From positions 744,001 through 808,000 of the forward strand of contig NZ_FSRC01000001.1 of assembly GCF_900129785.1 (NCBI RefSeq): a DNA stretch of 64,000 nucleotides, given 5' to 3'. Below are positions 1 through 64,000 of the stretch, in pieces. The notes under the pieces were generated by a model. That model searched no databases, was not told the DNA's origin, and saw only the letters and a list, made by a program, of their open reading frames with translations. Position 1 is the stretch's first letter, and each line of letters begins with the position of its first letter. This DNA comes from Algoriphagus halophilus (GTDB lineage Bacteria > Bacteroidota > Bacteroidia > Cytophagales > Cyclobacteriaceae). The translations under genes and the position numbers were made by a program.

Positions 1-1082
1 AATCCTGCCAAGGATTCTGAAAATAGGGTCAAGTCTTCATATTGCGGTTGAATGATCCATTCCCCCATAGAGTTCACAAAGCCAACAGAACCTTCTTTCA
101 AAGCTGGAAAAAGTCCGTTCGATCCCATTTGTATTCTTTCTAATGGAGCATTGGGTCGAACTAGCCATCCTCCTTTGCCTAGCAAACCTAAATTGCCATC
201 TCTGAATCTAATATTGTAGAGGTCCTCGCCAATTCTTGTTACTTCTTCCATACCCACGGCATCCAACAGAATTCCGCCCTCTTTCATGACCCTGCGAAGC
301 TTCCCATGGATGTATTCGAGCATCAATCCATCTTCTAAAGTGATTCTATGATAGGAGTTATACCGAACATTGGCTTTCATGTCATTACCTTCAATCAATA
401 AAAATTGATTGTCCTCAAAACCAAAATAGAAATTCCCTTTGTTGTGCTTCAGTTCATCAATTACCGGGTCAAGTACATAATCGCCTTCCCGGTTGATTAA
501 TCCATATCCTGTATCTTCTTTTGCCAGAAGGAAGTCCCCTTCGGATTCTTCCAATAACTGAAATGATTTTTGGCCTGCATTGGATAAAGGGATAAAATAT
601 TCGTCTCCGATTTGGGTAACGAGCATCCCTGTTTTTGTGAAAAAAGCCTGATCCAACCTGCCCAGAGGGGTAGTTTTTCCATTACCTCGTTCAAAAACCC
701 AGTACTTATTTCCTTTTCTTGCCAGCAATAAGTTGAAGTAAGTTTGAATTTCGTCATATTCTAAAGGAAGTACTTGCTGACCGTATTCATGAAAAGCACC
801 TATCCCATTGGGCCCTTTTACCAAAATCCATGGTTCAAGGTATTGGTATACTTCGGTTCCCTGCAGAGAAACAGCAGGAGTGAGATCGGCTGATAATAAA
901 CTTAAAACAGAGTCTTTTTTACCAATCCTGACGGTCTCACTCAACAGTTCCACCTGATCGTAAAGGAGTCTTTTTTGCAATCTGTACTCATCATCATACA
1001 CCTCCCAAGTTTGGGAAAAGGTAGATTGCCTGGAGCAAATTGTGATAATAAATAAAACGATTACAAACTTGATTGCTTTCAT
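1..1082 (-). CDS. WG-repeat-containing secreted protein (C-terminus outside window)
   Basis: Translating the minus strand from the ATG at 1082 gives about 360 codons without a stop up to the window edge, so the gene is partial at its 3' end. The first 24 residues look like a signal peptide (MKAIKF then a hydrophobic stretch, ending near FSQ). The body contains repeats of the WG type, for example GIGAFHEYGQQVLPLEYDEI near residue 95, GLINREGDYVLDPVIDEL near 192 and GFVNSMGEWIIQPQYE near 332. WG repeats form beta-rich scaffolds of mostly unknown function, so no specific role is assigned. A hairpin and a TAnnTTTG box lie just upstream, suggesting its own promoter, separate from hemA. Confidence 0.8.
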   Translation of the reverse strand, partial: MKAIKFVIVLFIITICSRQSTFSQTWEVYDDEYRLQKRLLYDQVELLSETVRIGKKDSVLSLLSADLTPAVSLQGTEVYQYLEPWILVKGPNGIGAFHEYGQQVLPLEYDEIQTYFNLLLARKGNKYWVFERGNGKTTPLGRLDQAFFTKTGMLVTQIGDEYFIPLSNAGQKSFQLLEESEGDFLLAKEDTGYGLINREGDYVLDPVIDELKHNKGNFYFGFEDNQFLLIEGNDMKANVRYNSYHRITLEDGLMLEYIHGKLRRVMKEGGILLDAVGMEEVTRIGEDLYNIRFRDGNLGLLGKGGWLVRPNAPLERIQMGSNGLFPALKEGSVGFVNSMGEWIIQPQYEDLTLFSESLAG

Positions 1083-1113
1083 TTGTTATGGAGCAGAATT
1101 TTTGAATAGGGCT

Positions 1114-1121
1114 CAAATATA
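1114..1121 (-). promoter_or_regulatory. candidate -7 box (TATATTTG) of the WG-repeat gene
   Basis: On the minus strand this reads TATATTTG, an exact match to the Bacteroidota housekeeping -7 element TAnnTTTG. It lies 31 bases before the ATG at 1082. An ATTG resembling the -33 TTTG element sits 19 bases further upstream. The box abuts the hemA terminator hairpin. Confidence 0.4.
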
Positions 1122-1122
1122 A

Positions 1123-1157
1123 AATGACCAAAGGTTTTTACAATCCTTTGGTCATTT
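1123..1157 (-). terminator. rho-independent terminator after hemA
   Basis: A perfect 12-base-pair inverted repeat (1123-1134 with 1145-1156, arms AATGACCAAAGG) with a 10-base loop lies 21 bases past the hemA stop codon. On the minus strand it is followed by the T-rich stretch TTTTATATTT. Confidence 0.75.
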
Positions 1158-1177
1158 CTCTTTAGGTGTTTAGTAAA

Positions 1178-2446
1178 TTACTTTTTTGTGTTTTCCTTGT
1201 CAAGGTCAAAAAGATCAGAAATGAATTCGATCATCTCTTCTGCTTGATCTCGCTGACAGGCCGCTCTCAGTTGAACCACAGGTACTTTCAGGATTTTCTG
1301 CATCATGCTTTTGGTGATCTTGTCAATCACTGCATATTCTTTTTCATCTGCATTTTTCAAATACCTGCTTAACTCCTCCAATCGGATTTGCTCAAGAGTC
1401 TGCTTTAATTTATTGATGGTAGGAGAGACCATCATTTCTTTTTTCCAATTGTAAAACTCTTCGATGCTTTCCTCAATGATGCTTTCTACAAGAGGTACTG
1501 CAGCCAATCTTTTTTCTAAAGCTTCTGAAGTTTTACTTCGAATATTATCTACGTTATACAAGATCACCCCTGGTACATCCTCTACACTGGTTTCGATACT
1601 TCTAGGAACGGAAAGATCTACTAATAATTTGTAACTGGGAATGTCGAAAGATTTAATGAGCTCTTTGGTGATAAAAGGCTCGTTTTTCATGATCGAACAA
1701 ACGATTACATCGGCCTCTTCCATAGCTTCGAAACAATTCTCAAAAGGAATGACCTCAAATCCCAAAGGTGCTGCAATTTCCTCTGCTTTGGAAAGGGTTC
1801 TATTGGTTACCTTCACTTTAGCATTAGGAAGATACACCATGTTTTTGGCAACATCTTCACCAATCTCTCCAACTCCGATCAATAAAATTCTAGGCTGGTA
1901 AGTATTAGAGGTCAGGCTTTCGATTAATTCAATCGCCGCGTAAGAGAGAGATGCGGCACCTTCTCTAAATCCGGTTTCCTGTACAATTCTTTTATTGGTA
2001 AAGAAGACCGTGTGCATCAATCGATGAAGGAATGGTCCGGCCATTTCTAAATCTGCAGATGCCTGATACGCTCTTTTTACCTGATTGGAAATCTGAATAT
2101 CTCCCACTACCTGTGCTTCCAATCCCATGGAAACCCGGAACAAATGAGCAATCGCTGCTCTATCATTATTGTAGATCTGGAAATATTCTAAGTAATGGAC
2201 TACGTCAGGAAGACCTTTTTCAAGCCCAATCAATTTGATGATTTCTGTACTCAAGTCAAGATCATGACTGTAATACACCTCAGTTCTGTTACAGGTAGAA
2301 AGTATCAGTACATCATTCAAACTGAAGAAATCCTTCAATTTCAATAATGTTCGCTGTATTTCCTGATCGCTGAGAGCGATAATCTCTCGAATCTGGACGG
2401 GGGCGGTCTTATGTGATAAACTTAATGCTCTGAACTTGATTTGCAT
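1178..2446 (-). CDS. hemA: glutamyl-tRNA reductase HemA
   Basis: The enzyme reduces glutamyl-tRNA with NADPH to glutamate-1-semialdehyde, the first committed step of C5-pathway tetrapyrrole (heme) synthesis in the cytoplasm. At 422 residues it has the usual family length. The N-terminal catalytic domain carries the conserved STCNRTE motif near residue 50, whose Cys forms the thioester. The HRLMHTVFFTNKRI stretch is next, followed by the NADPH-binding glycine motif LLIGVGEIGED, and the C-terminal helical dimerisation region ends the protein. No other hem gene adjoins it here. A TAAATTTG box lies 20 bases upstream of the ATG and a strong terminator follows, so it is probably transcribed alone. 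Confidence 0.96.
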   Translation of the reverse strand: MQIKFRALSLSHKTAPVQIREIIALSDQEIQRTLLKLKDFFSLNDVLILSTCNRTEVYYSHDLDLSTEIIKLIGLEKGLPDVVHYLEYFQIYNNDRAAIAHLFRVSMGLEAQVVGDIQISNQVKRAYQASADLEMAGPFLHRLMHTVFFTNKRIVQETGFREGAASLSYAAIELIESLTSNTYQPRILLIGVGEIGEDVAKNMVYLPNAKVKVTNRTLSKAEEIAAPLGFEVIPFENCFEAMEEADVIVCSIMKNEPFITKELIKSFDIPSYKLLVDLSVPRSIETSVEDVPGVILYNVDNIRSKTSEALEKRLAAVPLVESIIEESIEEFYNWKKEMMVSPTINKLKQTLEQIRLEELSRYLKNADEKEYAVIDKITKSMMQKILKVPVVQLRAACQRDQAEEMIEFISDLFDLDKENTKK

Positions 2447-2465
2447 AGGGACAAGTCTTACAACG

Positions 2466-2473
2466 CAAATTTA
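2466..2473 (-). promoter_or_regulatory. candidate -7 box (TAAATTTG) of hemA
   Basis: The minus strand reads TAAATTTG, an exact match to the Bacteroidota TAnnTTTG element, 20 bases upstream of the hemA ATG. I do not see a clear -33 TTTG at the expected spacing, so the call is tentative. Confidence 0.35.
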
Positions 2474-2730
2474 AATACAATAGGCATGTAATTGGCTTTT
2501 TTGCCTTGCGAAATTCCAATTTGGAATCTATCTAAATAACAATTGTCTAGATATTGCAAATGTCATGAATTTTGAATTAAGATGCCAATATTCTAAAATT
2601 ATACCTCATAGACAGCATCTATTATTTCAGGCGATCCTATTTATTTTTTTTGAAAGGCAGTATATATGATGGACCCAAATCCTATTGGGGTTTTCTGATA
2701 AAGTGCCCGGAGGGTTCTTTTTCTTGCTCC

Positions 2731-4413
2731 TTATTTAGTGTTTTGATAGACGACTGCTCCTCCAATGACGGTTCTATCTATGGGGAGTTCTCTCAGGTTT
2801 TTAGCATCTTCGACCATGATGTCTTTTTCCATGATTACCAAATCGGCTAATTTTCCAACTTCAATACTTCCCTTTAAATTTTCTTCAAAATTTGCATAGG
2901 CCGCCCAAATGGTCATTCCCTTTAAGGCAGCTTCTCTAGTTAGTTTGTTTTCTATTTGGAAACCTTCATCCGGCCAATTGTTTTTATCTTTTCTGGCAAC
3001 CGCGGCATGGAAACCATATAGAGGATTGATGAACTCTACAGGGAAATCACTTCCTAAAGCAATCATTCCATTTTGGTCCAACAGCTCATTGAAAATATAG
3101 GCATGCTTGATTCGATCCGGGCCTAAACGTTGTTCCGCCCAATACATGTCTGAAGTGGCATGGGTGGGTTGCACCGATGGAATAATGCTGTATTCGGCAA
3201 ATTTGGACACATCTTCTGGGTTTACCACTTGTGCATGTTCAATTCTCCAGCGTAAGTCATTCTTTCCTTTTAAAACATCGGCATAAATATTCAGTAGGGT
3301 TCTATTCGCTGAATCTCCAATGCAATGGGTATTCATTTGGAATCCATGCTCATACATTTTTGCAGCCAAATCTTTGAAATCATCCTCCGTACTCAACAAA
3401 AAACCTGTCTGATCCGGTTTGTCAGAATATGGTTTTAATAAGGCTGCACCTCTGGACCCTAAAGCCCCATCTCCATAGATTTTAAAACTTCTTACCGTTA
3501 ATTGCTCGTCTTGATAGATTCCTTTTTCAAAATAATAGTCCATGTTTTCCGCTGTTGGATTGACCATGGCATAAATCCTCATTTTCAATAAAGAATCCTG
3601 ATGAAGTTGTTGGTATAATTCAATGGTTTCCCGATCTAGCCCAGCATCCACCACAGAGGTAAGACCTACTGCAAAACAATTTTCCTGAGCAGACAGCAAG
3701 GCTTTTCTGGCTTGTTCCGCAGTAGTTTTTGGAATTTTGGTACTTACTAAATCAATAGCATTGTCTACGAGTACCCCAGTTGGTTTTCCATTTTCTAAGA
3801 TCACACTTCCGCCAAGCATTTTTGTCTGAGAAGTGATTCCACCCATTGACAATGCTTTTTGGTTTACTAAAGCAGCATGCCCATCAATTCTGGTTAGGAG
3901 AACAGGGGTGTTTGGGAAGAGCTCGTCCAGTTTTTCCCGGGTAGGGAACTCTTGCCCCTCCCATAGGTTTTGATCCCAGCCTCTTCCTAAAATCCAGGGT
4001 TCATCTGGATTGGCCTCCGCATAGTTTTTTACTCGTTGGATCAGTTCCTCATAACTTTTTGCCCCCACTAAGTCTACCACACGAAGTCCCTCAGCATATC
4101 TATTAAAGTGGGTATGGGCATCAATGAAGCCTGGGTAAACCGACTTTCCTTTAAGATCCACCTTTTCTGCCGCATCATATCCTCCTAGGATTTCGTCACT
4201 GGATCCAACGGCAAGAAATTTCCCGTCTTTGATCGCAAGCGCTTCGCTTATTTCAAATTTGGAGTTGACCGTATAAATCGTTCCATCAAAGTAGATGACG
4301 TCCGCCTGGATTTTTGGGGATTGGCAAGAAGCCAAAACAAACAATCCACTTAGGATAGAGGTAGTGAAGAACTTTGTGAAGAACTTTAATTTTGACTGAG
4401 GATTTATGTACAT
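2731..4413 (-). CDS. lipoprotein amidohydrolase, YtcJ-like (amidohydrolase family 3)
   Basis: A metal-dependent hydrolase of the YtcJ/amidohydrolase-3 family, 560 residues. The N-terminus has a lipoprotein signal (LFVLASC, Cys near 30), so it should be anchored in the cell envelope. Family hallmarks are visible in order: ADVIYFDGTIYTVN at the start of the composite beta domain, PGFIDAHTHF (metal ligands HxH), GRGWDQNLW, RIDGHAALVN, the KIYGDGALGSRGAAL segment, MNTHCIGDSANR, RIEHAQ and ALGSDFPVE with the catalytic Asp. Substrates of this family are poorly known, so none is assigned. Its start codon is only 8 bases from the divergent gene at 4422, so the two promoters must overlap or lie in coding sequence. 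The 284 bases downstream, before hemA, hold no gene and no convincing terminator. Confidence 0.88.
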   Translation of the reverse strand: MYINPQSKLKFFTKFFTTSILSGLFVLASCQSPKIQADVIYFDGTIYTVNSKFEISEALAIKDGKFLAVGSSDEILGGYDAAEKVDLKGKSVYPGFIDAHTHFNRYAEGLRVVDLVGAKSYEELIQRVKNYAEANPDEPWILGRGWDQNLWEGQEFPTREKLDELFPNTPVLLTRIDGHAALVNQKALSMGGITSQTKMLGGSVILENGKPTGVLVDNAIDLVSTKIPKTTAEQARKALLSAQENCFAVGLTSVVDAGLDRETIELYQQLHQDSLLKMRIYAMVNPTAENMDYYFEKGIYQDEQLTVRSFKIYGDGALGSRGAALLKPYSDKPDQTGFLLSTEDDFKDLAAKMYEHGFQMNTHCIGDSANRTLLNIYADVLKGKNDLRWRIEHAQVVNPEDVSKFAEYSIIPSVQPTHATSDMYWAEQRLGPDRIKHAYIFNELLDQNGMIALGSDFPVEFINPLYGFHAAVARKDKNNWPDEGFQIENKLTREAALKGMTIWAAYANFEENLKGSIEVGKLADLVIMEKDIMVEDAKNLRELPIDRTVIGGAVVYQNTK

Positions 4414-4421
4414 ATTTGTTT

Positions 4422-4895
4422 ATGAATCAGAGAATGGACCGTGTTCAATTACCAAATCTCAATCTTCCGCCCATTGAGCCAAAGCTTCAAGAAATGGATG
4501 GGAAATTAGGGATTTTTGATAGTCTCCGAAAGAAGTATTTGATATTAACTCCAGAAGAATGGGTTCGACAGCATTGGATTAACTTTTTAATAAATCAATT
4601 GGGCTATTCCAAAGGTCTGATCGCTTTAGAAAAAGGCTTGGTTTATAATAAACTTCAAAAAAGAACTGATTTGGTCGTTTGGGACAAAGATGGAGATCCG
4701 TTTCTCCTCGTAGAATGTAAGGCACCAAAGGTGAAGTTGACTCAAAAAACCATGGAGCAAGCATGCCTTTATCATCAAAAAATCAAAGCTAAATTTTTGA
4801 TTATTTCAAATGGATTAAACCACATTTGTTTGGAATGGGATGTGATATCTAAGAAATTTCATCAATTGAAATCCATTCCAGAACCTCCGAAATAG
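4422..4895 (+). CDS. small protein with HsdR N-terminal-like (PD-(D/E)XK) domain
   Basis: A stand-alone protein of about 157 residues resembling the HSDR_N_2 domain, the N-terminal nuclease-fold domain of type I restriction R subunits. It shows the typical FDSLRKKYLILTPEEWVRQH segment and a PD-(D/E)XK-like core: the Asp of RTDLVVWDKDG, then ECKAP, giving the D...E-x-K arrangement of a metal-dependent nuclease site. No HsdR helicase, HsdM or HsdS gene is near. The reading frame opens upstream at 4392 with a non-ATG codon, but the ATG at 4422 or 4434 is more likely the start. Such single-domain proteins are widespread in Bacteroidota and their function is not established. Nuclease activity is inference only. 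Confidence 0.8.
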   Translation: MNQRMDRVQLPNLNLPPIEPKLQEMDGKLGIFDSLRKKYLILTPEEWVRQHWINFLINQLGYSKGLIALEKGLVYNKLQKRTDLVVWDKDGDPFLLVECKAPKVKLTQKTMEQACLYHQKIKAKFLIISNGLNHICLEWDVISKKFHQLKSIPEPPK

Positions 4896-4907
4896 CAGGG
4901 ATTCTTA

Positions 4908-4919
4908 TGATATATGTCA
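4908..4919 (+). promoter_or_regulatory. candidate Fnr/Crp-type operator upstream of the regulator gene
   Basis: The dyad TGAT-ATAT-GTCA has the TGAY-N4-RTCA form recognised by Crp/Fnr proteins that carry Glu and Arg in the recognition helix, as the product of the next gene does. It lies 37 bases before the ATG at 4957 and just upstream of a -7-like TAAATTTC (4929-4936), a position that would suit autoregulation. A related site precedes the DUF2892 gene at 23.9 kb. Confidence 0.45.
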
Positions 4920-4956
4920 GTCTTTTTATAAATTTCACCCAAATAATTAGCCGATT

Positions 4957-5670
4957 ATGAGTGGTCAATCTGGAAATACACCCTGTGAGCTTTGTGCAAG
5001 TAGAAAATTATCTCTTTTTGCCGATTTGCCTGAGCAGCACGTTTGCACCATTTCGGATAACAAAAACCTGATTTCTCATAAGAAAGGCCAGATTCTTTAT
5101 TATGAAGGAACCAAGCCATTGGGTATTTTTTGTATCAATTCGGGAGTAGTTAAAGTTTATAAAACTGCTTCCAATGGAAAAGAACAAATCATTCACCTAT
5201 CTCAGAAAGGGGACTTCTTAGGTTATTCTGCACTGCTTGGGGAGGAGAATTATACCAACTCTGCCATGATCGTTGAAGATGCTAAAATCTGTTTCATTCC
5301 GAAAGAGGCTTTTTTGACTACATTATTCAGCAATACTCCATTTTTTAAAAGAATCACGAAGGCACTCAGCCATGAGCTTGGAGTCATGGAAGAAAAATTG
5401 ACAGATGCCACACAGAAAAGTATCAGGGAAAGATTAGCTTTTGTCCTGCTTCAATTGGGAAGCTGCTATGGTGTGGAAGGGGGAGAAAGCCAGAAAATTG
5501 ATTTGGTTTTGAGCCGGGAGGAGATTGCAAGTATGGTAGGAACGGCAACCGAATCTGTGATTCGTTTACTTTCCGAGTTCAAGAAAGACAATTTAATTGC
5601 TTTGGAAGGCAAGCGTATTGTCATTAAAGACCGAAGAGGTTTGGCTAGATTGTCAGATTTTTACGCATAA
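4957..5670 (+). CDS. Crp/Fnr family transcriptional regulator
   Basis: A 237-residue cytoplasmic DNA-binding regulator. Residues about 35-150 form the cyclic-nucleotide-binding-like beta-roll (GQILYYEGTKPLGIFCINSGVVKVY), followed by the dimerisation helix and a C-terminal winged helix. The recognition segment GTATESVIRLLSEFK keeps the Glu and Arg that read TGA half-sites. The N-terminus has Cys10, Cys13 and Cys30 (CELC, then HVC), which could hold a redox-active metal cluster as in Fnr, although the spacing differs from E. coli Fnr. A TGAY-N4-RTCA dyad lies just upstream. Redox genes follow downstream (rhodanese, FAD oxidoreductase, Fe-S protein), so oxygen or redox control is plausible but inferred. 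Confidence 0.92.
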   Translation: MSGQSGNTPCELCASRKLSLFADLPEQHVCTISDNKNLISHKKGQILYYEGTKPLGIFCINSGVVKVYKTASNGKEQIIHLSQKGDFLGYSALLGEENYTNSAMIVEDAKICFIPKEAFLTTLFSNTPFFKRITKALSHELGVMEEKLTDATQKSIRERLAFVLLQLGSCYGVEGGESQKIDLVLSREEIASMVGTATESVIRLLSEFKKDNLIALEGKRIVIKDRRGLARLSDFYA

Positions 5671-5706
5671 TATGAACCCTTGGGGATGCTCCTAAGTTTC
5701 ATCATT

Positions 5707-6222
5707 ATGACAGCCTCGAAACGAATACCGTTTTATCTTCCAAAAATATTCCTATTCACTTTGGTGATGTTTCTATCCCTAAGTGCAAATGGTCAATCCA
5801 TCGCCTATAAGGCATTATTGAGCTCTTTTTATGATCCTGAATTCCCGGTGTTAAAGCCAGCTGAAATCAAAGACCTGTCAGCGTTTCAGGTGGTAGATTC
5901 TAGAGAAAAAGAAGAATTTGAAGTTTCCCATTTAAAGGGAGCCCATTGGGTGGGGTATGATTCGTTTGAACTAGCCAATGTGAAAAATTTGGATAAAGAA
6001 AAGCCAGTATTAGTGTATTGTACGGTAGGGGCTAGATCTCAGGATATTGGAGAAAAGTTGAAGGCCAACGGGTTCAAAGAAGTCTACAATCTATATGGAG
6101 GGATTATCCATTGGTCGAATGAGGGCTTTCCACTTTATCATGAAGGAAAAGCTACGCAAAAAGTACATACCTATTCCAGAAGCTGGGGAATCTGGCTCAA
6201 TAAAGGAGAGAAAGTCTATTGA
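5707..6222 (+). CDS. exported rhodanese-like protein
   Basis: A single-domain rhodanese of about 171 residues from the ATG at 5707. This start gives a clean signal peptide (MTASKRIPFYLPK, hydrophobic core, SLSANGQ), so the protein should be periplasmic. Upstream TTG and ATG codons at 5680 and 5686 are possible but would bury the signal. The domain shows the VVDSREKEEFEVSHLKGA motif and the active-site loop VYCTVGARS, with the Cys that carries persulfide sulfur in this family. It lies 36 bases after the Crp/Fnr gene and 68 before the DUF547 gene, so co-transcription is likely. The physiological sulfur donor or acceptor cannot be read from the sequence. Confidence 0.88.
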   Translation: MTASKRIPFYLPKIFLFTLVMFLSLSANGQSIAYKALLSSFYDPEFPVLKPAEIKDLSAFQVVDSREKEEFEVSHLKGAHWVGYDSFELANVKNLDKEKPVLVYCTVGARSQDIGEKLKANGFKEVYNLYGGIIHWSNEGFPLYHEGKATQKVHTYSRSWGIWLNKGEKVY

Positions 6223-6290
6223 AAGAAATCTGTCAGGTGGACGACATAACTACTTTTTGACTGATCTTTGACTGGAACGGACCGTATGAG

Positions 6291-7118
6291 ATGAAAAACG
6301 ACATCATGAAGAGCATTAAAAACTATTTATTGGCCGGCTTGGCATTTTTCTCCTTAGCCTGCCAAAGTTCAAATTCGGAAGGATCGAATGGTAATAAAAA
6401 ATCAGCAGAAAGACCCTTAACATCCTCAGAGGAAGTTAAAGTCCCTGACCATCAAGATTGGGATGAACTCTTAAAAAAACATGTGGATGCAAAGGGGATG
6501 GTGGATTATGAGGGGTTTGTATCTGACCAATCCAAACTCAACTCCTACCTTCAGACTTTAAGTGATAACCCACCCGACAAAGCGACTTGGTCCAAAGAAG
6601 AGCAATTGGTCTATTGGATTAATGCCTATAATGGGTTTACTGTTAAATTGATCGTAGATAATTACCCTACCAATAGTATAAAGGACTTAGGGCCTGTTTT
6701 AAAAATTCCAATGATCAGCGATGTATGGCATTATAAATTCTTTGAGATAGGTGGGGAGGAGTTCAACCTGGATGAAATTGAGCATGGCATTTTAAGGAAA
6801 GAATTTGAGGAACCAAGAATTCATTTTGCGGTGAACTGCGCTTCTATATCATGCCCACCTCTTTTGAATGAGGCATTCACCGTTTCAAAACTTGAGGAGC
6901 AACTCAATCAACAAGCCATTGCATTTATAAACGATGGAGTAAGAAATAAAATCACCAAAAATTCTATTCAGATTTCCTCGATCTTTTCATGGTTTAAGGG
7001 AGATTTCACAAATGATGGCAGTTTAATTGATTTTTTGAATCAATACAGCCGAGTGAAAATTGATAAGAATGCAAAAATCAGTTACTTAGATTACGATTGG
7101 AATCTCAATAAGCAGTAA
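6291..7118 (+). CDS. DUF547 domain lipoprotein
   Basis: A 275-residue lipoprotein: the N-terminal hydrophobic segment ends in FSLACQSS, with the lipobox Cys near residue 25. An alternative ATG is at 6306. From about residue 55 it carries a DUF547 domain: LVYWINAYNGFTVKLIVDNYP, VWHYKFFEIGGEEFNLDEIEH, and the conserved HFAVNCASISCPPL with two Cys. DUF547 is distantly related to papain/transglutaminase-like folds and its activity is unknown. In this window it sits between a rhodanese and an FAD oxidoreductase, which suggests an envelope redox or thiol role. That role is inferred from context only. Confidence 0.85.
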   Translation: MKNDIMKSIKNYLLAGLAFFSLACQSSNSEGSNGNKKSAERPLTSSEEVKVPDHQDWDELLKKHVDAKGMVDYEGFVSDQSKLNSYLQTLSDNPPDKATWSKEEQLVYWINAYNGFTVKLIVDNYPTNSIKDLGPVLKIPMISDVWHYKFFEIGGEEFNLDEIEHGILRKEFEEPRIHFAVNCASISCPPLLNEAFTVSKLEEQLNQQAIAFINDGVRNKITKNSIQISSIFSWFKGDFTNDGSLIDFLNQYSRVKIDKNAKISYLDYDWNLNKQ

Positions 7119-7174
7119 TGGAGGATTTTAGATTCAGTTAATAGTTAACAAACTTCAGAAAACCAGCCCATTTA

Positions 7175-8530
7175 ATGAGTAAAACCCGACACGTTGTGAT
7201 TATAGGCAACGGAATATCCGGAGTCACATGTGCCCGCCAATTAAGGAAATTGGATGATCAGATCCGCATTACTTTAATTTCAGGGGAATCGAAGTATTTT
7301 TTTTCAAGAACAGCCTTGATGTATGTCTACATGGGGCATATGAAGTTTGAACATACGCAACCCTATGAGCCTTGGTTTTGGGATAAGAACAGAATTGAAT
7401 TACGCCAAGACTGGGTGAAGGAAGTTGATTTTGAGAACAAGAAACTTATGTTTCAATCGACTAATGAGTTAAGCTATGATGAGTTGGTGATCGCTACGGG
7501 ATCAAAACCAAATAAATTTGGTTGGCCTGGGCAAGATTTATTAGGTGTGCAAGGGCTTTATTCCAAGCAGGATTTAGAGTCCATGGAAGATTTGACAAAG
7601 GATGGTGTGGAGAGAGCAGTGATTGTGGGCGGAGGTTTGATTGGTATAGAAATGGCTGAAATGTTAGCCTATCGAAAGATTCCAGTGACGTTTTTGGTGC
7701 GAGAAGAAGGGTTTTGGAATAATGTTTTACCAAAAGAAGAGTCGGACTTGGTAGGAAGGCATGTGAAGGCACATCATATTGATTTAAGGCTGGAAACTGG
7801 ATTAAAAGAAATTGTTGCAGATCAACACGGACGGGTAAAATCGGTAATTACTTCATCTGGAGAAGAGATTTATTGTCAGTTTGTAGGCTTGACGGCAGGA
7901 GTGACTCCTAATATTGATTTTCTAAGAGAAAGTAAACTGGAAGTAAATAGAGGAGTAAAAGTAGACTCGCTCTTCCAAACCAATATTCCGAATGTGTATG
8001 CAATTGGAGATTGTGCAGAGTTTCATCAAGCCCCTGCACCGGATAGAAAAGTAGTGGAGCAGGTGTGGTATACCGGAAGAATGCATGGGGAGACCTTGGC
8101 TTATACCCTTCATGGAAAGCCTACACCCTACCAACCAGGCGTTTGGTTTAATTCTGCAAAGTTCCTGGATATTGAGTACCAGACTTATGGAACTGTTCCT
8201 CCCCAATGGTCAACGGAGGAATTTGACTCCTTTTATTGGGAACATTCATCTGGAAAGGTTGCATTTCGGATGTTATTGCTAAAAGATGGCACCATTCAAG
8301 GTGTGAATAATTTTGGATTTCGTCTGAAACATGAATTCTTTGACAAAGTCATTAAAGGAAGATGGAAGGGTGAACAAGTGATTGCACAGCTGGAGAAGGC
8401 CAATTTTGACCCAGAGTTTTTTGCCCCTTATATCCAGGAAATCCAAAAGGCGTATAATGCCCAATTCGGCACAGACATTAAAATAGGGAAGAGATCGTTC
8501 ATCCAAAAACTTCTGGGAGCAAGCATATGA
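7175..8530 (+). CDS. NAD(P)/FAD-dependent oxidoreductase
   Basis: A 451-residue flavoprotein of the pyridine-nucleotide-disulfide oxidoreductase type. It shows an N-terminal FAD-binding GNGISG (residues 12-17), the ELVIATGS motif near 105, a second nucleotide-binding VGGGLIGIE near 150, and the FAD-contacting YAIGDCAEF near 274. There is no adjacent CxxxxC redox pair as in disulfide reductases, so it more resembles NADH:acceptor reductases of the rubredoxin/nitrite reductase (NirB) type. Its stop overlaps the start of the membrane Fe-S protein by 4 bases (ATGA), a sign of translational coupling. The pair may pass electrons between NAD(P)H and the membrane protein, which is inferred. Confidence 0.9.
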   Translation: MSKTRHVVIIGNGISGVTCARQLRKLDDQIRITLISGESKYFFSRTALMYVYMGHMKFEHTQPYEPWFWDKNRIELRQDWVKEVDFENKKLMFQSTNELSYDELVIATGSKPNKFGWPGQDLLGVQGLYSKQDLESMEDLTKDGVERAVIVGGGLIGIEMAEMLAYRKIPVTFLVREEGFWNNVLPKEESDLVGRHVKAHHIDLRLETGLKEIVADQHGRVKSVITSSGEEIYCQFVGLTAGVTPNIDFLRESKLEVNRGVKVDSLFQTNIPNVYAIGDCAEFHQAPAPDRKVVEQVWYTGRMHGETLAYTLHGKPTPYQPGVWFNSAKFLDIEYQTYGTVPPQWSTEEFDSFYWEHSSGKVAFRMLLLKDGTIQGVNNFGFRLKHEFFDKVIKGRWKGEQVIAQLEKANFDPEFFAPYIQEIQKAYNAQFGTDIKIGKRSFIQKLLGASI

Positions 8531-10071
8531 AATTGATTCAAAAAATAGGCATACTATTGTTTTTGGTGGGAATAGGACTCTTTACCGTCATTCCATTTAT
8601 GGGGAGTTACAGACTGACTGAAACCCAAGTAATAGAACACACAAAAGATATTCACCAAGAAAAGATGGTGGAAATTCTTGCTCCGATATATGGAGAGGAA
8701 TTCAGTTCTAACTTCTCATTTATAGAGAGTTTCAATGAATATTTCAATCAATATAATGACCAATTAAAATCCCAGTCCTTGTGGGATGAGGTCATTTGGG
8801 ATGACTATAGTTTTCCTTTGGCGAAAGCTGCTTTGAGTAGTCCTGTTAAGGATAATCCAATGCTCTTCTTACTGCTTTCGGTAGGATTAGCAGTCTTAGG
8901 GGGACTGATGTACAACCTTCCTAGCTATCAAGGCGAATCCGAGGGGGTTAAGAATAATGGAATATTTCATTCTGCCATGAAAAATAGAGGCTGGATGGGG
9001 ATGATAACCGGTGCCTATTTAATTCTCTTTTACATCATTTTGTATTGGTATCCAGCCTATCTGGTCAATTTGGTGGCCATGGTGGATCCCTTGAGTCAGA
9101 TGTTAAGTGGTAATCCGGCCAGTCAATGGTTCCTCTACGGATTTATATACACCCTTGCAATCCTGGTGATGGGAATCAGGATGTTTCGAAAATATAGAGG
9201 GAATAAATACCAACAGCTCCGAACTGCCTCGGTCATGTTTTTTCAAACAGCCTTTGCTTTTTTGATACCTGAAATTCTGGTGTTATTTAATCAACCTTAT
9301 TTTGATTTTAAAAACATCTGGCCTCTGGATTATGATTTCTTTTATGACTACCAAATAGATGCCTTTCTTAGTGGAGGCGGTGTTGGTATGTTTATGCTGA
9401 TTTGGGGGATTTTGTTGATAATTATAGGGGTGCCTGTTTTTACCTATTTCTTTGGAAAAAGATGGTATTGTTCCTGGGTTTGCGGTTGTGGTGGTTTGGC
9501 TGAAACCTTAGGTGACCCGTATAGGCAGTTATCTGACAAGCGTTTAAAAGCCTGGAAATATGAACGGGTAATTATCCATAGTGTATTGGTTTTGGTAGTA
9601 GTCATGACAGTTTTGACTATTGCTAATTACTTTTCAGGATTTTCTCTTTTGGGAAATGTAACGAACCAGTTACATTCGTTTTATGGTTTTGCCATAGGAT
9701 CAGCATTTGCAGGAGTTGTTGGTACCGGATTTTACCCTTTTATGGGCAATAGAGTGTGGTGCCGATTTGGTTGTCCTCTCGCCGCTTATTTGGGAATCGT
9801 TCAACGATTCAAGTCCAGGTTTAGAATTACCACCAATGGAGGACAGTGTATTTCTTGCGGAAATTGCTCTACCTATTGCGAAATGGGGATAGATGTAAGA
9901 TGGTATGCACAAAGAGGTCAAAACATTGTCCGGTCTAGCTGTGTTGGTTGCGGAGTTTGTTCTTCAGTTTGCCCAAGAGGGGTGTTAAAACTGGAAAACG
10001 ATTCGGAAGAAGGCAGAATCAATGAATTGCCCATTATTATTGGAAATGATTCCATAAAGTTGAACGCCTAA
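8527..10071 (+). CDS. NapH/CcoG-like polytopic 4Fe-4S membrane protein
   Basis: A 514-residue membrane Fe-S protein. After TM1 (about 7-27) comes a soluble stretch of roughly 80 residues, then several membrane segments. Two NapH-type CxxxC motifs are visible: CSWVCGCGG near 315 and CRFGCPLAA near 411. The C-terminal ferredoxin region has two 4Fe-4S motifs, CISCGNCSTYC near 440 and CVGCGVCSSVC near 471. Such proteins move electrons across or along the membrane in the NapH, NosR and CcoG families. The extracytoplasmic N-terminal insert distinguishes it from plain NapH, and I recognise no FMN domain as in NosR. It is coupled to the FAD oxidoreductase by a 4-base overlap and abuts the glycosyltransferase start directly. 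Confidence 0.88.
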   Translation: MKLIQKIGILLFLVGIGLFTVIPFMGSYRLTETQVIEHTKDIHQEKMVEILAPIYGEEFSSNFSFIESFNEYFNQYNDQLKSQSLWDEVIWDDYSFPLAKAALSSPVKDNPMLFLLLSVGLAVLGGLMYNLPSYQGESEGVKNNGIFHSAMKNRGWMGMITGAYLILFYIILYWYPAYLVNLVAMVDPLSQMLSGNPASQWFLYGFIYTLAILVMGIRMFRKYRGNKYQQLRTASVMFFQTAFAFLIPEILVLFNQPYFDFKNIWPLDYDFFYDYQIDAFLSGGGVGMFMLIWGILLIIIGVPVFTYFFGKRWYCSWVCGCGGLAETLGDPYRQLSDKRLKAWKYERVIIHSVLVLVVVMTVLTIANYFSGFSLLGNVTNQLHSFYGFAIGSAFAGVVGTGFYPFMGNRVWCRFGCPLAAYLGIVQRFKSRFRITTNGGQCISCGNCSTYCEMGIDVRWYAQRGQNIVRSSCVGCGVCSSVCPRGVLKLENDSEEGRINELPIIIGNDSIKLNA

Positions 10072-11544
10072 ATGATCTTTCTTTACCTATTGATAGGAAC
10101 ATACATCCTGGGGATGCTATTTATATTTGTATATAGTCTTGCCCAGGGCAACCTTCTTTGGAATTTTTGGAAGGCTCGGAAAAAGTTGGCCAGCATCCCG
10201 GTAAAGGAAATGGAAAACTGGCCGAAAGTAACCGTTCAGCTTCCTGTTTTCAATGAACTTTATGTGGTAGAGCGCCTGATTGAGGCTGCTTCCAAATTGA
10301 ATTACCCAAACGAGTTGTTGGAAATCCAAGTTTTAGACGACAGCACCGATGAAACAGCGGACTTGTTGAAAAAGAAGATAGCTCAATATCCCGAAATAAA
10401 TTTCCAATACATTCACCGAACCAATAGGGCAGGTTTTAAAGCAGGTGCTTTGAAAGATGGACTGGACAAGGCAAGTGGTGAATTTATCGCCATTTTTGAT
10501 GCGGATTTTGTTCCCGATCCCGATTTTTTGCGCAAGACTTTGCCATTTTTCAGTTCAGAAAAGATAGGGATGGTCCAGACAAGGTGGACCCATTTGAACA
10601 GAAATTATTCTTTGTTGACACGCTTACAGGCATTTGCCTTGGATGCACATTTTCTCATCGAACAAATGGGAAGAAACAATCAGCAAGCGTTCATCAACTT
10701 TAACGGAACCGGTGGAATTTGGAGGAAGAGCTGTATTCTTGATGCTGGAAACTGGCATGATGATACCCTGACAGAAGATCTTGATCTTAGTTATCGGGCT
10801 CAGCGAAAAGGATGGGAGTTTGTGTACCGACCGGAAATTGAATCCCCGGCGGAGCTTCCGCCTATTATGTCTGCTGTGAAATCCCAGCAGTTTAGATGGA
10901 CCAAAGGAGGGGCAGAATGTGCGGTCAAACATATCCATGGAGTGATGGCACAGGCGCTTCCTTTTCGGGTGAAATTTCATGCGTTCGCTCATCTTTTCAA
11001 CAGTAGCATTTTCATTGCGATCTTACTGGTGAGTTTTAGTAGCATTGGCGTTTGGTGGGCAGGGGTGACCGGATTGATTCCTGAAAAACTATTCAAGTTA
11101 GCAGGAGTATTTATGATTGGTTTCGTAATTATCGCAGGAGTGTATTTGGTCTCTTATTTCTATGCCAGAAGGTCTTTTATCAAAAGCTTAGGACAAGTGT
11201 TTTGGCAACTTCCGTTATTCCTTTCTGTTTCTATGGGCTTGGCACTTCACAATGCCCAGGCAGTCTGGGAAGGGCTTTCAGGAAAAAAATCCCCCTTTAT
11301 CCGAACTCCAAAATTTAATTTGGAAGGAGGAAAACAAGGCCTGCAATCAAATAATTATATTAATTTCAAGATTCCGATTACCACTTACTTCGAGGGGTTG
11401 TTCGCCCTGATCTTTTGGGGAATGGTTTTCCTTCATATGCAATGGAGAACTTACGAAATGCTCCCTTTCCATCTCATGTTAGCTCTGGGATATAGTTTGG
11501 TTTTTATTACCTCATTCAAAGCTTATAGTCTTGGTAAATCCTAA
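10072..11544 (+). CDS. family 2 glycosyltransferase, cellulose-synthase-like, membrane-bound
   Basis: A 490-residue processive-type GT2. It has one N-terminal membrane segment, then a GT-A domain with VTVQLPVFNE near 52, the DDS nucleotide site, DADFVPDPD (DxD) near 142, the acceptor/catalytic EDLDLS near 234 and QQFRW (QxxRW) near 272. Four or so C-terminal membrane helices follow. QxxRW is typical of cellulose synthase, hyaluronan synthase and related beta-glycosyltransferases. No BcsB or PilZ partner is present, so cellulose synthesis is unlikely. A glycolipid or short-polymer product is more plausible. The ATG directly follows the stop of the Fe-S protein and the next gene overlaps its 3' end, so it belongs to the same operon. 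Confidence 0.88.
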   Translation: MIFLYLLIGTYILGMLFIFVYSLAQGNLLWNFWKARKKLASIPVKEMENWPKVTVQLPVFNELYVVERLIEAASKLNYPNELLEIQVLDDSTDETADLLKKKIAQYPEINFQYIHRTNRAGFKAGALKDGLDKASGEFIAIFDADFVPDPDFLRKTLPFFSSEKIGMVQTRWTHLNRNYSLLTRLQAFALDAHFLIEQMGRNNQQAFINFNGTGGIWRKSCILDAGNWHDDTLTEDLDLSYRAQRKGWEFVYRPEIESPAELPPIMSAVKSQQFRWTKGGAECAVKHIHGVMAQALPFRVKFHAFAHLFNSSIFIAILLVSFSSIGVWWAGVTGLIPEKLFKLAGVFMIGFVIIAGVYLVSYFYARRSFIKSLGQVFWQLPLFLSVSMGLALHNAQAVWEGLSGKKSPFIRTPKFNLEGGKQGLQSNNYINFKIPITTYFEGLFALIFWGMVFLHMQWRTYEMLPFHLMLALGYSLVFITSFKAYSLGKS

Positions 11545-12241
11545 CGATTTCAATAATCCAGTAATTATTGATGTGATCATTCCTGCATACAATGAGGAAA
11601 AATCGATTCCCTATGTAATCCGTGATATTCCGGATTTTGTCAGGCATGTGGTAGTCGCCAATAATAATTCCACTGATGGGACCAAAGATGCTGCTGAACA
11701 AGAAGGAGCCGTAGTGGTTTTTGAACCTCAAAAAGGATATGGGAAAGCCTGTTTGACTGCAATGGCTTGGATTGAAAAACAAAAGATCCAACCAGACATC
11801 GTGGTGTTTCTGGATGGGGACTACAGCGACTATCCCGGGGAAATGGAGGGGTTGGTAAAGCCAATCATTGAGAATGAAGCGGATATGGTGATTGGTTCCA
11901 GGGCGAAAGGTCAAAAGGAAGCAGGATCTATGACGTTTCCCCAGGTTTTTGGAAATTGGCTGGCCACTACGATGATGCGCTATATCCATAAAGCGAATTA
12001 TTCCGACCTTGGTCCCTTTAGGGCAATTGCCTGGAAGAAGTTATTGAGCTTGAATATGGAAGACCAAAACTTCGGTTGGACCATAGAGATGCAAATCAAA
12101 GCGCATAAAAAAGGGCTTAGGTATACTGAAAGGCCCGTGAATTATAGAAAGAGGATAGGTGTTTCCAAAGTGAGTGGAACTGTAAAAGGCGTGATCGGTG
12201 CAGGGTACAAAATAATTTGGACGATTTTTAAATATTGGTAA
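11531..12241 (+). CDS. family 2 glycosyltransferase, polyprenyl-phosphate-hexose synthase (DPM1)-like
   Basis: A 236-residue GT2 without membrane helices, resembling dolichol-phosphate mannose synthase and UDP/GDP-sugar:polyprenyl-phosphate transferases. It shows DVIIPAYNEEKSI at the start, NNNSTDGT, VFLDGDYSDYP (DxD) near 95, IGSRAKG, and LGPFRAI. No in-frame ATG precedes the first beta strand. The likeliest start is the TTG at 11531, which overlaps the upstream gene by 14 bases and implies translational coupling. In this operon it could supply a lipid-linked sugar to the GT-C-like membrane enzyme two genes downstream. That partnership is inferred from family roles and gene order. Confidence 0.87.
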   Translation: MVNPNDFNNPVIIDVIIPAYNEEKSIPYVIRDIPDFVRHVVVANNNSTDGTKDAAEQEGAVVVFEPQKGYGKACLTAMAWIEKQKIQPDIVVFLDGDYSDYPGEMEGLVKPIIENEADMVIGSRAKGQKEAGSMTFPQVFGNWLATTMMRYIHKANYSDLGPFRAIAWKKLLSLNMEDQNFGWTIEMQIKAHKKGLRYTERPVNYRKRIGVSKVSGTVKGVIGAGYKIIWTIFKYW

Positions 12242-12252
12242 ATTGATTTAAA

Positions 12253-13128
12253 ATGAGACAATTAGCAATCTTCTTTTCTTTCATCATGCTTTTCGGCTGT
12301 GGTGTCAACCCTCGATCAGGTATCGACGAAAATCAGTTTTCCAACTACTGGTACCAAGGGAAGGCCGAAATAAATGTCTTTGATTTGGAACAATACCGCT
12401 ATGGAGAAAAGCGTGAAGGGGAAGCAGTGATGATTTTCGTGACCGAAGACTTTTCAAGGAGAAAACAAGTGAAACTGGATAACCCTGAAGATGCAGGGGC
12501 AGATGCCCGAAAAGTTCTGAAAATGAATATGACAAGGGAATTTGTGACTGGGATTTATCCCTATCATACCATGCTTTCAGCTTTTACTCCGGTATATGAT
12601 GAAGAAAATGCCTTTAAAATTACTGCATCTGTCACCGAATGGTGTGGACAGTCTTTTACCCAATTAAACTGGAAAAATGGATCCTATAAAGCACGGCTGT
12701 TCTCCTATTTTGAATCGGAGGGAGACCAAGAATTGAGCTTGGATGGTGCTGCAGAAGATGAACTATTTAATACCATTAGACTTAACCCGTCTATTGTTCC
12801 TGAGGGGGATGTTCGTTTGATCCCTTCATTAATTTTCCAAAGATTTTCTCATGTTCCTTTAAAAGTAGAAAGAGCATCCATTTCAAAAAGAGATGTCTCA
12901 GGAAACCAAGCAGAAATCACAGTAGAATATAAATCCATCAATAGGAAGGTTAGCGTCCGTTATCAGAAATTCTTCCCCTTCGAGATTTTGTCTTGGGAAG
13001 AAATCCAAACCAAAGAAAATGGAGAAGTGGAGCGAACCATAGGAACTAGAAAAAGCATGGAAATGCTTGATTATTGGAATAGAAACGGATCAGAAGATGA
13101 AGAGCTGAGAAGGGCTCTTGGGCTTTGA
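12253..13128 (+). CDS. lipoprotein of unknown function
   Basis: I do not recognise a domain. The 291-residue product begins with a clear lipoprotein signal (MRQLAIFFSFIMLFGC, Cys16). The body is rich in charged residues, has an NYWYQGKAEINVFDLEQYRYGEKREGEA-like opening (cited in part) and no further membrane span. It is 11 bases after one glycosyltransferase and overlaps the next by 4 bases, so it is firmly embedded in the glycosyltransferase operon. It may be an envelope partner of those enzymes, though the sequence itself gives no mechanism. Confidence 0.78.
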   Translation: MRQLAIFFSFIMLFGCGVNPRSGIDENQFSNYWYQGKAEINVFDLEQYRYGEKREGEAVMIFVTEDFSRRKQVKLDNPEDAGADARKVLKMNMTREFVTGIYPYHTMLSAFTPVYDEENAFKITASVTEWCGQSFTQLNWKNGSYKARLFSYFESEGDQELSLDGAAEDELFNTIRLNPSIVPEGDVRLIPSLIFQRFSHVPLKVERASISKRDVSGNQAEITVEYKSINRKVSVRYQKFFPFEILSWEEIQTKENGEVERTIGTRKSMEMLDYWNRNGSEDEELRRALGL

Positions 13129-14447
13129 AAGAAAATCTGAAACGAGGTTGGCAATTCTTACTATGGCTAATTTTGGCTATTGGAATTTATTTTTTGAGTC
13201 AAATTCCTCGTGAATCCTTTGGGTTGGTCTTCCTGATTTATTCCTGTTGCTTTGCAGCCCTACTTTTAATTTATAGAAGTTCTAATGGTAGAATCAATTG
13301 GCTGGGAGTTTTTGTTGCCGGCCTGTTTTTAAGGCTTCTGATGTTCAATTCTACACCTCAATGGTCAGAGGATTATGCCCGCTTTTTATGGGATGGAGAG
13401 CTAGTCAGAATACATCAGAACCCATATCTGGAAATGCCCTCAGATTGGATGGAAACGCATGCGCAAGATTCAACCGATTATTTGGAAAGTCTTTACGGGT
13501 TGATGAATTCTCCAAATTATTATTCTGTGTATCCTCCGACGAACCAACTGCTGTTTGTTGTAGCTTCCTATCTATCTAAGCAAAATGTTCTGAATGGAAT
13601 TAATTGGTTGAGGATACTTTTGATCCTTTCTGAAGTTGGGGTGTTTATTTTATTGTGGAAATTATTGAGAGGGAATTCTAAATTGATTCTGTATTGGTTC
13701 AACCCTTTTGTAATTCTTGAGCTAAGTGGTAACCTCCATTTTGAAGGATTGGTCTTATTGGCCTTGCTTCTTTCGCTTTGGGCTTATAAAAAGCAGCAAT
13801 TTTTGGCTTCTGGATCATTTTGGTCTTTAGCCGTCGGTCTGAAAATCCTGCCTTTGATGTTGCTTCCTTCCTTTCTGGGAACAAAGCAAATCAGAAAATC
13901 TTTGGGTTTTTGGATTGGAGGAATCATTGTTTTTGGGATTTGTTTTTTGCCCTTGGTACTAAATAATTCCTGGATTAGTCTTCTGACCAGCTTAGAGTTG
14001 TATCAAGGTAAATTTGAATTCAATGCCTCTGTGTATTACCTTCTTCGAGAAGTAGGTTTTTGGATAAAAGGATACAATACCATCGCAACATTGACCAAAA
14101 TTCTAAGTGCAATTACCTTGGTGGGGATTAGTTATATTTCTTGGAAGAAAAAAGCGGAGTCAATGGGGCAATTGGCTGAAATCTGGGTGTTGATCTATTT
14201 AATATATTTACTCCTCCAACCTATTATTCACCCTTGGTATATCATTCCAGCTTTTGGGTTGAGCCTTTTGACCAACATGAAATCCATGGTATTCTGGACT
14301 TTTTCAGCCGTACTTTCCTATCATGCGTATAGTCAGGTTGATTTCATAGAAAATCCTTGGGTTTTATTCTTGGAGTATTTGATTCTTGGTATTGGATTGA
14401 CTTGGGATTTCAAGAAGGAGAACTTTAATTTAAAACCTATCCATTGA
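13125..14447 (+). CDS. polytopic GT-C-like (mannosyltransferase-type) membrane glycosyltransferase
   Basis: A 440-residue protein with roughly ten membrane helices. After the first two helices it has the loop PQWSEDYARFLWDGELVRIHQNPY, cited here by its key residues: Glu-Asp near 84-85 is the acidic pair typical of the first periplasmic loop of GT-C enzymes, which use polyprenyl-phosphate sugars. YPPTNQLLF and the later HPWYIIP segment also fit this superfamily. The start is TTG at 13125, overlapping the previous stop (TTGA), again suggesting translational coupling. The likely donor is a lipid-linked hexose made by the DPM1-like enzyme at 11531. The acceptor is unknown. Confidence 0.78.
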   Translation: MKENLKRGWQFLLWLILAIGIYFLSQIPRESFGLVFLIYSCCFAALLLIYRSSNGRINWLGVFVAGLFLRLLMFNSTPQWSEDYARFLWDGELVRIHQNPYLEMPSDWMETHAQDSTDYLESLYGLMNSPNYYSVYPPTNQLLFVVASYLSKQNVLNGINWLRILLILSEVGVFILLWKLLRGNSKLILYWFNPFVILELSGNLHFEGLVLLALLLSLWAYKKQQFLASGSFWSLAVGLKILPLMLLPSFLGTKQIRKSLGFWIGGIIVFGICFLPLVLNNSWISLLTSLELYQGKFEFNASVYYLLREVGFWIKGYNTIATLTKILSAITLVGISYISWKKKAESMGQLAEIWVLIYLIYLLLQPIIHPWYIIPAFGLSLLTNMKSMVFWTFSAVLSYHAYSQVDFIENPWVLFLEYLILGIGLTWDFKKENFNLKPIH

Positions 14448-14453
14448 TTCAGC

Positions 14454-15188
14454 ATGAAAAAAATTTGTTACATCATTTTCTGCTCTCTTTTTTTGCTTGG
14501 CTCATGTACTAAGAGCCCAGAGCAAAAAGCGATATCAATTTTAGAAAAGGCAATAGAGGCACATGGTGGGCAAGAAGCTTGGGAGCAACTGGAAACATTG
14601 AAATTTAGAAAATGGACCAGATTATTGCTGGAGGATGGATCGATTGAAAGTGAAACAGATCAATTGATTGAACTTCGGATGAAGCCTTATTTGGAGGGAA
14701 CCATTTCTTGGGTTTCTGATAGCATTGAACATATTTCTACTTTTAATGGGTCTACCATGAATTATACCATGGGTGGGAATTCCATTAAAAATCAAGGGTT
14801 TCTTCAATCCAAAAAGAAAGATTTTGATGCGGCTTATTATGTGATTGCACAGCCTTGGAAATTACTCGAAGATGAAGGAGCATCTTTGTATTATGAAGGT
14901 CAAAAAGAATTGGCATCAGGCCAGCTCGCAGAAGTGGTTCGTGTAGACTATGGACCTGAGCAGGATGTTTGGTGGTATTATTTTGATCCGGTAAGCTATC
15001 AAATGCTTGGAAATGAGGTTCAATTAAAGGACCATCGTAGTATGGTGGAAAATGATACCATGGAACAAGCCGGCCCTTTTCTTCTTTATGGAAAAAGAAC
15101 CAGCTATAGAATCAATGAAAAAGGCGAAAAACTCTATGTCCGAGCTGAATACCAATATTCTGATTTTGAAATCACCCTTGAGAAATAA
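14454..15188 (+). CDS. lipoprotein of the DUF6503 type, copy 1
   Basis: A 244-residue lipoprotein (lipobox LFLLGSC, Cys19). After the signal it has the opening ILEKAIEAHGG, a feature shared with the next gene and with Bacteroidota proteins I associate with DUF6503. The remainder is predicted beta-rich, reminiscent of LolA/LppX-like half-barrels that hold lipid. That fold suggestion is inference from sequence pattern. It lies 6 bases after the membrane glycosyltransferase and 28 before its paralog, placing both in the glycosyltransferase operon. Confidence 0.75.
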   Translation: MKKICYIIFCSLFLLGSCTKSPEQKAISILEKAIEAHGGQEAWEQLETLKFRKWTRLLLEDGSIESETDQLIELRMKPYLEGTISWVSDSIEHISTFNGSTMNYTMGGNSIKNQGFLQSKKKDFDAAYYVIAQPWKLLEDEGASLYYEGQKELASGQLAEVVRVDYGPEQDVWWYYFDPVSYQMLGNEVQLKDHRSMVENDTMEQAGPFLLYGKRTSYRINEKGEKLYVRAEYQYSDFEITLEK

Positions 15189-15216
15189 CAAAAGTAACCA
15201 CTCTTTATCCCCAATT

Positions 15217-15963
15217 ATGAAATCTTTCTTTTACCCGCTGATTTTAGTTTCCATTGTTCTGATATCCTCCTGTGATACGAGAACCGAGGCCGAAAAAATA
15301 GTCGATAAATCCATTGAAGCCCATGGTGGAAAGGCGTATCAGTCTTCCATTATTGAGTTTGATTTCAGAGACATTCACTATACCATATATAAGACTCCTG
15401 AATCCTTTGAATACATCAGAGAGTTTTCGCATCCTTCTGGAGAAGTCAAAGACATTTTAAATAATGAGGGATTTGTCAGGACAGTAAATGGGGTAGAATT
15501 AGATACCTTAAATGCGGAGTGGATAGGAAAATATACTCGCTCGGTCAATTCGGTCGCTTATTTTGCATTTCTACCTTATGGTTTAAACGATCGGGCAGCA
15601 ATCAAAACCGATCTTGGCATTACTGAGATTAAAGGTGAAGAATACCATCTGATCAAGGTTACCTTTTCTGAAGATGGGGGTGGAGAGGATTTTGAAGATG
15701 AGTTCCTTTACTGGATAGGTAAAGATGATTATTTGATGGATTATATGGCCTATTATTACCTGACTGATGGAGGTGGAGTGAGAATGAGGTCCGTGATGAA
15801 AGTAAATGAAGTAGGAGGGATTCGATTCCAGGATTATTTAAACCTAAAGCCAGAAAGTGAACAAACTCCGGTAGAGGACATGCAGGAGTTGTACCTAAAT
15901 GGTAAATTGGAAGTGCTTTCTGAAATTATTCTTGAAAATATAGAAGTGAGAAAGTTGGAATAA
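15217..15963 (+). CDS. lipoprotein of the DUF6503 type, copy 2
   Basis: A paralog of the preceding gene, 248 residues from the ATG at 15217. This start gives a signal peptide with lipobox VLISSC. The frame is open further upstream to 15052, but that would overlap the previous gene and bury the signal, so I reject it. The mature protein starts EAEKIVDKSIEAHGG, matching the KAIEAHGG opening of copy 1, and shares its general layout with low overall identity. Tandem duplication followed by divergence is the simplest reading. The following hydrolase gene starts 7 bases after its stop. Confidence 0.77.
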   Translation: MKSFFYPLILVSIVLISSCDTRTEAEKIVDKSIEAHGGKAYQSSIIEFDFRDIHYTIYKTPESFEYIREFSHPSGEVKDILNNEGFVRTVNGVELDTLNAEWIGKYTRSVNSVAYFAFLPYGLNDRAAIKTDLGITEIKGEEYHLIKVTFSEDGGGEDFEDEFLYWIGKDDYLMDYMAYYYLTDGGGVRMRSVMKVNEVGGIRFQDYLNLKPESEQTPVEDMQELYLNGKLEVLSEIILENIEVRKLE

Positions 15964-15970
15964 GCTAGTT

Positions 15971-17194
15971 ATGAACCCAAAAAAACTGACATTTAAGAAT
16001 AGGAAAGGCCTGGATCTGGCAGCTCATTTGTATGAACCGCTAGATCAGGTACCTATTTACTATGCAGTTTTTGCTCATTGTTTTACCTGCTCTCAAAATT
16101 TTTCTGCTGTCAAGCGAATCAGCATTGCCCTTTCTCAACAAGGAATAGCGGTTTTAAGCTTTGATTTTACGGGTTTAGGAAATAGCGAAGGAGCGTTTGA
16201 AGAGAGTAATTTCTCCTCGAATATCACCGACTTAAAAGACGCTGCTGATTTCTTAGAGAATACCTATCAAGCCCCAAAAATGTTGGTAGGCCATTCCCTG
16301 GGTGGAGCAGCGGTGCTGTATGCGAGTTTGGATCTACCAAAAGTTACTGCAGTGGTGACCATCGGTGCACCGGCTTTTCCTGAGCATGTGACCCATCTTT
16401 TTACAGAAAGTCTGGAGCAAATAGAGAAATTAGGTAGTGCGGAGGTAAAGATCGGAGGAAGACCTTTTCGAATTTCGAAAGAATTCGTAGATGATCTAAA
16501 TCAGAAACCTTTAGAAAATCTCCTGAAAAATCTCAAGAAATCACTATTGATTGTCCATTCCCCACAGGATGAAATTGTAGGGATCAATAATGCTTCTGAA
16601 TTATATCATGCTGCAAGGCATCCGAAGAGTTTTGTGTCGCTGGATGGTTCTGATCATATGATCAGCAAAAAAGAAGATAGCCAATATGTAGGTGAACTTA
16701 TTTCAAGTTGGAGCAAACGATATGTCTTGGTTGAGGGGAAAGAAGGTGAAAAATACCTGACAGATGGGAACCAGGTCAAAGTAAGATTATCTGGTCCTGG
16801 ATATACCACAGAAATCAAGACTCCTTATCATCATATGATTGCGGATGAACCGTTGGAAGTTGGTGGGAATAATCTTGGTCCTAATCCCTATGATTTTTTA
16901 ATGGCCTCTTTGGGGAGTTGTACAGCCATGACACTCAAAATGTATGCTACTAGGAAGAAATGGGACTTGAAGGAAGTGACAGTTTTCTTGAATCATGACA
17001 AGGTTCATTTGAATGACAGTAAAAACCCAAATGAAAAGGAATCAAAAGTCAGTCGATTTACCAGAATTATAGAATTGGAGGGAGATTTAGGGGAAGATCA
17101 GCGACAAAGACTCTTAGAAATTTCGCATCGTTGTCCTGTACATCGTACCTTAGAAGAAGATATTGTGATCCAGACACTTATTAAAAAATCATGA
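15971..17194 (+). CDS. alpha/beta hydrolase fused to OsmC-family domain
   Basis: A 407-residue fusion. Residues about 1-260 form an alpha/beta hydrolase with nucleophile elbow GHSLGG near 112, Asp in SPQDEIVG and His in GSDHMISK. Residues about 270-405 form an OsmC/Ohr-like domain with NPYDFLMASLGSCTAMTLKMYA (key Cys in GSC) and the second conserved Cys in HRCPVHRTL, the pair that reduces organic peroxides in this family. This fusion is known from other bacteria and its substrate is unclear. It overlaps the following glycosidase by 4 bases and follows the lipoprotein by 7, so it is part of the same operon. No signal peptide is visible and it should be cytoplasmic. Confidence 0.92.
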   Translation: MNPKKLTFKNRKGLDLAAHLYEPLDQVPIYYAVFAHCFTCSQNFSAVKRISIALSQQGIAVLSFDFTGLGNSEGAFEESNFSSNITDLKDAADFLENTYQAPKMLVGHSLGGAAVLYASLDLPKVTAVVTIGAPAFPEHVTHLFTESLEQIEKLGSAEVKIGGRPFRISKEFVDDLNQKPLENLLKNLKKSLLIVHSPQDEIVGINNASELYHAARHPKSFVSLDGSDHMISKKEDSQYVGELISSWSKRYVLVEGKEGEKYLTDGNQVKVRLSGPGYTTEIKTPYHHMIADEPLEVGGNNLGPNPYDFLMASLGSCTAMTLKMYATRKKWDLKEVTVFLNHDKVHLNDSKNPNEKESKVSRFTRIIELEGDLGEDQRQRLLEISHRCPVHRTLEEDIVIQTLIKKS

Positions 17195-18237
17195 AGCCTT
17201 GGTATAGCAAGTATTTGTTAAGCTCTTTTGCGGTTTTTCTAGCCTTTGGAATGCTGTGGTGGAGCATGCCGGAAGAGGAAATATTGGTGGTTTCAGAAAA
17301 GTGGAAAGGTGTATGTTGGGTAGGTAGTAGATCTCCTTTGGATGGAAGTGAGTTAAGAGCTTTGAAAGCCATAGGAGCCAATGCCATTTCTCAAACTCCA
17401 TTTGGGTGGCAAAGTGATATCCATAGTCCTGAGATTCGTTGGGAGGTGGACGCAGAGCGTCAATGGTGGGGGGAATCAGGTAAGGGTATTCAAGTGACCC
17501 ATGATTCCTCCAAAGTATTGGGAATCACCAATATGCTGAAACCTCATCTTTGGGTGAGGGGCAGTTGGCCGGGAGAGATTAAAATGAAAAATAAGGCCGA
17601 TTGGGAAGCTTGGTTCACTAATTACACTGCATTTATTTTAGATTATGCCCACCTCGCAGAGGAGTTGGGGATACCCATGCTCTGCATTGGGACTGAGTTG
17701 GAGATGACTAGTGATAGGGCAGAAGATTGGGAGCAGATTATAGCCGCTATTAGAAAGGTTTATTCTGGAAAGCTGGTCTATGCAGCGAATTTCACTGAGT
17801 TTGAACACATTACTTTTTGGGATAAGCTAGACTATATTGGGATCCAGGCCTATTTCCCCCTTGCAGATGATCACAACCCCAGCCTTGAAGAATTAAAAGA
17901 AGGATGGGGAAGACAGCTCCCGAAAGTTGAAAAGGTGGTTAAAAAGTACCAAAAACCAGTATTGTTTACCGAAATCGGCTATTGTAATACGGTGGATGCT
18001 GCCATTGAACCTTGGGTTTGGCCCAATGAACGAAAAGAAATTGAGTTTTCGGAAACGGCGCAAGCGCTATGTTATGAAGCATTTTTTGAATCAGCATGGC
18101 CCAAAAGTTGGCTGGCAGGTGTGTATTTCTGGAAGTGGTATCCCAACAGGCATGATCGGGAACCTGATTTTACTCCCCAAGGGAAAAAGGCCGAATTGGT
18201 AATGGCCAGGTACTTTACCAAGGATCAAGATTCGTAA
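17191..18237 (+). CDS. glycoside hydrolase, GH113-like, membrane-anchored or exported
   Basis: A 348-residue TIM-barrel glycosidase resembling GH113 beta-mannanases and related Bacteroidota proteins. The N-terminus has one hydrophobic segment (about 8-25), acting as anchor or signal. Candidate catalytic residues are Glu in IGTELEMTS near 168 (acid/base) and Glu in LFTEIGYCN near 260 (nucleophile), the arrangement of clan GH-A. IGIQAYFPL and the YFWKWYPN strand near the C-terminus also fit. Placed last in the glycosyltransferase operon and coupled by ATGA overlap, it may trim the glycan made by that operon instead of acting on diet polysaccharides. Specificity is not readable here. Confidence 0.85.
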   Translation: MKPWYSKYLLSSFAVFLAFGMLWWSMPEEEILVVSEKWKGVCWVGSRSPLDGSELRALKAIGANAISQTPFGWQSDIHSPEIRWEVDAERQWWGESGKGIQVTHDSSKVLGITNMLKPHLWVRGSWPGEIKMKNKADWEAWFTNYTAFILDYAHLAEELGIPMLCIGTELEMTSDRAEDWEQIIAAIRKVYSGKLVYAANFTEFEHITFWDKLDYIGIQAYFPLADDHNPSLEELKEGWGRQLPKVEKVVKKYQKPVLFTEIGYCNTVDAAIEPWVWPNERKEIEFSETAQALCYEAFFESAWPKSWLAGVYFWKWYPNRHDREPDFTPQGKKAELVMARYFTKDQDS

Positions 18238-18380
18238 GAATTCTCTGCTTGCGTAGATCCTGATTTATGTAGGCTGTGGTCTTGAAAATTTTATTCTGAT
18301 AAAATTCTGTATTTTAGAATAATTGAACATTTTCAAAGTGAAATGGAGATTTGCCATTCCTGAGACAATTTGATTTTTCT

Positions 18381-20084
18381 ATGAAAACGATCCGAATATT
18401 CATTGCTTCATCTTCAGAATTGAAAGAAGATAGGGATCAATTCAGGAATTTTATTAGCCGACAAAATGATATTCTTCATAAGAAAGGCTTGTACCTGGAA
18501 TTGGTGCAATGGGAAAATTTTTTAGATGCAATTTCTGACTCCAGGCTTCAAAATGAATACAATGAAGCGATACGTAACTGTGATATCGTTTTGTGTTTGT
18601 TTTTCACGAAAGTAGGGAAGTATACCGCAGAGGAATTTGATACTGCATACCAAGTTTTTAAAGAAAAAGGGAAGCCAAGGATTTGGACTTACTTTAAGAA
18701 TGCCCAAATCAATACTGGGTCTATTACCGATGAGATCAATACCCTGTTGGCATTCAAAAAGAAAATAGGGGCCTTGGGGCATTTCTATACAGAGTATACC
18801 AATATTGACAATCTGATCAATCAGTATAGGAATCAATTAGATAAGTTTTTGGTAAATTATGAGGAGGGGGCGAGTTCAGGGAAAGATCCAAAAACCAATA
18901 AGGAAAATGGGCAGGAAGCCCAAATTGATCAGGTAGTTTTCAATGAAGAATTAACAAAACGATTATTAGAGGCTATTAGCAGGCATAATAGGAAAGCTGC
19001 AGATTTCCTAGGTGCCAATGGGGATTGGGCTGAAAACCCACAGCTCGTTAGAACGGCCAAAAGGATCATCATCAATGGGTTTGTGGGAGTGATTGGAGTA
19101 CAAATCCGAAAACTGATGTCCATCGGAGAGGAGCCCTACTCTACGAGTAAGTTGACAAGGTATATTGAAAATTGTCAACTGGCCGCGAAGCGAAGCCTTC
19201 AACTGATCTGTTACTCTTTGATATCTACCTTATGGGATCATCATTTGGAGAAGAAACCAGAATTTTCTCCGAAGCAAAAAGAAGCCTTTGCTAAGTTTTT
19301 TAAAAATGCCGCGGAAGAGGATCTGATGGACTTCTTGGACCTAATGGACCACCTGATCACAGCATTCAAAGACAATAAGTTGGAATTCCTGATTTCTGAA
19401 TCATTGGAACTTCTTCCTCAACTACAAGCAGGCACGGTCTTTTACCAAGCTTGTGAGCAATTGATGGAGCTTCAGAAATCAGCGAAAGGAAAAGAGCTTT
19501 CAGGAAAAGACTGTTTAGAGGCAGAGGAGAATTTGTCCGTAATTCTGGAGAATTTGAGCTTCCTTGCTGAGTATAGAATGATTTCCATTAATGAGATCGA
19601 TTTTAATCAACAGCGGAACGACGAGGAGGGATTGTACCTGCATAATTACACGTTTTTAGTGGGAGAAAGTCAGGCGAATAATACCAGCCAAAGTAATGTT
19701 AGAAGAGAGTCTTCTCCTGTGATTTCCCATGCTGTGATTTTGTTTAAAGACAATTACAGGAAGAATATTAACCTGGATCCCTTTATTATAGACTATAATG
19801 GGCTGGCTTTGACAGGAGGTTCAAAAATTTGTTTTTATTCTTATTGCAATACCTACGACGATGGCAATCTGAACTTCAAGTTTATCGAGGACAACAGCAA
19901 TGTGGTGATTAATAAATCCAATAACCCCAAACCAGATGAGGAGGATTTAAATGCTTTGAATAGATGGCTTTCCAAAAAGGAAAATAGGAAAGACATGAAT
20001 TTCGATAAGGTCTATAGTTTGTTTTATCATGCGAAGAAGACCCTGACAGGCATTGAAGAAGAAACCACCGAAGATTTATTTTGA
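18381..20084 (+). CDS. TIR/DUF4062-like N-terminal domain protein, STAND partner
   Basis: A 567-residue cytoplasmic protein starting at the ATG at 18381; a TTG at 18351 is in frame but less likely. Residues 1-160 look like the flavodoxin-like TIR-related fold of the DUF4062 type: IRIFIASSSELKEDRD, then NCDIVLCLFFTKVGKYTAEEFDTAY, where a Glu sits at the position used by TIR NADases. The rest is first strongly helical (200-410) and then beta-rich (420-510), with no family I recognise. It lies 27 bases before the STAND NTPase gene and surely forms an operon with it. In similar conflict systems the TIR-like part is the effector and the STAND the sensor/switch. That assignment is inferred. Confidence 0.72.
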   Translation: MKTIRIFIASSSELKEDRDQFRNFISRQNDILHKKGLYLELVQWENFLDAISDSRLQNEYNEAIRNCDIVLCLFFTKVGKYTAEEFDTAYQVFKEKGKPRIWTYFKNAQINTGSITDEINTLLAFKKKIGALGHFYTEYTNIDNLINQYRNQLDKFLVNYEEGASSGKDPKTNKENGQEAQIDQVVFNEELTKRLLEAISRHNRKAADFLGANGDWAENPQLVRTAKRIIINGFVGVIGVQIRKLMSIGEEPYSTSKLTRYIENCQLAAKRSLQLICYSLISTLWDHHLEKKPEFSPKQKEAFAKFFKNAAEEDLMDFLDLMDHLITAFKDNKLEFLISESLELLPQLQAGTVFYQACEQLMELQKSAKGKELSGKDCLEAEENLSVILENLSFLAEYRMISINEIDFNQQRNDEEGLYLHNYTFLVGESQANNTSQSNVRRESSPVISHAVILFKDNYRKNINLDPFIIDYNGLALTGGSKICFYSYCNTYDDGNLNFKFIEDNSNVVINKSNNPKPDEEDLNALNRWLSKKENRKDMNFDKVYSLFYHAKKTLTGIEEETTEDLF

Positions 20085-20111
20085 TTTCCGCACTATCTAA
20101 AAGATAATTTC

Positions 20112-22088
20112 ATGAAAAAATATCCTTTCAAATTTCTGGATTCCTATGATAGAGAAGATAGGGTCGTATTTTTTGGAAGGGATGAGGAGATCAATACCCT
20201 GTATGAAATGGTGTTTCAGTCTCCCGTAGTATTGGTTTATGGGGCTTCAGGAACTGGTAAAACCAGTTTGATCAACTGTGGGCTAGCTGGCAAGTTTCAA
20301 CCTCATGACTGGTTGGATTTGATGATCAGACGGGGAAATAATATCAACAGCTCCTTGAAAACCATTTTGAAAAATGCGGGTGGAGAGGCAGATGAGGAAG
20401 GTGCGCAATGGGTAGATGATTGGGATTCCGTTACTGATAAGAATGGAGAGGAGTTGACGCCTACCAGCAAAGCTTTAAAAGCAATCTATCAGAAATCCTT
20501 TAGGCCCATATACCTGATATTTGACCAGTTTGAGGAACTGTTTATTCTGGGGTCTAAATCCGAACAGCAGGAATTTTTAGAAACAATCAAAGGGATTTTG
20601 CATTCCTACCAGCCTGTTAAAATGATTTTTTCGATTCGGGAAGAGTATTTGGGATACTTGGTGGAATTCGAACGTGAAATCCCACAACTTCTTCAGAAGA
20701 AGCTGCGGGTAGAACCTATGAATTTGGATAAAGTGAAGCAGGTGATTATAGGTGCGGCTGCTTTTGAAGGTTCGAATATTAGCATCAAAACTGGTGAAGA
20801 AGATGCGGTCGCTGAGGCTATTTTTCAAAAAATTAAAGGCGGCAAGAAATCCCTGACAATCCAATTGCCCTTCTTACAGGTGTTTTTAGATAAACTTTAT
20901 TTGAATATATCTGGGGATCAAAAAAGAGAGAAGCCTGCTGAATTTACCTTGGCCAAGGTCAATGAAATGGGAGAGATCGGAGATATTCTAAGCAATTTCC
21001 TGGAAGAGCAGGTTGCTTCTATTTCCAATGGATTGAAGGGTAAATACCCGAAGTTAAACGTAGAGACCACCTGGAAAATTTTATCTCCTTTTGCTACCCT
21101 GGAAGGCACCAAAGAGCCTATCAGCAAGAAAGAGCTTTTTGATCGATTACCGGATTTTGATAAAAAGTTGGTGGAAGAAGTCCTTTTGGCTTTTATCAAT
21201 AGTCGAATGCTCCGCTATAATGAGAGCATAGACTCCTTTGAAATCGCGCATGATTCCTTAGCCAAGCCCATCGCTGAAAAACGAAGTGTAGAGGAGAAAG
21301 CGTTGTTGGAGATCAAACGCTTGATCAAAAGTCAGGTGTCAATCAAGGAGGAGGCAAGAGAGTATTTTTCCGAAAAACAACTGGTGTTTATTGAACCCTA
21401 TTTAGAGAAGTTCAAACAAACCAAGGAGGAAACAGATTGGATTAAAAAAAGTGAACAATACATCCGGGAGCAAAAAGAGCTAGCAGCAAAGAATAAGCTG
21501 TTAGAAATGAATAAAAAGAAAAGGGAAAGAAGGGTTTGGATAGGTGTGATCGCAGGCATTATGCTGGTAAGTATTTCATTTTTTGTGATAAGGGAGATAA
21601 ACAATAGAAGGTCTCAAATAGCAGATTTGGAGAGAGATTTAGCCAGACAAAAAGACCTTGATCGGACGGAAGAGTTGTTGAGATTGGTAATGAAGGGGCG
21701 TGGGAGAAATTATGAAAATGTAAGCGACTCTGCATTGATGGATATCCTTTATAAAGAGCGGACCTATCCTTTGGATAGTTTGATTTCTATAGAAGCATCG
21801 GTAAGCCCTTCCAATAAAGGTGGAAATAACAGGAATTTCACCATGTGGTTAGATGTGCCTTCCTTCCGCAAAGAAGAAATCAAAGAAGTGCATTATCATT
21901 TTTGTCCTGGATTTATTGACCGTCTTCGCATTTCAAAAGATCCATCTTCCCAGTTTTCAATAGGCTATTTGGGGTATGGCTATTGTCCAGTTATGAAAAT
22001 CGAGATATTACTGAATGCAGGGGATACGATTACCAGAAACTTTTCCTATGAGGAGTATTTTAAAGCTAACCCACCAGAGGGTAGCTAA
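20112..22088 (+). CDS. STAND NTPase with one membrane span and pYEATS-like C-terminal domain
   Basis: A 658-residue protein. Residues 20-60 hold the entry FFGRDEEI and the Walker A loop GASGTGKTS (44-52). Walker B is LIFDQFEELF (135-144), followed by sensor-like FSIREEYL, all typical of novel STAND NTPases. A winged-helix/arm region follows, with IAHDSLAKPI near 380. A charged stretch (KKKRERR) leads into one membrane helix (about 474-495), then a short coiled coil. Residues about 557-655 are beta-rich with MWLDVPSF, EVHYHFCPGF and YLGYGYCPV, resembling the prokaryotic YEATS domain. No WD40 or TPR sensor is present, so the C-terminal domain may be the sensor. It is paired with the TIR/DUF4062-like gene, and its stop is only 10 bases from that of the convergent gene. 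Confidence 0.8.
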   Translation: MKKYPFKFLDSYDREDRVVFFGRDEEINTLYEMVFQSPVVLVYGASGTGKTSLINCGLAGKFQPHDWLDLMIRRGNNINSSLKTILKNAGGEADEEGAQWVDDWDSVTDKNGEELTPTSKALKAIYQKSFRPIYLIFDQFEELFILGSKSEQQEFLETIKGILHSYQPVKMIFSIREEYLGYLVEFEREIPQLLQKKLRVEPMNLDKVKQVIIGAAAFEGSNISIKTGEEDAVAEAIFQKIKGGKKSLTIQLPFLQVFLDKLYLNISGDQKREKPAEFTLAKVNEMGEIGDILSNFLEEQVASISNGLKGKYPKLNVETTWKILSPFATLEGTKEPISKKELFDRLPDFDKKLVEEVLLAFINSRMLRYNESIDSFEIAHDSLAKPIAEKRSVEEKALLEIKRLIKSQVSIKEEAREYFSEKQLVFIEPYLEKFKQTKEETDWIKKSEQYIREQKELAAKNKLLEMNKKKRERRVWIGVIAGIMLVSISFFVIREINNRRSQIADLERDLARQKDLDRTEELLRLVMKGRGRNYENVSDSALMDILYKERTYPLDSLISIEASVSPSNKGGNNRNFTMWLDVPSFRKEEIKEVHYHFCPGFIDRLRISKDPSSQFSIGYLGYGYCPVMKIEILLNAGDTITRNFSYEEYFKANPPEGS

Positions 22089-22098
22089 TGTTCAAGTA

Positions 22099-23685
22099 TT
22101 AATTGAGAGCTGGAATCCCCGCGCTTCTGAGGTGATCTTGTACCTCCCAACTTCCACTTAAATCCAGTTCAGGTACTTGCCCAATATCATTTTGGTGAAA
22201 ATGGTACACCAGAATGGTCAGGTCTTTAGTGGGTAGCGTTTTAACCTTTAAATCATTGGGAAGCGTTGGATAGCTGTTTTGGAGGATTTCTTCAGCAAAA
22301 CTGGTAGTCATGATGTTCCCACCCAGCGTAGCTGGCTTGGATGCCACTACAAATGCAAACATTCGGAATTCGGACTCCACCTCAAAAAAGATAGACTTGA
22401 AAATCTCAAAGTAGGAAAATTTCCCGTCCTCCCCCATGCTTTCGGTGAACCGTTTATCTGAGCTGACTTTGGTACCGTCTTTATTGAACTTTTCTAGGCT
22501 GGTAGTCATGGCATATCCGTCCATATCGTAATAGTAATGGAGATGATTACTTCCGAATCCTGCTTCTTGCATCTTGGATCTAAAAAATAAGTCTACCTGA
22601 TTCAAAGTCTGCAAGTCAGGCTTAAAGTTTTTGATGATTTGATGGGTAGATGACTTAGGGGCAGGGTTAGGGAAAAAGTACATGATGTTTGGAGCTGGAT
22701 TTGGTGCAGAAATAGCAGCTAAACTTTCGTCCCTAATCCCTTCAGACCTTCTAGATGGATACCTCCTTTTTAGTTGCCTAAAAAGCAAAGCCGTAACCTC
22801 TGGAGTCAACTCTTTTTTGATAAACTCATCCTCTTCAAAACGGAGCATTTCCATAAATTCATCATAATGATGATATAAGGTTTCTGTATTAAAATTGGCA
22901 GGGGGCCTAGTTCGTTGGGTAGCGAGAAATTTTAACTGTAAATATCTTGAAATTAACTCCAGCCTATTTTCTAACCGGTAATCTGGGTTAATCGAGTAGC
23001 TTTTAAATGAAGGTGCATTTGGGAAATCAATGGTATTGTTTAAAGTGGACATACTCAGAGGTATTTCGAAAAGTCCAGCATAGAAAGTAAGCGAATCCAA
23101 TTCAATCCTATTCCGTTCTTTGGCTTTAAGAAAGATGCGTTGAAAGTCCGGATAGATGTTTTCGTTAAATAAGGAATTGTATTGGGTTTTCACTTTATAT
23201 ATTTCTGAGCGTATATCATCTGCTGCATCTAAGTCAAAATTGATGATTTCATAAAATGAAAGCTGTTGCATTGAATAGCTCGGATATTCATCTAGTTTGG
23301 CAGCGTTGTAAAAATTTATTCCCCGATCCAATACACTTTTATATCTTCTTAAGGTATTTCTATCTGGTTTCGAATCATTGAAGTAAAGCCGCTTTGCTTG
23401 AGTTTGATACCAAATGGACTGAGTAAAGCTGTGTAAAGGCTGAAAGGTTCTAATGAATGTTCGGTTTTTAATCTGATCCATTTCGTCTTTCTCAAAAGCA
23501 AGAATTTTCGAAATTCGATCGGCATCTATGGAGTCATAATAAATAGAAGTTAAATACAGGTTCATATAGGCTTGAGCTAAGGAGATCGTATCGTTTGGAA
23601 CAGTGTTTACACGATGATTAGCCATGACCCCATTGATGAAAAAGGAGAAGAGTAAAAGGCAAGGAAGAATTTTGAAAAATTTCAT
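22099..23685 (-). CDS. secreted protein of unknown function
   Basis: I do not recognise a family. The 528-residue product has a signal peptide (MKFFKILPCLLLFSFFINGVMA, cited by segment) and no further membrane span, so it should be periplasmic or secreted. The first 300 residues are predicted helical and rich in Tyr and Arg. A proline-rich linker (NPAPNIMYFFPNPAP) near 345 separates a C-terminal part of about 180 residues that looks alpha/beta. The gene is convergent with the STAND NTPase, with only 10 bases between stops and no hairpin between them. It could belong to the same accessory locus or be unrelated. Confidence 0.72.
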   Translation of the reverse strand: MKFFKILPCLLLFSFFINGVMANHRVNTVPNDTISLAQAYMNLYLTSIYYDSIDADRISKILAFEKDEMDQIKNRTFIRTFQPLHSFTQSIWYQTQAKRLYFNDSKPDRNTLRRYKSVLDRGINFYNAAKLDEYPSYSMQQLSFYEIINFDLDAADDIRSEIYKVKTQYNSLFNENIYPDFQRIFLKAKERNRIELDSLTFYAGLFEIPLSMSTLNNTIDFPNAPSFKSYSINPDYRLENRLELISRYLQLKFLATQRTRPPANFNTETLYHHYDEFMEMLRFEEDEFIKKELTPEVTALLFRQLKRRYPSRRSEGIRDESLAAISAPNPAPNIMYFFPNPAPKSSTHQIIKNFKPDLQTLNQVDLFFRSKMQEAGFGSNHLHYYYDMDGYAMTTSLEKFNKDGTKVSSDKRFTESMGEDGKFSYFEIFKSIFFEVESEFRMFAFVVASKPATLGGNIMTTSFAEEILQNSYPTLPNDLKVKTLPTKDLTILVYHFHQNDIGQVPELDLSGSWEVQDHLRSAGIPALN

Positions 23686-23998
23686 TTCAATAATTTGAAT
23701 GAATTTGACTCGTATTTTTTAAGAATAGAAAGAAGGAGGTAATAACGTGGTTGACAGAAAATTCAAATAGGGATATAGAACCGGTAGAACCTGCTTTCTT
23801 AATTTCAATATACTTTAATAATATGGTTAAATCCACTAGTATGGACTTGATATTCAATTAAATGTAGGATGATGGACCGTTAGTTAATCAACCTTTTATG
23901 TGACATAAGTCATGAATTTCTATGGGAAAATAGGTTAGGTTTATTGTGTTGAAAGAGTTTTTCGACGGAACCTTTACATCAACCAAACCTTGGAAATC
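23686..23998. other. intergenic region of 313 bases, no gene seen
   Basis: AT-rich divergent spacer between the secreted protein gene and the DUF2892 gene. I find no open frame with coding character on either strand. It holds one Fnr-type dyad (23901-23912) and a -7-like TAGGTTTA (23936-23943). Confidence 0.6.
23901..23912 (+). promoter_or_regulatory. candidate Fnr/Crp-type operator upstream of the DUF2892 gene
   Basis: TGAC-ATAA-GTCA is a perfect 4-4-4 dyad of the TGAY-N4-RTCA class, 86 bases before the DUF2892 ATG. A -7-like TAGGTTTA follows at 23936-23943, which would put the centre of the dyad about 40 bases upstream of the transcription start, the usual place for class II activation by Fnr-type proteins. 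Confidence 0.45.
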
Positions 23999-24211
23999 AT
24001 GAAAAAGAACATGGGAACAATCGATAGAGCAATTAGATTGGTGGTAGCGGCAGTTTTAGTGCTACTATACTTTTCTGGAATAGTTTCAGGAACATTAGGT
24101 ATTATTTCATTAGTAGTGGCATTGATATTCGCAATTACTAGCCTTGTTAGCTATTGCCCTTTGTATGCTATCGTTGGAATCAAAACATGCCATCACCACT
24201 CGGTAAAATAG
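23999..24211 (+). CDS. DUF2892 (YgaP-type) small membrane protein
   Basis: A 70-residue inner-membrane protein with two hydrophobic helices (about 14-34 and 38-56). The pattern MGTIDRAIRLVVAAVLV and the ending SYCPLYAIVGIKTC are hallmarks of DUF2892, the membrane domain found alone or fused to rhodanese in YgaP. The start is the ATG at 23999; a TTG three codons upstream is in frame but unnecessary. Family members are often linked to sulfur or nitric-oxide stress. The Fnr-type dyad upstream fits redox control, but that is inference. A strong terminator follows. Confidence 0.9.
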   Translation: MKKNMGTIDRAIRLVVAAVLVLLYFSGIVSGTLGIISLVVALIFAITSLVSYCPLYAIVGIKTCHHHSVK

Positions 24212-24241
24212 GATTGTTTATAAATACTAAAAATTTTAAAG

Positions 24242-24268
24242 CCAGAATGAATAGATTCTGGTTTTTTT
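24242..24268 (+). terminator. rho-independent terminator after the DUF2892 gene
   Basis: A perfect 7-base-pair stem (CCAGAAT with ATTCTGG) with a 6-base loop is followed by seven T residues, 30 bases after the stop codon. Confidence 0.85.
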
Positions 24269-24359
24269 ATGGTGTAAATTCACCGTCTGAAAGAATTTAA
24301 AGTTGAAAATTTCAATATTTACCATACTATTGAAATTTGAATCCAAAAAATACCAATTC

Positions 24360-25748
24360 ATGAAGAATAACAAACGAAGAGAGTTCCTAAAAGCTTCTGG
24401 TCTTGCAGGCTTAGGATTAATCGGGGCAGGATCTGCTTTTGCAGAGACAAACATCAATGAGCTGCCGGGACAAATTCAAAAATATGCCGGAAGAGCCCAA
24501 AAATTCAATATGTCTGGATATGCTGCTCCTAAAATTGAAACTGTAAGAGTGGGGATTGTAGGTTTGGGAATGAGAGGTCCTGGTGCTGTAAATCGTTTGA
24601 GTAAAATTGAAGGCGTTGAGATCAAAGCCCTTTGTGACCTGATGCCAGAAAGAGTGGAGAAGGCCAAAGAGCAATTAAAAGATACATCCCATAACCCAGA
24701 TGGTTATTCCGGGAAAGTATATTCCTGGAAAGAAATGTTTGATCGTCCGGATTTGGATTTGATCTACATAGCTACACCTTGGGAATGGCATACTCCAATG
24801 GCTATTTATGCCATGGAAGCGGGCAAACATGCGGCATGTGAAGTGCCTATTGCAAGAACTTTAGATGAATGCTGGCAATTGGTAGAGACTTCTGAGCGTA
24901 CCAAAAAGCACTGTATGCAATTAGAAAACTGTTGCTATGACTTCTTTGAATTAATGACCTTGAAAATGGCAAGAGAAGGGTACTTCGGTGAGGTTTTACA
25001 CGTAGAAGGTGCCTATATCCATGATTTGCTTGCGCTTAACTTCGATAAGAATGGATACCAAGGTATGTGGAGATTGAAAGAAAATTACCGTGATGGAAAT
25101 TTATATCCTACCCATGGTTTAGGCCCTATTTGCCAAATCCTGAATATCAATCGAGGTGATCAGATGGATTATTTAACTTCTGTTTCATCCAATGATTTTA
25201 TGATGAAAGAGAAAGCGGAAGAATTGGCTGCTCAGGATAATTTCTTCTCCGATTTTGCTACCAAAAGCTATAGAGGGAATATGAATACCTCGGTAGTGAA
25301 GACAAAAAATGGAAAGACCATCATGATTCAGCATGATGTGACCAGCCCAAGACCTTATTCAAGACTTCATGTCATATCTGGTACCGAAGGCTATGCACAG
25401 AAATATCCAAGCCCTAAAGTATCAAGAGGGCATGGTTGGTTGAATGATGAGGAGTTTAAGGATTTGGAAACAAAATATACTCCGGAAATTGTACAAAAAG
25501 TAGGAGAGTTGGCCAAGCAGGTTGGAGGTCATGGAGGAATGGATTTCATCATGGACTGGAGATTGATTGACTGCTTGAGAAATGGTTTGCCTTTGGATCA
25601 GGATGTGTATGATGCAGCGCTTTGGAGTAGCATTTCTCCATTGAGTGAATGGTCTGTTGCCAATCGTTCTAACTCCATTGATGTGCCTGACTTTACTGGA
25701 GGTAGTTGGAAAACCAACAAGCCTGTTCCTATTACATTGAGAGGATAA
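24360..25748 (+). CDS. Gfo/Idh/MocA family glycosidase-type oxidoreductase, GH109-like
   Basis: A 462-residue enzyme with a Tat export signal (NKRREFLKASGLAG). The N-terminal Rossmann domain shows VGIVGLGMRGPG near 68, followed by the CEVPIA motif of Gfo/Idh/MocA proteins. Features typical of GH109, which cleaves alpha-N-acetylgalactosaminides by an NAD-assisted redox mechanism, are EWHTP, QLENCCYDFFE, YPTHGLGP and GHGGMDFIM near the end. The start is the ATG at 24360, which places the Tat motif correctly; a TTG at 24303 is rejected. It stands alone between two terminators, convergent with the DUF2264 operon. Substrate specificity cannot be fixed from sequence alone. Confidence 0.88.
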   Translation: MKNNKRREFLKASGLAGLGLIGAGSAFAETNINELPGQIQKYAGRAQKFNMSGYAAPKIETVRVGIVGLGMRGPGAVNRLSKIEGVEIKALCDLMPERVEKAKEQLKDTSHNPDGYSGKVYSWKEMFDRPDLDLIYIATPWEWHTPMAIYAMEAGKHAACEVPIARTLDECWQLVETSERTKKHCMQLENCCYDFFELMTLKMAREGYFGEVLHVEGAYIHDLLALNFDKNGYQGMWRLKENYRDGNLYPTHGLGPICQILNINRGDQMDYLTSVSSNDFMMKEKAEELAAQDNFFSDFATKSYRGNMNTSVVKTKNGKTIMIQHDVTSPRPYSRLHVISGTEGYAQKYPSPKVSRGHGWLNDEEFKDLETKYTPEIVQKVGELAKQVGGHGGMDFIMDWRLIDCLRNGLPLDQDVYDAALWSSISPLSEWSVANRSNSIDVPDFTGGSWKTNKPVPITLRG

Positions 25749-25755
25749 AAATTGA

Positions 25756-25785
25756 AAGCCCGATAATTACTTATCGGGCTTCTTT
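25756..25785. terminator. bidirectional terminator between GH109 and DUF2264 genes
   Basis: A perfect 11-base-pair stem (AAGCCCGATAA with TTATCGGGCTT, loop TTAC) lies 8 bases after the GH109 stop. It has T residues on the plus side and a run TTTTTATCC-like stretch on the minus side, so it can serve both convergent genes. Confidence 0.85.
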
Positions 25786-25873
25786 AATGTTCGAAGAAAA
25801 AAAGTGATTTTTTCTATTGAACAACCTGTCTTATGGTGTGGAGTCGAACTAGGACCTCTTCCATGTTCAGTTG

Positions 25874-27118
25874 CTAGATTGCATGATCTCTCTTTTGATC
25901 CTCTCCTTTCCAAATCTTTTTATTGGTCCAGTCCTCTGCTGGGTCTGTCCAAAAAGGATGACTTGCAGGAAGTCCTAAGGGTAGGAATCCAAGCGAACAA
26001 AGGTATAAACTACCTGTGCTGATGTAGGGCTCTGCAAGGCCTGGCTGGTGTCCTGCTAATCCCAATTGCAGCCAATTGTTTGAATCAAAAGTACCCTTTG
26101 CCGAAAAAAGCCGGGTATATACTTGGGTCAAAGCAGCTCTTACCTGCCCGTTGCTCAGTTCTTCAGGAAGCATTTCCTTCAGGGCCAATTCTGCCAAAGG
26201 TTGGAATGCGCCAGATCTGTAACAAATAGATCTTCCAATAGCAGGATAGGTTCCTTCTGGAGAGATCATCAATTCCAGTTGTCTCCCAAACCGCTGCATC
26301 CGTATTTTAGCTTCTTTCAAATCAGCCTCGTAGGCTTTTTGTTTGGTTGCAGCTACTTCTAATACTTGGATGAGCATGGGTTGTATGACGTAGGAGTTGT
26401 AATAGTCTAAGTGGAAATTAGGACCATCTCCATACCAACCATCTCCAAGGTACCATTCCATGTGTTTTTTAATGGCGAAATCCATTCTCATCAAATCCCC
26501 TTGTTCTCCTACAGAAAACAAAAAGGCATCAATCATGGCACCAAAAAGAATCCAATTATTATAGAATGGCTTGATGGCCAGCTTTTGAGCATGAAGCTCC
26601 TTGATCAACCTTGCCTTGGTCTCCGCTTCCAAAGGTTCCCAAAGTTGATTTGGAGCCCGCATGATTCCATGCACCAAAAATGCCCCATCTACTAATGGCT
26701 GAGCACCTTTGGTCCAGTTGATGTAATCAGGAGAACCCGGATCTACTGCATGTTTGATGCTCAGCAGGGCTTTTTCTCTCAACTCCTGTTGTAATTGAGC
26801 TTCTTCACCACTGATATCCTCTAATGCTAACCAAGGAGCCAGGCCAGCAAGCAGCCTTCCTATGGCTTCTAAGTAAGTGACTGTGTCACGGTCTCCATAG
26901 GCATCCTTAGGGACTTCCACAGGCATGGATGCTGTAAGCTTTCCTTGGGACATGGCATCCAAAACCGGATGGGATATTTTATATAATAAATCTACCCAGG
27001 CTTTCCTGTCGGATGCCAGGGGAATTCTATTGGATTGGCCTGTTACCTGATGTGAAAGGCCTATCGCTGCACCAAGAGCTGGAACAGCCTTGATAAAGTC
27101 ACGTCTTTTTAGGGTCAT
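25874..27118 (-). CDS. DUF2264 domain protein with Tat signal
   Basis: A 414-residue protein. The N-terminus MTLKRRDFIKAVPALGAAIG is a Tat-type export signal. The mature part matches the DUF2264 pattern as I know it: a helical (alpha/alpha)-barrel-like protein with LEAIGRLLAGLAPWL near 85, NNWILFGAMIDAFL near 185 and WYLGDGWYGDGPNFHLDYYNSYV (key YGDGP.FH.DYY) near 215. Such proteins often occur in carbohydrate-use loci and resemble unsaturated glycuronyl hydrolases and heparinases in layout. Catalytic function is not proven. It is the last gene of a three-gene minus-strand operon, 12 bases after the DUF1080 gene. Confidence 0.83.
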   Translation of the reverse strand: MTLKRRDFIKAVPALGAAIGLSHQVTGQSNRIPLASDRKAWVDLLYKISHPVLDAMSQGKLTASMPVEVPKDAYGDRDTVTYLEAIGRLLAGLAPWLALEDISGEEAQLQQELREKALLSIKHAVDPGSPDYINWTKGAQPLVDGAFLVHGIMRAPNQLWEPLEAETKARLIKELHAQKLAIKPFYNNWILFGAMIDAFLFSVGEQGDLMRMDFAIKKHMEWYLGDGWYGDGPNFHLDYYNSYVIQPMLIQVLEVAATKQKAYEADLKEAKIRMQRFGRQLELMISPEGTYPAIGRSICYRSGAFQPLAELALKEMLPEELSNGQVRAALTQVYTRLFSAKGTFDSNNWLQLGLAGHQPGLAEPYISTGSLYLCSLGFLPLGLPASHPFWTDPAEDWTNKKIWKGEDQKRDHAI

Positions 27119-27130
27119 TTATGATGGTAA

Positions 27131-27994
27131 TTATTCTTTGGAAGCAGAAAGTAGGTTGATCACGGCTTGATTTAACTGCTCATCTTTTCCTATCAACTCA
27201 TCTATTTCTACAATGGATACTTTCCTGAAATCAATGGGATGACTTTCACTTTGAAGAGAAATGTAACCTTCTTTGATCATCTGTCCATCAATTTTTACCG
27301 CAGGGTCAACAGGTGAGACATTGCCTCCGCCGATTTGGGGTTTATTGTAACTGAAAACCGTATCCATCCCTACCATATGGTGAACGACAGAATCGTTCAA
27401 CACAATAAAGTTGGCCGTTACCCATTGGTCTCCTGCATATGTTTTTGAAGAGGAATTAATACAATGTGGTGTGAAAAGGGAATCTGCCAAAACTACATTG
27501 GTTCCAGGAGTACAGAGATTACAGGTGCTTCGTTCATCTGTCCCATTCCCTCCCAAAAATTGAGCTTCTATTGAAATAGGGAAGTCTTGGTCTACCAGCA
27601 TGGTTCTTGGATCCTGTCCGTGCAGCATTGCTCCACTGTTTCTCCATGCCCAACCTTCTCCACCAGTTGCTTGCTCTCCCACAAATCGGTATTGGACTTG
27701 AAGGACATAATTGGAAAAAGATTCATCATAGAAGATATGGCCATATTGCCGGTCGAATTGATCGTATCCATCATAGCGCACCTGCATCATTCCGTCTTCT
27801 ACCCGAAATGTGTTGGCGAAGTTATCATTCAACTCATGTTTGCTGATTTTGATCATCCAATTGTCCAGGTCTTTTCCATTGAATAACTCTCTCCACTCAA
27901 GTTTTGGAGTTTCTTCTTCCACTGAAGATTGGTTGCCTGAACTACAGGCAAAAAGAGTAAGGCAACTCAGTGCCAAGCTGATAGATTTTTTCAT
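27131..27994 (-). CDS. DUF1080 (3-keto-disaccharide hydrolase-type) lipoprotein
   Basis: A 287-residue lipoprotein (LFACSS, Cys17). The domain is a concanavalin-like fold of the DUF1080 family: EWRELFNGKDLDNWMIK near 33, FRVEDGMMQVRYDGY, YVLQVQYRF, NSGAMLHGQD, IEAQFLGG and the final GYISLQSESHPIDFRKVSI. DUF1080 proteins act on or bind oxidised (3-keto) sugars and other glycans in Bacteroidota. The insertion with Cys residues (STCNLCTPG) fits members of this branch. It sits between the endonuclease/phosphatase-like gene (1-base gap) and the DUF2264 gene (12-base gap). Confidence 0.88.
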   Translation of the reverse strand: MKKSISLALSCLTLFACSSGNQSSVEEETPKLEWRELFNGKDLDNWMIKISKHELNDNFANTFRVEDGMMQVRYDGYDQFDRQYGHIFYDESFSNYVLQVQYRFVGEQATGGEGWAWRNSGAMLHGQDPRTMLVDQDFPISIEAQFLGGNGTDERSTCNLCTPGTNVVLADSLFTPHCINSSSKTYAGDQWVTANFIVLNDSVVHHMVGMDTVFSYNKPQIGGGNVSPVDPAVKIDGQMIKEGYISLQSESHPIDFRKVSIVEIDELIGKDEQLNQAVINLLSASKE

Positions 27995-27995
27995 A

Positions 27996-28787
27996 TTATT
28001 TCAGTTGTAATGTGACAAGTACTGGATAATGATCCGAATGAGGAACATTCAATACCTCGTAGGATAAAAGTGAAAATTTGCTCGAGTCATACCATACATA
28101 GTCTATTCTCGCTCCATCTTCCATGGATCCATAGGTGGGAGAATAGGGGGTAGGCAATGCACCCGCGTCTTTCCAATTTCCTTTGATACTTCGATATTCT
28201 TCGGAAGTAGGTGTGAAATTTAAATCTCCTGCCCAAATTGTTGGTAGGCTTTCTTTTTTAGCTTTTTTGCTCACTTCCGAAACTTGGGCAATTCTGTTTT
28301 TTTCAAATTGGTGGCATAAGTGGGTGCCGGCAAAAGCGATTTTAGTCCCGGAGTCCAAGGTGATGGTAGCCCATGCCGCAGCTCTGGGTTCGCCCCCTTC
28401 TGGTATGGACAAGTTTTGAGTTTCAAAAGTAGCCGGATTTTTAATCAGCAAGCCCTCTCCATAGCCCCCTTCTGCAAAATCCATTGCTTTTGCAAAATAG
28501 CCATGGTACCCAGTTAGCTCCGCCAGTTGCTGTACTAAATCTACTTTCGTGCCATAAACTTTTGCCGTTCGGGTAGTCATACTGTCCACTTCCTGCATGG
28601 CTACCATATCTGGGTTAAGTTCTTTGATCAATGCCGCAATTTCATCCAGGTTAGATTGCCCTGGATTAAAAGGGTTTTCACCATGGTAAATATTGTAGGT
28701 TAGAATTTTTACTAGTTCATTTTTGTCCTGAGCAACAAGACCACTGCTTAGCAGGCAAAAAGAAAGCACAAAGAAAAAAGTTTTCAT
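27996..28787 (-). CDS. exported endonuclease/exonuclease/phosphatase family protein
   Basis: A 263-residue protein with signal peptide (FFFVLSFCLLSSGLVAQ) and an EEP fold. Visible catalytic motifs are LTYNIYHG near 30, VAMQEVDS near 63 (metal-binding Glu), THLCH, WAGDLNFTP near 190 (Asp/Asn), RIDYVWY near 232 and SDHYPV near 252 (catalytic Asp-His). Secreted members hydrolyse phosphodiesters or phosphomonoesters of nucleic acids, lipids or inositols, and the substrate here is unknown. It is first in the operon with DUF1080 and DUF2264, so a role in processing a phosphorylated sugar compound is possible. Confidence 0.88.
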   Translation of the reverse strand: MKTFFFVLSFCLLSSGLVAQDKNELVKILTYNIYHGENPFNPGQSNLDEIAALIKELNPDMVAMQEVDSMTTRTAKVYGTKVDLVQQLAELTGYHGYFAKAMDFAEGGYGEGLLIKNPATFETQNLSIPEGGEPRAAAWATITLDSGTKIAFAGTHLCHQFEKNRIAQVSEVSKKAKKESLPTIWAGDLNFTPTSEEYRSIKGNWKDAGALPTPYSPTYGSMEDGARIDYVWYDSSKFSLLSYEVLNVPHSDHYPVLVTLQLK

Positions 28788-28943
28788 TAATTCAAATAGG
28801 GTTGGGTTTTCAATTGAAAGGTAAAAAGGAATACATCAACTTCTCCAGTTTCCTTGGTGAAAGGTTGATTTTAAAGGATGAAATTGATTTTTCATCGAAT
28901 TTCATTCTAGTTGAGAGGAGGCTTTGAAAATAATTGGGGCTTG

Positions 28944-28976
28944 CTATTGAATTCCTCAATTGATTGAATTCAATAG
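28944..28976 (+). repeat. 11-bp perfect inverted repeat upstream of the AsmA-like gene
   Basis: Arms CTATTGAATTC (28944-28954) and GAATTCAATAG (28966-28976) are perfect reverse complements separated by 11 bases. The element lies in the divergent spacer, 47 bases before the ATG at 29024. It could be an operator or a leader stem-loop. It lacks a T-run, so it is not an obvious terminator. Confidence 0.6.
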
Positions 28977-29023
28977 GGGAAATATCCTGTAGAATCAACT
29001 ATATTCAGGATAAAGTTAGTTAG

Positions 29024-30631
29024 ATGAAAAAACTCGGGATAGCACTTATTTTGCTAGTTGTGCTAAGTATAGCAGGGACACATTTTTTGGAAAATTGGCT
29101 TTCCCAGAGAATTCCCGAAATCCTCAATGAGCAAAAGGATAGGGATTACGATTTGATTTTTGAGGAGATCAATATCCATTTATTGCAACGCAAAGTTGAC
29201 CTTCATGCGATAAGGCTGGTACCGTTAAATGATTCCGTAAATACGAAAGTGAATGGTTCATTTCGAGATATATCCATGTCAGGATTGGACTTGTTAAAAA
29301 TAATAGTGGAGAGAAAGCTTGAAATTAATGAATTGAAAATCGTGGAGCCTTCCTTGCGATTGATTCAAAAAAACAAAAAGGGAAATGCACAAGAGAGTTC
29401 TATGGCATTTCAACTTTTGTTTCAAGACATTATTTCCAGGGGAGAAATCAAAGATGTTATTCTGGTAAACGGTACAGCTGAATTTTTTACGGACCTGGAT
29501 AGCCTGGTAAGAATTGGGCAATTCACGGATTTAAATTTAAATATTCATGGGCTCAAAACTGATTCTGCCCTGATCAAAGAAGACATTCCCTTTCGATTGG
29601 AAAGTCTGGAAGCCAATCTCAAGAACATAGAATATGCAGTAAACTCCAATCAACAATTAAAGGTGGAGGAGCTGAATTATAATTCTCAGGAAAAAGAGAT
29701 GACCTTTAAGGGAATTGGTTTCACTTATAAAAAGGGAATACTTGCTGCTTTGAAACAATCGGAGCACCAAATGGATTTGATTGAATTTGGTGTAAAAGAA
29801 TTCAAACTGATCCATATTGATACCCAGAGCAGTATTTATGGGGATTTGTCTCTGATAGCCGGGCTGGCGACGATTGACAGTCTGGAACTCATTGATCTTA
29901 GGGATAAGAACAAGCCCAGGCCATCTGAACCCGTTAAGCCAATGTTTGAGGGGATCATTGAGAAGATTCCCTTTCCTTTGAGACTAGATACGATCAGAAT
30001 TCAAAACTCGAAGATCTCTTATCAAGAAATCGGGGAGGGGAATACCCAACCGGCTGATTTGTCTTTTGAAAATGTTTCAGCCGAACTATACAACGTGCTG
30101 ACTACCGATTCATTACAGCAAGGTAAAACCATGACGTTGAATTCCAGGGCTAAGTTAAGAGGGCATGCTGATGTGGAAATGGATATTCAGGTTCCCTATG
30201 GAAATGACGTGTTTCAATTAGAGGCAACCATTAGCGGATTCAACTTACCCGCTATCAATGAACTATTTGCCAAAATGGGTAAATTCAGAGTTGATTCGGG
30301 AATTCTTTTAGGGTTAAGATTAACCATGGATGCCCAGAAATATTCATCCAGAAATACGCTTGCTTTTGACTATAGGGAGTTGAAGTTGGAAATGATTCCT
30401 GACGATGATTCCAAAAAAGGCTTAAATACTCTGATAAACTCAGCTGCCAACTTATTTACTTCAAAGGAAAATATTCCTAACTCTACTAATTACAAAACAG
30501 CCAGATATAGTACCAGTAGAAACGTGTACAGAGGCCCTTTTAATTTGATATGGGAATCCTCCAAGGAGGGATTGATGGAAATAGTTCCAGTCGGCATCGC
30601 CAGAACATTCATAGGTGGGAGGAAAAAATAA
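29024..30631 (+). CDS. AsmA/DUF748-like envelope protein
   Basis: A 535-residue protein with one N-terminal membrane helix (about 4-22) followed by a long extracytoplasmic beta-rich body. The pattern of alternating hydrophobic strands with DISMSGLDLLKII, KLEINELKIVEPSLRLI, IEFGVKEFKLIHID and LRLDTIRIQNSKISYQE resembles AsmA/DUF748/YhdP-type proteins, which are thought to form a groove carrying lipids between the inner and outer membranes. The short unstructured end (NPSTNYK...VYRG) precedes a final IWESSKEGLMEIVPVG segment seen in the Bacteroidota branch. Function in lipid transport is family-level inference. The gene stands alone and ends at a hairpin. Confidence 0.75.
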   Translation: MKKLGIALILLVVLSIAGTHFLENWLSQRIPEILNEQKDRDYDLIFEEINIHLLQRKVDLHAIRLVPLNDSVNTKVNGSFRDISMSGLDLLKIIVERKLEINELKIVEPSLRLIQKNKKGNAQESSMAFQLLFQDIISRGEIKDVILVNGTAEFFTDLDSLVRIGQFTDLNLNIHGLKTDSALIKEDIPFRLESLEANLKNIEYAVNSNQQLKVEELNYNSQEKEMTFKGIGFTYKKGILAALKQSEHQMDLIEFGVKEFKLIHIDTQSSIYGDLSLIAGLATIDSLELIDLRDKNKPRPSEPVKPMFEGIIEKIPFPLRLDTIRIQNSKISYQEIGEGNTQPADLSFENVSAELYNVLTTDSLQQGKTMTLNSRAKLRGHADVEMDIQVPYGNDVFQLEATISGFNLPAINELFAKMGKFRVDSGILLGLRLTMDAQKYSSRNTLAFDYRELKLEMIPDDDSKKGLNTLINSAANLFTSKENIPNSTNYKTARYSTSRNVYRGPFNLIWESSKEGLMEIVPVGIARTFIGGRKK

Positions 30632-30633
30632 AA

Positions 30634-30667
30634 AGGCCACCACTTTGTATATGTTATATGGTAGCCT
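30634..30667. terminator. hairpin between the AsmA-like and PRC-barrel genes
   Basis: AGGCCACCA (30634-30642) pairs with TGGTAGCCT (30659-30667) with one mismatch. A T-rich stretch follows on the plus strand, and an A-rich stretch precedes it, giving T residues on the minus strand. It can serve both convergent genes. Confidence 0.7.
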
Positions 30668-30683
30668 CCTTTTTCTGTTTTTA

Positions 30684-31055
30684 TTATGCCTTAATCAGTC
30701 TTCTTTCGAAGCCATAATACGTATGAATATCATCAATGAATTCATGCTGTGGACCTGAAGGCCAATTGTCCTCGTCAAACCCGGGAGCCTTTTCAAGTTT
30801 TTCTTTATCTACATTTACAATGATGACATCATGTTGTTGGGTATGAAAATGAAATGCCTGCCATGGCAAAGCGAGAAGTTTGGTTCCCATATTTAGGAAG
30901 CCTTCGTCAATTGCCAATACAGCATACACTACTTCTCCGGTTTCTGTGTCAATCATTAAATCTTTGATTTTCCCTACTTTCTCATCTCTTGCAGTTTTAA
31001 TGGTGCAGTGACAGGTAGTAGAGCTACTAATTGGGAAATGATAATCGGTATTCAT
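30684..31055 (-). CDS. PRC-barrel domain protein
   Basis: A 123-residue cytoplasmic protein with a PRC-barrel domain at about 20-85: DEKVGKIKDLMIDTETGEVVYAVLAI and LLALPWQAFHF are the usual strands. The remaining C-terminal part (KAPGFDEDNWP) occurs in stress-related PRC-barrel proteins of Bacteroidota and Proteobacteria. PRC barrels bind RNA, proteins or reaction-centre subunits, and the role here is unknown. No signal peptide is seen. It is flanked by a convergent hairpin and a 149-base spacer. Confidence 0.85.
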   Translation of the reverse strand: MNTDYHFPISSSTTCHCTIKTARDEKVGKIKDLMIDTETGEVVYAVLAIDEGFLNMGTKLLALPWQAFHFHTQQHDVIIVNVDKEKLEKAPGFDEDNWPSGPQHEFIDDIHTYYGFERRLIKA

Positions 31056-31204
31056 GGTTAAGTTGGTTTAGTGAAACTTAAATTGTTATACAAAGCTATC
31101 AGCCAGTACCATGCCATCTCCCTAAATACTTAATAGAGCGGATTTTTGTGATATATAATGAAAATAGTGTGGGTTAAAGACTCAATAAGGGAAAAGAATT
31201 CCTG

Positions 31205-31822
31205 TTATTTTTTCTTTCTCTTGACCATCTCTTTTGCAACCTCCTGGTCTAACGGATACGGACTATGTTCTAGGTGGGTAATGATATTTTGGTAATTGGT
31301 TTCATCTCTATTTTGAGATAGTTTAGCACTTGCTTGTACCTCATTGATTTTTATTTCCACTCCAATTAAACCTTTCAATTGGCTGTTGAGATATTTTTCG
31401 CTCATACCTTCCACTGTGACTGCATGTGGTCTTCCTGCCTCAAAAGTATGGACGAGAGATTTGAGGTGTTCCATTAACTCATCCCCTTCAATAATCCGGA
31501 TATTCCCATAGATGTGTACTGCCAAATAATTCCAAGTAGGTACATTTTCGTGATTGTACCAGGATGAGGAAATGTAGGCATGTGGACCTTGGAATAGAAC
31601 CAATACTTCCTCTTCCCCCAAATGCTTCCATTGTTGATTGGCTTTTGCCACATGTCCAGATAAGACCGCATCTCCATTTTTGTCTTTGCTTAAAAGTAAT
31701 GGGAGGTGGGTTGCCCATGGTCTTCCATCTACTTTGGATACCATGGTAGCAAAGGGATTCTGCTGGATTAGGTTGGTTATTTCCTCCTCGTTTTCCCAAC
31801 GATTAATAGGATGTATATACAT
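31205..31822 (-). CDS. PaiB-type FMN-binding protein
   Basis: A 205-residue protein of the PaiB / FMN-binding split-barrel family. The start MYIHPINRWENEEEITNLIQ and the sequence HLPLLLSKD, GHVAKANQQWKHL, VLVLFQGPHAYISSSWY and VPTWNYLAVHIYG match the family throughout. In Bacillus PaiB is linked with polyamine acetyltransferase PaiA and described as a negative regulator of sporulation genes. No PaiA is present here, and a simple flavin or heme-related enzyme role is equally possible. It is divergent from the helicase gene. Confidence 0.92.
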   Translation of the reverse strand: MYIHPINRWENEEEITNLIQQNPFATMVSKVDGRPWATHLPLLLSKDKNGDAVLSGHVAKANQQWKHLGEEEVLVLFQGPHAYISSSWYNHENVPTWNYLAVHIYGNIRIIEGDELMEHLKSLVHTFEAGRPHAVTVEGMSEKYLNSQLKGLIGVEIKINEVQASAKLSQNRDETNYQNIITHLEHSPYPLDQEVAKEMVKRKKK

Positions 31823-31919
31823 TGCTTGAAAGATTGTGAGCTGAAATTAAAAAGGAAATTTTGAAGAAAGAGAAAATCGGGCTTATTTCACCAATCATCA
31901 TTTTTATTATTTTAGTTAT

Positions 31920-34181
31920 ATGAATAGTCAGTCCACTGATAAACTTGAGTTTGCTGCAAAATTTGTCAATAATACCAATGCACCGATATTCTTGACAGGG
32001 AAGGCAGGAACTGGGAAAACCACATTTTTACGAGATCTGGCGAAGCGTACCCATAAAAGGCATGTAATCTTGGCTCCAACTGGTATAGCTGCATTACATG
32101 CCAAAGGAGTGACCATTCATTCACAATTTTTGCTTCCCTTAGGAAGTTTTTTGCCTGTGAGAGAACCTGAGGGAAATTTTACAGATCAATATGGATTCTA
32201 TACCCAGCATACCTTAGGGAGAAGACATCCTTTGAATCAGCTCCGAAAAAGTGTATTAAAAGCAGTGGAACTATTGGTGATCGATGAAGTCAGTATGCTT
32301 CGAGCAGATGTCTTAGATGCCATCGATTACAGGATGAAAAGTGTCAAAAGGAATTTTAAAGAGCCTTTTGGAGGAGTCCAGATATTAATGATCGGAGACT
32401 TGTTTCAACTGCCTCCTATCGTCAAAGATGAGGAATGGCAAGTGCTCAATCGATTTTATAATAGCATGCATTTTTTTGAGGCTAAAGCCTTGCAGAATTC
32501 AGGGATGGTTTACCTGGAACTGGATAAGATTTTCCGTCAACAAGATGATCAGTTTATTAATGTGCTCAACCACTTACGGGATAATCAGGTGACCCATGAA
32601 GATATTCAGCTTTTGAATAAACATTATAAAACAGCGGAAGAAATCGGTGAATTAGAGGATTACATCACCATCACAACCCACAATTACAAGGCGGATCAAA
32701 TCAATCAAAAAGAGATGGGGAATCTGAGCGGTTCCTCCAGTTTTTATGAGGCGGATCTGGAAGGTGATTTCCCTGAATCTTTATTTCCGCTTCCACAAAA
32801 ACTTGAATTAAGGGAAGGAGCTCAGATCATGTTTGTGAAAAATGACAGCTCTGGAAATGCATCCTACTTCAATGGTAAAATCGCCAAAGTGCTACATCTC
32901 AAAAAGAATGAGATTTTGGTCGAAATGCAGGATACCCATGAGGAATACACCTTGAGGAAAGAAGTATGGGAAAATAAAAAGTACCTGGTCAATCCGGATA
33001 CCAAGGAATTGGAAGATGAGGTGGTGGGAACATTCGCTCAATACCCAATCAAATTGGCCTGGGCGGTGACTGTTCATAAGAGCCAAGGCTTAACCTTTGA
33101 CAAGGCTATCATTGATGTAGGAAGAGCTTTTGCACCTGGACAGGTTTATGTGGCACTATCCAGGCTAAGAAGCTTGGAAGGCTTGGTGTTAAGAAGTAAA
33201 ATCCAATCAAACTTGGTGTATTCTGATCACCAGGTTGTCAATTTTTCTCAAAGTGCCGGAAATCAATCTGACTTATCAGGTTTGTTGCTTCAGCACCAAT
33301 ATCGTTACCTGGTGAGTTTGGTGGATCAAACTTTTGATTTTGTGCCTGTTTTGAGGGAATTAGAAAGCTTCCAAAAAGAGCAAAACAGCAGTATGGAGTT
33401 TGAGGATGTTGAAATGCAAGTAACTATTCCCGAGGTTTTTGAAACCATTTCCAAAGAGGTAGGAAATACGGAAAAGTTTAGGAGACAGCTTCTCTTTTTA
33501 CTTCAGGAAAAAGAATCAGGAAAGCTCCAGGAAAGAATTTCAAAAGGAGGTCAGTACTACCGAAACCTAATCGCTAATTCCTTGAAAAAAATTATTTCTC
33601 AGATGGGAATGGCTGAGCAATTTTCCAGAACTAAAAAGTATTTGGAAGGCCTGGAGGCGGTGGAGGAGAGTTTGTTAAGAAAATACCTGGAAATCAGTAA
33701 GCTAGGAAGACTGATTGAAGTGATTTCCATGGGAGGTGTTCCTGAAAGAATGGAGGATTTGGAAGAAGAGATGCTGAGCTTGAGAAGGCAATTTATCCTG
33801 ATGGCCAAGGAGCATGCCGCAGATAAAATAAAAGATATAAAGTCTAAAACCGGTCGAAAAAAGAAAGGGACTTTAAAACCCAAAAGACAAAAAGGAGATT
33901 CTCAAGAAGTGACTTTCCAGTTCTTTCAAGAAGGAAAAACCATCCAGGAGATTTCTAAGGAACGAGGATTAGCCCTATCTACGATCAAAAGTCATTTGGC
34001 TTATGGGATTGAAACAGGTAGGGTAGAATTGGAAGATTGCCTAACTCAAGATGTCATAGCTGAAATCAGGGACCAATTGGAAAAGCAAAAGAGCATGAGT
34101 GATTTGAGAGCATTTTTTGATGGGAAATATGATTATGGAACGCTCAAAATGGTCATTGCAGGGAATAAGGTAGGATTTTAA
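31920..34181 (+). CDS. PIF1-type helicase with C-terminal HTH domain
   Basis: A 753-residue DNA helicase of superfamily 1. The motor domain shows Walker A LTGKAGTGKTTFLR near 28, APTGIAALHAKG, Walker B LLVIDEVSMLRADV near 124, GDLFQLPPIV near 160, and the late VTVHKSQGLTFDKA and YVALSRLRSLEGL motifs near 385 and 410. After a long coiled linker (450-640) comes a basic stretch and a C-terminal HTH (FQEGKTIQEISKERGLALSTIKSHL near 670), the HTH_40 type also found at the end of RecQ helicases. The combination is common in Bacteroidota. It probably acts on recombination or fork substrates, which is a family-level statement. Confidence 0.92.
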   Translation: MNSQSTDKLEFAAKFVNNTNAPIFLTGKAGTGKTTFLRDLAKRTHKRHVILAPTGIAALHAKGVTIHSQFLLPLGSFLPVREPEGNFTDQYGFYTQHTLGRRHPLNQLRKSVLKAVELLVIDEVSMLRADVLDAIDYRMKSVKRNFKEPFGGVQILMIGDLFQLPPIVKDEEWQVLNRFYNSMHFFEAKALQNSGMVYLELDKIFRQQDDQFINVLNHLRDNQVTHEDIQLLNKHYKTAEEIGELEDYITITTHNYKADQINQKEMGNLSGSSSFYEADLEGDFPESLFPLPQKLELREGAQIMFVKNDSSGNASYFNGKIAKVLHLKKNEILVEMQDTHEEYTLRKEVWENKKYLVNPDTKELEDEVVGTFAQYPIKLAWAVTVHKSQGLTFDKAIIDVGRAFAPGQVYVALSRLRSLEGLVLRSKIQSNLVYSDHQVVNFSQSAGNQSDLSGLLLQHQYRYLVSLVDQTFDFVPVLRELESFQKEQNSSMEFEDVEMQVTIPEVFETISKEVGNTEKFRRQLLFLLQEKESGKLQERISKGGQYYRNLIANSLKKIISQMGMAEQFSRTKKYLEGLEAVEESLLRKYLEISKLGRLIEVISMGGVPERMEDLEEEMLSLRRQFILMAKEHAADKIKDIKSKTGRKKKGTLKPKRQKGDSQEVTFQFFQEGKTIQEISKERGLALSTIKSHLAYGIETGRVELEDCLTQDVIAEIRDQLEKQKSMSDLRAFFDGKYDYGTLKMVIAGNKVGF

Positions 34182-34191
34182 AAAAATAAAA

Positions 34192-34212
34192 GGGGAGTCT
34201 TTAGGACTCCCC
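34192..34212. terminator. bidirectional terminator between helicase and carboxylesterase genes
   Basis: GGGGAGTC pairs perfectly with GACTCCCC around a 5-base loop, 10 bases past the helicase stop. An A-rich run precedes it, which gives a T-run for the minus-strand esterase. Confidence 0.75.
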
Positions 34213-34232
34213 AACTCGGAAACGGGAATAGA

Positions 34233-35879
34233 TTAATCGTTAATGTTTCCGTAGTATTTATCGTGAAATTTATATCGCGCCTGATCTTGTGCTTCTATTT
34301 GCTTACTCTCCACGTCAATGATCATACTGGCAGGTGTTTCATCCGAACCTACTACCACATCCCAAGTGGGAAGTCCCTCTCCATTGGGATTTCCAGTTTT
34401 AATGAAATTGGCAAAATATTCCATCATTGTTTTAGATACTTGGTAATCCTCTGCTGTCCAAGCATAGGCATCTACCAAGTGAAGGTTACCCATCGCATAT
34501 TCAATCTCACAGGCATGGGGAGCACCGATGGGTTCCGGCATCTTAGGTCCCCCTTCGATTGTTCCTCCGGCAAGTCCAGGAGATAAATTAGCATCCTTAA
34601 GAGGTGGACGAAGTTTGCTATACAAATACCTGTAAACCGGTTGGTTTGAGTTTTTCGCATGTAGATCTAACCATTTCCAGGTGCTGTAGGCAATAAACCG
34701 ATCTGCTGCCAAGTGTGTAGCCGACCATTCCACTTCTTTCATATCGCCATGCGGATGAAGCCTCAAGACCTCTTCATGGTCAGTTGGGTAAGTTTGCTTT
34801 ACCACATCAATAAAGGCTTCAGGGGTATAGGGTTTCCCTTGCATAAAAGCCATTCCGGGGATTTCTGCTGAGTTCCACCCGGCAAGCAAAGGAACCATTG
34901 CCTGTTCTTGAGCTTCAAATATTTCTGGTAAAGTCTTAGGTAAAAAATATCCGTCAAGCACTACAGGGAACCCAAATCTTTGGGATTCATTGTAGATTTC
35001 ATACACTTCTTTTGTAGATAAATTTCGTAATTCATCCAAGCTTTGGTACCCCGCTTTGGAAGCAAATTCAACTCCAGTTTGTTCTGCTTCTGCTAAACTT
35101 ACAGGTGCCAAAGTAGGATTAATTCCTGCTCCGCTTTCTCCAATGGCTCCAGCGATTAAATCTTTGGAAAGGGGGGAGGCCATTTGATAACTTACAGAGA
35201 TAGATCCAGCAGATTCACCTGCTATTGTTACTTGATTAGGATCCCCTCCGAATGCTTCGATATTTTCCTGAACCCATTTCAAAGAAGCCATTTGGTCGAG
35301 GAGTCCATAATTTCCGGATGCTTGGTAAGGAGATTCAGCACTTAGTTCCGGATGTGCCAAAAAGCCAAATACGTTCAATCGGTAGTTGACAGTGACTACT
35401 ACAATTCCTTTCTGAGCCATGGCTTCTCCATTGTATCTAGGTTCAGAGCCATCTCCAGCCACATAGCCTCCTCCATAGAAATAAACCAGTACGGGGAGGT
35501 TTTTGGTGTTTCTGTCAGCAGGTGTCCAAACATTCAGGTATAAACAGTCTTCGCTTAAACCATCGGATTTAAAATCCATGTCTCCAAATACAGGAGCTTG
35601 TACTGCCCTGGGTCCAAATTGGGTGGTTTTTTTAATTCCTGACCAATTGTCAAATGGCTGAGGGGCTTTCCATCGAAGTTCGCCTACCGGTGGTTTTGCG
35701 AAAGGAATACCAAAGAATTTTTGAATCCCTGATTTGGTATCAAAAGACCCTTCTATAATTCCGTTTTTTATTTTAGTTTGCACAGCAAATGCATTTAGGT
35801 TTTGGGCTTTCAGTTGGAAAGGAATAGTAACCAAAAGTGCCAGCGTAAAAATCTGAACTAGTTTGAAAGCAGATTTCAT
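34233..35879 (-). CDS. exported type B carboxylesterase
   Basis: A 548-residue alpha/beta hydrolase of the carboxylesterase/cholinesterase family. A signal peptide (LALLVTIPFQLKAQ) is followed by the family landmarks: GIPFAKPPVGELRWKAPQP, EDCLYLNVW, oxyanion FYGGGYVAGDG near 130, the nucleophile elbow GESAG near 220, and HACEIEYAMGN near 455, which contains the catalytic His region. It hydrolyses carboxylic esters in the envelope, and the natural substrate is unknown. Its promoter region is shared with the divergent Nudix-type regulator and contains a 23-base palindrome, so regulation by that protein is likely. Confidence 0.92.
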   Translation of the reverse strand: MKSAFKLVQIFTLALLVTIPFQLKAQNLNAFAVQTKIKNGIIEGSFDTKSGIQKFFGIPFAKPPVGELRWKAPQPFDNWSGIKKTTQFGPRAVQAPVFGDMDFKSDGLSEDCLYLNVWTPADRNTKNLPVLVYFYGGGYVAGDGSEPRYNGEAMAQKGIVVVTVNYRLNVFGFLAHPELSAESPYQASGNYGLLDQMASLKWVQENIEAFGGDPNQVTIAGESAGSISVSYQMASPLSKDLIAGAIGESGAGINPTLAPVSLAEAEQTGVEFASKAGYQSLDELRNLSTKEVYEIYNESQRFGFPVVLDGYFLPKTLPEIFEAQEQAMVPLLAGWNSAEIPGMAFMQGKPYTPEAFIDVVKQTYPTDHEEVLRLHPHGDMKEVEWSATHLAADRFIAYSTWKWLDLHAKNSNQPVYRYLYSKLRPPLKDANLSPGLAGGTIEGGPKMPEPIGAPHACEIEYAMGNLHLVDAYAWTAEDYQVSKTMMEYFANFIKTGNPNGEGLPTWDVVVGSDETPASMIIDVESKQIEAQDQARYKFHDKYYGNIND

Positions 35880-35890
35880 AGGATTGAGTT

Positions 35891-35913
35891 TATTGTATCG
35901 TTGTGAAACAATA
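35891..35913. promoter_or_regulatory. 23-bp palindrome in the esterase/Nudix-regulator spacer, candidate operator
   Basis: TATTGT (35891-35896) and ACAATA (35908-35913) are reverse complements, and the inner TC and GA two bases in are also symmetric. It lies 12 bases from the esterase start and 56 from the regulator start. Palindromes of about this length are operators of Nudix-related (NrtR/AraR-type) regulators. Confidence 0.5.
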
Positions 35914-35968
35914 GTAATTCCTTATTTTTACAAATCCAATAGATAACCTAGATTTTCAAAGAAAACCC

Positions 35969-36667
35969 ATGTCATTACCCACCAACGAATACATCCCTCA
36001 CATTTCTTATGATTCCGTCATTTTTGGCTTTTCAGGGGAAAAGCTGAAAATCCTAATTCTGGAATACCATAATATGAAGACCTATGCGCTTCCAGGAGGA
36101 TTTGTTAAAATGGATGAACCTTTGGATGATGCTGTAAAAAGAGGGCTTTCTGAGCGAACTGGCTTAGATAAAATTTACCTGGAACAGTTCCATACCTTTG
36201 GCTCTATGCAAAGGTTCAAGCCTGAAATCATGCGAAGAATTTTGGAGGAGCAAGGTCATCAGGTCGAGGACCATTGGATGTTGGGAAGATTTATCACAGT
36301 CGGTTATTATGCCTTGATCAATTATGAAAGCGTTATACCAACTCCAGATGCCCTTTCTGATTCCATAGACTGGTATGATTATGATCAATTACCAGAATTG
36401 ATGATGGACCATCGGGAGTTGGTGGAAAAGGCCTTAGAGCACTTGAGAATTCATTTAGATCACAAGTTGCTGAGCTTTAATCTGTTGCCAGATAAATTCA
36501 CGATGAAAGAGCTCCAACAGGTCTATGAAGCTATTCTGGGTGAAGAATTGAATAGAGCGAATTTCCAACGCAAAATGTTGAGTCTTGGCATCTTGCAAAG
36601 GCATGATAAACTATACACTGGAGGCTCTCACAAAGCCCCTTATTTGTACAGCTTTAAAAAGAATTGA
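35969..36667 (+). CDS. Nudix-domain transcriptional regulator (NrtR/AraR-type)
   Basis: A 232-residue protein. Residues about 12-150 form a Nudix domain (SVIFGFSGEKLKILIL, YALPGGFVKMDEPLDDAVKRGLSERTGL), in which the Nudix box is degenerate (the REx2EE core is replaced by ...RGLSERTG), so ligand binding is more likely than hydrolysis. Residues about 160-230 form the winged helix typical of NrtR-like proteins (FTMKELQQVYEAILGEELNRANFQRKML, RHDKLYTG, KAPYLY). In Bacteroidota such proteins regulate sugar or NAD metabolism. The palindrome in the divergent spacer points to autoregulation and control of the esterase, which is inference. Confidence 0.88.
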   Translation: MSLPTNEYIPHISYDSVIFGFSGEKLKILILEYHNMKTYALPGGFVKMDEPLDDAVKRGLSERTGLDKIYLEQFHTFGSMQRFKPEIMRRILEEQGHQVEDHWMLGRFITVGYYALINYESVIPTPDALSDSIDWYDYDQLPELMMDHRELVEKALEHLRIHLDHKLLSFNLLPDKFTMKELQQVYEAILGEELNRANFQRKMLSLGILQRHDKLYTGGSHKAPYLYSFKKN

Positions 36668-36833
36668 GTTGATATAGTACCGGTAAGGAACCTAGGGTGT
36701 CTCTTAATTTTTTGGAGTAAATGATCGCCTAAAGGGTGGCATAAAATTACTCTTGTGTGAAGCCTCAGGATTATATTTCATGATCATAACAGTTGTCCCA
36801 TTTTCAATGTTATTCATTGAAGAACATAGATCT

Positions 36834-38369
36834 TTATTTTTTGGGAAGCGTGTCTATAGTTTTTTCGGTTAGGATTGCCATGATGGTAGTGATTCCTTCT
36901 TTATAATTTCCTAAGCGGATATTTTCATTTGGACTGTGCTGGTTGTTGTCAGCGTTCACCGTGGGAATGGTCACAGCAGGAATTCCTAACGCATCCACAA
37001 AAGGAGAAATTGGGATGGATCCCCCAGAAATCCGTATCTGAACAGGATCTTTTCCAAATGCCCGATTCAAAGAAGCCCGGAGCCATTGCCCTGCTTCGGA
37101 GTCCAAAGGAGTTCTGAATGCCTGATAGGAAATGGAAAAATCAACTTTGACAATTTTTGGGTAGTTCATTCTTTCCTCATCACTGGGATCTTTGGTTACG
37201 ATATGGAAGCCTTGTTCCTCGATGTGTTTTTTAATCAATCCAAACAATCGCTCTGGATCTGATTCTGGAACCAATCTAATGTCAATCTCAGCGACGGCAG
37301 TTGCTGGAACAATGGTCCTAGCTTCGTTTCCCACCCATGCAGATGCTAATCCTCTGATATTTAGCGAAGGGTATTGGATACTTTCTTGATAAGTTTGTCC
37401 TACGTTGTCAGTTCTTCCTATTCCTAGCTTTTTTTGGATGGCTTCTTCATCATCTGGGACTTTCGATAGAATTTCTTTTTCTTCAGCTGTCAATTCAATT
37501 CCATCGTAATAGCCTGGGATCAACACTCTTCCGTTTTCATCTTTCATCGAAGCTAATAATTGGGAAAGCAGTAAGGCTGGATTCGGTGCATAATTCCCAT
37601 AATGACCACTGTGTTGAGGAAATTTGGGTCCATAGGTAGTCAAAGTCAAATCGGAAATACCTCTCGCACCAAAACTCAATGTAGGCTCATTGCTGGTATG
37701 CCTTGGGCCATCTAAAATCAACATCATATCCGCCGCTAATTTCTCTTTATATGTTAGAACGGCTCCAGGTAGTTTTGGGGATCCTTGTTCCTCTTCAAAG
37801 TCCAAAATGATTTTTACATTATAATCAGGCGCAATATTTTCTTTTGCCAACCCATCCCAAGCGGTAAGAAACATGGCTACAGGTCCTTTGTCATCCGAAG
37901 TGGATCGGGCAAATATTCTCCAATTTGGATCATACTCATGTTGAAGTTTGGAAGTGGGGATAATTTCCCAATCTCCATGAGCGTTTTGAGATTTAAGCAC
38001 AGGAGAGTAGGGATCCTCTTGATTCCATTTGCTTCTATCTACCGCCTGTCCATCCATATGAAAATAAAACAGAATGGTTTTGGTAGCTCCTGGAGATCTT
38101 TTTCCAACCAATAGCAATGGAATTCCATCAGTGGCAAGTCGTTCGGTAGTCCAGCCTCTTTCTCCAAACTGCTTTTCACTCCATGCAATGTTTCTCTCAA
38201 TTTGCTCAGGATAAAATGCATCGTTGGGCATACTGACAATTTCTTGCAATAAGGATAATCCATGTTGCCAATTTTGCTCCGTTAAATCTTCGAGCGCTGC
38301 TTTCTTTAATTCTTGGGCAAAACTTTGAAAGCAAATAAGGGATACAGCAAGGAGTAGTAATTTTTTCAT
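36834..38369 (-). CDS. exported M20 family metallopeptidase
   Basis: A 511-residue zinc peptidase of the M20/M28 type, with signal peptide (LLLLAVSLICFQSFAQ). Metal and catalytic motifs are visible: LFYFHMDGQAVD near 100 (His, Asp), ARSTSDDKGPVAMF near 155 (bridging Asp), ILDFEEEQGSP near 190 (catalytic Glu and ligand), LILDGPRH and the final HSPNENIRLGNY near 480 (His ligand). The lid domain is in between (residues 230-370). It probably trims di- or short peptides in the periplasm. It stands alone, with a 166-base spacer downstream in which I see no feature. Confidence 0.9.
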   Translation of the reverse strand: MKKLLLLAVSLICFQSFAQELKKAALEDLTEQNWQHGLSLLQEIVSMPNDAFYPEQIERNIAWSEKQFGERGWTTERLATDGIPLLLVGKRSPGATKTILFYFHMDGQAVDRSKWNQEDPYSPVLKSQNAHGDWEIIPTSKLQHEYDPNWRIFARSTSDDKGPVAMFLTAWDGLAKENIAPDYNVKIILDFEEEQGSPKLPGAVLTYKEKLAADMMLILDGPRHTSNEPTLSFGARGISDLTLTTYGPKFPQHSGHYGNYAPNPALLLSQLLASMKDENGRVLIPGYYDGIELTAEEKEILSKVPDDEEAIQKKLGIGRTDNVGQTYQESIQYPSLNIRGLASAWVGNEARTIVPATAVAEIDIRLVPESDPERLFGLIKKHIEEQGFHIVTKDPSDEERMNYPKIVKVDFSISYQAFRTPLDSEAGQWLRASLNRAFGKDPVQIRISGGSIPISPFVDALGIPAVTIPTVNADNNQHSPNENIRLGNYKEGITTIMAILTEKTIDTLPKK

Positions 38370-38576
38370 AAGGTATCAGCTTGGATTTGAAAATAGATAA
38401 ATAGAAGGCTAAATGAAAGAAGCATTTGCTAATTGGTAACTTTAAAATCTGGGGGGATACGGGTTTTGCCAGGTAAAACGCTGGATAATATGGCTTTAGG
38501 ATTAGGAGCTTTTCGGTCTATAGCTTATTTTAGAGCTGTATTTTTATAATTCATACCGAGTATTTTGTAATTGATT

Positions 38577-39116
38577 ATGCAGTCTTCCAGCTCTATTGCT
38601 CCAAAAGGGCAATACACACTAATTAAAAATCAATTCCTGAGTTGTTATGAAGAGCTTAGCAAATTGGCCCATAATAAATTGAGGTTTGAACATCATGCCT
38701 ATACATTGGATACTTCTGCATTGGTGCATGAGGCCTATTTAAAAATGGAAAATCATGAAAATGGTTTTCAGGATAAAGGGCATTTTTTAGCAATTGCAGC
38801 GATCGTTATGCGTAGGTTTTTAGTCGATTATGCAAGACAAAAACAGCGGCTAAAAAGGGGAGGAGATCAAATCCAATTGACCTATGGGGCCATATCAAAC
38901 CCTGTAATTACAACCCCTGAAGAGGTACTTCATCTCAATGAGGCATTGACTAGATTAAAATCTATAAATCATCGGCATTGTCGGGTGGTTGAATTTCACT
39001 TTTTTGGTGGATATAAGCATGAGGAAATAGCCGATATGATGGGAGTTTCTATTGATACGGTGAGAAGAGACTGGAGGCTAGCAAAAGCTTGGTTAAGCAA
39101 TGAATTGAAGAATTAA
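38577..39116 (+). CDS. ECF-type RNA polymerase sigma factor
   Basis: A 179-residue sigma-70 family protein starting at the ATG at 38577; a TTG two codons upstream is also in frame. Region 2 spans about 25-90 (HHAYTLDTSALVHEAYLKM, FLAIAAIVMRRFLVDYARQKQRLKRGG) and region 4 about 115-175 (VVEFHFFGGYKHEEIADMMGVSIDTVRRDWRLAKAWL). It belongs to the ECF branch often found next to Ser/Thr kinases with TPR repeats in Planctomycetes, Acidobacteria and Bacteroidota. The kinase gene follows after 12 bases, and no anti-sigma factor is seen, so the kinase or its TPR region may control it. That link is inferred from order. Confidence 0.9.
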   Translation: MQSSSSIAPKGQYTLIKNQFLSCYEELSKLAHNKLRFEHHAYTLDTSALVHEAYLKMENHENGFQDKGHFLAIAAIVMRRFLVDYARQKQRLKRGGDQIQLTYGAISNPVITTPEEVLHLNEALTRLKSINHRHCRVVEFHFFGGYKHEEIADMMGVSIDTVRRDWRLAKAWLSNELKN

Positions 39117-39128
39117 ACTTTTTTGACC

Positions 39129-41681
39129 ATGATGAAGGGAAAGTGGGAGGAAGTAGAAAGACTTTTTCATCAGTTGACGGATTCGACTGTAGAGGAGAAA
39201 AGAAAATTGTTGTCCACCATTTTACTAGAGGATGAGGAGCTGCATTCGCTACTTTTGGCGTTGCTTGACTCTGATCAATCCAGCCATCGAATTTTTGCAG
39301 AGTCACCACAGAAGATATTCTCCAAATTAGACGATGACCAAGACCTAATTGGTGAAAATGTGGGGGCGTTTCGTATTGATTCGATCATAGGAACTGGGGC
39401 TATGGGTTCGGTTTTTTTGGCAAAAAGAAATGATGGGCAATTTGATCAGACGGTAGCGATCAAAATCCTGAAGCCGCTGATTATGGATTCAGGAATGAGA
39501 GAGTTTTTTCAAAAAGAACGACAGATTCTTGCCAGACTCAATCACCCAAACATTGCAAGGCTTTATGATGGGGGATTTACAGATTCAGAACGTCCTTTTT
39601 TCACCATGGAATATGTGTCTGGTAAATCCTTATTGGAATATATTGATGAAAAGAAATTGAGTCTAAGAGGCAGATTGGAACTGTTTTTACAAGTCTGCAA
39701 AGCTGTTCAATATGCACATCAAAACCTGATTGTTCATTTGGACTTGAAGCCTCAAAATATCATAGTGAATGAGGAAGGTCAAGTGAAGTTGTTGGATTTT
39801 GGAGTTTCCAGAATAGTGGAGGATTCAGAAGAGACAGCAAGTAGTTTTACGCTTGCTTATGCATCTCCAGAACAGATTCAAAAGAAGAATGCTGGAGTTA
39901 GCTCGGATATTTATTCTTTGGGGATGATCCTATTTGAAATTGTCTGTGGGATTCACCCCTATCAAAAATTTTTCCAAGATCCAGTCGCTTTGAAAGCCGC
40001 CAAGCTAGAAGGTAATTCAGCACTTTTTGATGCTGGTCAGGATACCAAAAGATGGTTTATTTCTGACCTTCACTCCATTTATGAAAAGGCAACACAACTT
40101 ATTCCCGATGACAGGTTTTCTTCGGTGGAAGTGATGAATCGGGACCTTCAGGCGTTTTTATATGATTACCCCATTTCCTCCCGAACTAAAAGTTGGAATT
40201 ATGCAACTGGGAAGTATTTAAAAAGGAATAGAAATACAGTAGTATCCATTGGTGTTGCTGCCTTGCTATTAATCAGTAGTGGTATTTTTTATACGATACG
40301 GTTGAGTCAAGAAAGAAATTTGGCACAATCTGAAGCAAAAAGAGCCAATCAAATCACAGACCTTCTTTCGGATGTATTTATGGCAGCCGATCCAAATGTT
40401 GGAGGAGCTGATACCATCACAGCCATTCAATTATTGAACCAAGGCTATGAGAATCTGGAGAAAAATTTGGGGGATGAACCTGAATTGTATGCTTCCATGA
40501 TTTCTCGTTTGGCTCCCATTTTTTTGAACTTAGGGAATTATCAAAAAGGGGAGGAGTTGTCTAAGAAAGCCTTGGAGATCAACCTAAGTTTGCCGGGTAT
40601 TTCCCCAGAAACCCTTTCGGATAATGAAACCCAAATGGCAGCCATGTATTATGTCAAAGGGGTTTATGATTCAGCTTTGGTATACGCAGAGAAAGCGATT
40701 GCTAGGCTCAAAAAAGCCGGTGATTTGCGAAGTATCTATATGTCAAATGCCTTAGTGGAGTTAGGGAATGTATTGTATGATTTTGGAGAATTTGAGCGAG
40801 CTGATTCTGCCTATCAAGCTGCTTTTGATATTAGTAAAAAGGAATATGTAGCGCCCCATGTGGAATTGGCTTTTGAATTACATATGATAGGAGCAAATGC
40901 TAGGGAAAAAGGAGACTACGCAAAAGCTGAGAACTATCTTTTGCAAGCCCTTGAAATGAAAAAAGAGTTGTTTGATGAACCACATTTGGAAATTGCTTAC
41001 ACCTATAATCACCTGGGTAGCTTATACCAATCCATGGGTCAAGATTCCATTGCCCTGGGTTATATTGAAAAGTCCCTAGAGCAGCGTCAATCCATATTGG
41101 GTGAATTTCATGTGGAAACCATGGCAAGCATGGCTAATTATGCACGGACCCTGGTAAGAATGGGGTCACCTTTGGATGCTATTCCTATTTATAATAAGAC
41201 ATTGATTATCACAGACTCATTGGTAGGGAAAAACCATTATTATTTTTGGGCTCTTACAGGAAGTCTTGGAACGGCACAATTTGAAGCGGGGATATATGAT
41301 CAGGCAGCGATTAATTATCAGTTATCTCATGACCATTATCTAGAATTATTACCGGAAGGAGATCCGAGAATAGCCTCCCCATTAAATGGATTAGGAAAGA
41401 TAAAAATGCAGGAGAAAAATTATGAACTGGCAAAAAACTACTTTTTAGAAGCGTTAAAAATCAGGGAAGAAGGGTATCCTAAAGGCCATCCCCAGATAGC
41501 CCAAAGCCAACAAGCACTTGGAGAATGCCTGTTAGCTTGTGGGGATTATTCTACCGCCATAGAATATTTGGAGATGGCCTTGGAATCATTAGAATCTAAT
41601 CCAGAAACTTCACCTACTACCTTGGAGGAGCTGACCTCCAAATTGTTAGCAGCAAAAGAAGCGGTATTGGACAATTCCTAA
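39129..41681 (+). CDS. membrane Ser/Thr protein kinase with C-terminal TPR repeats
   Basis: An 850-residue protein; starts at 39129 and 39132 are equally good. The kinase domain (about 75-340) shows the glycine loop GTGAMGSVFLA, VAIKIL (Lys), and the catalytic loop VHLDLKPQNII, where the usual HRD is HLD, a non-RD form. DFG is intact (LLDFGVSRI). One membrane helix lies near 370-392. From about 420 to 840 there are tetratricopeptide repeats (for example KAENYLLQALEMKKEL, LAKNYFLEALKIREEG), which would lie outside the membrane. Twelve bases separate it from the sigma factor gene, so the two form an operon. It ends 14 bases from the convergent cytolysin-like gene. Confidence 0.92.
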   Translation: MMKGKWEEVERLFHQLTDSTVEEKRKLLSTILLEDEELHSLLLALLDSDQSSHRIFAESPQKIFSKLDDDQDLIGENVGAFRIDSIIGTGAMGSVFLAKRNDGQFDQTVAIKILKPLIMDSGMREFFQKERQILARLNHPNIARLYDGGFTDSERPFFTMEYVSGKSLLEYIDEKKLSLRGRLELFLQVCKAVQYAHQNLIVHLDLKPQNIIVNEEGQVKLLDFGVSRIVEDSEETASSFTLAYASPEQIQKKNAGVSSDIYSLGMILFEIVCGIHPYQKFFQDPVALKAAKLEGNSALFDAGQDTKRWFISDLHSIYEKATQLIPDDRFSSVEVMNRDLQAFLYDYPISSRTKSWNYATGKYLKRNRNTVVSIGVAALLLISSGIFYTIRLSQERNLAQSEAKRANQITDLLSDVFMAADPNVGGADTITAIQLLNQGYENLEKNLGDEPELYASMISRLAPIFLNLGNYQKGEELSKKALEINLSLPGISPETLSDNETQMAAMYYVKGVYDSALVYAEKAIARLKKAGDLRSIYMSNALVELGNVLYDFGEFERADSAYQAAFDISKKEYVAPHVELAFELHMIGANAREKGDYAKAENYLLQALEMKKELFDEPHLEIAYTYNHLGSLYQSMGQDSIALGYIEKSLEQRQSILGEFHVETMASMANYARTLVRMGSPLDAIPIYNKTLIITDSLVGKNHYYFWALTGSLGTAQFEAGIYDQAAINYQLSHDHYLELLPEGDPRIASPLNGLGKIKMQEKNYELAKNYFLEALKIREEGYPKGHPQIAQSQQALGECLLACGDYSTAIEYLEMALESLESNPETSPTTLEELTSKLLAAKEAVLDNS

Positions 41682-41695
41682 ACCCTGTTAGTTGC

Positions 41696-43237
41696 TTAGC
41701 AGGAAACGCCTTTTACATATACCTGAGTTTTTAATGCGTTCATGGTGCTTTCATAACAAGCTTGAGTAGGTTTTGAAAAGGTTCTATCACTTAGAAATTT
41801 CCATTTGAAACCATCTAGGAATTCAATCGTAAGTCGAATTCCATATGCACCTGCTGGTACGGTTTTTACTTTTTTAGTGTTGGTTTTGATATCCCCACTA
41901 TTGATAGTCCGGTTATATTCTATCCCATTTGTTCGTTGTTTGTAGGTGACGGTAAAACGCATCGTAACTCCAAGGAATCCATTTTTATTGTTCAGTGAAA
42001 TTTCAGCAGAAGGATATAATTTATCGGTGCAGGATTCTACATCGTATTCTGTGGTATAGCCCAATTTAGCAGTGCTATTATCTTTCAAATAAGTTAGCTT
42101 ATAAGAAATCGGAACTCCAGGATTGTCTCTCGTATACACGGCATTGTCTCCGGTGATGATACTATTGAGGTCTCCAAAGTTTTTAGCTTCCACTGCCTTG
42201 GATGCCACGGAAGCATTACCCCCGATGGTCACTACCGTAATAGTAGATTTGTTTAGAATTTCTTTGTACTTGGATTCCAGTTCGGCGGAAACATTACTGG
42301 TGACTCCGGTGGCATAATTTAAGGTTCCTTCTAATTCTATGTCTGTCGCAGAGGAAGTAGATACCATTCTAAACATGATGATTCTACCATAGTTCACCGC
42401 CTGAACATAGGCAGGCGGAGCGGAGGCACTGAACTTTTGTTCCACATCTGCCAAGGTTGCTTTAGGTCCAAAAACCTCACCTGGATTGAAAGGTTCGTTC
42501 ATGGTGATGGAATAAAATACCTGTTTGAATACCATCATCGCCACACGTTCAGTTTTTGTGGATTCGTAACTAAATTGAGTGGAGACATCTCCTCTTGCCC
42601 ATTCTACATTCAGGCCCACATCCATGCTTAATTGCCTGGAGCTGTAGGAAGTACTGGCTGAATAGCTGGAATTAGCCGCATTGACATATCCTTCCTGATA
42701 AGCATTTGCGTTCCACCATTCCAAAGCCTCATCGATTTTAGCTTGTACAGAGGTATTGGTAGGATTGTCGACCGTTATATTTCCATTTTCACCTATGCCA
42801 GGTAAGTCTAGCCTTAAGGAAACGGGAGCCCTGTCAACTCCTGCTGGAGTAGGAAGCCCTCCTAGGGTTTCTTTATCTGCTATGACTAATGCCCCAGGAT
42901 ATATAATTCCATTGGTAGGACGGAGGATGGCGATGTTTTCAAAATTGTTTTTAAGGTCATACGTTAAGGTTACACATTCTGTAAATCCTCCTGAATATCC
43001 AGAAGTGCTTGTTTTACTATTGACTTGTGTCCTTTGAGAGGATCCTGAAATGGGCTGGACATTTAATATTTCTTCAGGATCATTCGGTAGATTCCTTAGG
43101 TATTCCCCAATGGTTTCAGCATCTGGAGAAATTTTGATCGGTTCTTCCTTACCTCCAAAATCGCAGGAAGAAAAAATCAGAGAGAGAAAAATGGCTAAGA
43201 AAAATGCCTGTTGTTTTTTTTGAAATAATAATTTCAT
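41696..43237 (-). CDS. thiol-activated (cholesterol-dependent) cytolysin superfamily lipoprotein
   Basis: A 513-residue lipoprotein (lipobox LIFSSC, Cys25). From about residue 100 it follows the CDC core: ENIAILRPTNGIIYPGALVIADK, then PVSLRLDLPG, NPTNTSVQAKIDEALEWWN and the domain-3 region with SSYSSRQLSMDVGLNVEW. The membrane-binding domain-4 undecapeptide ECTGLAWEWWR of classical CDCs is absent; the C-terminal part (from CTDKLYPSAEI near 405) is different. This fits the CDC-like branch of Bacteroidota, some of which act as two-component pore formers. Only one copy is present here. It probably forms pores or binds membranes, but lytic activity cannot be read from sequence. Confidence 0.85.
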   Translation of the reverse strand: MKLLFQKKQQAFFLAIFLSLIFSSCDFGGKEEPIKISPDAETIGEYLRNLPNDPEEILNVQPISGSSQRTQVNSKTSTSGYSGGFTECVTLTYDLKNNFENIAILRPTNGIIYPGALVIADKETLGGLPTPAGVDRAPVSLRLDLPGIGENGNITVDNPTNTSVQAKIDEALEWWNANAYQEGYVNAANSSYSASTSYSSRQLSMDVGLNVEWARGDVSTQFSYESTKTERVAMMVFKQVFYSITMNEPFNPGEVFGPKATLADVEQKFSASAPPAYVQAVNYGRIIMFRMVSTSSATDIELEGTLNYATGVTSNVSAELESKYKEILNKSTITVVTIGGNASVASKAVEAKNFGDLNSIITGDNAVYTRDNPGVPISYKLTYLKDNSTAKLGYTTEYDVESCTDKLYPSAEISLNNKNGFLGVTMRFTVTYKQRTNGIEYNRTINSGDIKTNTKKVKTVPAGAYGIRLTIEFLDGFKWKFLSDRTFSKPTQACYESTMNALKTQVYVKGVSC

Positions 43238-43368
43238 GGCGAATAGAATTTTGGTTGTAATTCTATAGGCGCTGTTTCAACTGAAAAGTGGTAATTACTT
43301 CTTAAAAAAAAATGAAGTTTTTTATAAAAAGGCTCCTGGGGCCGTCCAACGAGTGATTTTTGATTGAC

Positions 43369-44094
43369 TTATTTTTTCTTTTTGTATATGAGATAGTGCT
43401 GGATGGGCAAGAACTTTCCATTTTTCTCCAATTCAAAACCATTGGCATTCAACTCTTTGGTGACTTGTTTTTCGGTCATTTTGTGCAATGGTTTAATGTT
43501 GATAGTAGGGTCTTCACCTCGGTATTCAAGGAGTAGGACCTTGCCATTGGGAGATAAGGATTCATAAATACTCTGTAGCATTTCCTGAGGATAGGATAAC
43601 TCATGGTATACATCAACCATGATCACTAAGTCTATTGCCCCTTTTGGAAGGTTAGATGATTTTTCTGATCCTTGAACAGTCTCGACATTCTTCAAGTTTA
43701 GCTCTTTACTTTTTGCATTGATGTAATCAATCGCATCTTTTTGAATTTCCACTGCATACACTTTGCCTTGAGGAACAAGTGGGGCGATACGAAAGGTGTA
43801 ATATCCTGAGCCTGCTCCAATATCTGCCACTGTACTCGATGAATTGATGGGTAGGTTTTCTAAAGCTGCAGCAATTCCTTCTTCTCGTTCTCTACTGGCT
43901 CTCTCCAACCAGTCCTTTCCTGCAAATCCCATGACTTGGGATATTTCTCTTCCTAAGTAAACTTTTCCTGTTCCATCCCAACTCGGTTCTTTGGATTGGT
44001 AGACTTGGGTATCATTTTTAGAGGATTGTGCTAATACCACCTGCTGAAAATTGAAAGCAATTCCCAGGATAATGGCAAGGATATATCTTTTCAT
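43369..44094 (-). CDS. class I SAM methyltransferase with export signal
   Basis: A 241-residue protein with a Rossmann methyltransferase domain: VADIGAGSGYYTFRIAP (motif I) near 88, VYAVEIQKDAIDYI (Asp/Glu motif II), DLVIMVDVYHELSYPQEM (motif IV/V) and KVLLLEYRGEDP. The unusual part is the N-terminus MKRYILAIILGIAFNFQQVVLAQ (cited by segment), a convincing signal peptide, which would place the enzyme in the periplasm where SAM is not thought to be available. Similar exported annotations exist in the family. It lies 131 bases before the cytolysin-like gene on the same strand. Confidence 0.88.
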   Translation of the reverse strand: MKRYILAIILGIAFNFQQVVLAQSSKNDTQVYQSKEPSWDGTGKVYLGREISQVMGFAGKDWLERASREREEGIAAALENLPINSSSTVADIGAGSGYYTFRIAPLVPQGKVYAVEIQKDAIDYINAKSKELNLKNVETVQGSEKSSNLPKGAIDLVIMVDVYHELSYPQEMLQSIYESLSPNGKVLLLEYRGEDPTINIKPLHKMTEKQVTKELNANGFELEKNGKFLPIQHYLIYKKKK

Positions 44095-44391
44095 CTTATT
44101 TCTTTTACTACTAAACTTAAATAAATCATGCTTGTTTTCCTGCTAGGTTAAATATGGCTATTCTTAGAATGGAATTCCTTTTTTACTGGATTATTCAAAG
44201 AAATAAGTCAGAAACCATTTTTAAAGGGTTTTAACAAAATGTATATAAAAAAAGCGAAGTTAACCTATGTTTTAAGTCGTTCATTTTCAGTTAAATAATT
44301 GCTATTTCTTTAATTTAATAGTATATTCAGTTAGAATTTTTTAGCTACCTCAATTGAATAAGTATGTTAGTTCAACTTAATAAATTTTTAA
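44095..44391. other. AT-rich divergent spacer of 297 bases
   Basis: No coding frame is visible. The octamer TTCAGTTA occurs twice 40 bases apart (near 44286 and 44326). I see no hairpin with a T-run and no clear -7/-33 pair. Confidence 0.5.
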
Positions 44392-45072
44392 ATGAAAGAA
44401 TCAAATAGTAATTCTCGAAGAAGTTTTCTTGAAAAAATCGCATTAGGTTCTGCGGTTGGTGGATTAGCAGGAATATTGAATCCAGCAGTTGCAAATCCAC
44501 TAGAAGAAAATAAGAAGCAGATGCATGAAGCTGACGAATGGTTCAAAAAAATCAAAGGTTCGCATCGAATTGTATATGATGGTTCTACACCTCATGATGG
44601 ATTCCCAATTATTTGGAATTGGGCATTTTACTTAACCAATAATCAAACCGATAGTCCTGATTCTGACATTACTGCCATGACGGTGCTAAGACATTCAGCC
44701 GTTCCGTTTGCATTGGAGGACAGACTTTGGTCAAAGTATAAATTAGGGGCTGTATTTGAAGTGAATGATCCTGCTACGGGGGCTCCTTCCTTAAGAAATC
44801 CATACTATGAGCCTAAACCAGGTGATTTTCCGATGCCTCAAATTCAAGGGATCAAAGATCTTCAAGCAAGGGGAGCCATGTTTTGTGTTTGTGATTTAGC
44901 ACTTCAGGTGTATAGTGGGGCTATAGCGGGTCAGATGAACCTGCAAATGGAAGACGTATACAAAGATATGATAAGTGGAGTGCACCCCGGAATACAAGTG
45001 GTTCCTTCAGGGGTCTGGGCATTGGGTAGAGCCCAAGAGCATGGTTGCGCTTATGTATTTGCTGGAGGTTAA
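44392..45072 (+). CDS. Tat-exported protein, DsrE-like, unknown function
   Basis: A 226-residue protein with a Tat signal (NSRRSFLEKIALGSAVGG). The mature part has TAMTVLRHSAVPFAL, then LQARGAMFCVCDLALQVYSG near 165, a Cys-x-Cys placed where DsrE-type proteins carry their sulfur-binding Cys, and ends VVPSGVWALGRAQEHGCAYVFAGG (cited in part). Relation to DsrE is supported by this layout and by the DsrE gene starting 9 bases downstream. A role in envelope sulfur transfer or binding is possible, but I know no characterised close homolog. It begins after the AT-rich divergent spacer. Confidence 0.75.
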   Translation: MKESNSNSRRSFLEKIALGSAVGGLAGILNPAVANPLEENKKQMHEADEWFKKIKGSHRIVYDGSTPHDGFPIIWNWAFYLTNNQTDSPDSDITAMTVLRHSAVPFALEDRLWSKYKLGAVFEVNDPATGAPSLRNPYYEPKPGDFPMPQIQGIKDLQARGAMFCVCDLALQVYSGAIAGQMNLQMEDVYKDMISGVHPGIQVVPSGVWALGRAQEHGCAYVFAGG

Positions 45073-45081
45073 AATTTAGAA

Positions 45082-45498
45082 ATGATGAAAAAGTCTGTTT
45101 TATTCCTGTTTGGATTGATTCTTTCCATGGCTGTATATGCTCAAACTCCTCCCGTTAAAATTGTTTTTGACGTGACAAGCGGTGAGGAAGGGGTACATCA
45201 ATCAGCAATGAGGCACATTTCTGTGATGGCGAATCAATACCCTGATTCTGAATTCGAAATGGTGGTCTATAGCAGTGCTTTAGACATGGTTTTGAAAGAT
45301 AAATCCTCGGTTTCCAAAGAATTGGAGGAATTAGCAAAAAAAGAGAATGTGACGTTTAAGGTTTGCCAAATGAGTTTGGACAGATATAAACTACCCACTT
45401 CCAGTTTGATCCCCGGTGTCGGAACAGTTCCTGATGGAATTTTAGAGATCATCAAGAAGCAGCAAGAAGGCTGGGGATATATCAAAGAGAGTAAATAA
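45082..45498 (+). CDS. exported DsrE family protein
   Basis: A 138-residue protein with signal peptide (SVLFLFGLILSMAVYAQ). The small alpha/beta DsrE fold is visible: VKIVFDVTSGEE, HISVMANQYP, EMVVYSSALDMVL and VTFKVCQMSL, with the conserved Cys near 95 in the position that binds sulfur in DsrE/TusD proteins. The final GVGTVPDGILEIIKKQQEGWGYI is typical of the single-domain periplasmic branch. It forms an operon with the Tat-exported gene upstream (9-base gap) and ends at a hairpin shared with the convergent TIR gene. Confidence 0.88.
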   Translation: MMKKSVLFLFGLILSMAVYAQTPPVKIVFDVTSGEEGVHQSAMRHISVMANQYPDSEFEMVVYSSALDMVLKDKSSVSKELEELAKKENVTFKVCQMSLDRYKLPTSSLIPGVGTVPDGILEIIKKQQEGWGYIKESK

Positions 45499-45521
45499 TT
45501 GCTCTTACCTTTAAATCTAGG

Positions 45522-45550
45522 AGGGCCTGAGCAATCGGGCCCTTTTTTAT
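45522..45550. terminator. bidirectional terminator between DsrE and TIR genes
   Basis: AGGGCC (45522-45527) pairs with GGCCCT (45538-45543) around a 10-base loop, followed by six T residues on the plus strand. Confidence 0.75.
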
Positions 45551-46308
45551 TTTAGCAAAGCAACCAACTCATCCATTCTCATAAATTCTCCCAATGGAAA
45601 TGAAATGGAATGTTCCTCGCTCGGATAGTTTACAAAAATCACTTCTTGATGGTTGTCAAAAAATTTACTGAATAGTTCCTGGGCTATGGAGGATTTTGAA
45701 TTGATTGGATGGAGTTTTTTCAAAGTTTCTGCATGAAAAAAGCCGATGATCTGTTTCTTATTGTTCAAGGCAAATTCAATTTCTTTGGCAGACCAGACTG
45801 AATCAAAGATGTTTTCCGATAAAAAGACTCCGAAAAAAGGGAGCTTTTCAATGGCGGTTTTTACCTCCGAATTGATATGCTGATGATACAGTAAATCAGT
45901 TTCTGCCAGCCAAAGATGCAGGTCTTGTTTAGCCAGTGCTTTAGCCAGATCCACTACCTTATCCGAATCTTTGAAGCTATGGGATAAAAACATGCATTTT
46001 TCCGCACTTCGATCCAATTCATCCAATAAGAGCTCTTGATCTTGCTTAAAAAAATCCATCCCCTCTCTTTTTTTGACTTTATCAATATGCCCCCAGAGTA
46101 CGTCTAAGCTTTTCTTAGAAGGCAAGGTGGAATAGCGAAATTGATGGTCTCTGCTTTTTTGATACGCTTTCAGTAACATTTCATCCAATTCCAAAGGAGA
46201 AATGGTGTCAATTTGTAAAGATTGAAGGATTCCCTGTGAAGTATTCCATTTCGAATTAGAGGTTAAAAGGAATTGTTCAACTTGATGTAGGAACCTGGAA
46301 TCTTCCAT
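45547..46308 (-). CDS. TIR domain protein
   Basis: A 253-residue cytoplasmic protein. Residues 1-100 are helical without a recognised family. Residues about 103-190 form a TIR-type domain: CMFLSHSFKDSD, VVDLAKALAKQDLHLWLAETDLL, then FFGVFLSENIFDSVWSAKEIEFAL, in which the Glu of KEI near 176 matches the catalytic Glu of TIR NADases. Bacterial TIR proteins often cleave NAD+ in anti-phage systems or host interaction, so NADase activity is plausible but unproven. The gene starts 13 bases after the stop of an NYN-LOTUS gene on the same strand, so the pair is almost certainly co-transcribed. Confidence 0.85.
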   Translation of the reverse strand: MEDSRFLHQVEQFLLTSNSKWNTSQGILQSLQIDTISPLELDEMLLKAYQKSRDHQFRYSTLPSKKSLDVLWGHIDKVKKREGMDFFKQDQELLLDELDRSAEKCMFLSHSFKDSDKVVDLAKALAKQDLHLWLAETDLLYHQHINSEVKTAIEKLPFFGVFLSENIFDSVWSAKEIEFALNNKKQIIGFFHAETLKKLHPINSKSSIAQELFSKFFDNHQEVIFVNYPSEEHSISFPLGEFMRMDELVALLK

Positions 46309-46321
46309 ATGCTAAGAGGTT

Positions 46322-47107
46322 TTATTTCAATTTGACCAAGGGATAATTCAGCCCATTCACCTCGTTTTTCATTACCTGGTATTTTTTCAGGCTTCGGAAC
46401 AATTCGGTGAGGTTTCTAAAGCCATAAGATCTTGGGTCAAAGCTAGGGTCTATCTTTCTCAATGATGATCCGATTTTGGCGATGTGAATTTCTTCTTCTT
46501 CGTCCGAAGAAATCTCAAAAGCTTTGTCAATTAAATTTAAATCTAGGGTAGGAGCCTCTTTTAAAATTTCTTCTTTCTTAGAATCTTCTGACCTAGTATT
46601 TCCTTGTTTGGAAGTATTGGAAGGAGTTTTATCGCTTTTTCTAAAGGGAGTTTTATCCTCTTCTGTATCTGGGCCGAGGTTTTCAGCAAACGTGAATATC
46701 TCGCAGGATTGGACAAAGGCCTTGGGGGTAATTCTTCTTCCGATACCCATGACAAACAAACCTTCTTCCCGGATTCTTTTAGCAAGGCCTGTATAATCGG
46801 AATCACTTGAAACAATGCAAAATCCATCTACGCTATCGCTATGTAAAATATCCATGGCATCAATGATCAGGGAGCTATCCGTAGAGTTTTTTCCTGTGGT
46901 GTAGGAGAATTTTTGGATAGGATTGAAAGAATGGAGGTTGATCATTTCTTTCCAGCTATTCATCTGTGGGGTAGTCCAATCTCCATAAATACGTCGTATG
47001 GTGGCTTTTCCATATTTGGAAACCTCTTCTAATATCTCTTTGATTAATTTAGCCTGTGCATTATCGCCATCAATTAGTACTGCGATGTTGAATTTATTGT
47101 CTCTCAT
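46322..47107 (-). CDS. NYN domain protein with C-terminal LOTUS/OST-HTH domain
   Basis: A 261-residue protein. Residues about 8-140 are an NYN (PIN-like, LabA/DUF88) domain: VLIDGDNAQAKLI, RRIYGDWT, FSYTTGKNSTDSSLIIDAMDIL and FCIVSSDSDYTGLAKRIRE carry the Asp residues of the metal-dependent nuclease site. A charged low-complexity linker (150-190) leads to a C-terminal LOTUS/OST-HTH domain (AKIGSSLRKIDPSFDPRSYGFRNLTELFRSL near 205), which binds RNA. The combination suggests an RNA-processing enzyme. It is first in the operon with the TIR gene. Confidence 0.92.
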   Translation of the reverse strand: MRDNKFNIAVLIDGDNAQAKLIKEILEEVSKYGKATIRRIYGDWTTPQMNSWKEMINLHSFNPIQKFSYTTGKNSTDSSLIIDAMDILHSDSVDGFCIVSSDSDYTGLAKRIREEGLFVMGIGRRITPKAFVQSCEIFTFAENLGPDTEEDKTPFRKSDKTPSNTSKQGNTRSEDSKKEEILKEAPTLDLNLIDKAFEISSDEEEEIHIAKIGSSLRKIDPSFDPRSYGFRNLTELFRSLKKYQVMKNEVNGLNYPLVKLK

Positions 47108-47217
47108 CTCTAATTTTTGTGAATAAGTAAATCTACCAAAAATTAAGTGCTTATCTCAGGAATGGTTTTCCTGAGTTAAGGTTATTTTAGAAAGAAGTAC
47201 TTGGAATCAAGGATTCT

Positions 47218-49425
47218 TTGCGAACTTTGATCCTTCCTAACTCAATACCTGTGGCCACAAAAGTTCTATTTATTACACCACCCTTTACCCAGCTAAATAC
47301 GCCTTATCCTGCAACAGCCTATTTAAAAGGGTATTTAAATACCTTGGGGATTCCTTCCAACCAAATGGATTTAGGGATGGAGGTAATTTTAGCCTTGTTT
47401 TCGAAAAAAGGACTTCGAAAGGTTTTTGATTTGATTGAACAGCAGGATTTGGAGTTATCAGACAATGCTGCCAGAATAGTCAGGCTCCAGGCAAATTACC
47501 TTCAAACCATAGATGCAGTCATCTCTTTTTTGCAGGATAAAAACCCCACGTTGGCTTATCATATTTCGGAAGGAGATTATTTACCGGAAGCTGGTAGGTT
47601 TGAACAATTGGATGATTTGGAATGGGCATTCGGGACCTTGGGGGTACGTGATAAAGCCCGGTATTTTGCCACCTTATACCTGGAAGATCTAGGAGATTTG
47701 ATCACAGAAGCCATTGACCCAAATTTTGGTTTTAGTCGGTATGCAGAAAAACTTGCTGTTTCTGCAAGTGATTTTGATGAGATGGAAGTTGCATTGAATC
47801 AAGAGACTGGCTTGATAGACCAAATGATGTTAGAATTGCTTGGAGAGGAAATTGAAATGGTTCAGCCTGATTCCATCGCATTTTCTGTTCCTTTTCCTGG
47901 TAACCTTTATGGAGCTCTGAAATGTGGTCAATTTATCAAATCCCAATTTCCCGAAATCAGTGTATGGATGGGAGGGGGGTATCCAAATACCGAGCTGAGA
48001 TCATTAAAGGATCCAAGAATTTTTGACTTCATCGATTTTATAACCTTGGATGATGGTGAAGCTCCTGTGCGCCTATTGTTAGAGCATTTGGAAGGGAAGA
48101 GACCGTTGGAGGAGCTGAAGAGAACATTTATTCGAGAAGATGATAAGGTGAGGTTCCTGAATAATTCATCTGTGAAGGATGTGTCCAAGCGAGAGGTGGG
48201 AACTCCTGATTATTCAGATTTGAAATTACAGGATTATTTATCAGTCATTGAAGTGGCCAATCCCATGCATCGACTATGGAGTGATGGGCGCTGGAACAAG
48301 TTGACCTTGGCACATGGCTGCTACTGGGGAAAGTGTACTTTTTGTGACATCTCTCTGGATTATATAGGCAGATATGAACCGATTACTGCTTCCATTCTGG
48401 CGGATAGAATTGAAGAGATAATGGACCAGACGGGAAATAATGGGTTCCATTTTGTGGATGAGGCGGCCCCCCCTGCCTTGATGAGAGATTTGGCAATTGA
48501 AATCTTGAGGCGAGGCTTGACAGTAGTTTGGTGGACCAATATCAGGTTTGAAAGTAGCTTTACCTTAGATCTTTGCCGCTTGCTCAGAGCTTCTGGGTGC
48601 ATTGCCGTATCTGGTGGACTGGAAGTTGCTTCAGACCGCTTGCTTGCTTTGATTAAGAAAGGAGTGACAGTGGCCCAAGTAGCCCAAGTATGTAATCATT
48701 TTACAGAATCAGGAATTATGGTTCATGCTTATTTGATGTATGGATTTCCTACCCAAACCACACAAGAGACGGTGGACTCCTTGGAAATGGTCAGGCAACT
48801 TTTTGAAATGGGAGTATTGCAATCCGCATTTTGGCATCGCTTTGCTATGACAGCCCACAGTCCAGTAGGATTAAATCCAAAGGCCTTTAGTGTATCCAGA
48901 GTGGGAGAGAAAGAGGGGGATTTTGCCAATAATGAATTGGAATTTGTGGATCCTGTAGGAGCTGATCATGGGGAGTTTGGAGATGGATTAAGAAAGTCTC
49001 TTTTTAATTACATGCATGGAATTGGTTTTGAAATACCCCTACAAGATTGGTTTGATAGAAAAATGCCAAAGACAAGCATTGGTCCTCAGTATATCGCAAA
49101 AGCAATTCAAAGTGAACCTGGGATTCCCTATAAGGATCAACAACGAATTCTCTGGATCGGGGCTCAACCTGAATTGATTGCCTTGGAGGATGAGGATTCC
49201 TGTGATTTGGTTTTTTCAGGGAAAAAAGAAGATTTCGCGATGGAATTGCCAATGGCTTTGGGCGAATGGGTGTTTAATTTGCTCTCCGAGGTTTCCTACA
49301 CCCAGAACCTAAAGACCCTGAAACCTATCCGTCAAAGTTATGAAAGCCAACTTGGGGACTTCGAAGAGTTGGCAGAATCTGAAGTTTGGGACATTTTGAG
49401 AGCGCAAGGATTGTTGATTTTTTAA
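47218..49425 (+). CDS. B12-binding-type radical SAM protein
   Basis: A protein of about 735 residues. No ATG exists near the 5' end; TTG at 47218 and GTG at 47251 are the candidate starts, the latter giving MATKVLFITPPF, the usual N-terminus of the family. Residues to about 290 form the cobalamin-binding-like domain (ITPPFTQLNTPYPATAYLKG, WMGGGYPNTE, FITLDDGE) without an obvious DxHxxG. The radical SAM core (about 350-580) has HGCYWGKCTFCD near 363, that is CX4CX2C instead of CX3CX2C. It continues with SGGLEVASDRLLALIKKGV and MYGFPTQTTQET. The reaction is unknown. No peptide precursor gene is evident nearby. Confidence 0.87.
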   Translation: MRTLILPNSIPVATKVLFITPPFTQLNTPYPATAYLKGYLNTLGIPSNQMDLGMEVILALFSKKGLRKVFDLIEQQDLELSDNAARIVRLQANYLQTIDAVISFLQDKNPTLAYHISEGDYLPEAGRFEQLDDLEWAFGTLGVRDKARYFATLYLEDLGDLITEAIDPNFGFSRYAEKLAVSASDFDEMEVALNQETGLIDQMMLELLGEEIEMVQPDSIAFSVPFPGNLYGALKCGQFIKSQFPEISVWMGGGYPNTELRSLKDPRIFDFIDFITLDDGEAPVRLLLEHLEGKRPLEELKRTFIREDDKVRFLNNSSVKDVSKREVGTPDYSDLKLQDYLSVIEVANPMHRLWSDGRWNKLTLAHGCYWGKCTFCDISLDYIGRYEPITASILADRIEEIMDQTGNNGFHFVDEAAPPALMRDLAIEILRRGLTVVWWTNIRFESSFTLDLCRLLRASGCIAVSGGLEVASDRLLALIKKGVTVAQVAQVCNHFTESGIMVHAYLMYGFPTQTTQETVDSLEMVRQLFEMGVLQSAFWHRFAMTAHSPVGLNPKAFSVSRVGEKEGDFANNELEFVDPVGADHGEFGDGLRKSLFNYMHGIGFEIPLQDWFDRKMPKTSIGPQYIAKAIQSEPGIPYKDQQRILWIGAQPELIALEDEDSCDLVFSGKKEDFAMELPMALGEWVFNLLSEVSYTQNLKTLKPIRQSYESQLGDFEELAESEVWDILRAQGLLIF

Positions 49426-49538
49426 CCTGTTTTGGTGTTTATTAGTTGGTTAAAAGGCTGATTGTTAAAATTATGGTCTGGGATTTTTTCCTCTTCTTTT
49501 AAATTATTGTGTAAATTCCAGTGGTACATTCATATACT

Positions 49539-50108
49539 ATGGAAGAACAACTCATTTTAAAAAAAGAAAAGACGGATAGAGAGCATCAGACTTTCTTTCG
49601 AGTGACTTTTAAGAATAATTGCAATCTTCTTCAGATTGCTGACAACAAGGCAAACATTATTATTAGTATCAATGCTTTGGTGATTTCATCTGTAGTGGCC
49701 ATCATGGGGTATGGGACTATCTCTCATCAGATTGAAATAGAGCGACCCATTACTTTGTTGCCCATTTTATTGCTTCTATTTACCTGTTTTGTTTCTACGA
49801 TCCTGGCAGTTCAGTCAGCAAAACCGAAAATCGTGGGTAATAAAACCACATCCAATATAGACCCAAAATCCAGTATCATGTTTTTTGGTTCAAGTGCGGA
49901 TTTATCGATGGAAGAGTACTTGAGTGAGGTAAATCGGATTCTACCTTCCAAGAAAGAAATTCAGGAGCAAATGTCTATCGCGTTATTTTATCAAGCCAAA
50001 GTCCTCAATAAAAAATACATGCTCTTAAGACATGCTTATAATGTGTTTATCCTGGGCCTAGCCTTAGGTATATTGACCTTTTTGATTTATTTAGGCATGA
50101 TTTACTAA
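49539..50108 (+). CDS. stand-alone Pycsar-type transmembrane effector (DUF5706-like)
   Basis: A 189-residue membrane protein from the ATG at 49539; a GTG at 49521 is in frame but weaker. A helical start (TFFRVTFKNNCNLLQIADNKANIIISINALVIS, cited by key ADNKAN) leads into TM1, TM2 follows (LLPILLLLFTCFVSTILAV) and TM3 is at the C-terminus. The ADxKAxI pattern before the first helix matches the Pycsar system effector family (DUF5706), which damages membranes on sensing cyclic pyrimidine nucleotides. No pyrimidine cyclase and no HD domain are adjacent. It may respond to a signal made elsewhere or have another role. Confidence 0.75.
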   Translation: MEEQLILKKEKTDREHQTFFRVTFKNNCNLLQIADNKANIIISINALVISSVVAIMGYGTISHQIEIERPITLLPILLLLFTCFVSTILAVQSAKPKIVGNKTTSNIDPKSSIMFFGSSADLSMEEYLSEVNRILPSKKEIQEQMSIALFYQAKVLNKKYMLLRHAYNVFILGLALGILTFLIYLGMIY

Positions 50109-50120
50109 TAATATCGCATT

Positions 50121-50151
50121 AAAAAAGGGGAGTAAATCACTCCCCTTTTTT
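50121..50151. terminator. bidirectional terminator between Pycsar-type effector and dienelactone hydrolase genes
   Basis: GGGGAGT pairs with ACTCCCC around AAATC, extended by an A-run before and a T-run after, so the hairpin is symmetric and works on both strands. It lies 12 bases past the effector stop. Confidence 0.9.
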
Positions 50152-50164
50152 AGTATCGATAACT

Positions 50165-51055
50165 TTAACTTTTGAGCTTTTCATTAAAAAAGTCAATGGT
50201 TCTTTCCCAGGCCAAAGTCGCAGCAGCCTCATCATATCTCGGGGTGGTGTTATTGTGAAAACCATGATTTACATCTGGGTAAACAAATGCTTGGTATTCA
50301 ATATTGTTGGCTTTCAAAACTTCTTCATAGGCTGGCCATCCTGCATTGACGCGTTCATCCAAACCGGCATATTGAAGCATCAAAGGAGCTTTAATCTTGG
50401 CTGCATCCTCAGCAGAGGGCTGTCCTCCATAAAAAGGAACTGCAGCTCCCAAATCGGGCAGTCTTACAGCCATCATATTGGAAATCCAACCACCAAAGCA
50501 GAAGCCTACTACTCCCACTTCACCTGTACAATCAGGGTGGTTTTTGAGAGTTTCATAGGCAGCGATGAAGTCCTCTAACATTTCATTTCTATCCCTTTTG
50601 GATTGCATGGCTCTACCTTCATCATCATTGCCGGGATAGCCTCCCAAAGGAGTCAACGCATCTGGGGCCAAGGAAATAAAACCAGCCACTGCACATCTTC
50701 TTCCTACATCTTCTATATAGGGATTCAACCCCCTGTTTTCATGTACTACCACGATTCCAGGAACCTTGCCAGTCATCCCTGTAGGAGTGGAGAGCAATCC
50801 TTTGATTTTGCCTCCTCCCTTGGGGGAGTCGTACATAATGAATTCAGATTCCAGGCGCTCATCATCTGGTAATATGGTTCGGGTGTCCACATAATTAGGC
50901 ATCATGGCACTCATTAATGAGGCTACCGTAATTCCTCCAACGGCATAAGCCGAAAGTTTTTCTACAAAAGTCCTTCGGTCTAGTTTGTTGTGTGCATAGG
51001 CATCATAGAGATCAAAAACTTCCTGTTGGATATCCTCTTTGTTCAATTGTTTCAT
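50165..51055 (-). CDS. dienelactone hydrolase family protein, probably exported
   Basis: A 296-residue alpha/beta hydrolase with a Cys nucleophile: [14 protein letters not shown] near 188, Asp in YAGLDERV near 235 and His in [12 protein letters not shown] near 263 form the triad. [19 protein letters not shown] is the typical loop before the oxyanion site. The N-terminus has [23 protein letters not shown] after a 25-residue leader, a Tat-like signal, as in several family members. Substrates are esters or lactones such as those in aromatic degradation, and none is indicated by context. A 199-base spacer with no recognisable features lies upstream, before the next minus-strand gene. Confidence 0.9.
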
Positions 51056-51254
51056 GGTCTGTTTGGTTTATCGGGGATTATTAAAAGTTCGAGTTATAAT
51101 TTATTAAAAATCAGATGGTTTTCATGAAGTTTTCAGTAGGGAATTAGTTTTCTTTTACTAATGAACCTATGGAGTGAAGCATGGTAAAAGATTCTCGCTG
51201 AATTACTTATCCGGTAAATCTGACAGGATGTTTCAAATAATAGAAATTAAAATG

Positions 51255-51947
51255 TCAATTTTGAACTCGGGGAGTATACCTGATCAGTTGATCTCCTCCT
51301 GAAAATTGAATGACTTTATTACTGATCTTTTTTACTCCGAAACGGGTGGTTTTATCAAAGACTTGTTTCCCGATATTTTCAGCTAGGCCGATTCTTATGA
51401 TTTTTGAGGAGTCATTTACTAAATCCAATTCAAATGATTCATGTCCAACCAAAGAAAAAATAGTATAGGTTTGGGTTTTATTACCTTTGATTAAGCGGAT
51501 AGAACAAACCCCATCAGTTCCAGCGATGATTCCTTTGTTTTTGCTCTTATCCTCAAAATACTGAGCAACTGTTCCAGTAATAGGCATTTCTGTTTCTAAT
51601 TCATAAAATTCAAAATGAAAGGTTACGGAATCAGTTTGTTTAGATTCAGGAATACTTTCAATGAAGACCTTGCTTTTTATGGGGTCTTTTTCCTTGGAAT
51701 ATTGGAGAATGAGTGAATCTTTTGAAAGTAGATAAGTGCCGTAACCATAACTCTCAGGGCCTAAGTCACCACCTCCTTCAGTTGTAAAGGTGCCATTTTC
51801 CGAAAATTCATACTTTTGATAAATATCAGTGAATCTGATCCCCCAATTAAAATAATAACTCCCCTCAAGACTTTTCTTGGCACAAGAGGATAGGATTATT
51901 AACCAACAAACAATTAAAAAAGATTGAATCTTAATAATGGATTTCAT
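51255..51947 (-). CDS. lipoprotein of unknown function
   Basis: I do not recognise a family. The 230-residue product has a lipoprotein signal (WLIILSSC, Cys22) and a mature part that starts with SLEGSYYFNWG and YEFSENGTFTTEGG, a pattern of lipocalin-like small beta barrels found in many Bacteroidota lipoproteins. It lies 50 bases downstream of another unknown membrane protein gene on the same strand, and the two may be co-transcribed. The AT-rich base composition is like its surroundings. Confidence 0.7.
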   Translation of the reverse strand: MKSIIKIQSFLIVCWLIILSSCAKKSLEGSYYFNWGIRFTDIYQKYEFSENGTFTTEGGGDLGPESYGYGTYLLSKDSLILQYSKEKDPIKSKVFIESIPESKQTDSVTFHFEFYELETEMPITGTVAQYFEDKSKNKGIIAGTDGVCSIRLIKGNKTQTYTIFSLVGHESFELDLVNDSSKIIRIGLAENIGKQVFDKTTRFGVKKISNKVIQFSGGDQLIRYTPRVQN

Positions 51948-51997
51948 TGTTGAGTGATGTATTGATTTATTTCAATATAATCAATACACTTTAAAGA

Positions 51998-52672
51998 TTA
52001 GTTATTTGGAAAGGTTAGGGTGATGCTGTCTTTCTTGTTTTCATACAGAATTTCAAAAGCGTTTGTTTTCAGGTTCTGTCCTAGCCGAAGGTTCTCTTCA
52101 AAATCACTGCTTTGAATACTAATTTGGGCACCCTCTTTGTCATCTAAGCCCAATATCATTCCCTCATATCCATCGCTTCTGTCAAATCCCAAAGAAACTC
52201 TATATCGATCCTTCATTTCTATTAGACCATATCCAGTTCTCTCGGTTCCTGTGGAATCATTCACGACTATACCTGAAGAAGGCCCAATCCTTTTGCCGAA
52301 AAAAGGGTCAGGGACATGATCCCCCAACGCCAATTTATCGTACCCATGTTCATCCAAAATCAACATGCCAAAGGCTTGATTATCCACTTCTTTTTCAAAG
52401 TTCTCCATGAATTTGGCTTCCGGAGGAAACCAGTCTGCATAGGCAGCTTCCACCTTTTTCAAATCATCTCTAATTCGATCCTTGGAGGTGGGAATTGGAG
52501 CCCCAATTAGTATTCTATCTTTTCCTTCTTCGTCAACAATCACAATCCCTTGTGTAATGATAACATGATGGGAAAATCTATCTACCCATAAAAAAGCGAC
52601 GCTGATTAGTAATACAATTAATCCTAGTCCTTGCCATTTGACCATCCTTTCCAGTCTTTTAATCTCGTTCAT
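51998..52672 (-). CDS. single-span membrane protein of unknown function
   Basis: A 224-residue protein with a short cytoplasmic start (MNEIKRLERMVKWQG), one membrane helix (about 15-32) and a C-terminal extracytoplasmic part. That part repeats a short motif of the form GxxILDxxGxxKLxLG (IVIVDEEGKDRILIG near 45, LILDEHGYDKLALG near 103, IVVNDSTGTERTG near 138, LGLDDKEGAQISI near 172), which suggests stacked beta repeats. I do not recognise the family. The next gene downstream is the unknown lipoprotein. Confidence 0.72.
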   Translation of the reverse strand: MNEIKRLERMVKWQGLGLIVLLISVAFLWVDRFSHHVIITQGIVIVDEEGKDRILIGAPIPTSKDRIRDDLKKVEAAYADWFPPEAKFMENFEKEVDNQAFGMLILDEHGYDKLALGDHVPDPFFGKRIGPSSGIVVNDSTGTERTGYGLIEMKDRYRVSLGFDRSDGYEGMILGLDDKEGAQISIQSSDFEENLRLGQNLKTNAFEILYENKKDSITLTFPNN

Positions 52673-52746
52673 CTGATTGGTGCTAAGTGTATAATAGTAC
52701 TTACCCTAATAGATGCATTCAAAAAAGGAAAGGTTGCTCGGCTTGA

Positions 52747-54057
52747 TTAATGAGTGATAAATGCACTTGATTCACCTAAACTGATATGGGATAGCACATA
52801 TTTGCCCTTGGAGTCCTCTTGAATAGGAAGGCTTTCCTGTCCATTAGCAAAGGCTTGGTTCCATTCATTTGGAATATAGGTTTTGATGGTCAGAGGTACG
52901 GAATAGATCTTAGGGTCAAGCGTTGAATTTAAAACAATGTTGATTTGATCCTTTTCCATTGAACTTTCCACTTCAGTATTTTTCCGAGCTCGGATGTATT
53001 TGGTGACATCTCGGAACGTTTCAATCCAAAGCTCGTTTTCTTTGGATTTCATAAATGAAAAATACTCCTCAAGTTGCTCTTTCGTCTTTGGCTCCCAGCC
53101 CAGATTTTCTACTCCATGTATCACTAATACCAACCAGATATTATCATGATTCAGGGTCGTGTCAATCCATGATTTCATGTCTTCGAACGAATGCCGGGTT
53201 AGGATTCCACGCTGCCATTGCACGTATTCTTTTTGTGATTCTCCCGGAACAGCATCACTTCCACGGTTTATTTCTTCCAGCCAAGTTTCAGGCATCCTGT
53301 TTCTTAGCGCAGGGAATATTCCATAAGCATATTCCATGACACGTTCGTTTTCGGTGCCATAGGGCCCCTCCGCTGAAAAAATAGACTCTTCCCCAATAAA
53401 CTGTTGGAGATCGGCTTTGCTTTGTTCCAGTTCATACAACATGTTCACTTCATCCAATACCGCTAATCTCGGATGGGTCACCGTATGGGAGGCAATTTCA
53501 TGTCCTTGGGCAGCATAGGACTTATACTGTTCCCAAGTTGTGGTATCTTCTACATTGTTATGAAAAATAACTTCACCAGTATTCACCATTTCACCATTTC
53601 GGAGTTTTTCATAGCCTTCATCTAGCAGTTCATAGGCTTCCTCTACTCTTCCTGACTCAAACAATGATCCTACTCTGGCATGATAGTCTTCCGCCTCTGT
53701 GGTGCCTGTGAAGGCGATCAGGGAAGCCCGCTCAAAGAAATTGCTGGAATCTGTTTTGAATTCTCGCGTTTCAGCAATGATTTCCTGTGGATCTCTTCCG
53801 ATAAATTTCCCTTTCCCAGAACCAGGAACTTTCCCGGTGATGATATAAAAGGTGGCAGGCAAGTTCAAACTATCCATAATCGGTTTCGCAATCGTGAATT
53901 GGTTGATAATTCCATCATCATAGGTGACAGATATTGCTCCTTTTTTATCTTCTGGCCATTTGGTGATTTCCGAGGTTCCAACAATTGGGTCAGGTTGGGA
54001 ACATGAAAATGTGGAGGCTATACCTATCAAATAAATCCATTTAGAAAGGTTTTTCAT
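52747..54057 (-). CDS. polysaccharide deacetylase lipoprotein
   Basis: A 436-residue lipoprotein (lipobox ASTFSC, Cys19) with a NodB-type domain: AISVTYDDGIINQF near 43 (catalytic Asp-Asp, motif 1) and EIASHTVTHPRL near 192 (HxxxH metal site, motif 2). An insertion of about 90 residues lies between the two motifs. The C-terminal 90 residues form a separate beta domain. Enzymes of this family remove N- or O-acetyl groups from glycans such as chitin, peptidoglycan or xylan. The lipid anchor places it in the envelope, and its substrate is unknown. Confidence 0.9.
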   Translation of the reverse strand: MKNLSKWIYLIGIASTFSCSQPDPIVGTSEITKWPEDKKGAISVTYDDGIINQFTIAKPIMDSLNLPATFYIITGKVPGSGKGKFIGRDPQEIIAETREFKTDSSNFFERASLIAFTGTTEAEDYHARVGSLFESGRVEEAYELLDEGYEKLRNGEMVNTGEVIFHNNVEDTTTWEQYKSYAAQGHEIASHTVTHPRLAVLDEVNMLYELEQSKADLQQFIGEESIFSAEGPYGTENERVMEYAYGIFPALRNRMPETWLEEINRGSDAVPGESQKEYVQWQRGILTRHSFEDMKSWIDTTLNHDNIWLVLVIHGVENLGWEPKTKEQLEEYFSFMKSKENELWIETFRDVTKYIRARKNTEVESSMEKDQINIVLNSTLDPKIYSVPLTIKTYIPNEWNQAFANGQESLPIQEDSKGKYVLSHISLGESSAFITH

Positions 54058-54147
54058 GGAAGGTCAGGGCTTTAATTGTTAAGTTTTATCTTCTAACAGA
54101 CTTAAGATACAGGATTGTTTGAAATGAAATGGTCTTTAAGCGGAAGA

Positions 54148-54729
54148 CTAGTTGATTTTAGTCATTAGAATCACCCCTGTGGACCAGTTCATTTTGCACA
54201 AATGAAAATCTTCTCGGGATTCCAATTGTTTCACCAATTCCTGCGCTTTTTCTGCATGACCTTCCGGCCAATTAGGTTGTTCATCCATATCATCAATCAC
54301 GTAGATTCCTCCCACCTGGAGCAGGGAAAAAATCTCATCCAAATGACTGTATTTACCAGGCCAGGCATCTGCAAAAATCAAGTCAAAGCCAGGGCCCTGG
54401 TACTCCTCTATCCATTTGGCACCATCCTCCAAAACCAAATTGACTCTAGAATCCTTTCCAAAAAATCCTTTTGCGATTTCAATTAATTGGGGATCGTTAT
54501 CTACTGAAGTGATGGTTGAATCTGAATCCATCCCATCCACCATCCAGGAAAGTGATAATCCTATGCCGGTTCCAAGCTCCAGGAAATTGCCTTTTGGTTT
54601 ACTGGCGATCAACGTTTTTAAGAGGCAACCTATGTAAAGGTCAGAAGGCATGGTAAAACCAATCTCTGAAGATTTAGCTTCAATTTGAGGGTGGATTTTC
54701 GGTTCGTTTTGGATGATACGATCGTTCAT
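54148..54729 (-). CDS. class I SAM-dependent O-methyltransferase-like protein
   Basis: A 193-residue cytoplasmic methyltransferase. Motif I is LELGTGIGLSLSWM near 60, followed by ITSVDNDPQLIEIAKGFF (Asp binding the ribose), VLEDGAKWIEEY and LIFADAWPGKYSHLDEI, with the IYVIDDMDEQPNWP strand near 143, the DD(M/L) pattern of catechol O-methyltransferase-like enzymes. The acceptor is unknown. It is preceded on the same strand by the fusion gene at 54809 (79 bases), with only a weak hairpin between them. Confidence 0.85.
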   Translation of the reverse strand: MNDRIIQNEPKIHPQIEAKSSEIGFTMPSDLYIGCLLKTLIASKPKGNFLELGTGIGLSLSWMVDGMDSDSTITSVDNDPQLIEIAKGFFGKDSRVNLVLEDGAKWIEEYQGPGFDLIFADAWPGKYSHLDEIFSLLQVGGIYVIDDMDEQPNWPEGHAEKAQELVKQLESREDFHLCKMNWSTGVILMTKIN

Positions 54730-54808
54730 GGAAAAACTAGGATAAAATGAATTCAGACTCCTTGAATGTCAAGGGGGGATGCTATGTTATTACATTCCAA
54801 GTTGAATT

Positions 54809-57082
54809 TTAATAGGTTGCTTTCAAAATATCTTCAATCGTATCCACTACTTCCTTTGCATTGGATTTGGAAAAGCACAAAGGAGGTTTTGTTTTTATTA
54901 CATTATCATGAGGTCCATCGGTGCTGATTAGGATATTTCTTTCTCTCAGCTCGTTTTTGATCCATGCTGCCAATTGGGTAGCTGGATTTTTGGTTCCTGG
55001 TTGAACGATCTCTACTCCTAAGAAAAGCCCAGACCCTCTAACATCTCCTATGCATTCATGACTTGCTTGTAAGGATTTAAAAAGTTCAGTATAGTAGTTA
55101 CCTACCATTCTTGCGTTTTCTTGAAGCTTTTCTTCTTCAATTACCTCTAAGACAGAGAGTCCAATGGCACAGGAAACAGGATTTCCACCGAAGGAACTAA
55201 AAAACTCAACTCCCTTGCTAAAAGAAGCTGCAATTTCCTCAGTTGTCACAACCGCACCCATAGGATGACCATTCCCCATCGGTTTCCCCAAAATCACCAT
55301 ATCTGGAACTACCTCCTGAGCTTCATATCCCCAAAAATGATCTCCCATTCTCCCGAAGCCTGTTTGAACTTCGTCACTAATACAGATTCCTCCCTGTTTA
55401 CGGATCGCTGGATATAGCTCTTTTAAATAGCCTTTGGCCAAGGGGACTTGTCCCCCGCATCCGACAATTGGTTCTGTGATAAATGCTCCAATTCCTTCAG
55501 GAAATTCTTCCATTAAAGAAATGGCTTCCTGAGCATATTGTTTACCAGCGCTCCCATCATTGGCTTGGTATTTTCCTAGATAGGTGTCTGGAATGGGGGC
55601 TTTTATAATGTTGGACTTTTGCCCAAACCCTTTTTTATTGGAGAATTTATAGTCACTGATATCTATGGAAATCTGTGTGTTTCCATGATATCCATGTTCC
55701 ATGACCATGATGTTTTTGCTTTTGGTATGCGCAAAGGCCAAACGCATAGCCAAATCACTTGCAGCGCTTCCTGAATTGACAAAATAGACTTTGCTAAGGG
55801 ACGGGGGGAATTTAGCCAGCAATTGTTCTGCATACTGGGGAAGAAGGTCGTATAGGTACCTTGTATTGGTATTCAGTTTTGCCATTTGTCGCTGGCCTGC
55901 CTCTACTACTTTTGGGTGGGAGTGACCCACATGGGGAATGTTATTATAGGCATCGAGGATGGTGTTTCCAGCAGCATCATACATGTATTGAAATGCAGCG
56001 CCAATCACAGGAAGAGGGTTTTTATAACTTACAGAAAGGATTGGACTGATGGATTGATGTCTTCTATGTAGCGCTTCCTTTACATTCGGTTTCTCAGGTA
56101 TGGGAAGTCCTAAAGCCTTTTTAAAGAAATTACTTGCTTCTAATGGGCTGATCCCAACCCACTTTTTGAGCAGTCTCCAAGCTGACTTTTCACTCACTGA
56201 AGCATAGCTATTGTCGGGATCAGTTTTGCTTGCGTGTGCAGATTGGCAAACACTGATGCAAAGTCTTGCTGCGATCAGATAATAGAGAATCTCAATCTCT
56301 TTTTCCTGGAGGGGATTTGTTTGATGATAGGCTTTAAGGAAATCCTGTGTCCATTCCAATGGATTTTCTTGATCATAGATCAGGTAGCAAAGCGCTATGG
56401 CTACTTCGTTAATCAAAGGGGAATAGCTTACATCTCCAAAATCAATGATTCCCGAAACAGATCCGTTTTCCGTTAACACATTCCATTCATTGGCATCTCC
56501 ATGTATGATTTGCCTTCTCAATTCAGGTAAAACCGGTGTCACGTTTTCTTCAAACTGAAGAAAAAAGTGTCTAACCAAATTTTGATCTGAGGGATGAGGG
56601 ATATCAGTAATCAGCTTTTTGTTAAGCATGAGATGTTGGATGTCCCAATCCAATTCTCTTGCCTTTAAAACATAATTTGAAAAGCCTTCAAGATTTCGGT
56701 CTAATTCGCCCATAAACCTTCCCATGCTTGCAAAAAGGGAAGGAGAAGCTGGAGTATCACCTAAAAATGAACCATCTAAAAAGGAGAGGAGCCTCCCAAT
56801 GGTTTTTTCTCCATCTAAATTAAACACTTGGAGAAATTCTCCATTTGCAAAAGAAATTGGTCTAGGATAGTTGTCTTTGGATAAGGTCTGAAGGTGGCAG
56901 AGGACTTGATTCTCTGCTTCCAGGGTATCGAACAGCTCCTGATCAAATTGATAAGTTTTCAGGATAAAGGAAGTATGGGGGTCAGAAACCAAATAGTTGA
57001 TATTAAAATAACCATTTAGCTTTTCAATTTTTGGGTTATCAAAACCAAATTCATGTTGAAGGAGGGATTTTAACTCTTCCAT
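54809..57082 (-). CDS. APH-type kinase domain fused to class III aminotransferase
   Basis: A 757-residue fusion. Residues about 15-300 form an aminoglycoside-phosphotransferase-like kinase: LKTYQF (Lys), [12 protein letters not shown] near 194 (catalytic loop) and [13 protein letters not shown] (metal Asp). Residues about 330-755 form a class III PLP aminotransferase: [40 protein letters not shown] and the PLP lysine in ILGKPMGNG near 597. A similar fusion is known and resembles the phospholyases of the ethanolamine-phosphate/5-phosphohydroxylysine type. The kinase could make the phosphate ester that the lyase then eliminates. Substrate is inferred, not shown. Confidence 0.9.
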
Positions 57083-57199
57083 GGAATTAATTTAGGCAGT
57101 GTTTTTTTGACTTGATTCCAGCCTGAAGCTTTCAATTCCAACAGGCCATTAAAACTAGAAAGAATCCATTAAAGCATGGATAAAAAAGAAGATTACATA

Positions 57200-57228
57200 T
57201 AAAAAAAGAGACACTGGTTAGTGTCTCT
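57200..57228 (-). terminator. terminator after the SIMPL gene
   Basis: AGAGACACT pairs perfectly with AGTGTCTCT around GGTT. Seven A residues precede it on the plus strand, giving the T-run on the minus strand, 25 bases past the stop. Confidence 0.85.
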
Positions 57229-57253
57229 TACTTCAATGATTAGGTGTGTTGAA

Positions 57254-57946
57254 TCAGTAGGTATAATATACCATGACAGTTTTCTGTAGTGATTGGGAAT
57301 CCGGAGCCAATAATGCCTCGTTTCCAGCATCGGCACTTGCTCTCATCGCCTGCATCTTATAAACTGGCTTTGGAGCGCTGCTAATGGATACTCGATGAAC
57401 CCTGATGTTTTTGATTCCCAACGTTTCCGCGACCAGTCTGGCTCTGCTTTCAGCGTTCTTTAAGGATTCCGTAAGAAGTTCATTTTCCAAGGATTTTTGA
57501 GTTGCCTCAGATACTTGGAAATTCAGATTGAAACTCATATCTCCTGAATCTTGGATCGCTTCTACAATTTTCTGAAGATCTGCGTTCTTGCTGCTGGTAG
57601 TAATCATCAGATTTTGTGAAGCCACATACCCACTATCTCTTGCATATCCACTTCTATAAATGCGATTAATAGTTACGGAAAAGTTGTCTGCTACCAATTT
57701 ATAATCTTTGATCTTGGCCTTTTCTAAGGCTTTTGCCAAGTTTTTTGTTTTAGTATTCAATACTTCGGTTGCATCTGTCACCTTCATGGACTTTTCTTCC
57801 AAATGGATAGAAAACACGGCTTCATCAGGTGCTAATTTCCGTTCAGAAAAACCCTCTACCTCGATAAGAGGGATGTTCATGTTTTCTTGGGCTAAAACCG
57901 GAATTGTTAAAAGTAAACCGAATAATAGGGCAAATAAATTTTTCAT
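57254..57946 (-). CDS. exported SIMPL (DUF541) domain protein
   Basis: A 230-residue protein with signal peptide (LFALLFGLLLTIPVLAQ). The SIMPL pattern is visible: PLIEVEGFSERKLAPDEAVFSIHLE near 25 and LAKALEKAKIKDYKLVADNFSVTINRIY, with SQNLMITTSS and the second half LLTESLKNAESRARLVAETLGI typical of DUF541. These proteins lie in the periplasm, form oligomers and are linked with oxidative or envelope stress, but a molecular function is not settled. It is monocistronic, with a terminator downstream and a 118-base spacer upstream in which I see no regulatory site. Confidence 0.92.
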   Translation of the reverse strand: MKNLFALLFGLLLTIPVLAQENMNIPLIEVEGFSERKLAPDEAVFSIHLEEKSMKVTDATEVLNTKTKNLAKALEKAKIKDYKLVADNFSVTINRIYRSGYARDSGYVASQNLMITTSSKNADLQKIVEAIQDSGDMSFNLNFQVSEATQKSLENELLTESLKNAESRARLVAETLGIKNIRVHRVSISSAPKPVYKMQAMRASADAGNEALLAPDSQSLQKTVMVYYTY

Positions 57947-58064
57947 GGTTTAGTATGTTGATTTAGGTGTAGTAGTTCAAATGATAGGCCAGAAAGGCAG
58001 ATCGCAAGAGGTTTACCTAAGAATTAGCTTCCGTTTTAGGAAATTTAAGACAGTGGATGGCTAC

Positions 58065-59033
58065 TTATTTCCATTCCAAAACTTCAATGTTATTCAACTC
58101 GGGCCCACCTCCTCGATTGGCAGAACCTGCGGCTACATAAATCTTTCCTTTATAGTAAACCACGCCGGTGCCGTGCCTTCCTTGATTAAGTTCTGGTAAG
58201 CTAGTCCAAGTACCATCTCTGGTGTCCAGCATTTCCACTTCTGCATGAGCAGCTTCTTGGGCAATACTCTCTCCATTCATGACGACGAGGTAGGGGCCAT
58301 TCGCTACATTGGATGTTCCGGCTCGTTCTGTAGGAAGAGTGGAATCTATGGTATGCCAGGTGTTTGTGTTGAAATCAAAATAGTCCACTTCAGGCACTGT
58401 GAGGTCCAGTACTTTCCCAATGACTGCAGAAGATCTTCTTCCTCCTACCAAATAAGCTCTGTCACCGACTAAAGTGGCACTGAAATGATCTCTAGCTCTC
58501 GGGGCATCAGGAAGAATGGTCCATTTTCCTGTTTTAGGATCATATTCATCAAACCAGGTGACATGGCCGTCCCAATGTCCATCGATGATCCCGCTTGCCA
58601 AATAGATCTTTCCATTTCTTGTAAATACACCCACAGAGCCTCTTAGTCTATCTTTTGGAATTTCTGGACCTTCACGCCATTCATTTTTCTTGGGGTTGAA
58701 AATCAGAAAATTTGGGATGGGGGTTTCATGGGGATAACCTCCTGTAAAGGCACCGATTACATATATTTCATGGTCAAAGGAAATTGCCTGAAAATGGTGG
58801 AAGTTCATTGGTACATCCGCCAATTGTTTCCAAGTTTTCGTTTTGGGGTCAAATTCTTCCACTGGTCGATCTGTTCTACCTCCCAGTGCATAGAACTTAC
58901 CATCACATTCGACGAACGAATTCTCGTGTCTTGGGGAGGCCTCATTGGTAGTTTCCAGAATTTCCCAGGAAGAGTCTTGGGCAAACGATACGGAACAAAT
59001 TAAATAAAGTGTAAAGAGAAATAGCTGTTTCAT
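58065..59033 (-). CDS. exported Kelch-repeat protein
   Basis: A 322-residue protein with signal peptide (LFLFTLYLICSVSFAQ). It contains about five to six Kelch repeats, recognisable by the pattern of double Gly and Trp: KFYALGGRTDRPVEEFDPKTKTWKQL near 50, EIYVIGAFTGG, KIYLASGIIDGH, RAYLVGGRRSS and KIYVAAGSANRGGG, giving a beta-propeller. The segment DYFDFNTNTW marks another blade. Propellers of this kind bind glycans or act as sugar-acid mutarotases (NanM-like), which cannot be decided here. It is downstream of tyrA on the same strand but separated from it by a terminator. Confidence 0.9.
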   Translation of the reverse strand: MKQLFLFTLYLICSVSFAQDSSWEILETTNEASPRHENSFVECDGKFYALGGRTDRPVEEFDPKTKTWKQLADVPMNFHHFQAISFDHEIYVIGAFTGGYPHETPIPNFLIFNPKKNEWREGPEIPKDRLRGSVGVFTRNGKIYLASGIIDGHWDGHVTWFDEYDPKTGKWTILPDAPRARDHFSATLVGDRAYLVGGRRSSAVIGKVLDLTVPEVDYFDFNTNTWHTIDSTLPTERAGTSNVANGPYLVVMNGESIAQEAAHAEVEMLDTRDGTWTSLPELNQGRHGTGVVYYKGKIYVAAGSANRGGGPELNNIEVLEWK

Positions 59034-59090
59034 AGGTCTTTTGAGTTTAGATCATTGAATTTACTGATTTATCCATACAGTATATCAATA

Positions 59091-59117
59091 AAAAAACCAC
59101 GAATGAATCGTGGTTTT
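59091..59117 (-). terminator. terminator after tyrA (end of the aromatic operon)
   Basis: CCACGA pairs with TCGTGG around ATGAA; six A residues before it give the T-run on the minus strand. It lies 20 bases past the tyrA stop. Confidence 0.8.
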
Positions 59118-59136
59118 CCATGTGGTTCTTTAGAGC

Positions 59137-59985
59137 CTATTTTTCTAGGTCTAGAATATCTCTGATTTTATTGATTTCATCCATCTCATTAAACAGCCCC
59201 TCTTTATCTTTCTGAGCTATTTTTTCACGGAATGAGGAAAGATTTGCGATATAACTATCCAAAGCACTCAAAATATTCTCTTGATTTTCCGTGAAAATGG
59301 GAGCCCACATGGCGGGGCTTGATTTTGCCAATCGAACCGTGGAGGCAAACCCTGATCCTGCCATATCGAAGATGTTTTTCTCATCGGCCATTTTTTGTAG
59401 GACCGTTTCTCCAAGCATGAAGGAGGAAATATGAGACAGGTGGGATACGAAGGCCAAATGGCGGTCATGTTCCTCTGGATCCATGAAACGAAGCTTTAGA
59501 TTTAATGCCTCAAACAATTCATACGCCTTTTCTTTCAGGTGTAAATCTGTCTTTTCCAGTTCACAAATGATCATCACTTTCCTGTCCAACAAGTCATCAA
59601 AAGCTGCTTTTGGACCAGAATATTCTGTTCCTGCAATGGGGTGTGCCGCAAGATATTGAGCTCTTTTAGGATGTTCAGCTACCAAGTTTGTTAGTTTGGA
59701 TTTAGTGGAGCCAACGTCAAAGATCAAGGTATTTGGACCCACTTGGTCCAAAGTGGCCAGCAATAAATCTCCTAGTGTATCGGCAGGGGTTGCCAATATC
59801 ACCAAATCTGTATCTGCATCTGGGGTTTCCTTTGCTTCAGAAATAATCTCAAGTGTCAAGGCGTCCTTTTGATGTTGTGGGTTGGCATCATATCCAGTAA
59901 TCGTCAAATCAGCTAGTTTCTTTTTTGCTCCCAATGCAAAAGAACCTCCTAGAAGTCCCAGTCCAATGATGTGTATTTTTTTCAT
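59137..59985 (-). CDS. tyrA: prephenate dehydrogenase TyrA
   Basis: A 282-residue NAD(P)-dependent enzyme that oxidises prephenate to 4-hydroxyphenylpyruvate in tyrosine synthesis. The N-terminal Rossmann motif is IIGLGLLGGSFALG (7-14). LVILATPAD, DVGSTKS, and the conserved HPIAGTEYSGP near 120 follow, with the helical C-terminal dimer domain (HDRHLAFVSHLSHISS near 180, containing the catalytic His region). No fused chorismate mutase or ACT domain is present. It is the last gene of the operon aroB-aroA-pheA-aminotransferase-tyrA, 99 bases after the aminotransferase, and is followed by a terminator. Confidence 0.95.
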   Translation of the reverse strand: MKKIHIIGLGLLGGSFALGAKKKLADLTITGYDANPQHQKDALTLEIISEAKETPDADTDLVILATPADTLGDLLLATLDQVGPNTLIFDVGSTKSKLTNLVAEHPKRAQYLAAHPIAGTEYSGPKAAFDDLLDRKVMIICELEKTDLHLKEKAYELFEALNLKLRFMDPEEHDRHLAFVSHLSHISSFMLGETVLQKMADEKNIFDMAGSGFASTVRLAKSSPAMWAPIFTENQENILSALDSYIANLSSFREKIAQKDKEGLFNEMDEINKIRDILDLEK

Positions 59986-60084
59986 CTGTTTAGTAATGTT
60001 TTATAGGTCAGATGGAATCTCGCAAGTAATAAAGCTATCTCTAAGATTGAAGAGGAAGGACTTACTCGATTTCATGGTTTATGG

Positions 60085-61227
60085 TTAAATGCGTTTGATG
60101 GCTTCCAAAATTTTAAATTCAGGCATACACAGAGAAAACCGGATGTAATTTTCGCCCTCTGTTCCAAAGATCTTACCTGGAGTAACGAAGATGTATTTTT
60201 CATATAGCAGAGAATCCACGATTTCTTCAGCGGTTTTTCCCTCGGGAACTTTACACCAAACAAATAAACCTGCCGCATCTTGAGCATAAGTAAGGTTTAA
60301 CTTATCCGCAAGTTTCCATACAAGCTTTCTCCTGTTTTGGTACAATTCGTCCAAATCTTCAAACCAAGATTTTCCTAATCCCAAGGCAGCGATCGCTCCT
60401 TTTTGAAGACCTAGAAACATCCCGGAGTCCATATTGCTTTTTACTTTCAATATCTTTTGAAGCCAATCTGCTCTTCCTGCAAGCATCCCAACTCTCCAAC
60501 CCGGCATATTGAATGTTTTACTCAAAGAATTTAATTCCAAAGCCACTTCTTCCGCCCCGTTGATGCTTAAAATGCTTTGTGGCTTTTCAGTCAGGATGTG
60601 GCTGTAAGGATTATCATGTAGTAATACGATTTGATGCCTTTTGGCAAAGGCTACCAATTCCTCAAGAATTTCAGTAGATCCTTGGGCTCCAGTAGGCATA
60701 TGCGGATAGTTGATCCACATCAGTTTCACCTTACTAAGGTCTCTACGCTCTATGGATTCAAAATCCGGCCTTCCTTTTTGATTCAGGTCCAACGAATAAA
60801 ATACTGGCTTTGCCTGTAATAAATTGGTCACTGAGGTATAGGTGGGATACCCAGGATTGGGAATCAAGACCTCATCTCCAGGGTTTAAGAAAGTCATGCT
60901 GATGTGCATGATTCCTTCTTTCGAACCCATCAAAGGAAGGATTTCTTTGTCAGGTTGCAGGTTGACCCCATACGCTCTGGCATAAAAATCAGCAAATGCT
61001 ATTCTTAGCTCTGGAATCCCTTGATAGCTTTGGTATCCATGGGCTTGAGGATTGTCTGCTGTATTTTTTAATGCCTCAATTACTTTTTTATCAGGGGCAA
61101 GATCTGGACTCCCTATCCCTAAGTTGATGATTGGTTTTCCATCGGCAATCATCTGATTCACTTCCCTTAATTTGGCAGAAAAATAGTATTCCTGTACAGT
61201 TTCGATTTTCTCGGAAAATCCTTTCAT
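60085..61227 (-). CDS. class I/II aminotransferase of the aromatic operon
   Basis: A 380-residue PLP enzyme of the aspartate aminotransferase fold. It shows NLGIGSPDLAPD near 38, NPGYPTY near 123, WINYPHMPTGA near 173 (Asn/Tyr), the PLP lysine in LNSLSKTFNMPGWRVG near 235 and the final FRISLC-like YIRFSLCMPE with the substrate Arg near 370. Its position between prephenate dehydratase and dehydrogenase suggests it transaminates phenylpyruvate, 4-hydroxyphenylpyruvate or prephenate. This is inferred from order, since the fold alone does not fix specificity. The start codon directly meets the stop of pheA (1-base overlap). Confidence 0.9.
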   Translation of the reverse strand: MKGFSEKIETVQEYYFSAKLREVNQMIADGKPIINLGIGSPDLAPDKKVIEALKNTADNPQAHGYQSYQGIPELRIAFADFYARAYGVNLQPDKEILPLMGSKEGIMHISMTFLNPGDEVLIPNPGYPTYTSVTNLLQAKPVFYSLDLNQKGRPDFESIERRDLSKVKLMWINYPHMPTGAQGSTEILEELVAFAKRHQIVLLHDNPYSHILTEKPQSILSINGAEEVALELNSLSKTFNMPGWRVGMLAGRADWLQKILKVKSNMDSGMFLGLQKGAIAALGLGKSWFEDLDELYQNRRKLVWKLADKLNLTYAQDAAGLFVWCKVPEGKTAEEIVDSLLYEKYIFVTPGKIFGTEGENYIRFSLCMPEFKILEAIKRI

Positions 61228-62051
61228 TATTTTCTGCTTATGTATTCACCAAAGATTTTTACTTCTCCAAAATTATTCTGAATGTCCTCCATGGTGGATT
61301 TGAATACCTCATGGTTTTCAAATACCGTATCGATAAAGAAGGAATATTCCCAAGGTTTATGGATCACCGGAACGGACTGGATTTTACTCAAATCCAAGTT
61401 ATTTTCGCTCATGAGCGTCAGGAGCTTTGCCAACACCCCTTTTTCATTTTTCAAAGTCACTTTGATGGACGCTTTGTTTGGAACATAATCCAGACTTTCT
61501 TTTTGCTTTTGCAAAATGAAAAATCTGGTGAAATTGGATTTTACTGTTTGGATGTCTTTAGCCAAGATTTCAAGGCCGTAAATATCTGCTGCAATCGTAG
61601 AGGCAATGGCTCCAATACCTTCCCAATTTTCGGAAGAAATCTGCTTGGCAACTGCGGCAGTGTCAATATCCTCTTTCAGTTCAATATCCGGATGTTCGGC
61701 AAAAAAAGCTTTGCATTGAAGCAAAGCCATTGGGTGGGAACGCACCTCTTTGATATCTCTCAGTGTTTGACCGGGTAGGGCCATAAGCTGATGGGCAATG
61801 GGTAAGTAATATTCATCCCTGATCGTTAGTTCGTATCGATCCAGCAATTCATAGTTAGGAAAAATTGCCCCGGCAATAGAATTCTCAATAGCCATGACTG
61901 CAAAGTCAGCGTCCCCATTGGCCACTGATTTTGCAACAGGCTCAAATGTGTTAAAAGAAAGAATTTCTGTCTCCTCCCCGAATTTGGTTAATGCCACCTG
62001 ATGGTGAAAAGAACCTGGGACACCTTGAATGGCGATATTTAAGATTTTCAT
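61227..62051 (-). CDS. pheA: prephenate dehydratase PheA
   Basis: A 274-residue monofunctional prephenate dehydratase converting prephenate to phenylpyruvate. The catalytic domain shows IAIQGVPGSFHHQVAL near 7, MAIENSIAGAI near 50 and the TRFFILQK motif near 180 with the essential Thr. The C-terminal ACT domain (about 195-270, KVTLKNEKGVLAKLLTLMSENNLDLSKIQSVP) is the usual phenylalanine sensor, though the ESRP motif is replaced by a VIHKPWEY stretch. No chorismate mutase domain is fused. It follows aroA by 3 bases in the operon. Confidence 0.94.
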   Translation of the reverse strand: MKILNIAIQGVPGSFHHQVALTKFGEETEILSFNTFEPVAKSVANGDADFAVMAIENSIAGAIFPNYELLDRYELTIRDEYYLPIAHQLMALPGQTLRDIKEVRSHPMALLQCKAFFAEHPDIELKEDIDTAAVAKQISSENWEGIGAIASTIAADIYGLEILAKDIQTVKSNFTRFFILQKQKESLDYVPNKASIKVTLKNEKGVLAKLLTLMSENNLDLSKIQSVPVIHKPWEYSFFIDTVFENHEVFKSTMEDIQNNFGEVKIFGEYISRK

Positions 62052-62054
62052 GGC

Positions 62055-63296
62055 TTAGGATATGGTTTCCATTTCTATTCCCAAAATCTCACAATGCTTC
62101 CAAAAGCTTGGATAAGACTTGTTTACCACTGCAGGATCTTCAATCAAAACGTTGGTTTTGGTCAATAACGGCATAAATGCCATTCCCATTCGATGGTCAT
62201 CGTAGGTGTGTATTTCAACTAGGGAAGGCATCGTAACGGAAGGGATCACCTGGTAAACTTCTGGTTCGATTTCCTTTAGGTCTGCATTGAATTTAGCCAA
62301 TTCTTGTTGAAGTGCGTAGATTCTATCTGTTTCCTTGATTTTCAGACTTTCCAGTCCTGTAAAGACCGCATTTTGACCAAGAATCGCGCAGGTCACTGCC
62401 ACTGTTTGAGCGAGATCCGGGCAATGAGTGAAATCCCATTTTTCTAATCCTTTTACGGGCTGTTTTTGTAATAAAACCCCTCCCTCTTTAAAAGTGCTTT
62501 TGATCCCAAGATGATCCATGATTTCCACGATTTTGGAATCTCCCTGAAGACTGTTTTCTTTTAATCCTTCCAAGAATAAAGCCCCTGAATCTGCGCAGGC
62601 AAGCAAACTGAACCAATAGCTGGCTCCTGACCAATCGCTTTCCACGGCAAATGCAGTAGCTTGGTAAGACTGATGTGCAACAGATATTTTATTGTCTTTC
62701 CATTGGTAGTTAATGCCAAACTGAGCCATTAATTCCAAGGTCATTTCTATGTAAGTTCTAGACCCTACTTTGCCTTCCAGTTCAATCTCAAGCCCTTGCG
62801 GTAGAATCGGAGCGATCATCAACATCGCCGAAATATATTGTGAGGATACATCTCCCCTGATTTTTACCTTGTCGGCAGTTTGAGCAGATAGCCCATGAAT
62901 TGCCAAAGGTGGATAACCTTCTACTCCTAAATAGTGAATTTCAGCACCAATACTTCTTAATGCATCCACCAAAATCCCAATCGGTCTTTCGCACATTCTG
63001 GGAGTGCCCGTCATGACTTTGTTTTGGTTCGTCACGGTAGCATAGGCTGTTAAAAATCGCATGGTGGTACCCGCATCCAATACATCATACACCGGAGGGT
63101 TTTTGCGAAGTAAGCGGATCATAGTTTGCGTGTCTCTGGCCTCCGCTAGGTTAGTGATTTTATTGGTTCCTTCAGTCAACGCGTCGATGACCAATACTCG
63201 ATTGGATTCACTTTTGGAAGAGGGAAGAGGAATCGTCGTGGAAGAAAATTCACTTTTTTGGTTTAACTGCAAAACAGTTTTTATATCGGTACTCAC
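62055..63296 (-). CDS. aroA: 3-phosphoshikimate 1-carboxyvinyltransferase (EPSP synthase) AroA
   Basis: A 413-residue enzyme joining shikimate-3-phosphate and phosphoenolpyruvate. Landmarks are PLPSSKSESNRVLVIDAL near 25, DAGTTMRFL near 75, GTPRMCERPIGILVDAL near 100 (a divergent form of the NGxxRMRxRPI motif), GDVSSQYISAMLMIAPIL near 150, KETDRI near 320 and YDDHRMGMAF near 368. The start is GTG at 63296, placing the first strand correctly, and lies 11 bases after the aroB stop. The variant motif near 100 and slightly short length fit the Bacteroidota branch. It is cytoplasmic and essential for chorismate. Confidence 0.94.
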   Translation of the reverse strand: MSTDIKTVLQLNQKSEFSSTTIPLPSSKSESNRVLVIDALTEGTNKITNLAEARDTQTMIRLLRKNPPVYDVLDAGTTMRFLTAYATVTNQNKVMTGTPRMCERPIGILVDALRSIGAEIHYLGVEGYPPLAIHGLSAQTADKVKIRGDVSSQYISAMLMIAPILPQGLEIELEGKVGSRTYIEMTLELMAQFGINYQWKDNKISVAHQSYQATAFAVESDWSGASYWFSLLACADSGALFLEGLKENSLQGDSKIVEIMDHLGIKSTFKEGGVLLQKQPVKGLEKWDFTHCPDLAQTVAVTCAILGQNAVFTGLESLKIKETDRIYALQQELAKFNADLKEIEPEVYQVIPSVTMPSLVEIHTYDDHRMGMAFMPLLTKTNVLIEDPAVVNKSYPSFWKHCEILGIEMETIS

Positions 63297-63307
63297 GGAA
63301 ATAGGAT

Positions 63308-64000
63308 TTAAGAGAGTTCTAAGTTTTTATAGTAAAGGATTGCCTCTTCGATTTCATCCCTGGTTACCGGGATGTTGAAGGTGCATGTTCCTATTTTTTC
63401 CAATAAGGAGAACATCAGCACAGACCCTTCATTTTTTTTGTCTTGAAGGCAAAGGTTCAGGATCGGTGTCAAATCTGAATCCTCAAAAGAGAACTTTCCA
63501 TAAATACGTAGGAAAGTGTGGTTAATAGTATCTAGCTCTTCTGGGCTCAGGTTTAATTTTTTCAAAGAAAGATAACCTTCACAAATCATCCCGATTGCGA
63601 TGGCTTCTCCATGTAACAAGTGCTTCTCAGTATCTAAAAAATGAGATTCAAAAGCATGACCTATGGTATGGCCATAATTCAATATTTTTCGGAGGCCAGC
63701 TTCTTTTGGGTCTGCCAAAACCACTTGTTTTTTGATGCCTACGGAATGTTGGATCAACTCTTTCCAATCTTGGTTTTTCCAATCATTTACGTTAAGCTGC
63801 TCAAAATAGGCCTTGTCCTGAATCAGTCCATGCTTTATGATTTCGGCATATCCCGAACGAAGTTCTTCCTCTGGTAATGTCTCCAGAAACTCAGGGGAAA
63901 TCATGACTGTTTCAGGTTCATTGAAGGTTCCTAAATGGTTTTTTAGGCCTTCAAAGTCTACTCCCAATTTTCCTCCTACACTGGCATCAACCTGAGATAG
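63308..64000 (-). CDS. aroB: 3-dehydroquinate synthase AroB (N-terminus outside window)
   Basis: The frame is open to the right edge of the window, so the gene is partial at its 5' end. The visible C-terminal 230 residues start within the conserved VDASVGGKLGVDF, and continue with ELRSGYAEIIKHGLI, LNYGHTIGHAFE (zinc ligands, two His), HGEAIAIGM (third ligand) and a helical end. The enzyme converts DAHP to 3-dehydroquinate using NAD+ and zinc. It precedes aroA by 11 bases in the minus-strand aromatic operon. Confidence 0.94.
   Translation of the reverse strand, partial: LSQVDASVGGKLGVDFEGLKNHLGTFNEPETVMISPEFLETLPEEELRSGYAEIIKHGLIQDKAYFEQLNVNDWKNQDWKELIQHSVGIKKQVVLADPKEAGLRKILNYGHTIGHAFESHFLDTEKHLLHGEAIAIGMICEGYLSLKKLNLSPEELDTINHTFLRIYGKFSFEDSDLTPILNLCLQDKKNEGSVLMFSLLEKIGTCTFNIPVTRDEIEEAILYYKNLELS

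Follow-up and report, generated by a model that had tools for sequence, protein, structure and literature searches.

A gene trio of Algoriphagus halophilus combining a DUF4062/TIR-like protein, a single-helix nSTAND1 NTPase with a pYEATS tail and an export-like protein

The 64,000-nucleotide stretch of the Algoriphagus halophilus genome analysed here (the window) carries a unit of three genes, A, B and C, in which exchangeable effector-type and sensor-type domains flank a constant pair made of a core domain and a STAND NTPase. The domains, the unit and the exchangeable parts were established computationally. Gene A (positions 18381-20084, plus strand) encodes 567 residues, an effector-type domain followed by the constant domain; gene B (20112-22088, plus strand) encodes 658 residues with an nSTAND1 NTPase, a membrane helix and a pYEATS domain; gene C (22099-23685, minus strand) encodes a 528-residue protein with an export-like start and no family match. 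The open reading frames of the window confirmed that A and B lie on the same strand, 27 bases apart. C is convergent with B, its stop being 10 bases past the stop of B. The best named relative was Algoriphagus lutimaris (96% for B, 92% for A). A first-pass annotation of this DNA had proposed a two-gene system, and it was supported overall: the tail of B does resemble YEATS, the start of A does resemble TIR and DUF4062 domains, the pair does recur in other genomes; nothing that the annotation had named against itself was found. Three corrections were required. The A-B pair stood, the limitation to two genes did not, C being the third gene; the pYEATS tail probably lies beyond the inner membrane; and the system is one combination within a larger modular family. 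We consider it rather probable that the trio forms a transmembrane NLR-like conflict module, which would act outside-in and lead to abortive infection.

The clear STAND core, single membrane helix and pYEATS-like C-terminus that had been read in B were all recovered. The nSTAND1 domain (PF20703; residues 5-384, positions 20124-21263, plus strand) scored 146.3 bits against a Pfam cut-off of 27.1 (E 2.6e-42), and the match includes the Walker A motif GASGTGKTS, read from the sequence at residues 44-52 (20241-20267, plus strand). The helix occupies residues 475-493 (21534-21590, plus strand), positions taken from the 96% identical L001 copy, and follows a K/R-rich stretch. The pYEATS domain (PF20305; residues 575-643, 21834-22040, plus strand) scored 59 bits against a cut-off of 26.9 (E 4.4e-16). 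It bears two near-invariant cysteines: in an alignment of 86 pYEATS-tailed B sequences, which omits the short P0086, C598 was present in 85 and C625 in 86. The names pYEATS and TPR-S reportedly come from a 2020 survey by Burroughs and Aravind. When 80 NTPases were classified by their tails, 26 carried WD40, 16 pYEATS, one LRR and 31 other tails, and six were cut; the LRR-tailed NTPase, L144, adjoins a DUF4062-like core protein.

The partner of the NTPase is constant. The approximately 370 C-terminal residues of A (about 185-560, positions 18933-20060, plus strand) form helices at 189-397 followed by strands at 399-510 in the structure model; no Pfam match above cut-off was obtained for this domain in A or in the copies scanned, and no sequence match in the PDB. 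Among 78 loci fetched by B, a tblastn search with A alone placed the C-terminal part of A at most 700 bases upstream of B in 59. A profile found the domain in 66 of the 78, at most 800 bases upstream of the NTPase and on its strand, a count that is not independent of these loci because 26 of the 36 profile rows were drawn from them. The pair overlaps by 4 bases in 14 of these 66 cases. Restricting the profile count to the 73 loci having at least 900 bases upstream gave 65 with the domain upstream of the NTPase and eight without an adjacent copy. In a 395-genome sample of the phylum the domain was detected in three genomes, and a B-like NTPase adjoined it in all three. This association suggests that the constant domain may contact the NTPase.

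The N-terminus of A (residues 2-165, 18384-18875, plus strand) had been described as TIR/DUF4062-like, which held by fold and, by sequence, with a score just short of assignment: DUF4062 (PF13271) reached 22.7 bits (E 1.2e-4), below the Pfam cut-off of 24.7. Several close homologues are named 'DUF4062 domain-containing' by their sources, and we therefore call the domain DUF4062-like. In the structure model it alternates strands and helices, with block pLDDT values mostly of 70-88 and four blocks at 51-57. Comparison with solved structures matched it to the SPARTA TIR, DNPH1 and plant TIRs; N-glycosidase folds match it as well as TIRs do. Residues E84 and E85 (18630-18635, plus strand), in a GKYTxEEF motif, were both retained in 70 of 70 fused sequences, the window copy included, and are candidates for the catalytic glutamate. 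They may be equivalent to the catalytic E97 of KpSwz, and the families named suggest that the domain could cleave NAD+. DUF4062 proteins are reported as antiphage NADases, and Swarozyc is described, in the part of the source available, as a single protein with a winged-helix auxiliary domain for binding the phage portal (PMC13174449). A and Swarozyc share, to the same extent of that source, a TIR-like DUF4062-type N-terminus, a conserved glutamate and a modular second region. A might accordingly be a stand-alone Swarozyc-type defence protein sensing phage through its own C-terminal region, with B and C as separate neighbours. The order of a DUF4062-like domain and a large second region, as in KpSwz with its auxiliary domain in the accessible part of the report (PMC13174449), is in favour of this, as is the match of the PADLOC candidate PDC-S60 to A residues 2-164 (1.3e-13). 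However, the second region is kept with an adjacent NTPase in the 65 of 73 loci mentioned above, and its occurrence behind other effector-type domains or as a standalone protein is more in keeping with a coupling part than with a phage sensor. We regard the stand-alone explanation as quite improbable. Unlike Swarozyc, as far as the available part of its description goes, A has a second region that accompanies a neighbouring membrane STAND protein, and the export-like C completes the unit.

The constant domain was found behind DUF4062, TIR, caspase or CHAT domains, either fused or separate, or standalone. We scanned 34 pieces at a threshold of 0.001, namely 26 fused N-termini other than DUF4062-like ones and eight genes upstream of standalone cores, and obtained 23 CHAT, two caspase, one TIR and one DUF4062 match. 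Three of the genes upstream of standalone cores were of TPR, HATPase/SpoIIE and rhamnosidase types, which are no clear effectors. Altogether, 68 core loci comprised 25 with CHAT, 18 with a fused and five with a separate DUF4062-like domain, one each with TIR, caspase and separate caspase, and 17 without assignment, many of the latter belonging to a clade in which the NTPase has a WD40 tail and the core stands alone. A quick tree of 76 NTPase domains, with 22 of its 73 inner branches open, required a minimum of 11 changes of sensor class and nine of effector class, counting fused and separate forms apart. A separate effector gene was read at six loci. By eye, the end of this effector and the start of the core bear a similar short motif of DKI[Y/F]NI...ANF type in five of them (L019, L020, L021, L023 and L028); the motif was not clear in the sixth, L022, and was not recognised by eye in the fused A of the window. 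To the eye, this motif resembles the published homotypic coupling by EADs and amyloid signalling. A divergent SLATT/DUF4231 gene was observed at four loci (L020, L021, L024 and L025).

We then considered on which side of the membrane the tail of B may lie. With helices called from hydropathy alone, K/R residues before the helix outnumbered those after it in 68 of 71 B-type proteins, two being reversed and one a tie; L054 and L076, apparently complete relatives, showed no helix at the threshold used. At loci with other than pYEATS tails, 13 of 22 same-strand genes immediately after B were export-like versus 145 of 396 control ORFs (p 0.027), a modest enrichment obtained with a crude export test. 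Eleven of these 13 genes were scanned, giving four WD40 matches, two outer-membrane barrels, one TPR (under its cut-off), one PAP2 and three without match. The barrels, at L049 and L064 (the latter under cut-off), both follow a WD40-tailed B. The exported WD40 genes lie behind L016, L028, L040 and L045, where each B has no WD40 of its own; a WD40 domain that is either fused beyond the helix or exported as its own gene fits an extracytoplasmic site. Eukaryotic YEATS domains are acyl-lysine readers, and a cytoplasmic pYEATS tail could read acylated proteins in the same way, C being an unrelated neighbour; the reliance of the helix calls on hydropathy leaves room for this. The charge bias, the cysteine pair of the tail, the exported WD40 equivalents and the presence of C with pYEATS tails only speak against it, and we judge it very unlikely. 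As sequence signs, the charge bias, the cysteine pair and the exported WD40 genes of four relatives point to a sensor beyond the inner membrane, where the pYEATS tail of B is probably located.

Gene C starts with a signal-peptide-like segment read from the sequence (residues 1-22, 23620-23685, minus strand), and its copies at all 16 pYEATS loci pass the crude export test. Its model (mean pLDDT 85.1) is helical in the N-terminal part and alpha/beta at about 338-528; together with matches elsewhere, it delimits the alpha/beta part as residues 336-528 (22102-22680, minus strand). Long versions of C repeat the N-terminal part. In tblastn searches C lay beside B in 16 of 16 loci with a pYEATS tail and in none of 62 others, in nine of which a contig end cuts B. 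At the Subsaximicrobium, Mariniflexile and Pareuzebyella loci, which are among the 16, A, B and C were the only ones of 18 window genes to match at 1e-20. The alpha/beta part alone was matched in nine other genomes of the 395-genome sample, with no match to B or the core nearby. By guilt by association, C may contact the pYEATS tail.

The module that we favour could work as follows. Exported C would cooperate with the pYEATS tail of B in the periplasm, or present a ligand to it; a signal of phage or envelope origin at the tail would pass through the single helix to the nSTAND1 ATPase on the cytoplasmic side, and this ATPase would oligomerise on ATP. Docking of the constant domain of A on the ATPase would cluster the DUF4062/TIR-like domains, which would cleave NAD+ so that the cell is stopped or killed. 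We infer oligomerisation, NADase activity, the trigger and antiphage function from the families involved. To our knowledge, those bacterial STAND immune receptors that have been characterised recognise phage proteins in the cytoplasm, and we know of periplasmic STAND sensors as predictions only. A wider reading is that bacterial NLRs of this type sense outside the cytoplasm: an exported C, WD40 or outer-membrane-barrel-type protein and the periplasmic STAND tail would respond to phage adsorption, DNA injection or damage to the envelope by firing a NADase, caspase or CHAT effector in the cytoplasm via the unnamed adaptor domain. We hold this extension as tentative, with doubt somewhat outweighing belief.

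Several described systems share features with the trio. In Avs/AVAST and bNACHT proteins, effector, STAND switch and sensor form one cytoplasmic chain. They have in common with A-B-C a STAND switch between sensor and effector; here, in contrast, the effector-type domain is in A and the STAND domain in B, the parts being distributed among two or three chains and the sensor probably lying on the far side of the membrane. In the parts of the literature accessible to us, the C-terminal sensors of nSTAND1 conflict proteins are interchangeable, their effector and NTPase can be encoded separately (PMC8195603, PMC10907252), and a periplasmic location is predicted for some diversified STAND sensors (PMC10907252). 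A-B-C likewise has an nSTAND1 domain with exchangeable sensors and an effector-type domain in a separate gene, whereas the proteins described in those parts couple through EAD or bDLD and have sensors of FGS/CLec lectin type, the constant partner domain, pYEATS tail and C being absent from them (PMC8195603, PMC10907252). The EACC1 system is also of two-gene type, membrane-associated and made of constant and variable parts; in the accessible portion of its description, however, the EACC1 protein with its one helix is the product of the 5' gene, and the 3' gene usually encodes a caspase or cyclase protein (PMC7159879), whereas here it is the STAND protein that has the helix and the 5' gene that carries the effector-type domain. 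B, the 3' gene, gave nSTAND1 and pYEATS and no caspase/cyclase match. In TEP1, NWD1 and NPHP3, too, DUF4062 adjoins a STAND-type NTPase, and several of these proteins have WD40 repeats; each is a single chain according to the part of the source covered (PMC13174449), unlike the separate genes joined here through the constant domain. A-B offers a two-gene equivalent, in bacteria, of DUF4062-NACHT-WD40 proteins such as TEP1. That STAND switches can exchange their effectors and sensors is already known and, in the covered part of PMC10907252, periplasmic STAND sensors are predicted; a two- or three-chain version in which an unnamed constant domain serves for coupling and pYEATS is paired with C was not described in the literature searched. 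No description of the A-B-C unit was found in the openly searchable literature, and one may be in print. If true, the split membrane-spanning design would be an outside-in innate immune receptor with a layout closer to Toll-like receptors. The constant domain is a defined domain to name, and the trio a test-ready cassette.

Within Algoriphagus the trio is a presence/absence cassette. Counted regardless of relatedness, as were the pYEATS loci with C, the constant domain was present in 12 of 72 genomes and C in the identical 12; A adjoins B in all 12, and so does C, with the G431 contig ending inside B. We compared 47 genomes in which the two flank genes share a contig, 11 with and 36 without the cassette. 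In the window, the GH113 gene and the gene at 24303, which looks oxidoreductase-like by eye, bound an interval that spans 18238-24302, as defined by flank distances, and holds the cassette genes (18381-23685). The distance between the two flank genes was 5985-6917 bases in 10 of the 11 cassette genomes; in the remaining one, G417, it was 132 bases, the cassette being located elsewhere. It was at most 1 kb in 31 of the 36 cassette-free genomes. Two of the other five carry Cas9, Cas1 and CRISPR repeats at the site (Cas2 being called in one), one carries a RelE-like gene pair, and the remaining two carry dehydrogenase-like genes. The Mariniflexile copy has TIR, TPR-S and patatin genes in its neighbourhood, along with a Cap17-like/NDT match that stays under its cut-off. 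A signalling or stress switch unrelated to defence, serving envelope homeostasis or development with a regulatory nucleotide hydrolase as output, would agree with the lack of a PADLOC match at 0.001 among 10 flanking window genes, the N-glycosidase folds that fit the start of A, the 17 of 68 core loci without assigned effector, and an exported partner that could monitor the envelope. It accords poorly with the replacement of the DUF4062-like domain by caspase, CHAT or TIR, the patchy cassette sharing its site with CRISPR-Cas9, and the Mariniflexile neighbours, and we find it unlikely. For the conflict module, the CRISPR-Cas9 at the site, the Mariniflexile neighbours and the published DUF4062 antiphage NADases add context from which a defence role may be proposed; the missing PADLOC matches and an ordinary GC content speak against it. 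The Subsaximicrobium copy lies near HipA-type genes.

At L144 (5903-9886), one of the related loci from other genomes, an nSTAND1 protein with leucine-rich repeats adjoins a DUF4062-like core protein, the pair having a bacterial NB-LRR-like layout. Two constant-domain genes were present in a single locus in L042 and in L077, standing nearly in tandem in the latter, and at L052 and L060 the first nSTAND1 gene is directly followed by a second, which was judged nSTAND1-like by its start. Standalone-core versions, in which the constant domain carries no fused effector-type domain, were accompanied at L020, L021, L024 and L025 by divergent SLATT/DUF4231 genes, possibly encoding alternative pore-type effectors.

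The helical N-terminal half of C is repeated in the long versions of this protein at L110, L112 and L113 (about 840-860 aa). Proteins that share with C the alpha/beta part alone were found at L136-L143, several of them with lipoprotein-like starts, and no match to B was found near them.

Two cassette-free genomes of the same genus (L148 and L149) have Cas9, Cas1 and CRISPR repeats with a period of 76 bases at the cassette site. Cas2 was called at L148, and L149 has a short Cas1 frame of 173 aa. A small membrane-protein-like ORF starting MKKNMGTIDRAI was read from the sequence on the plus strand of the interval that separates C from the gene at 24303 (23686-24302 of the window); we take it to resemble DUF2892.
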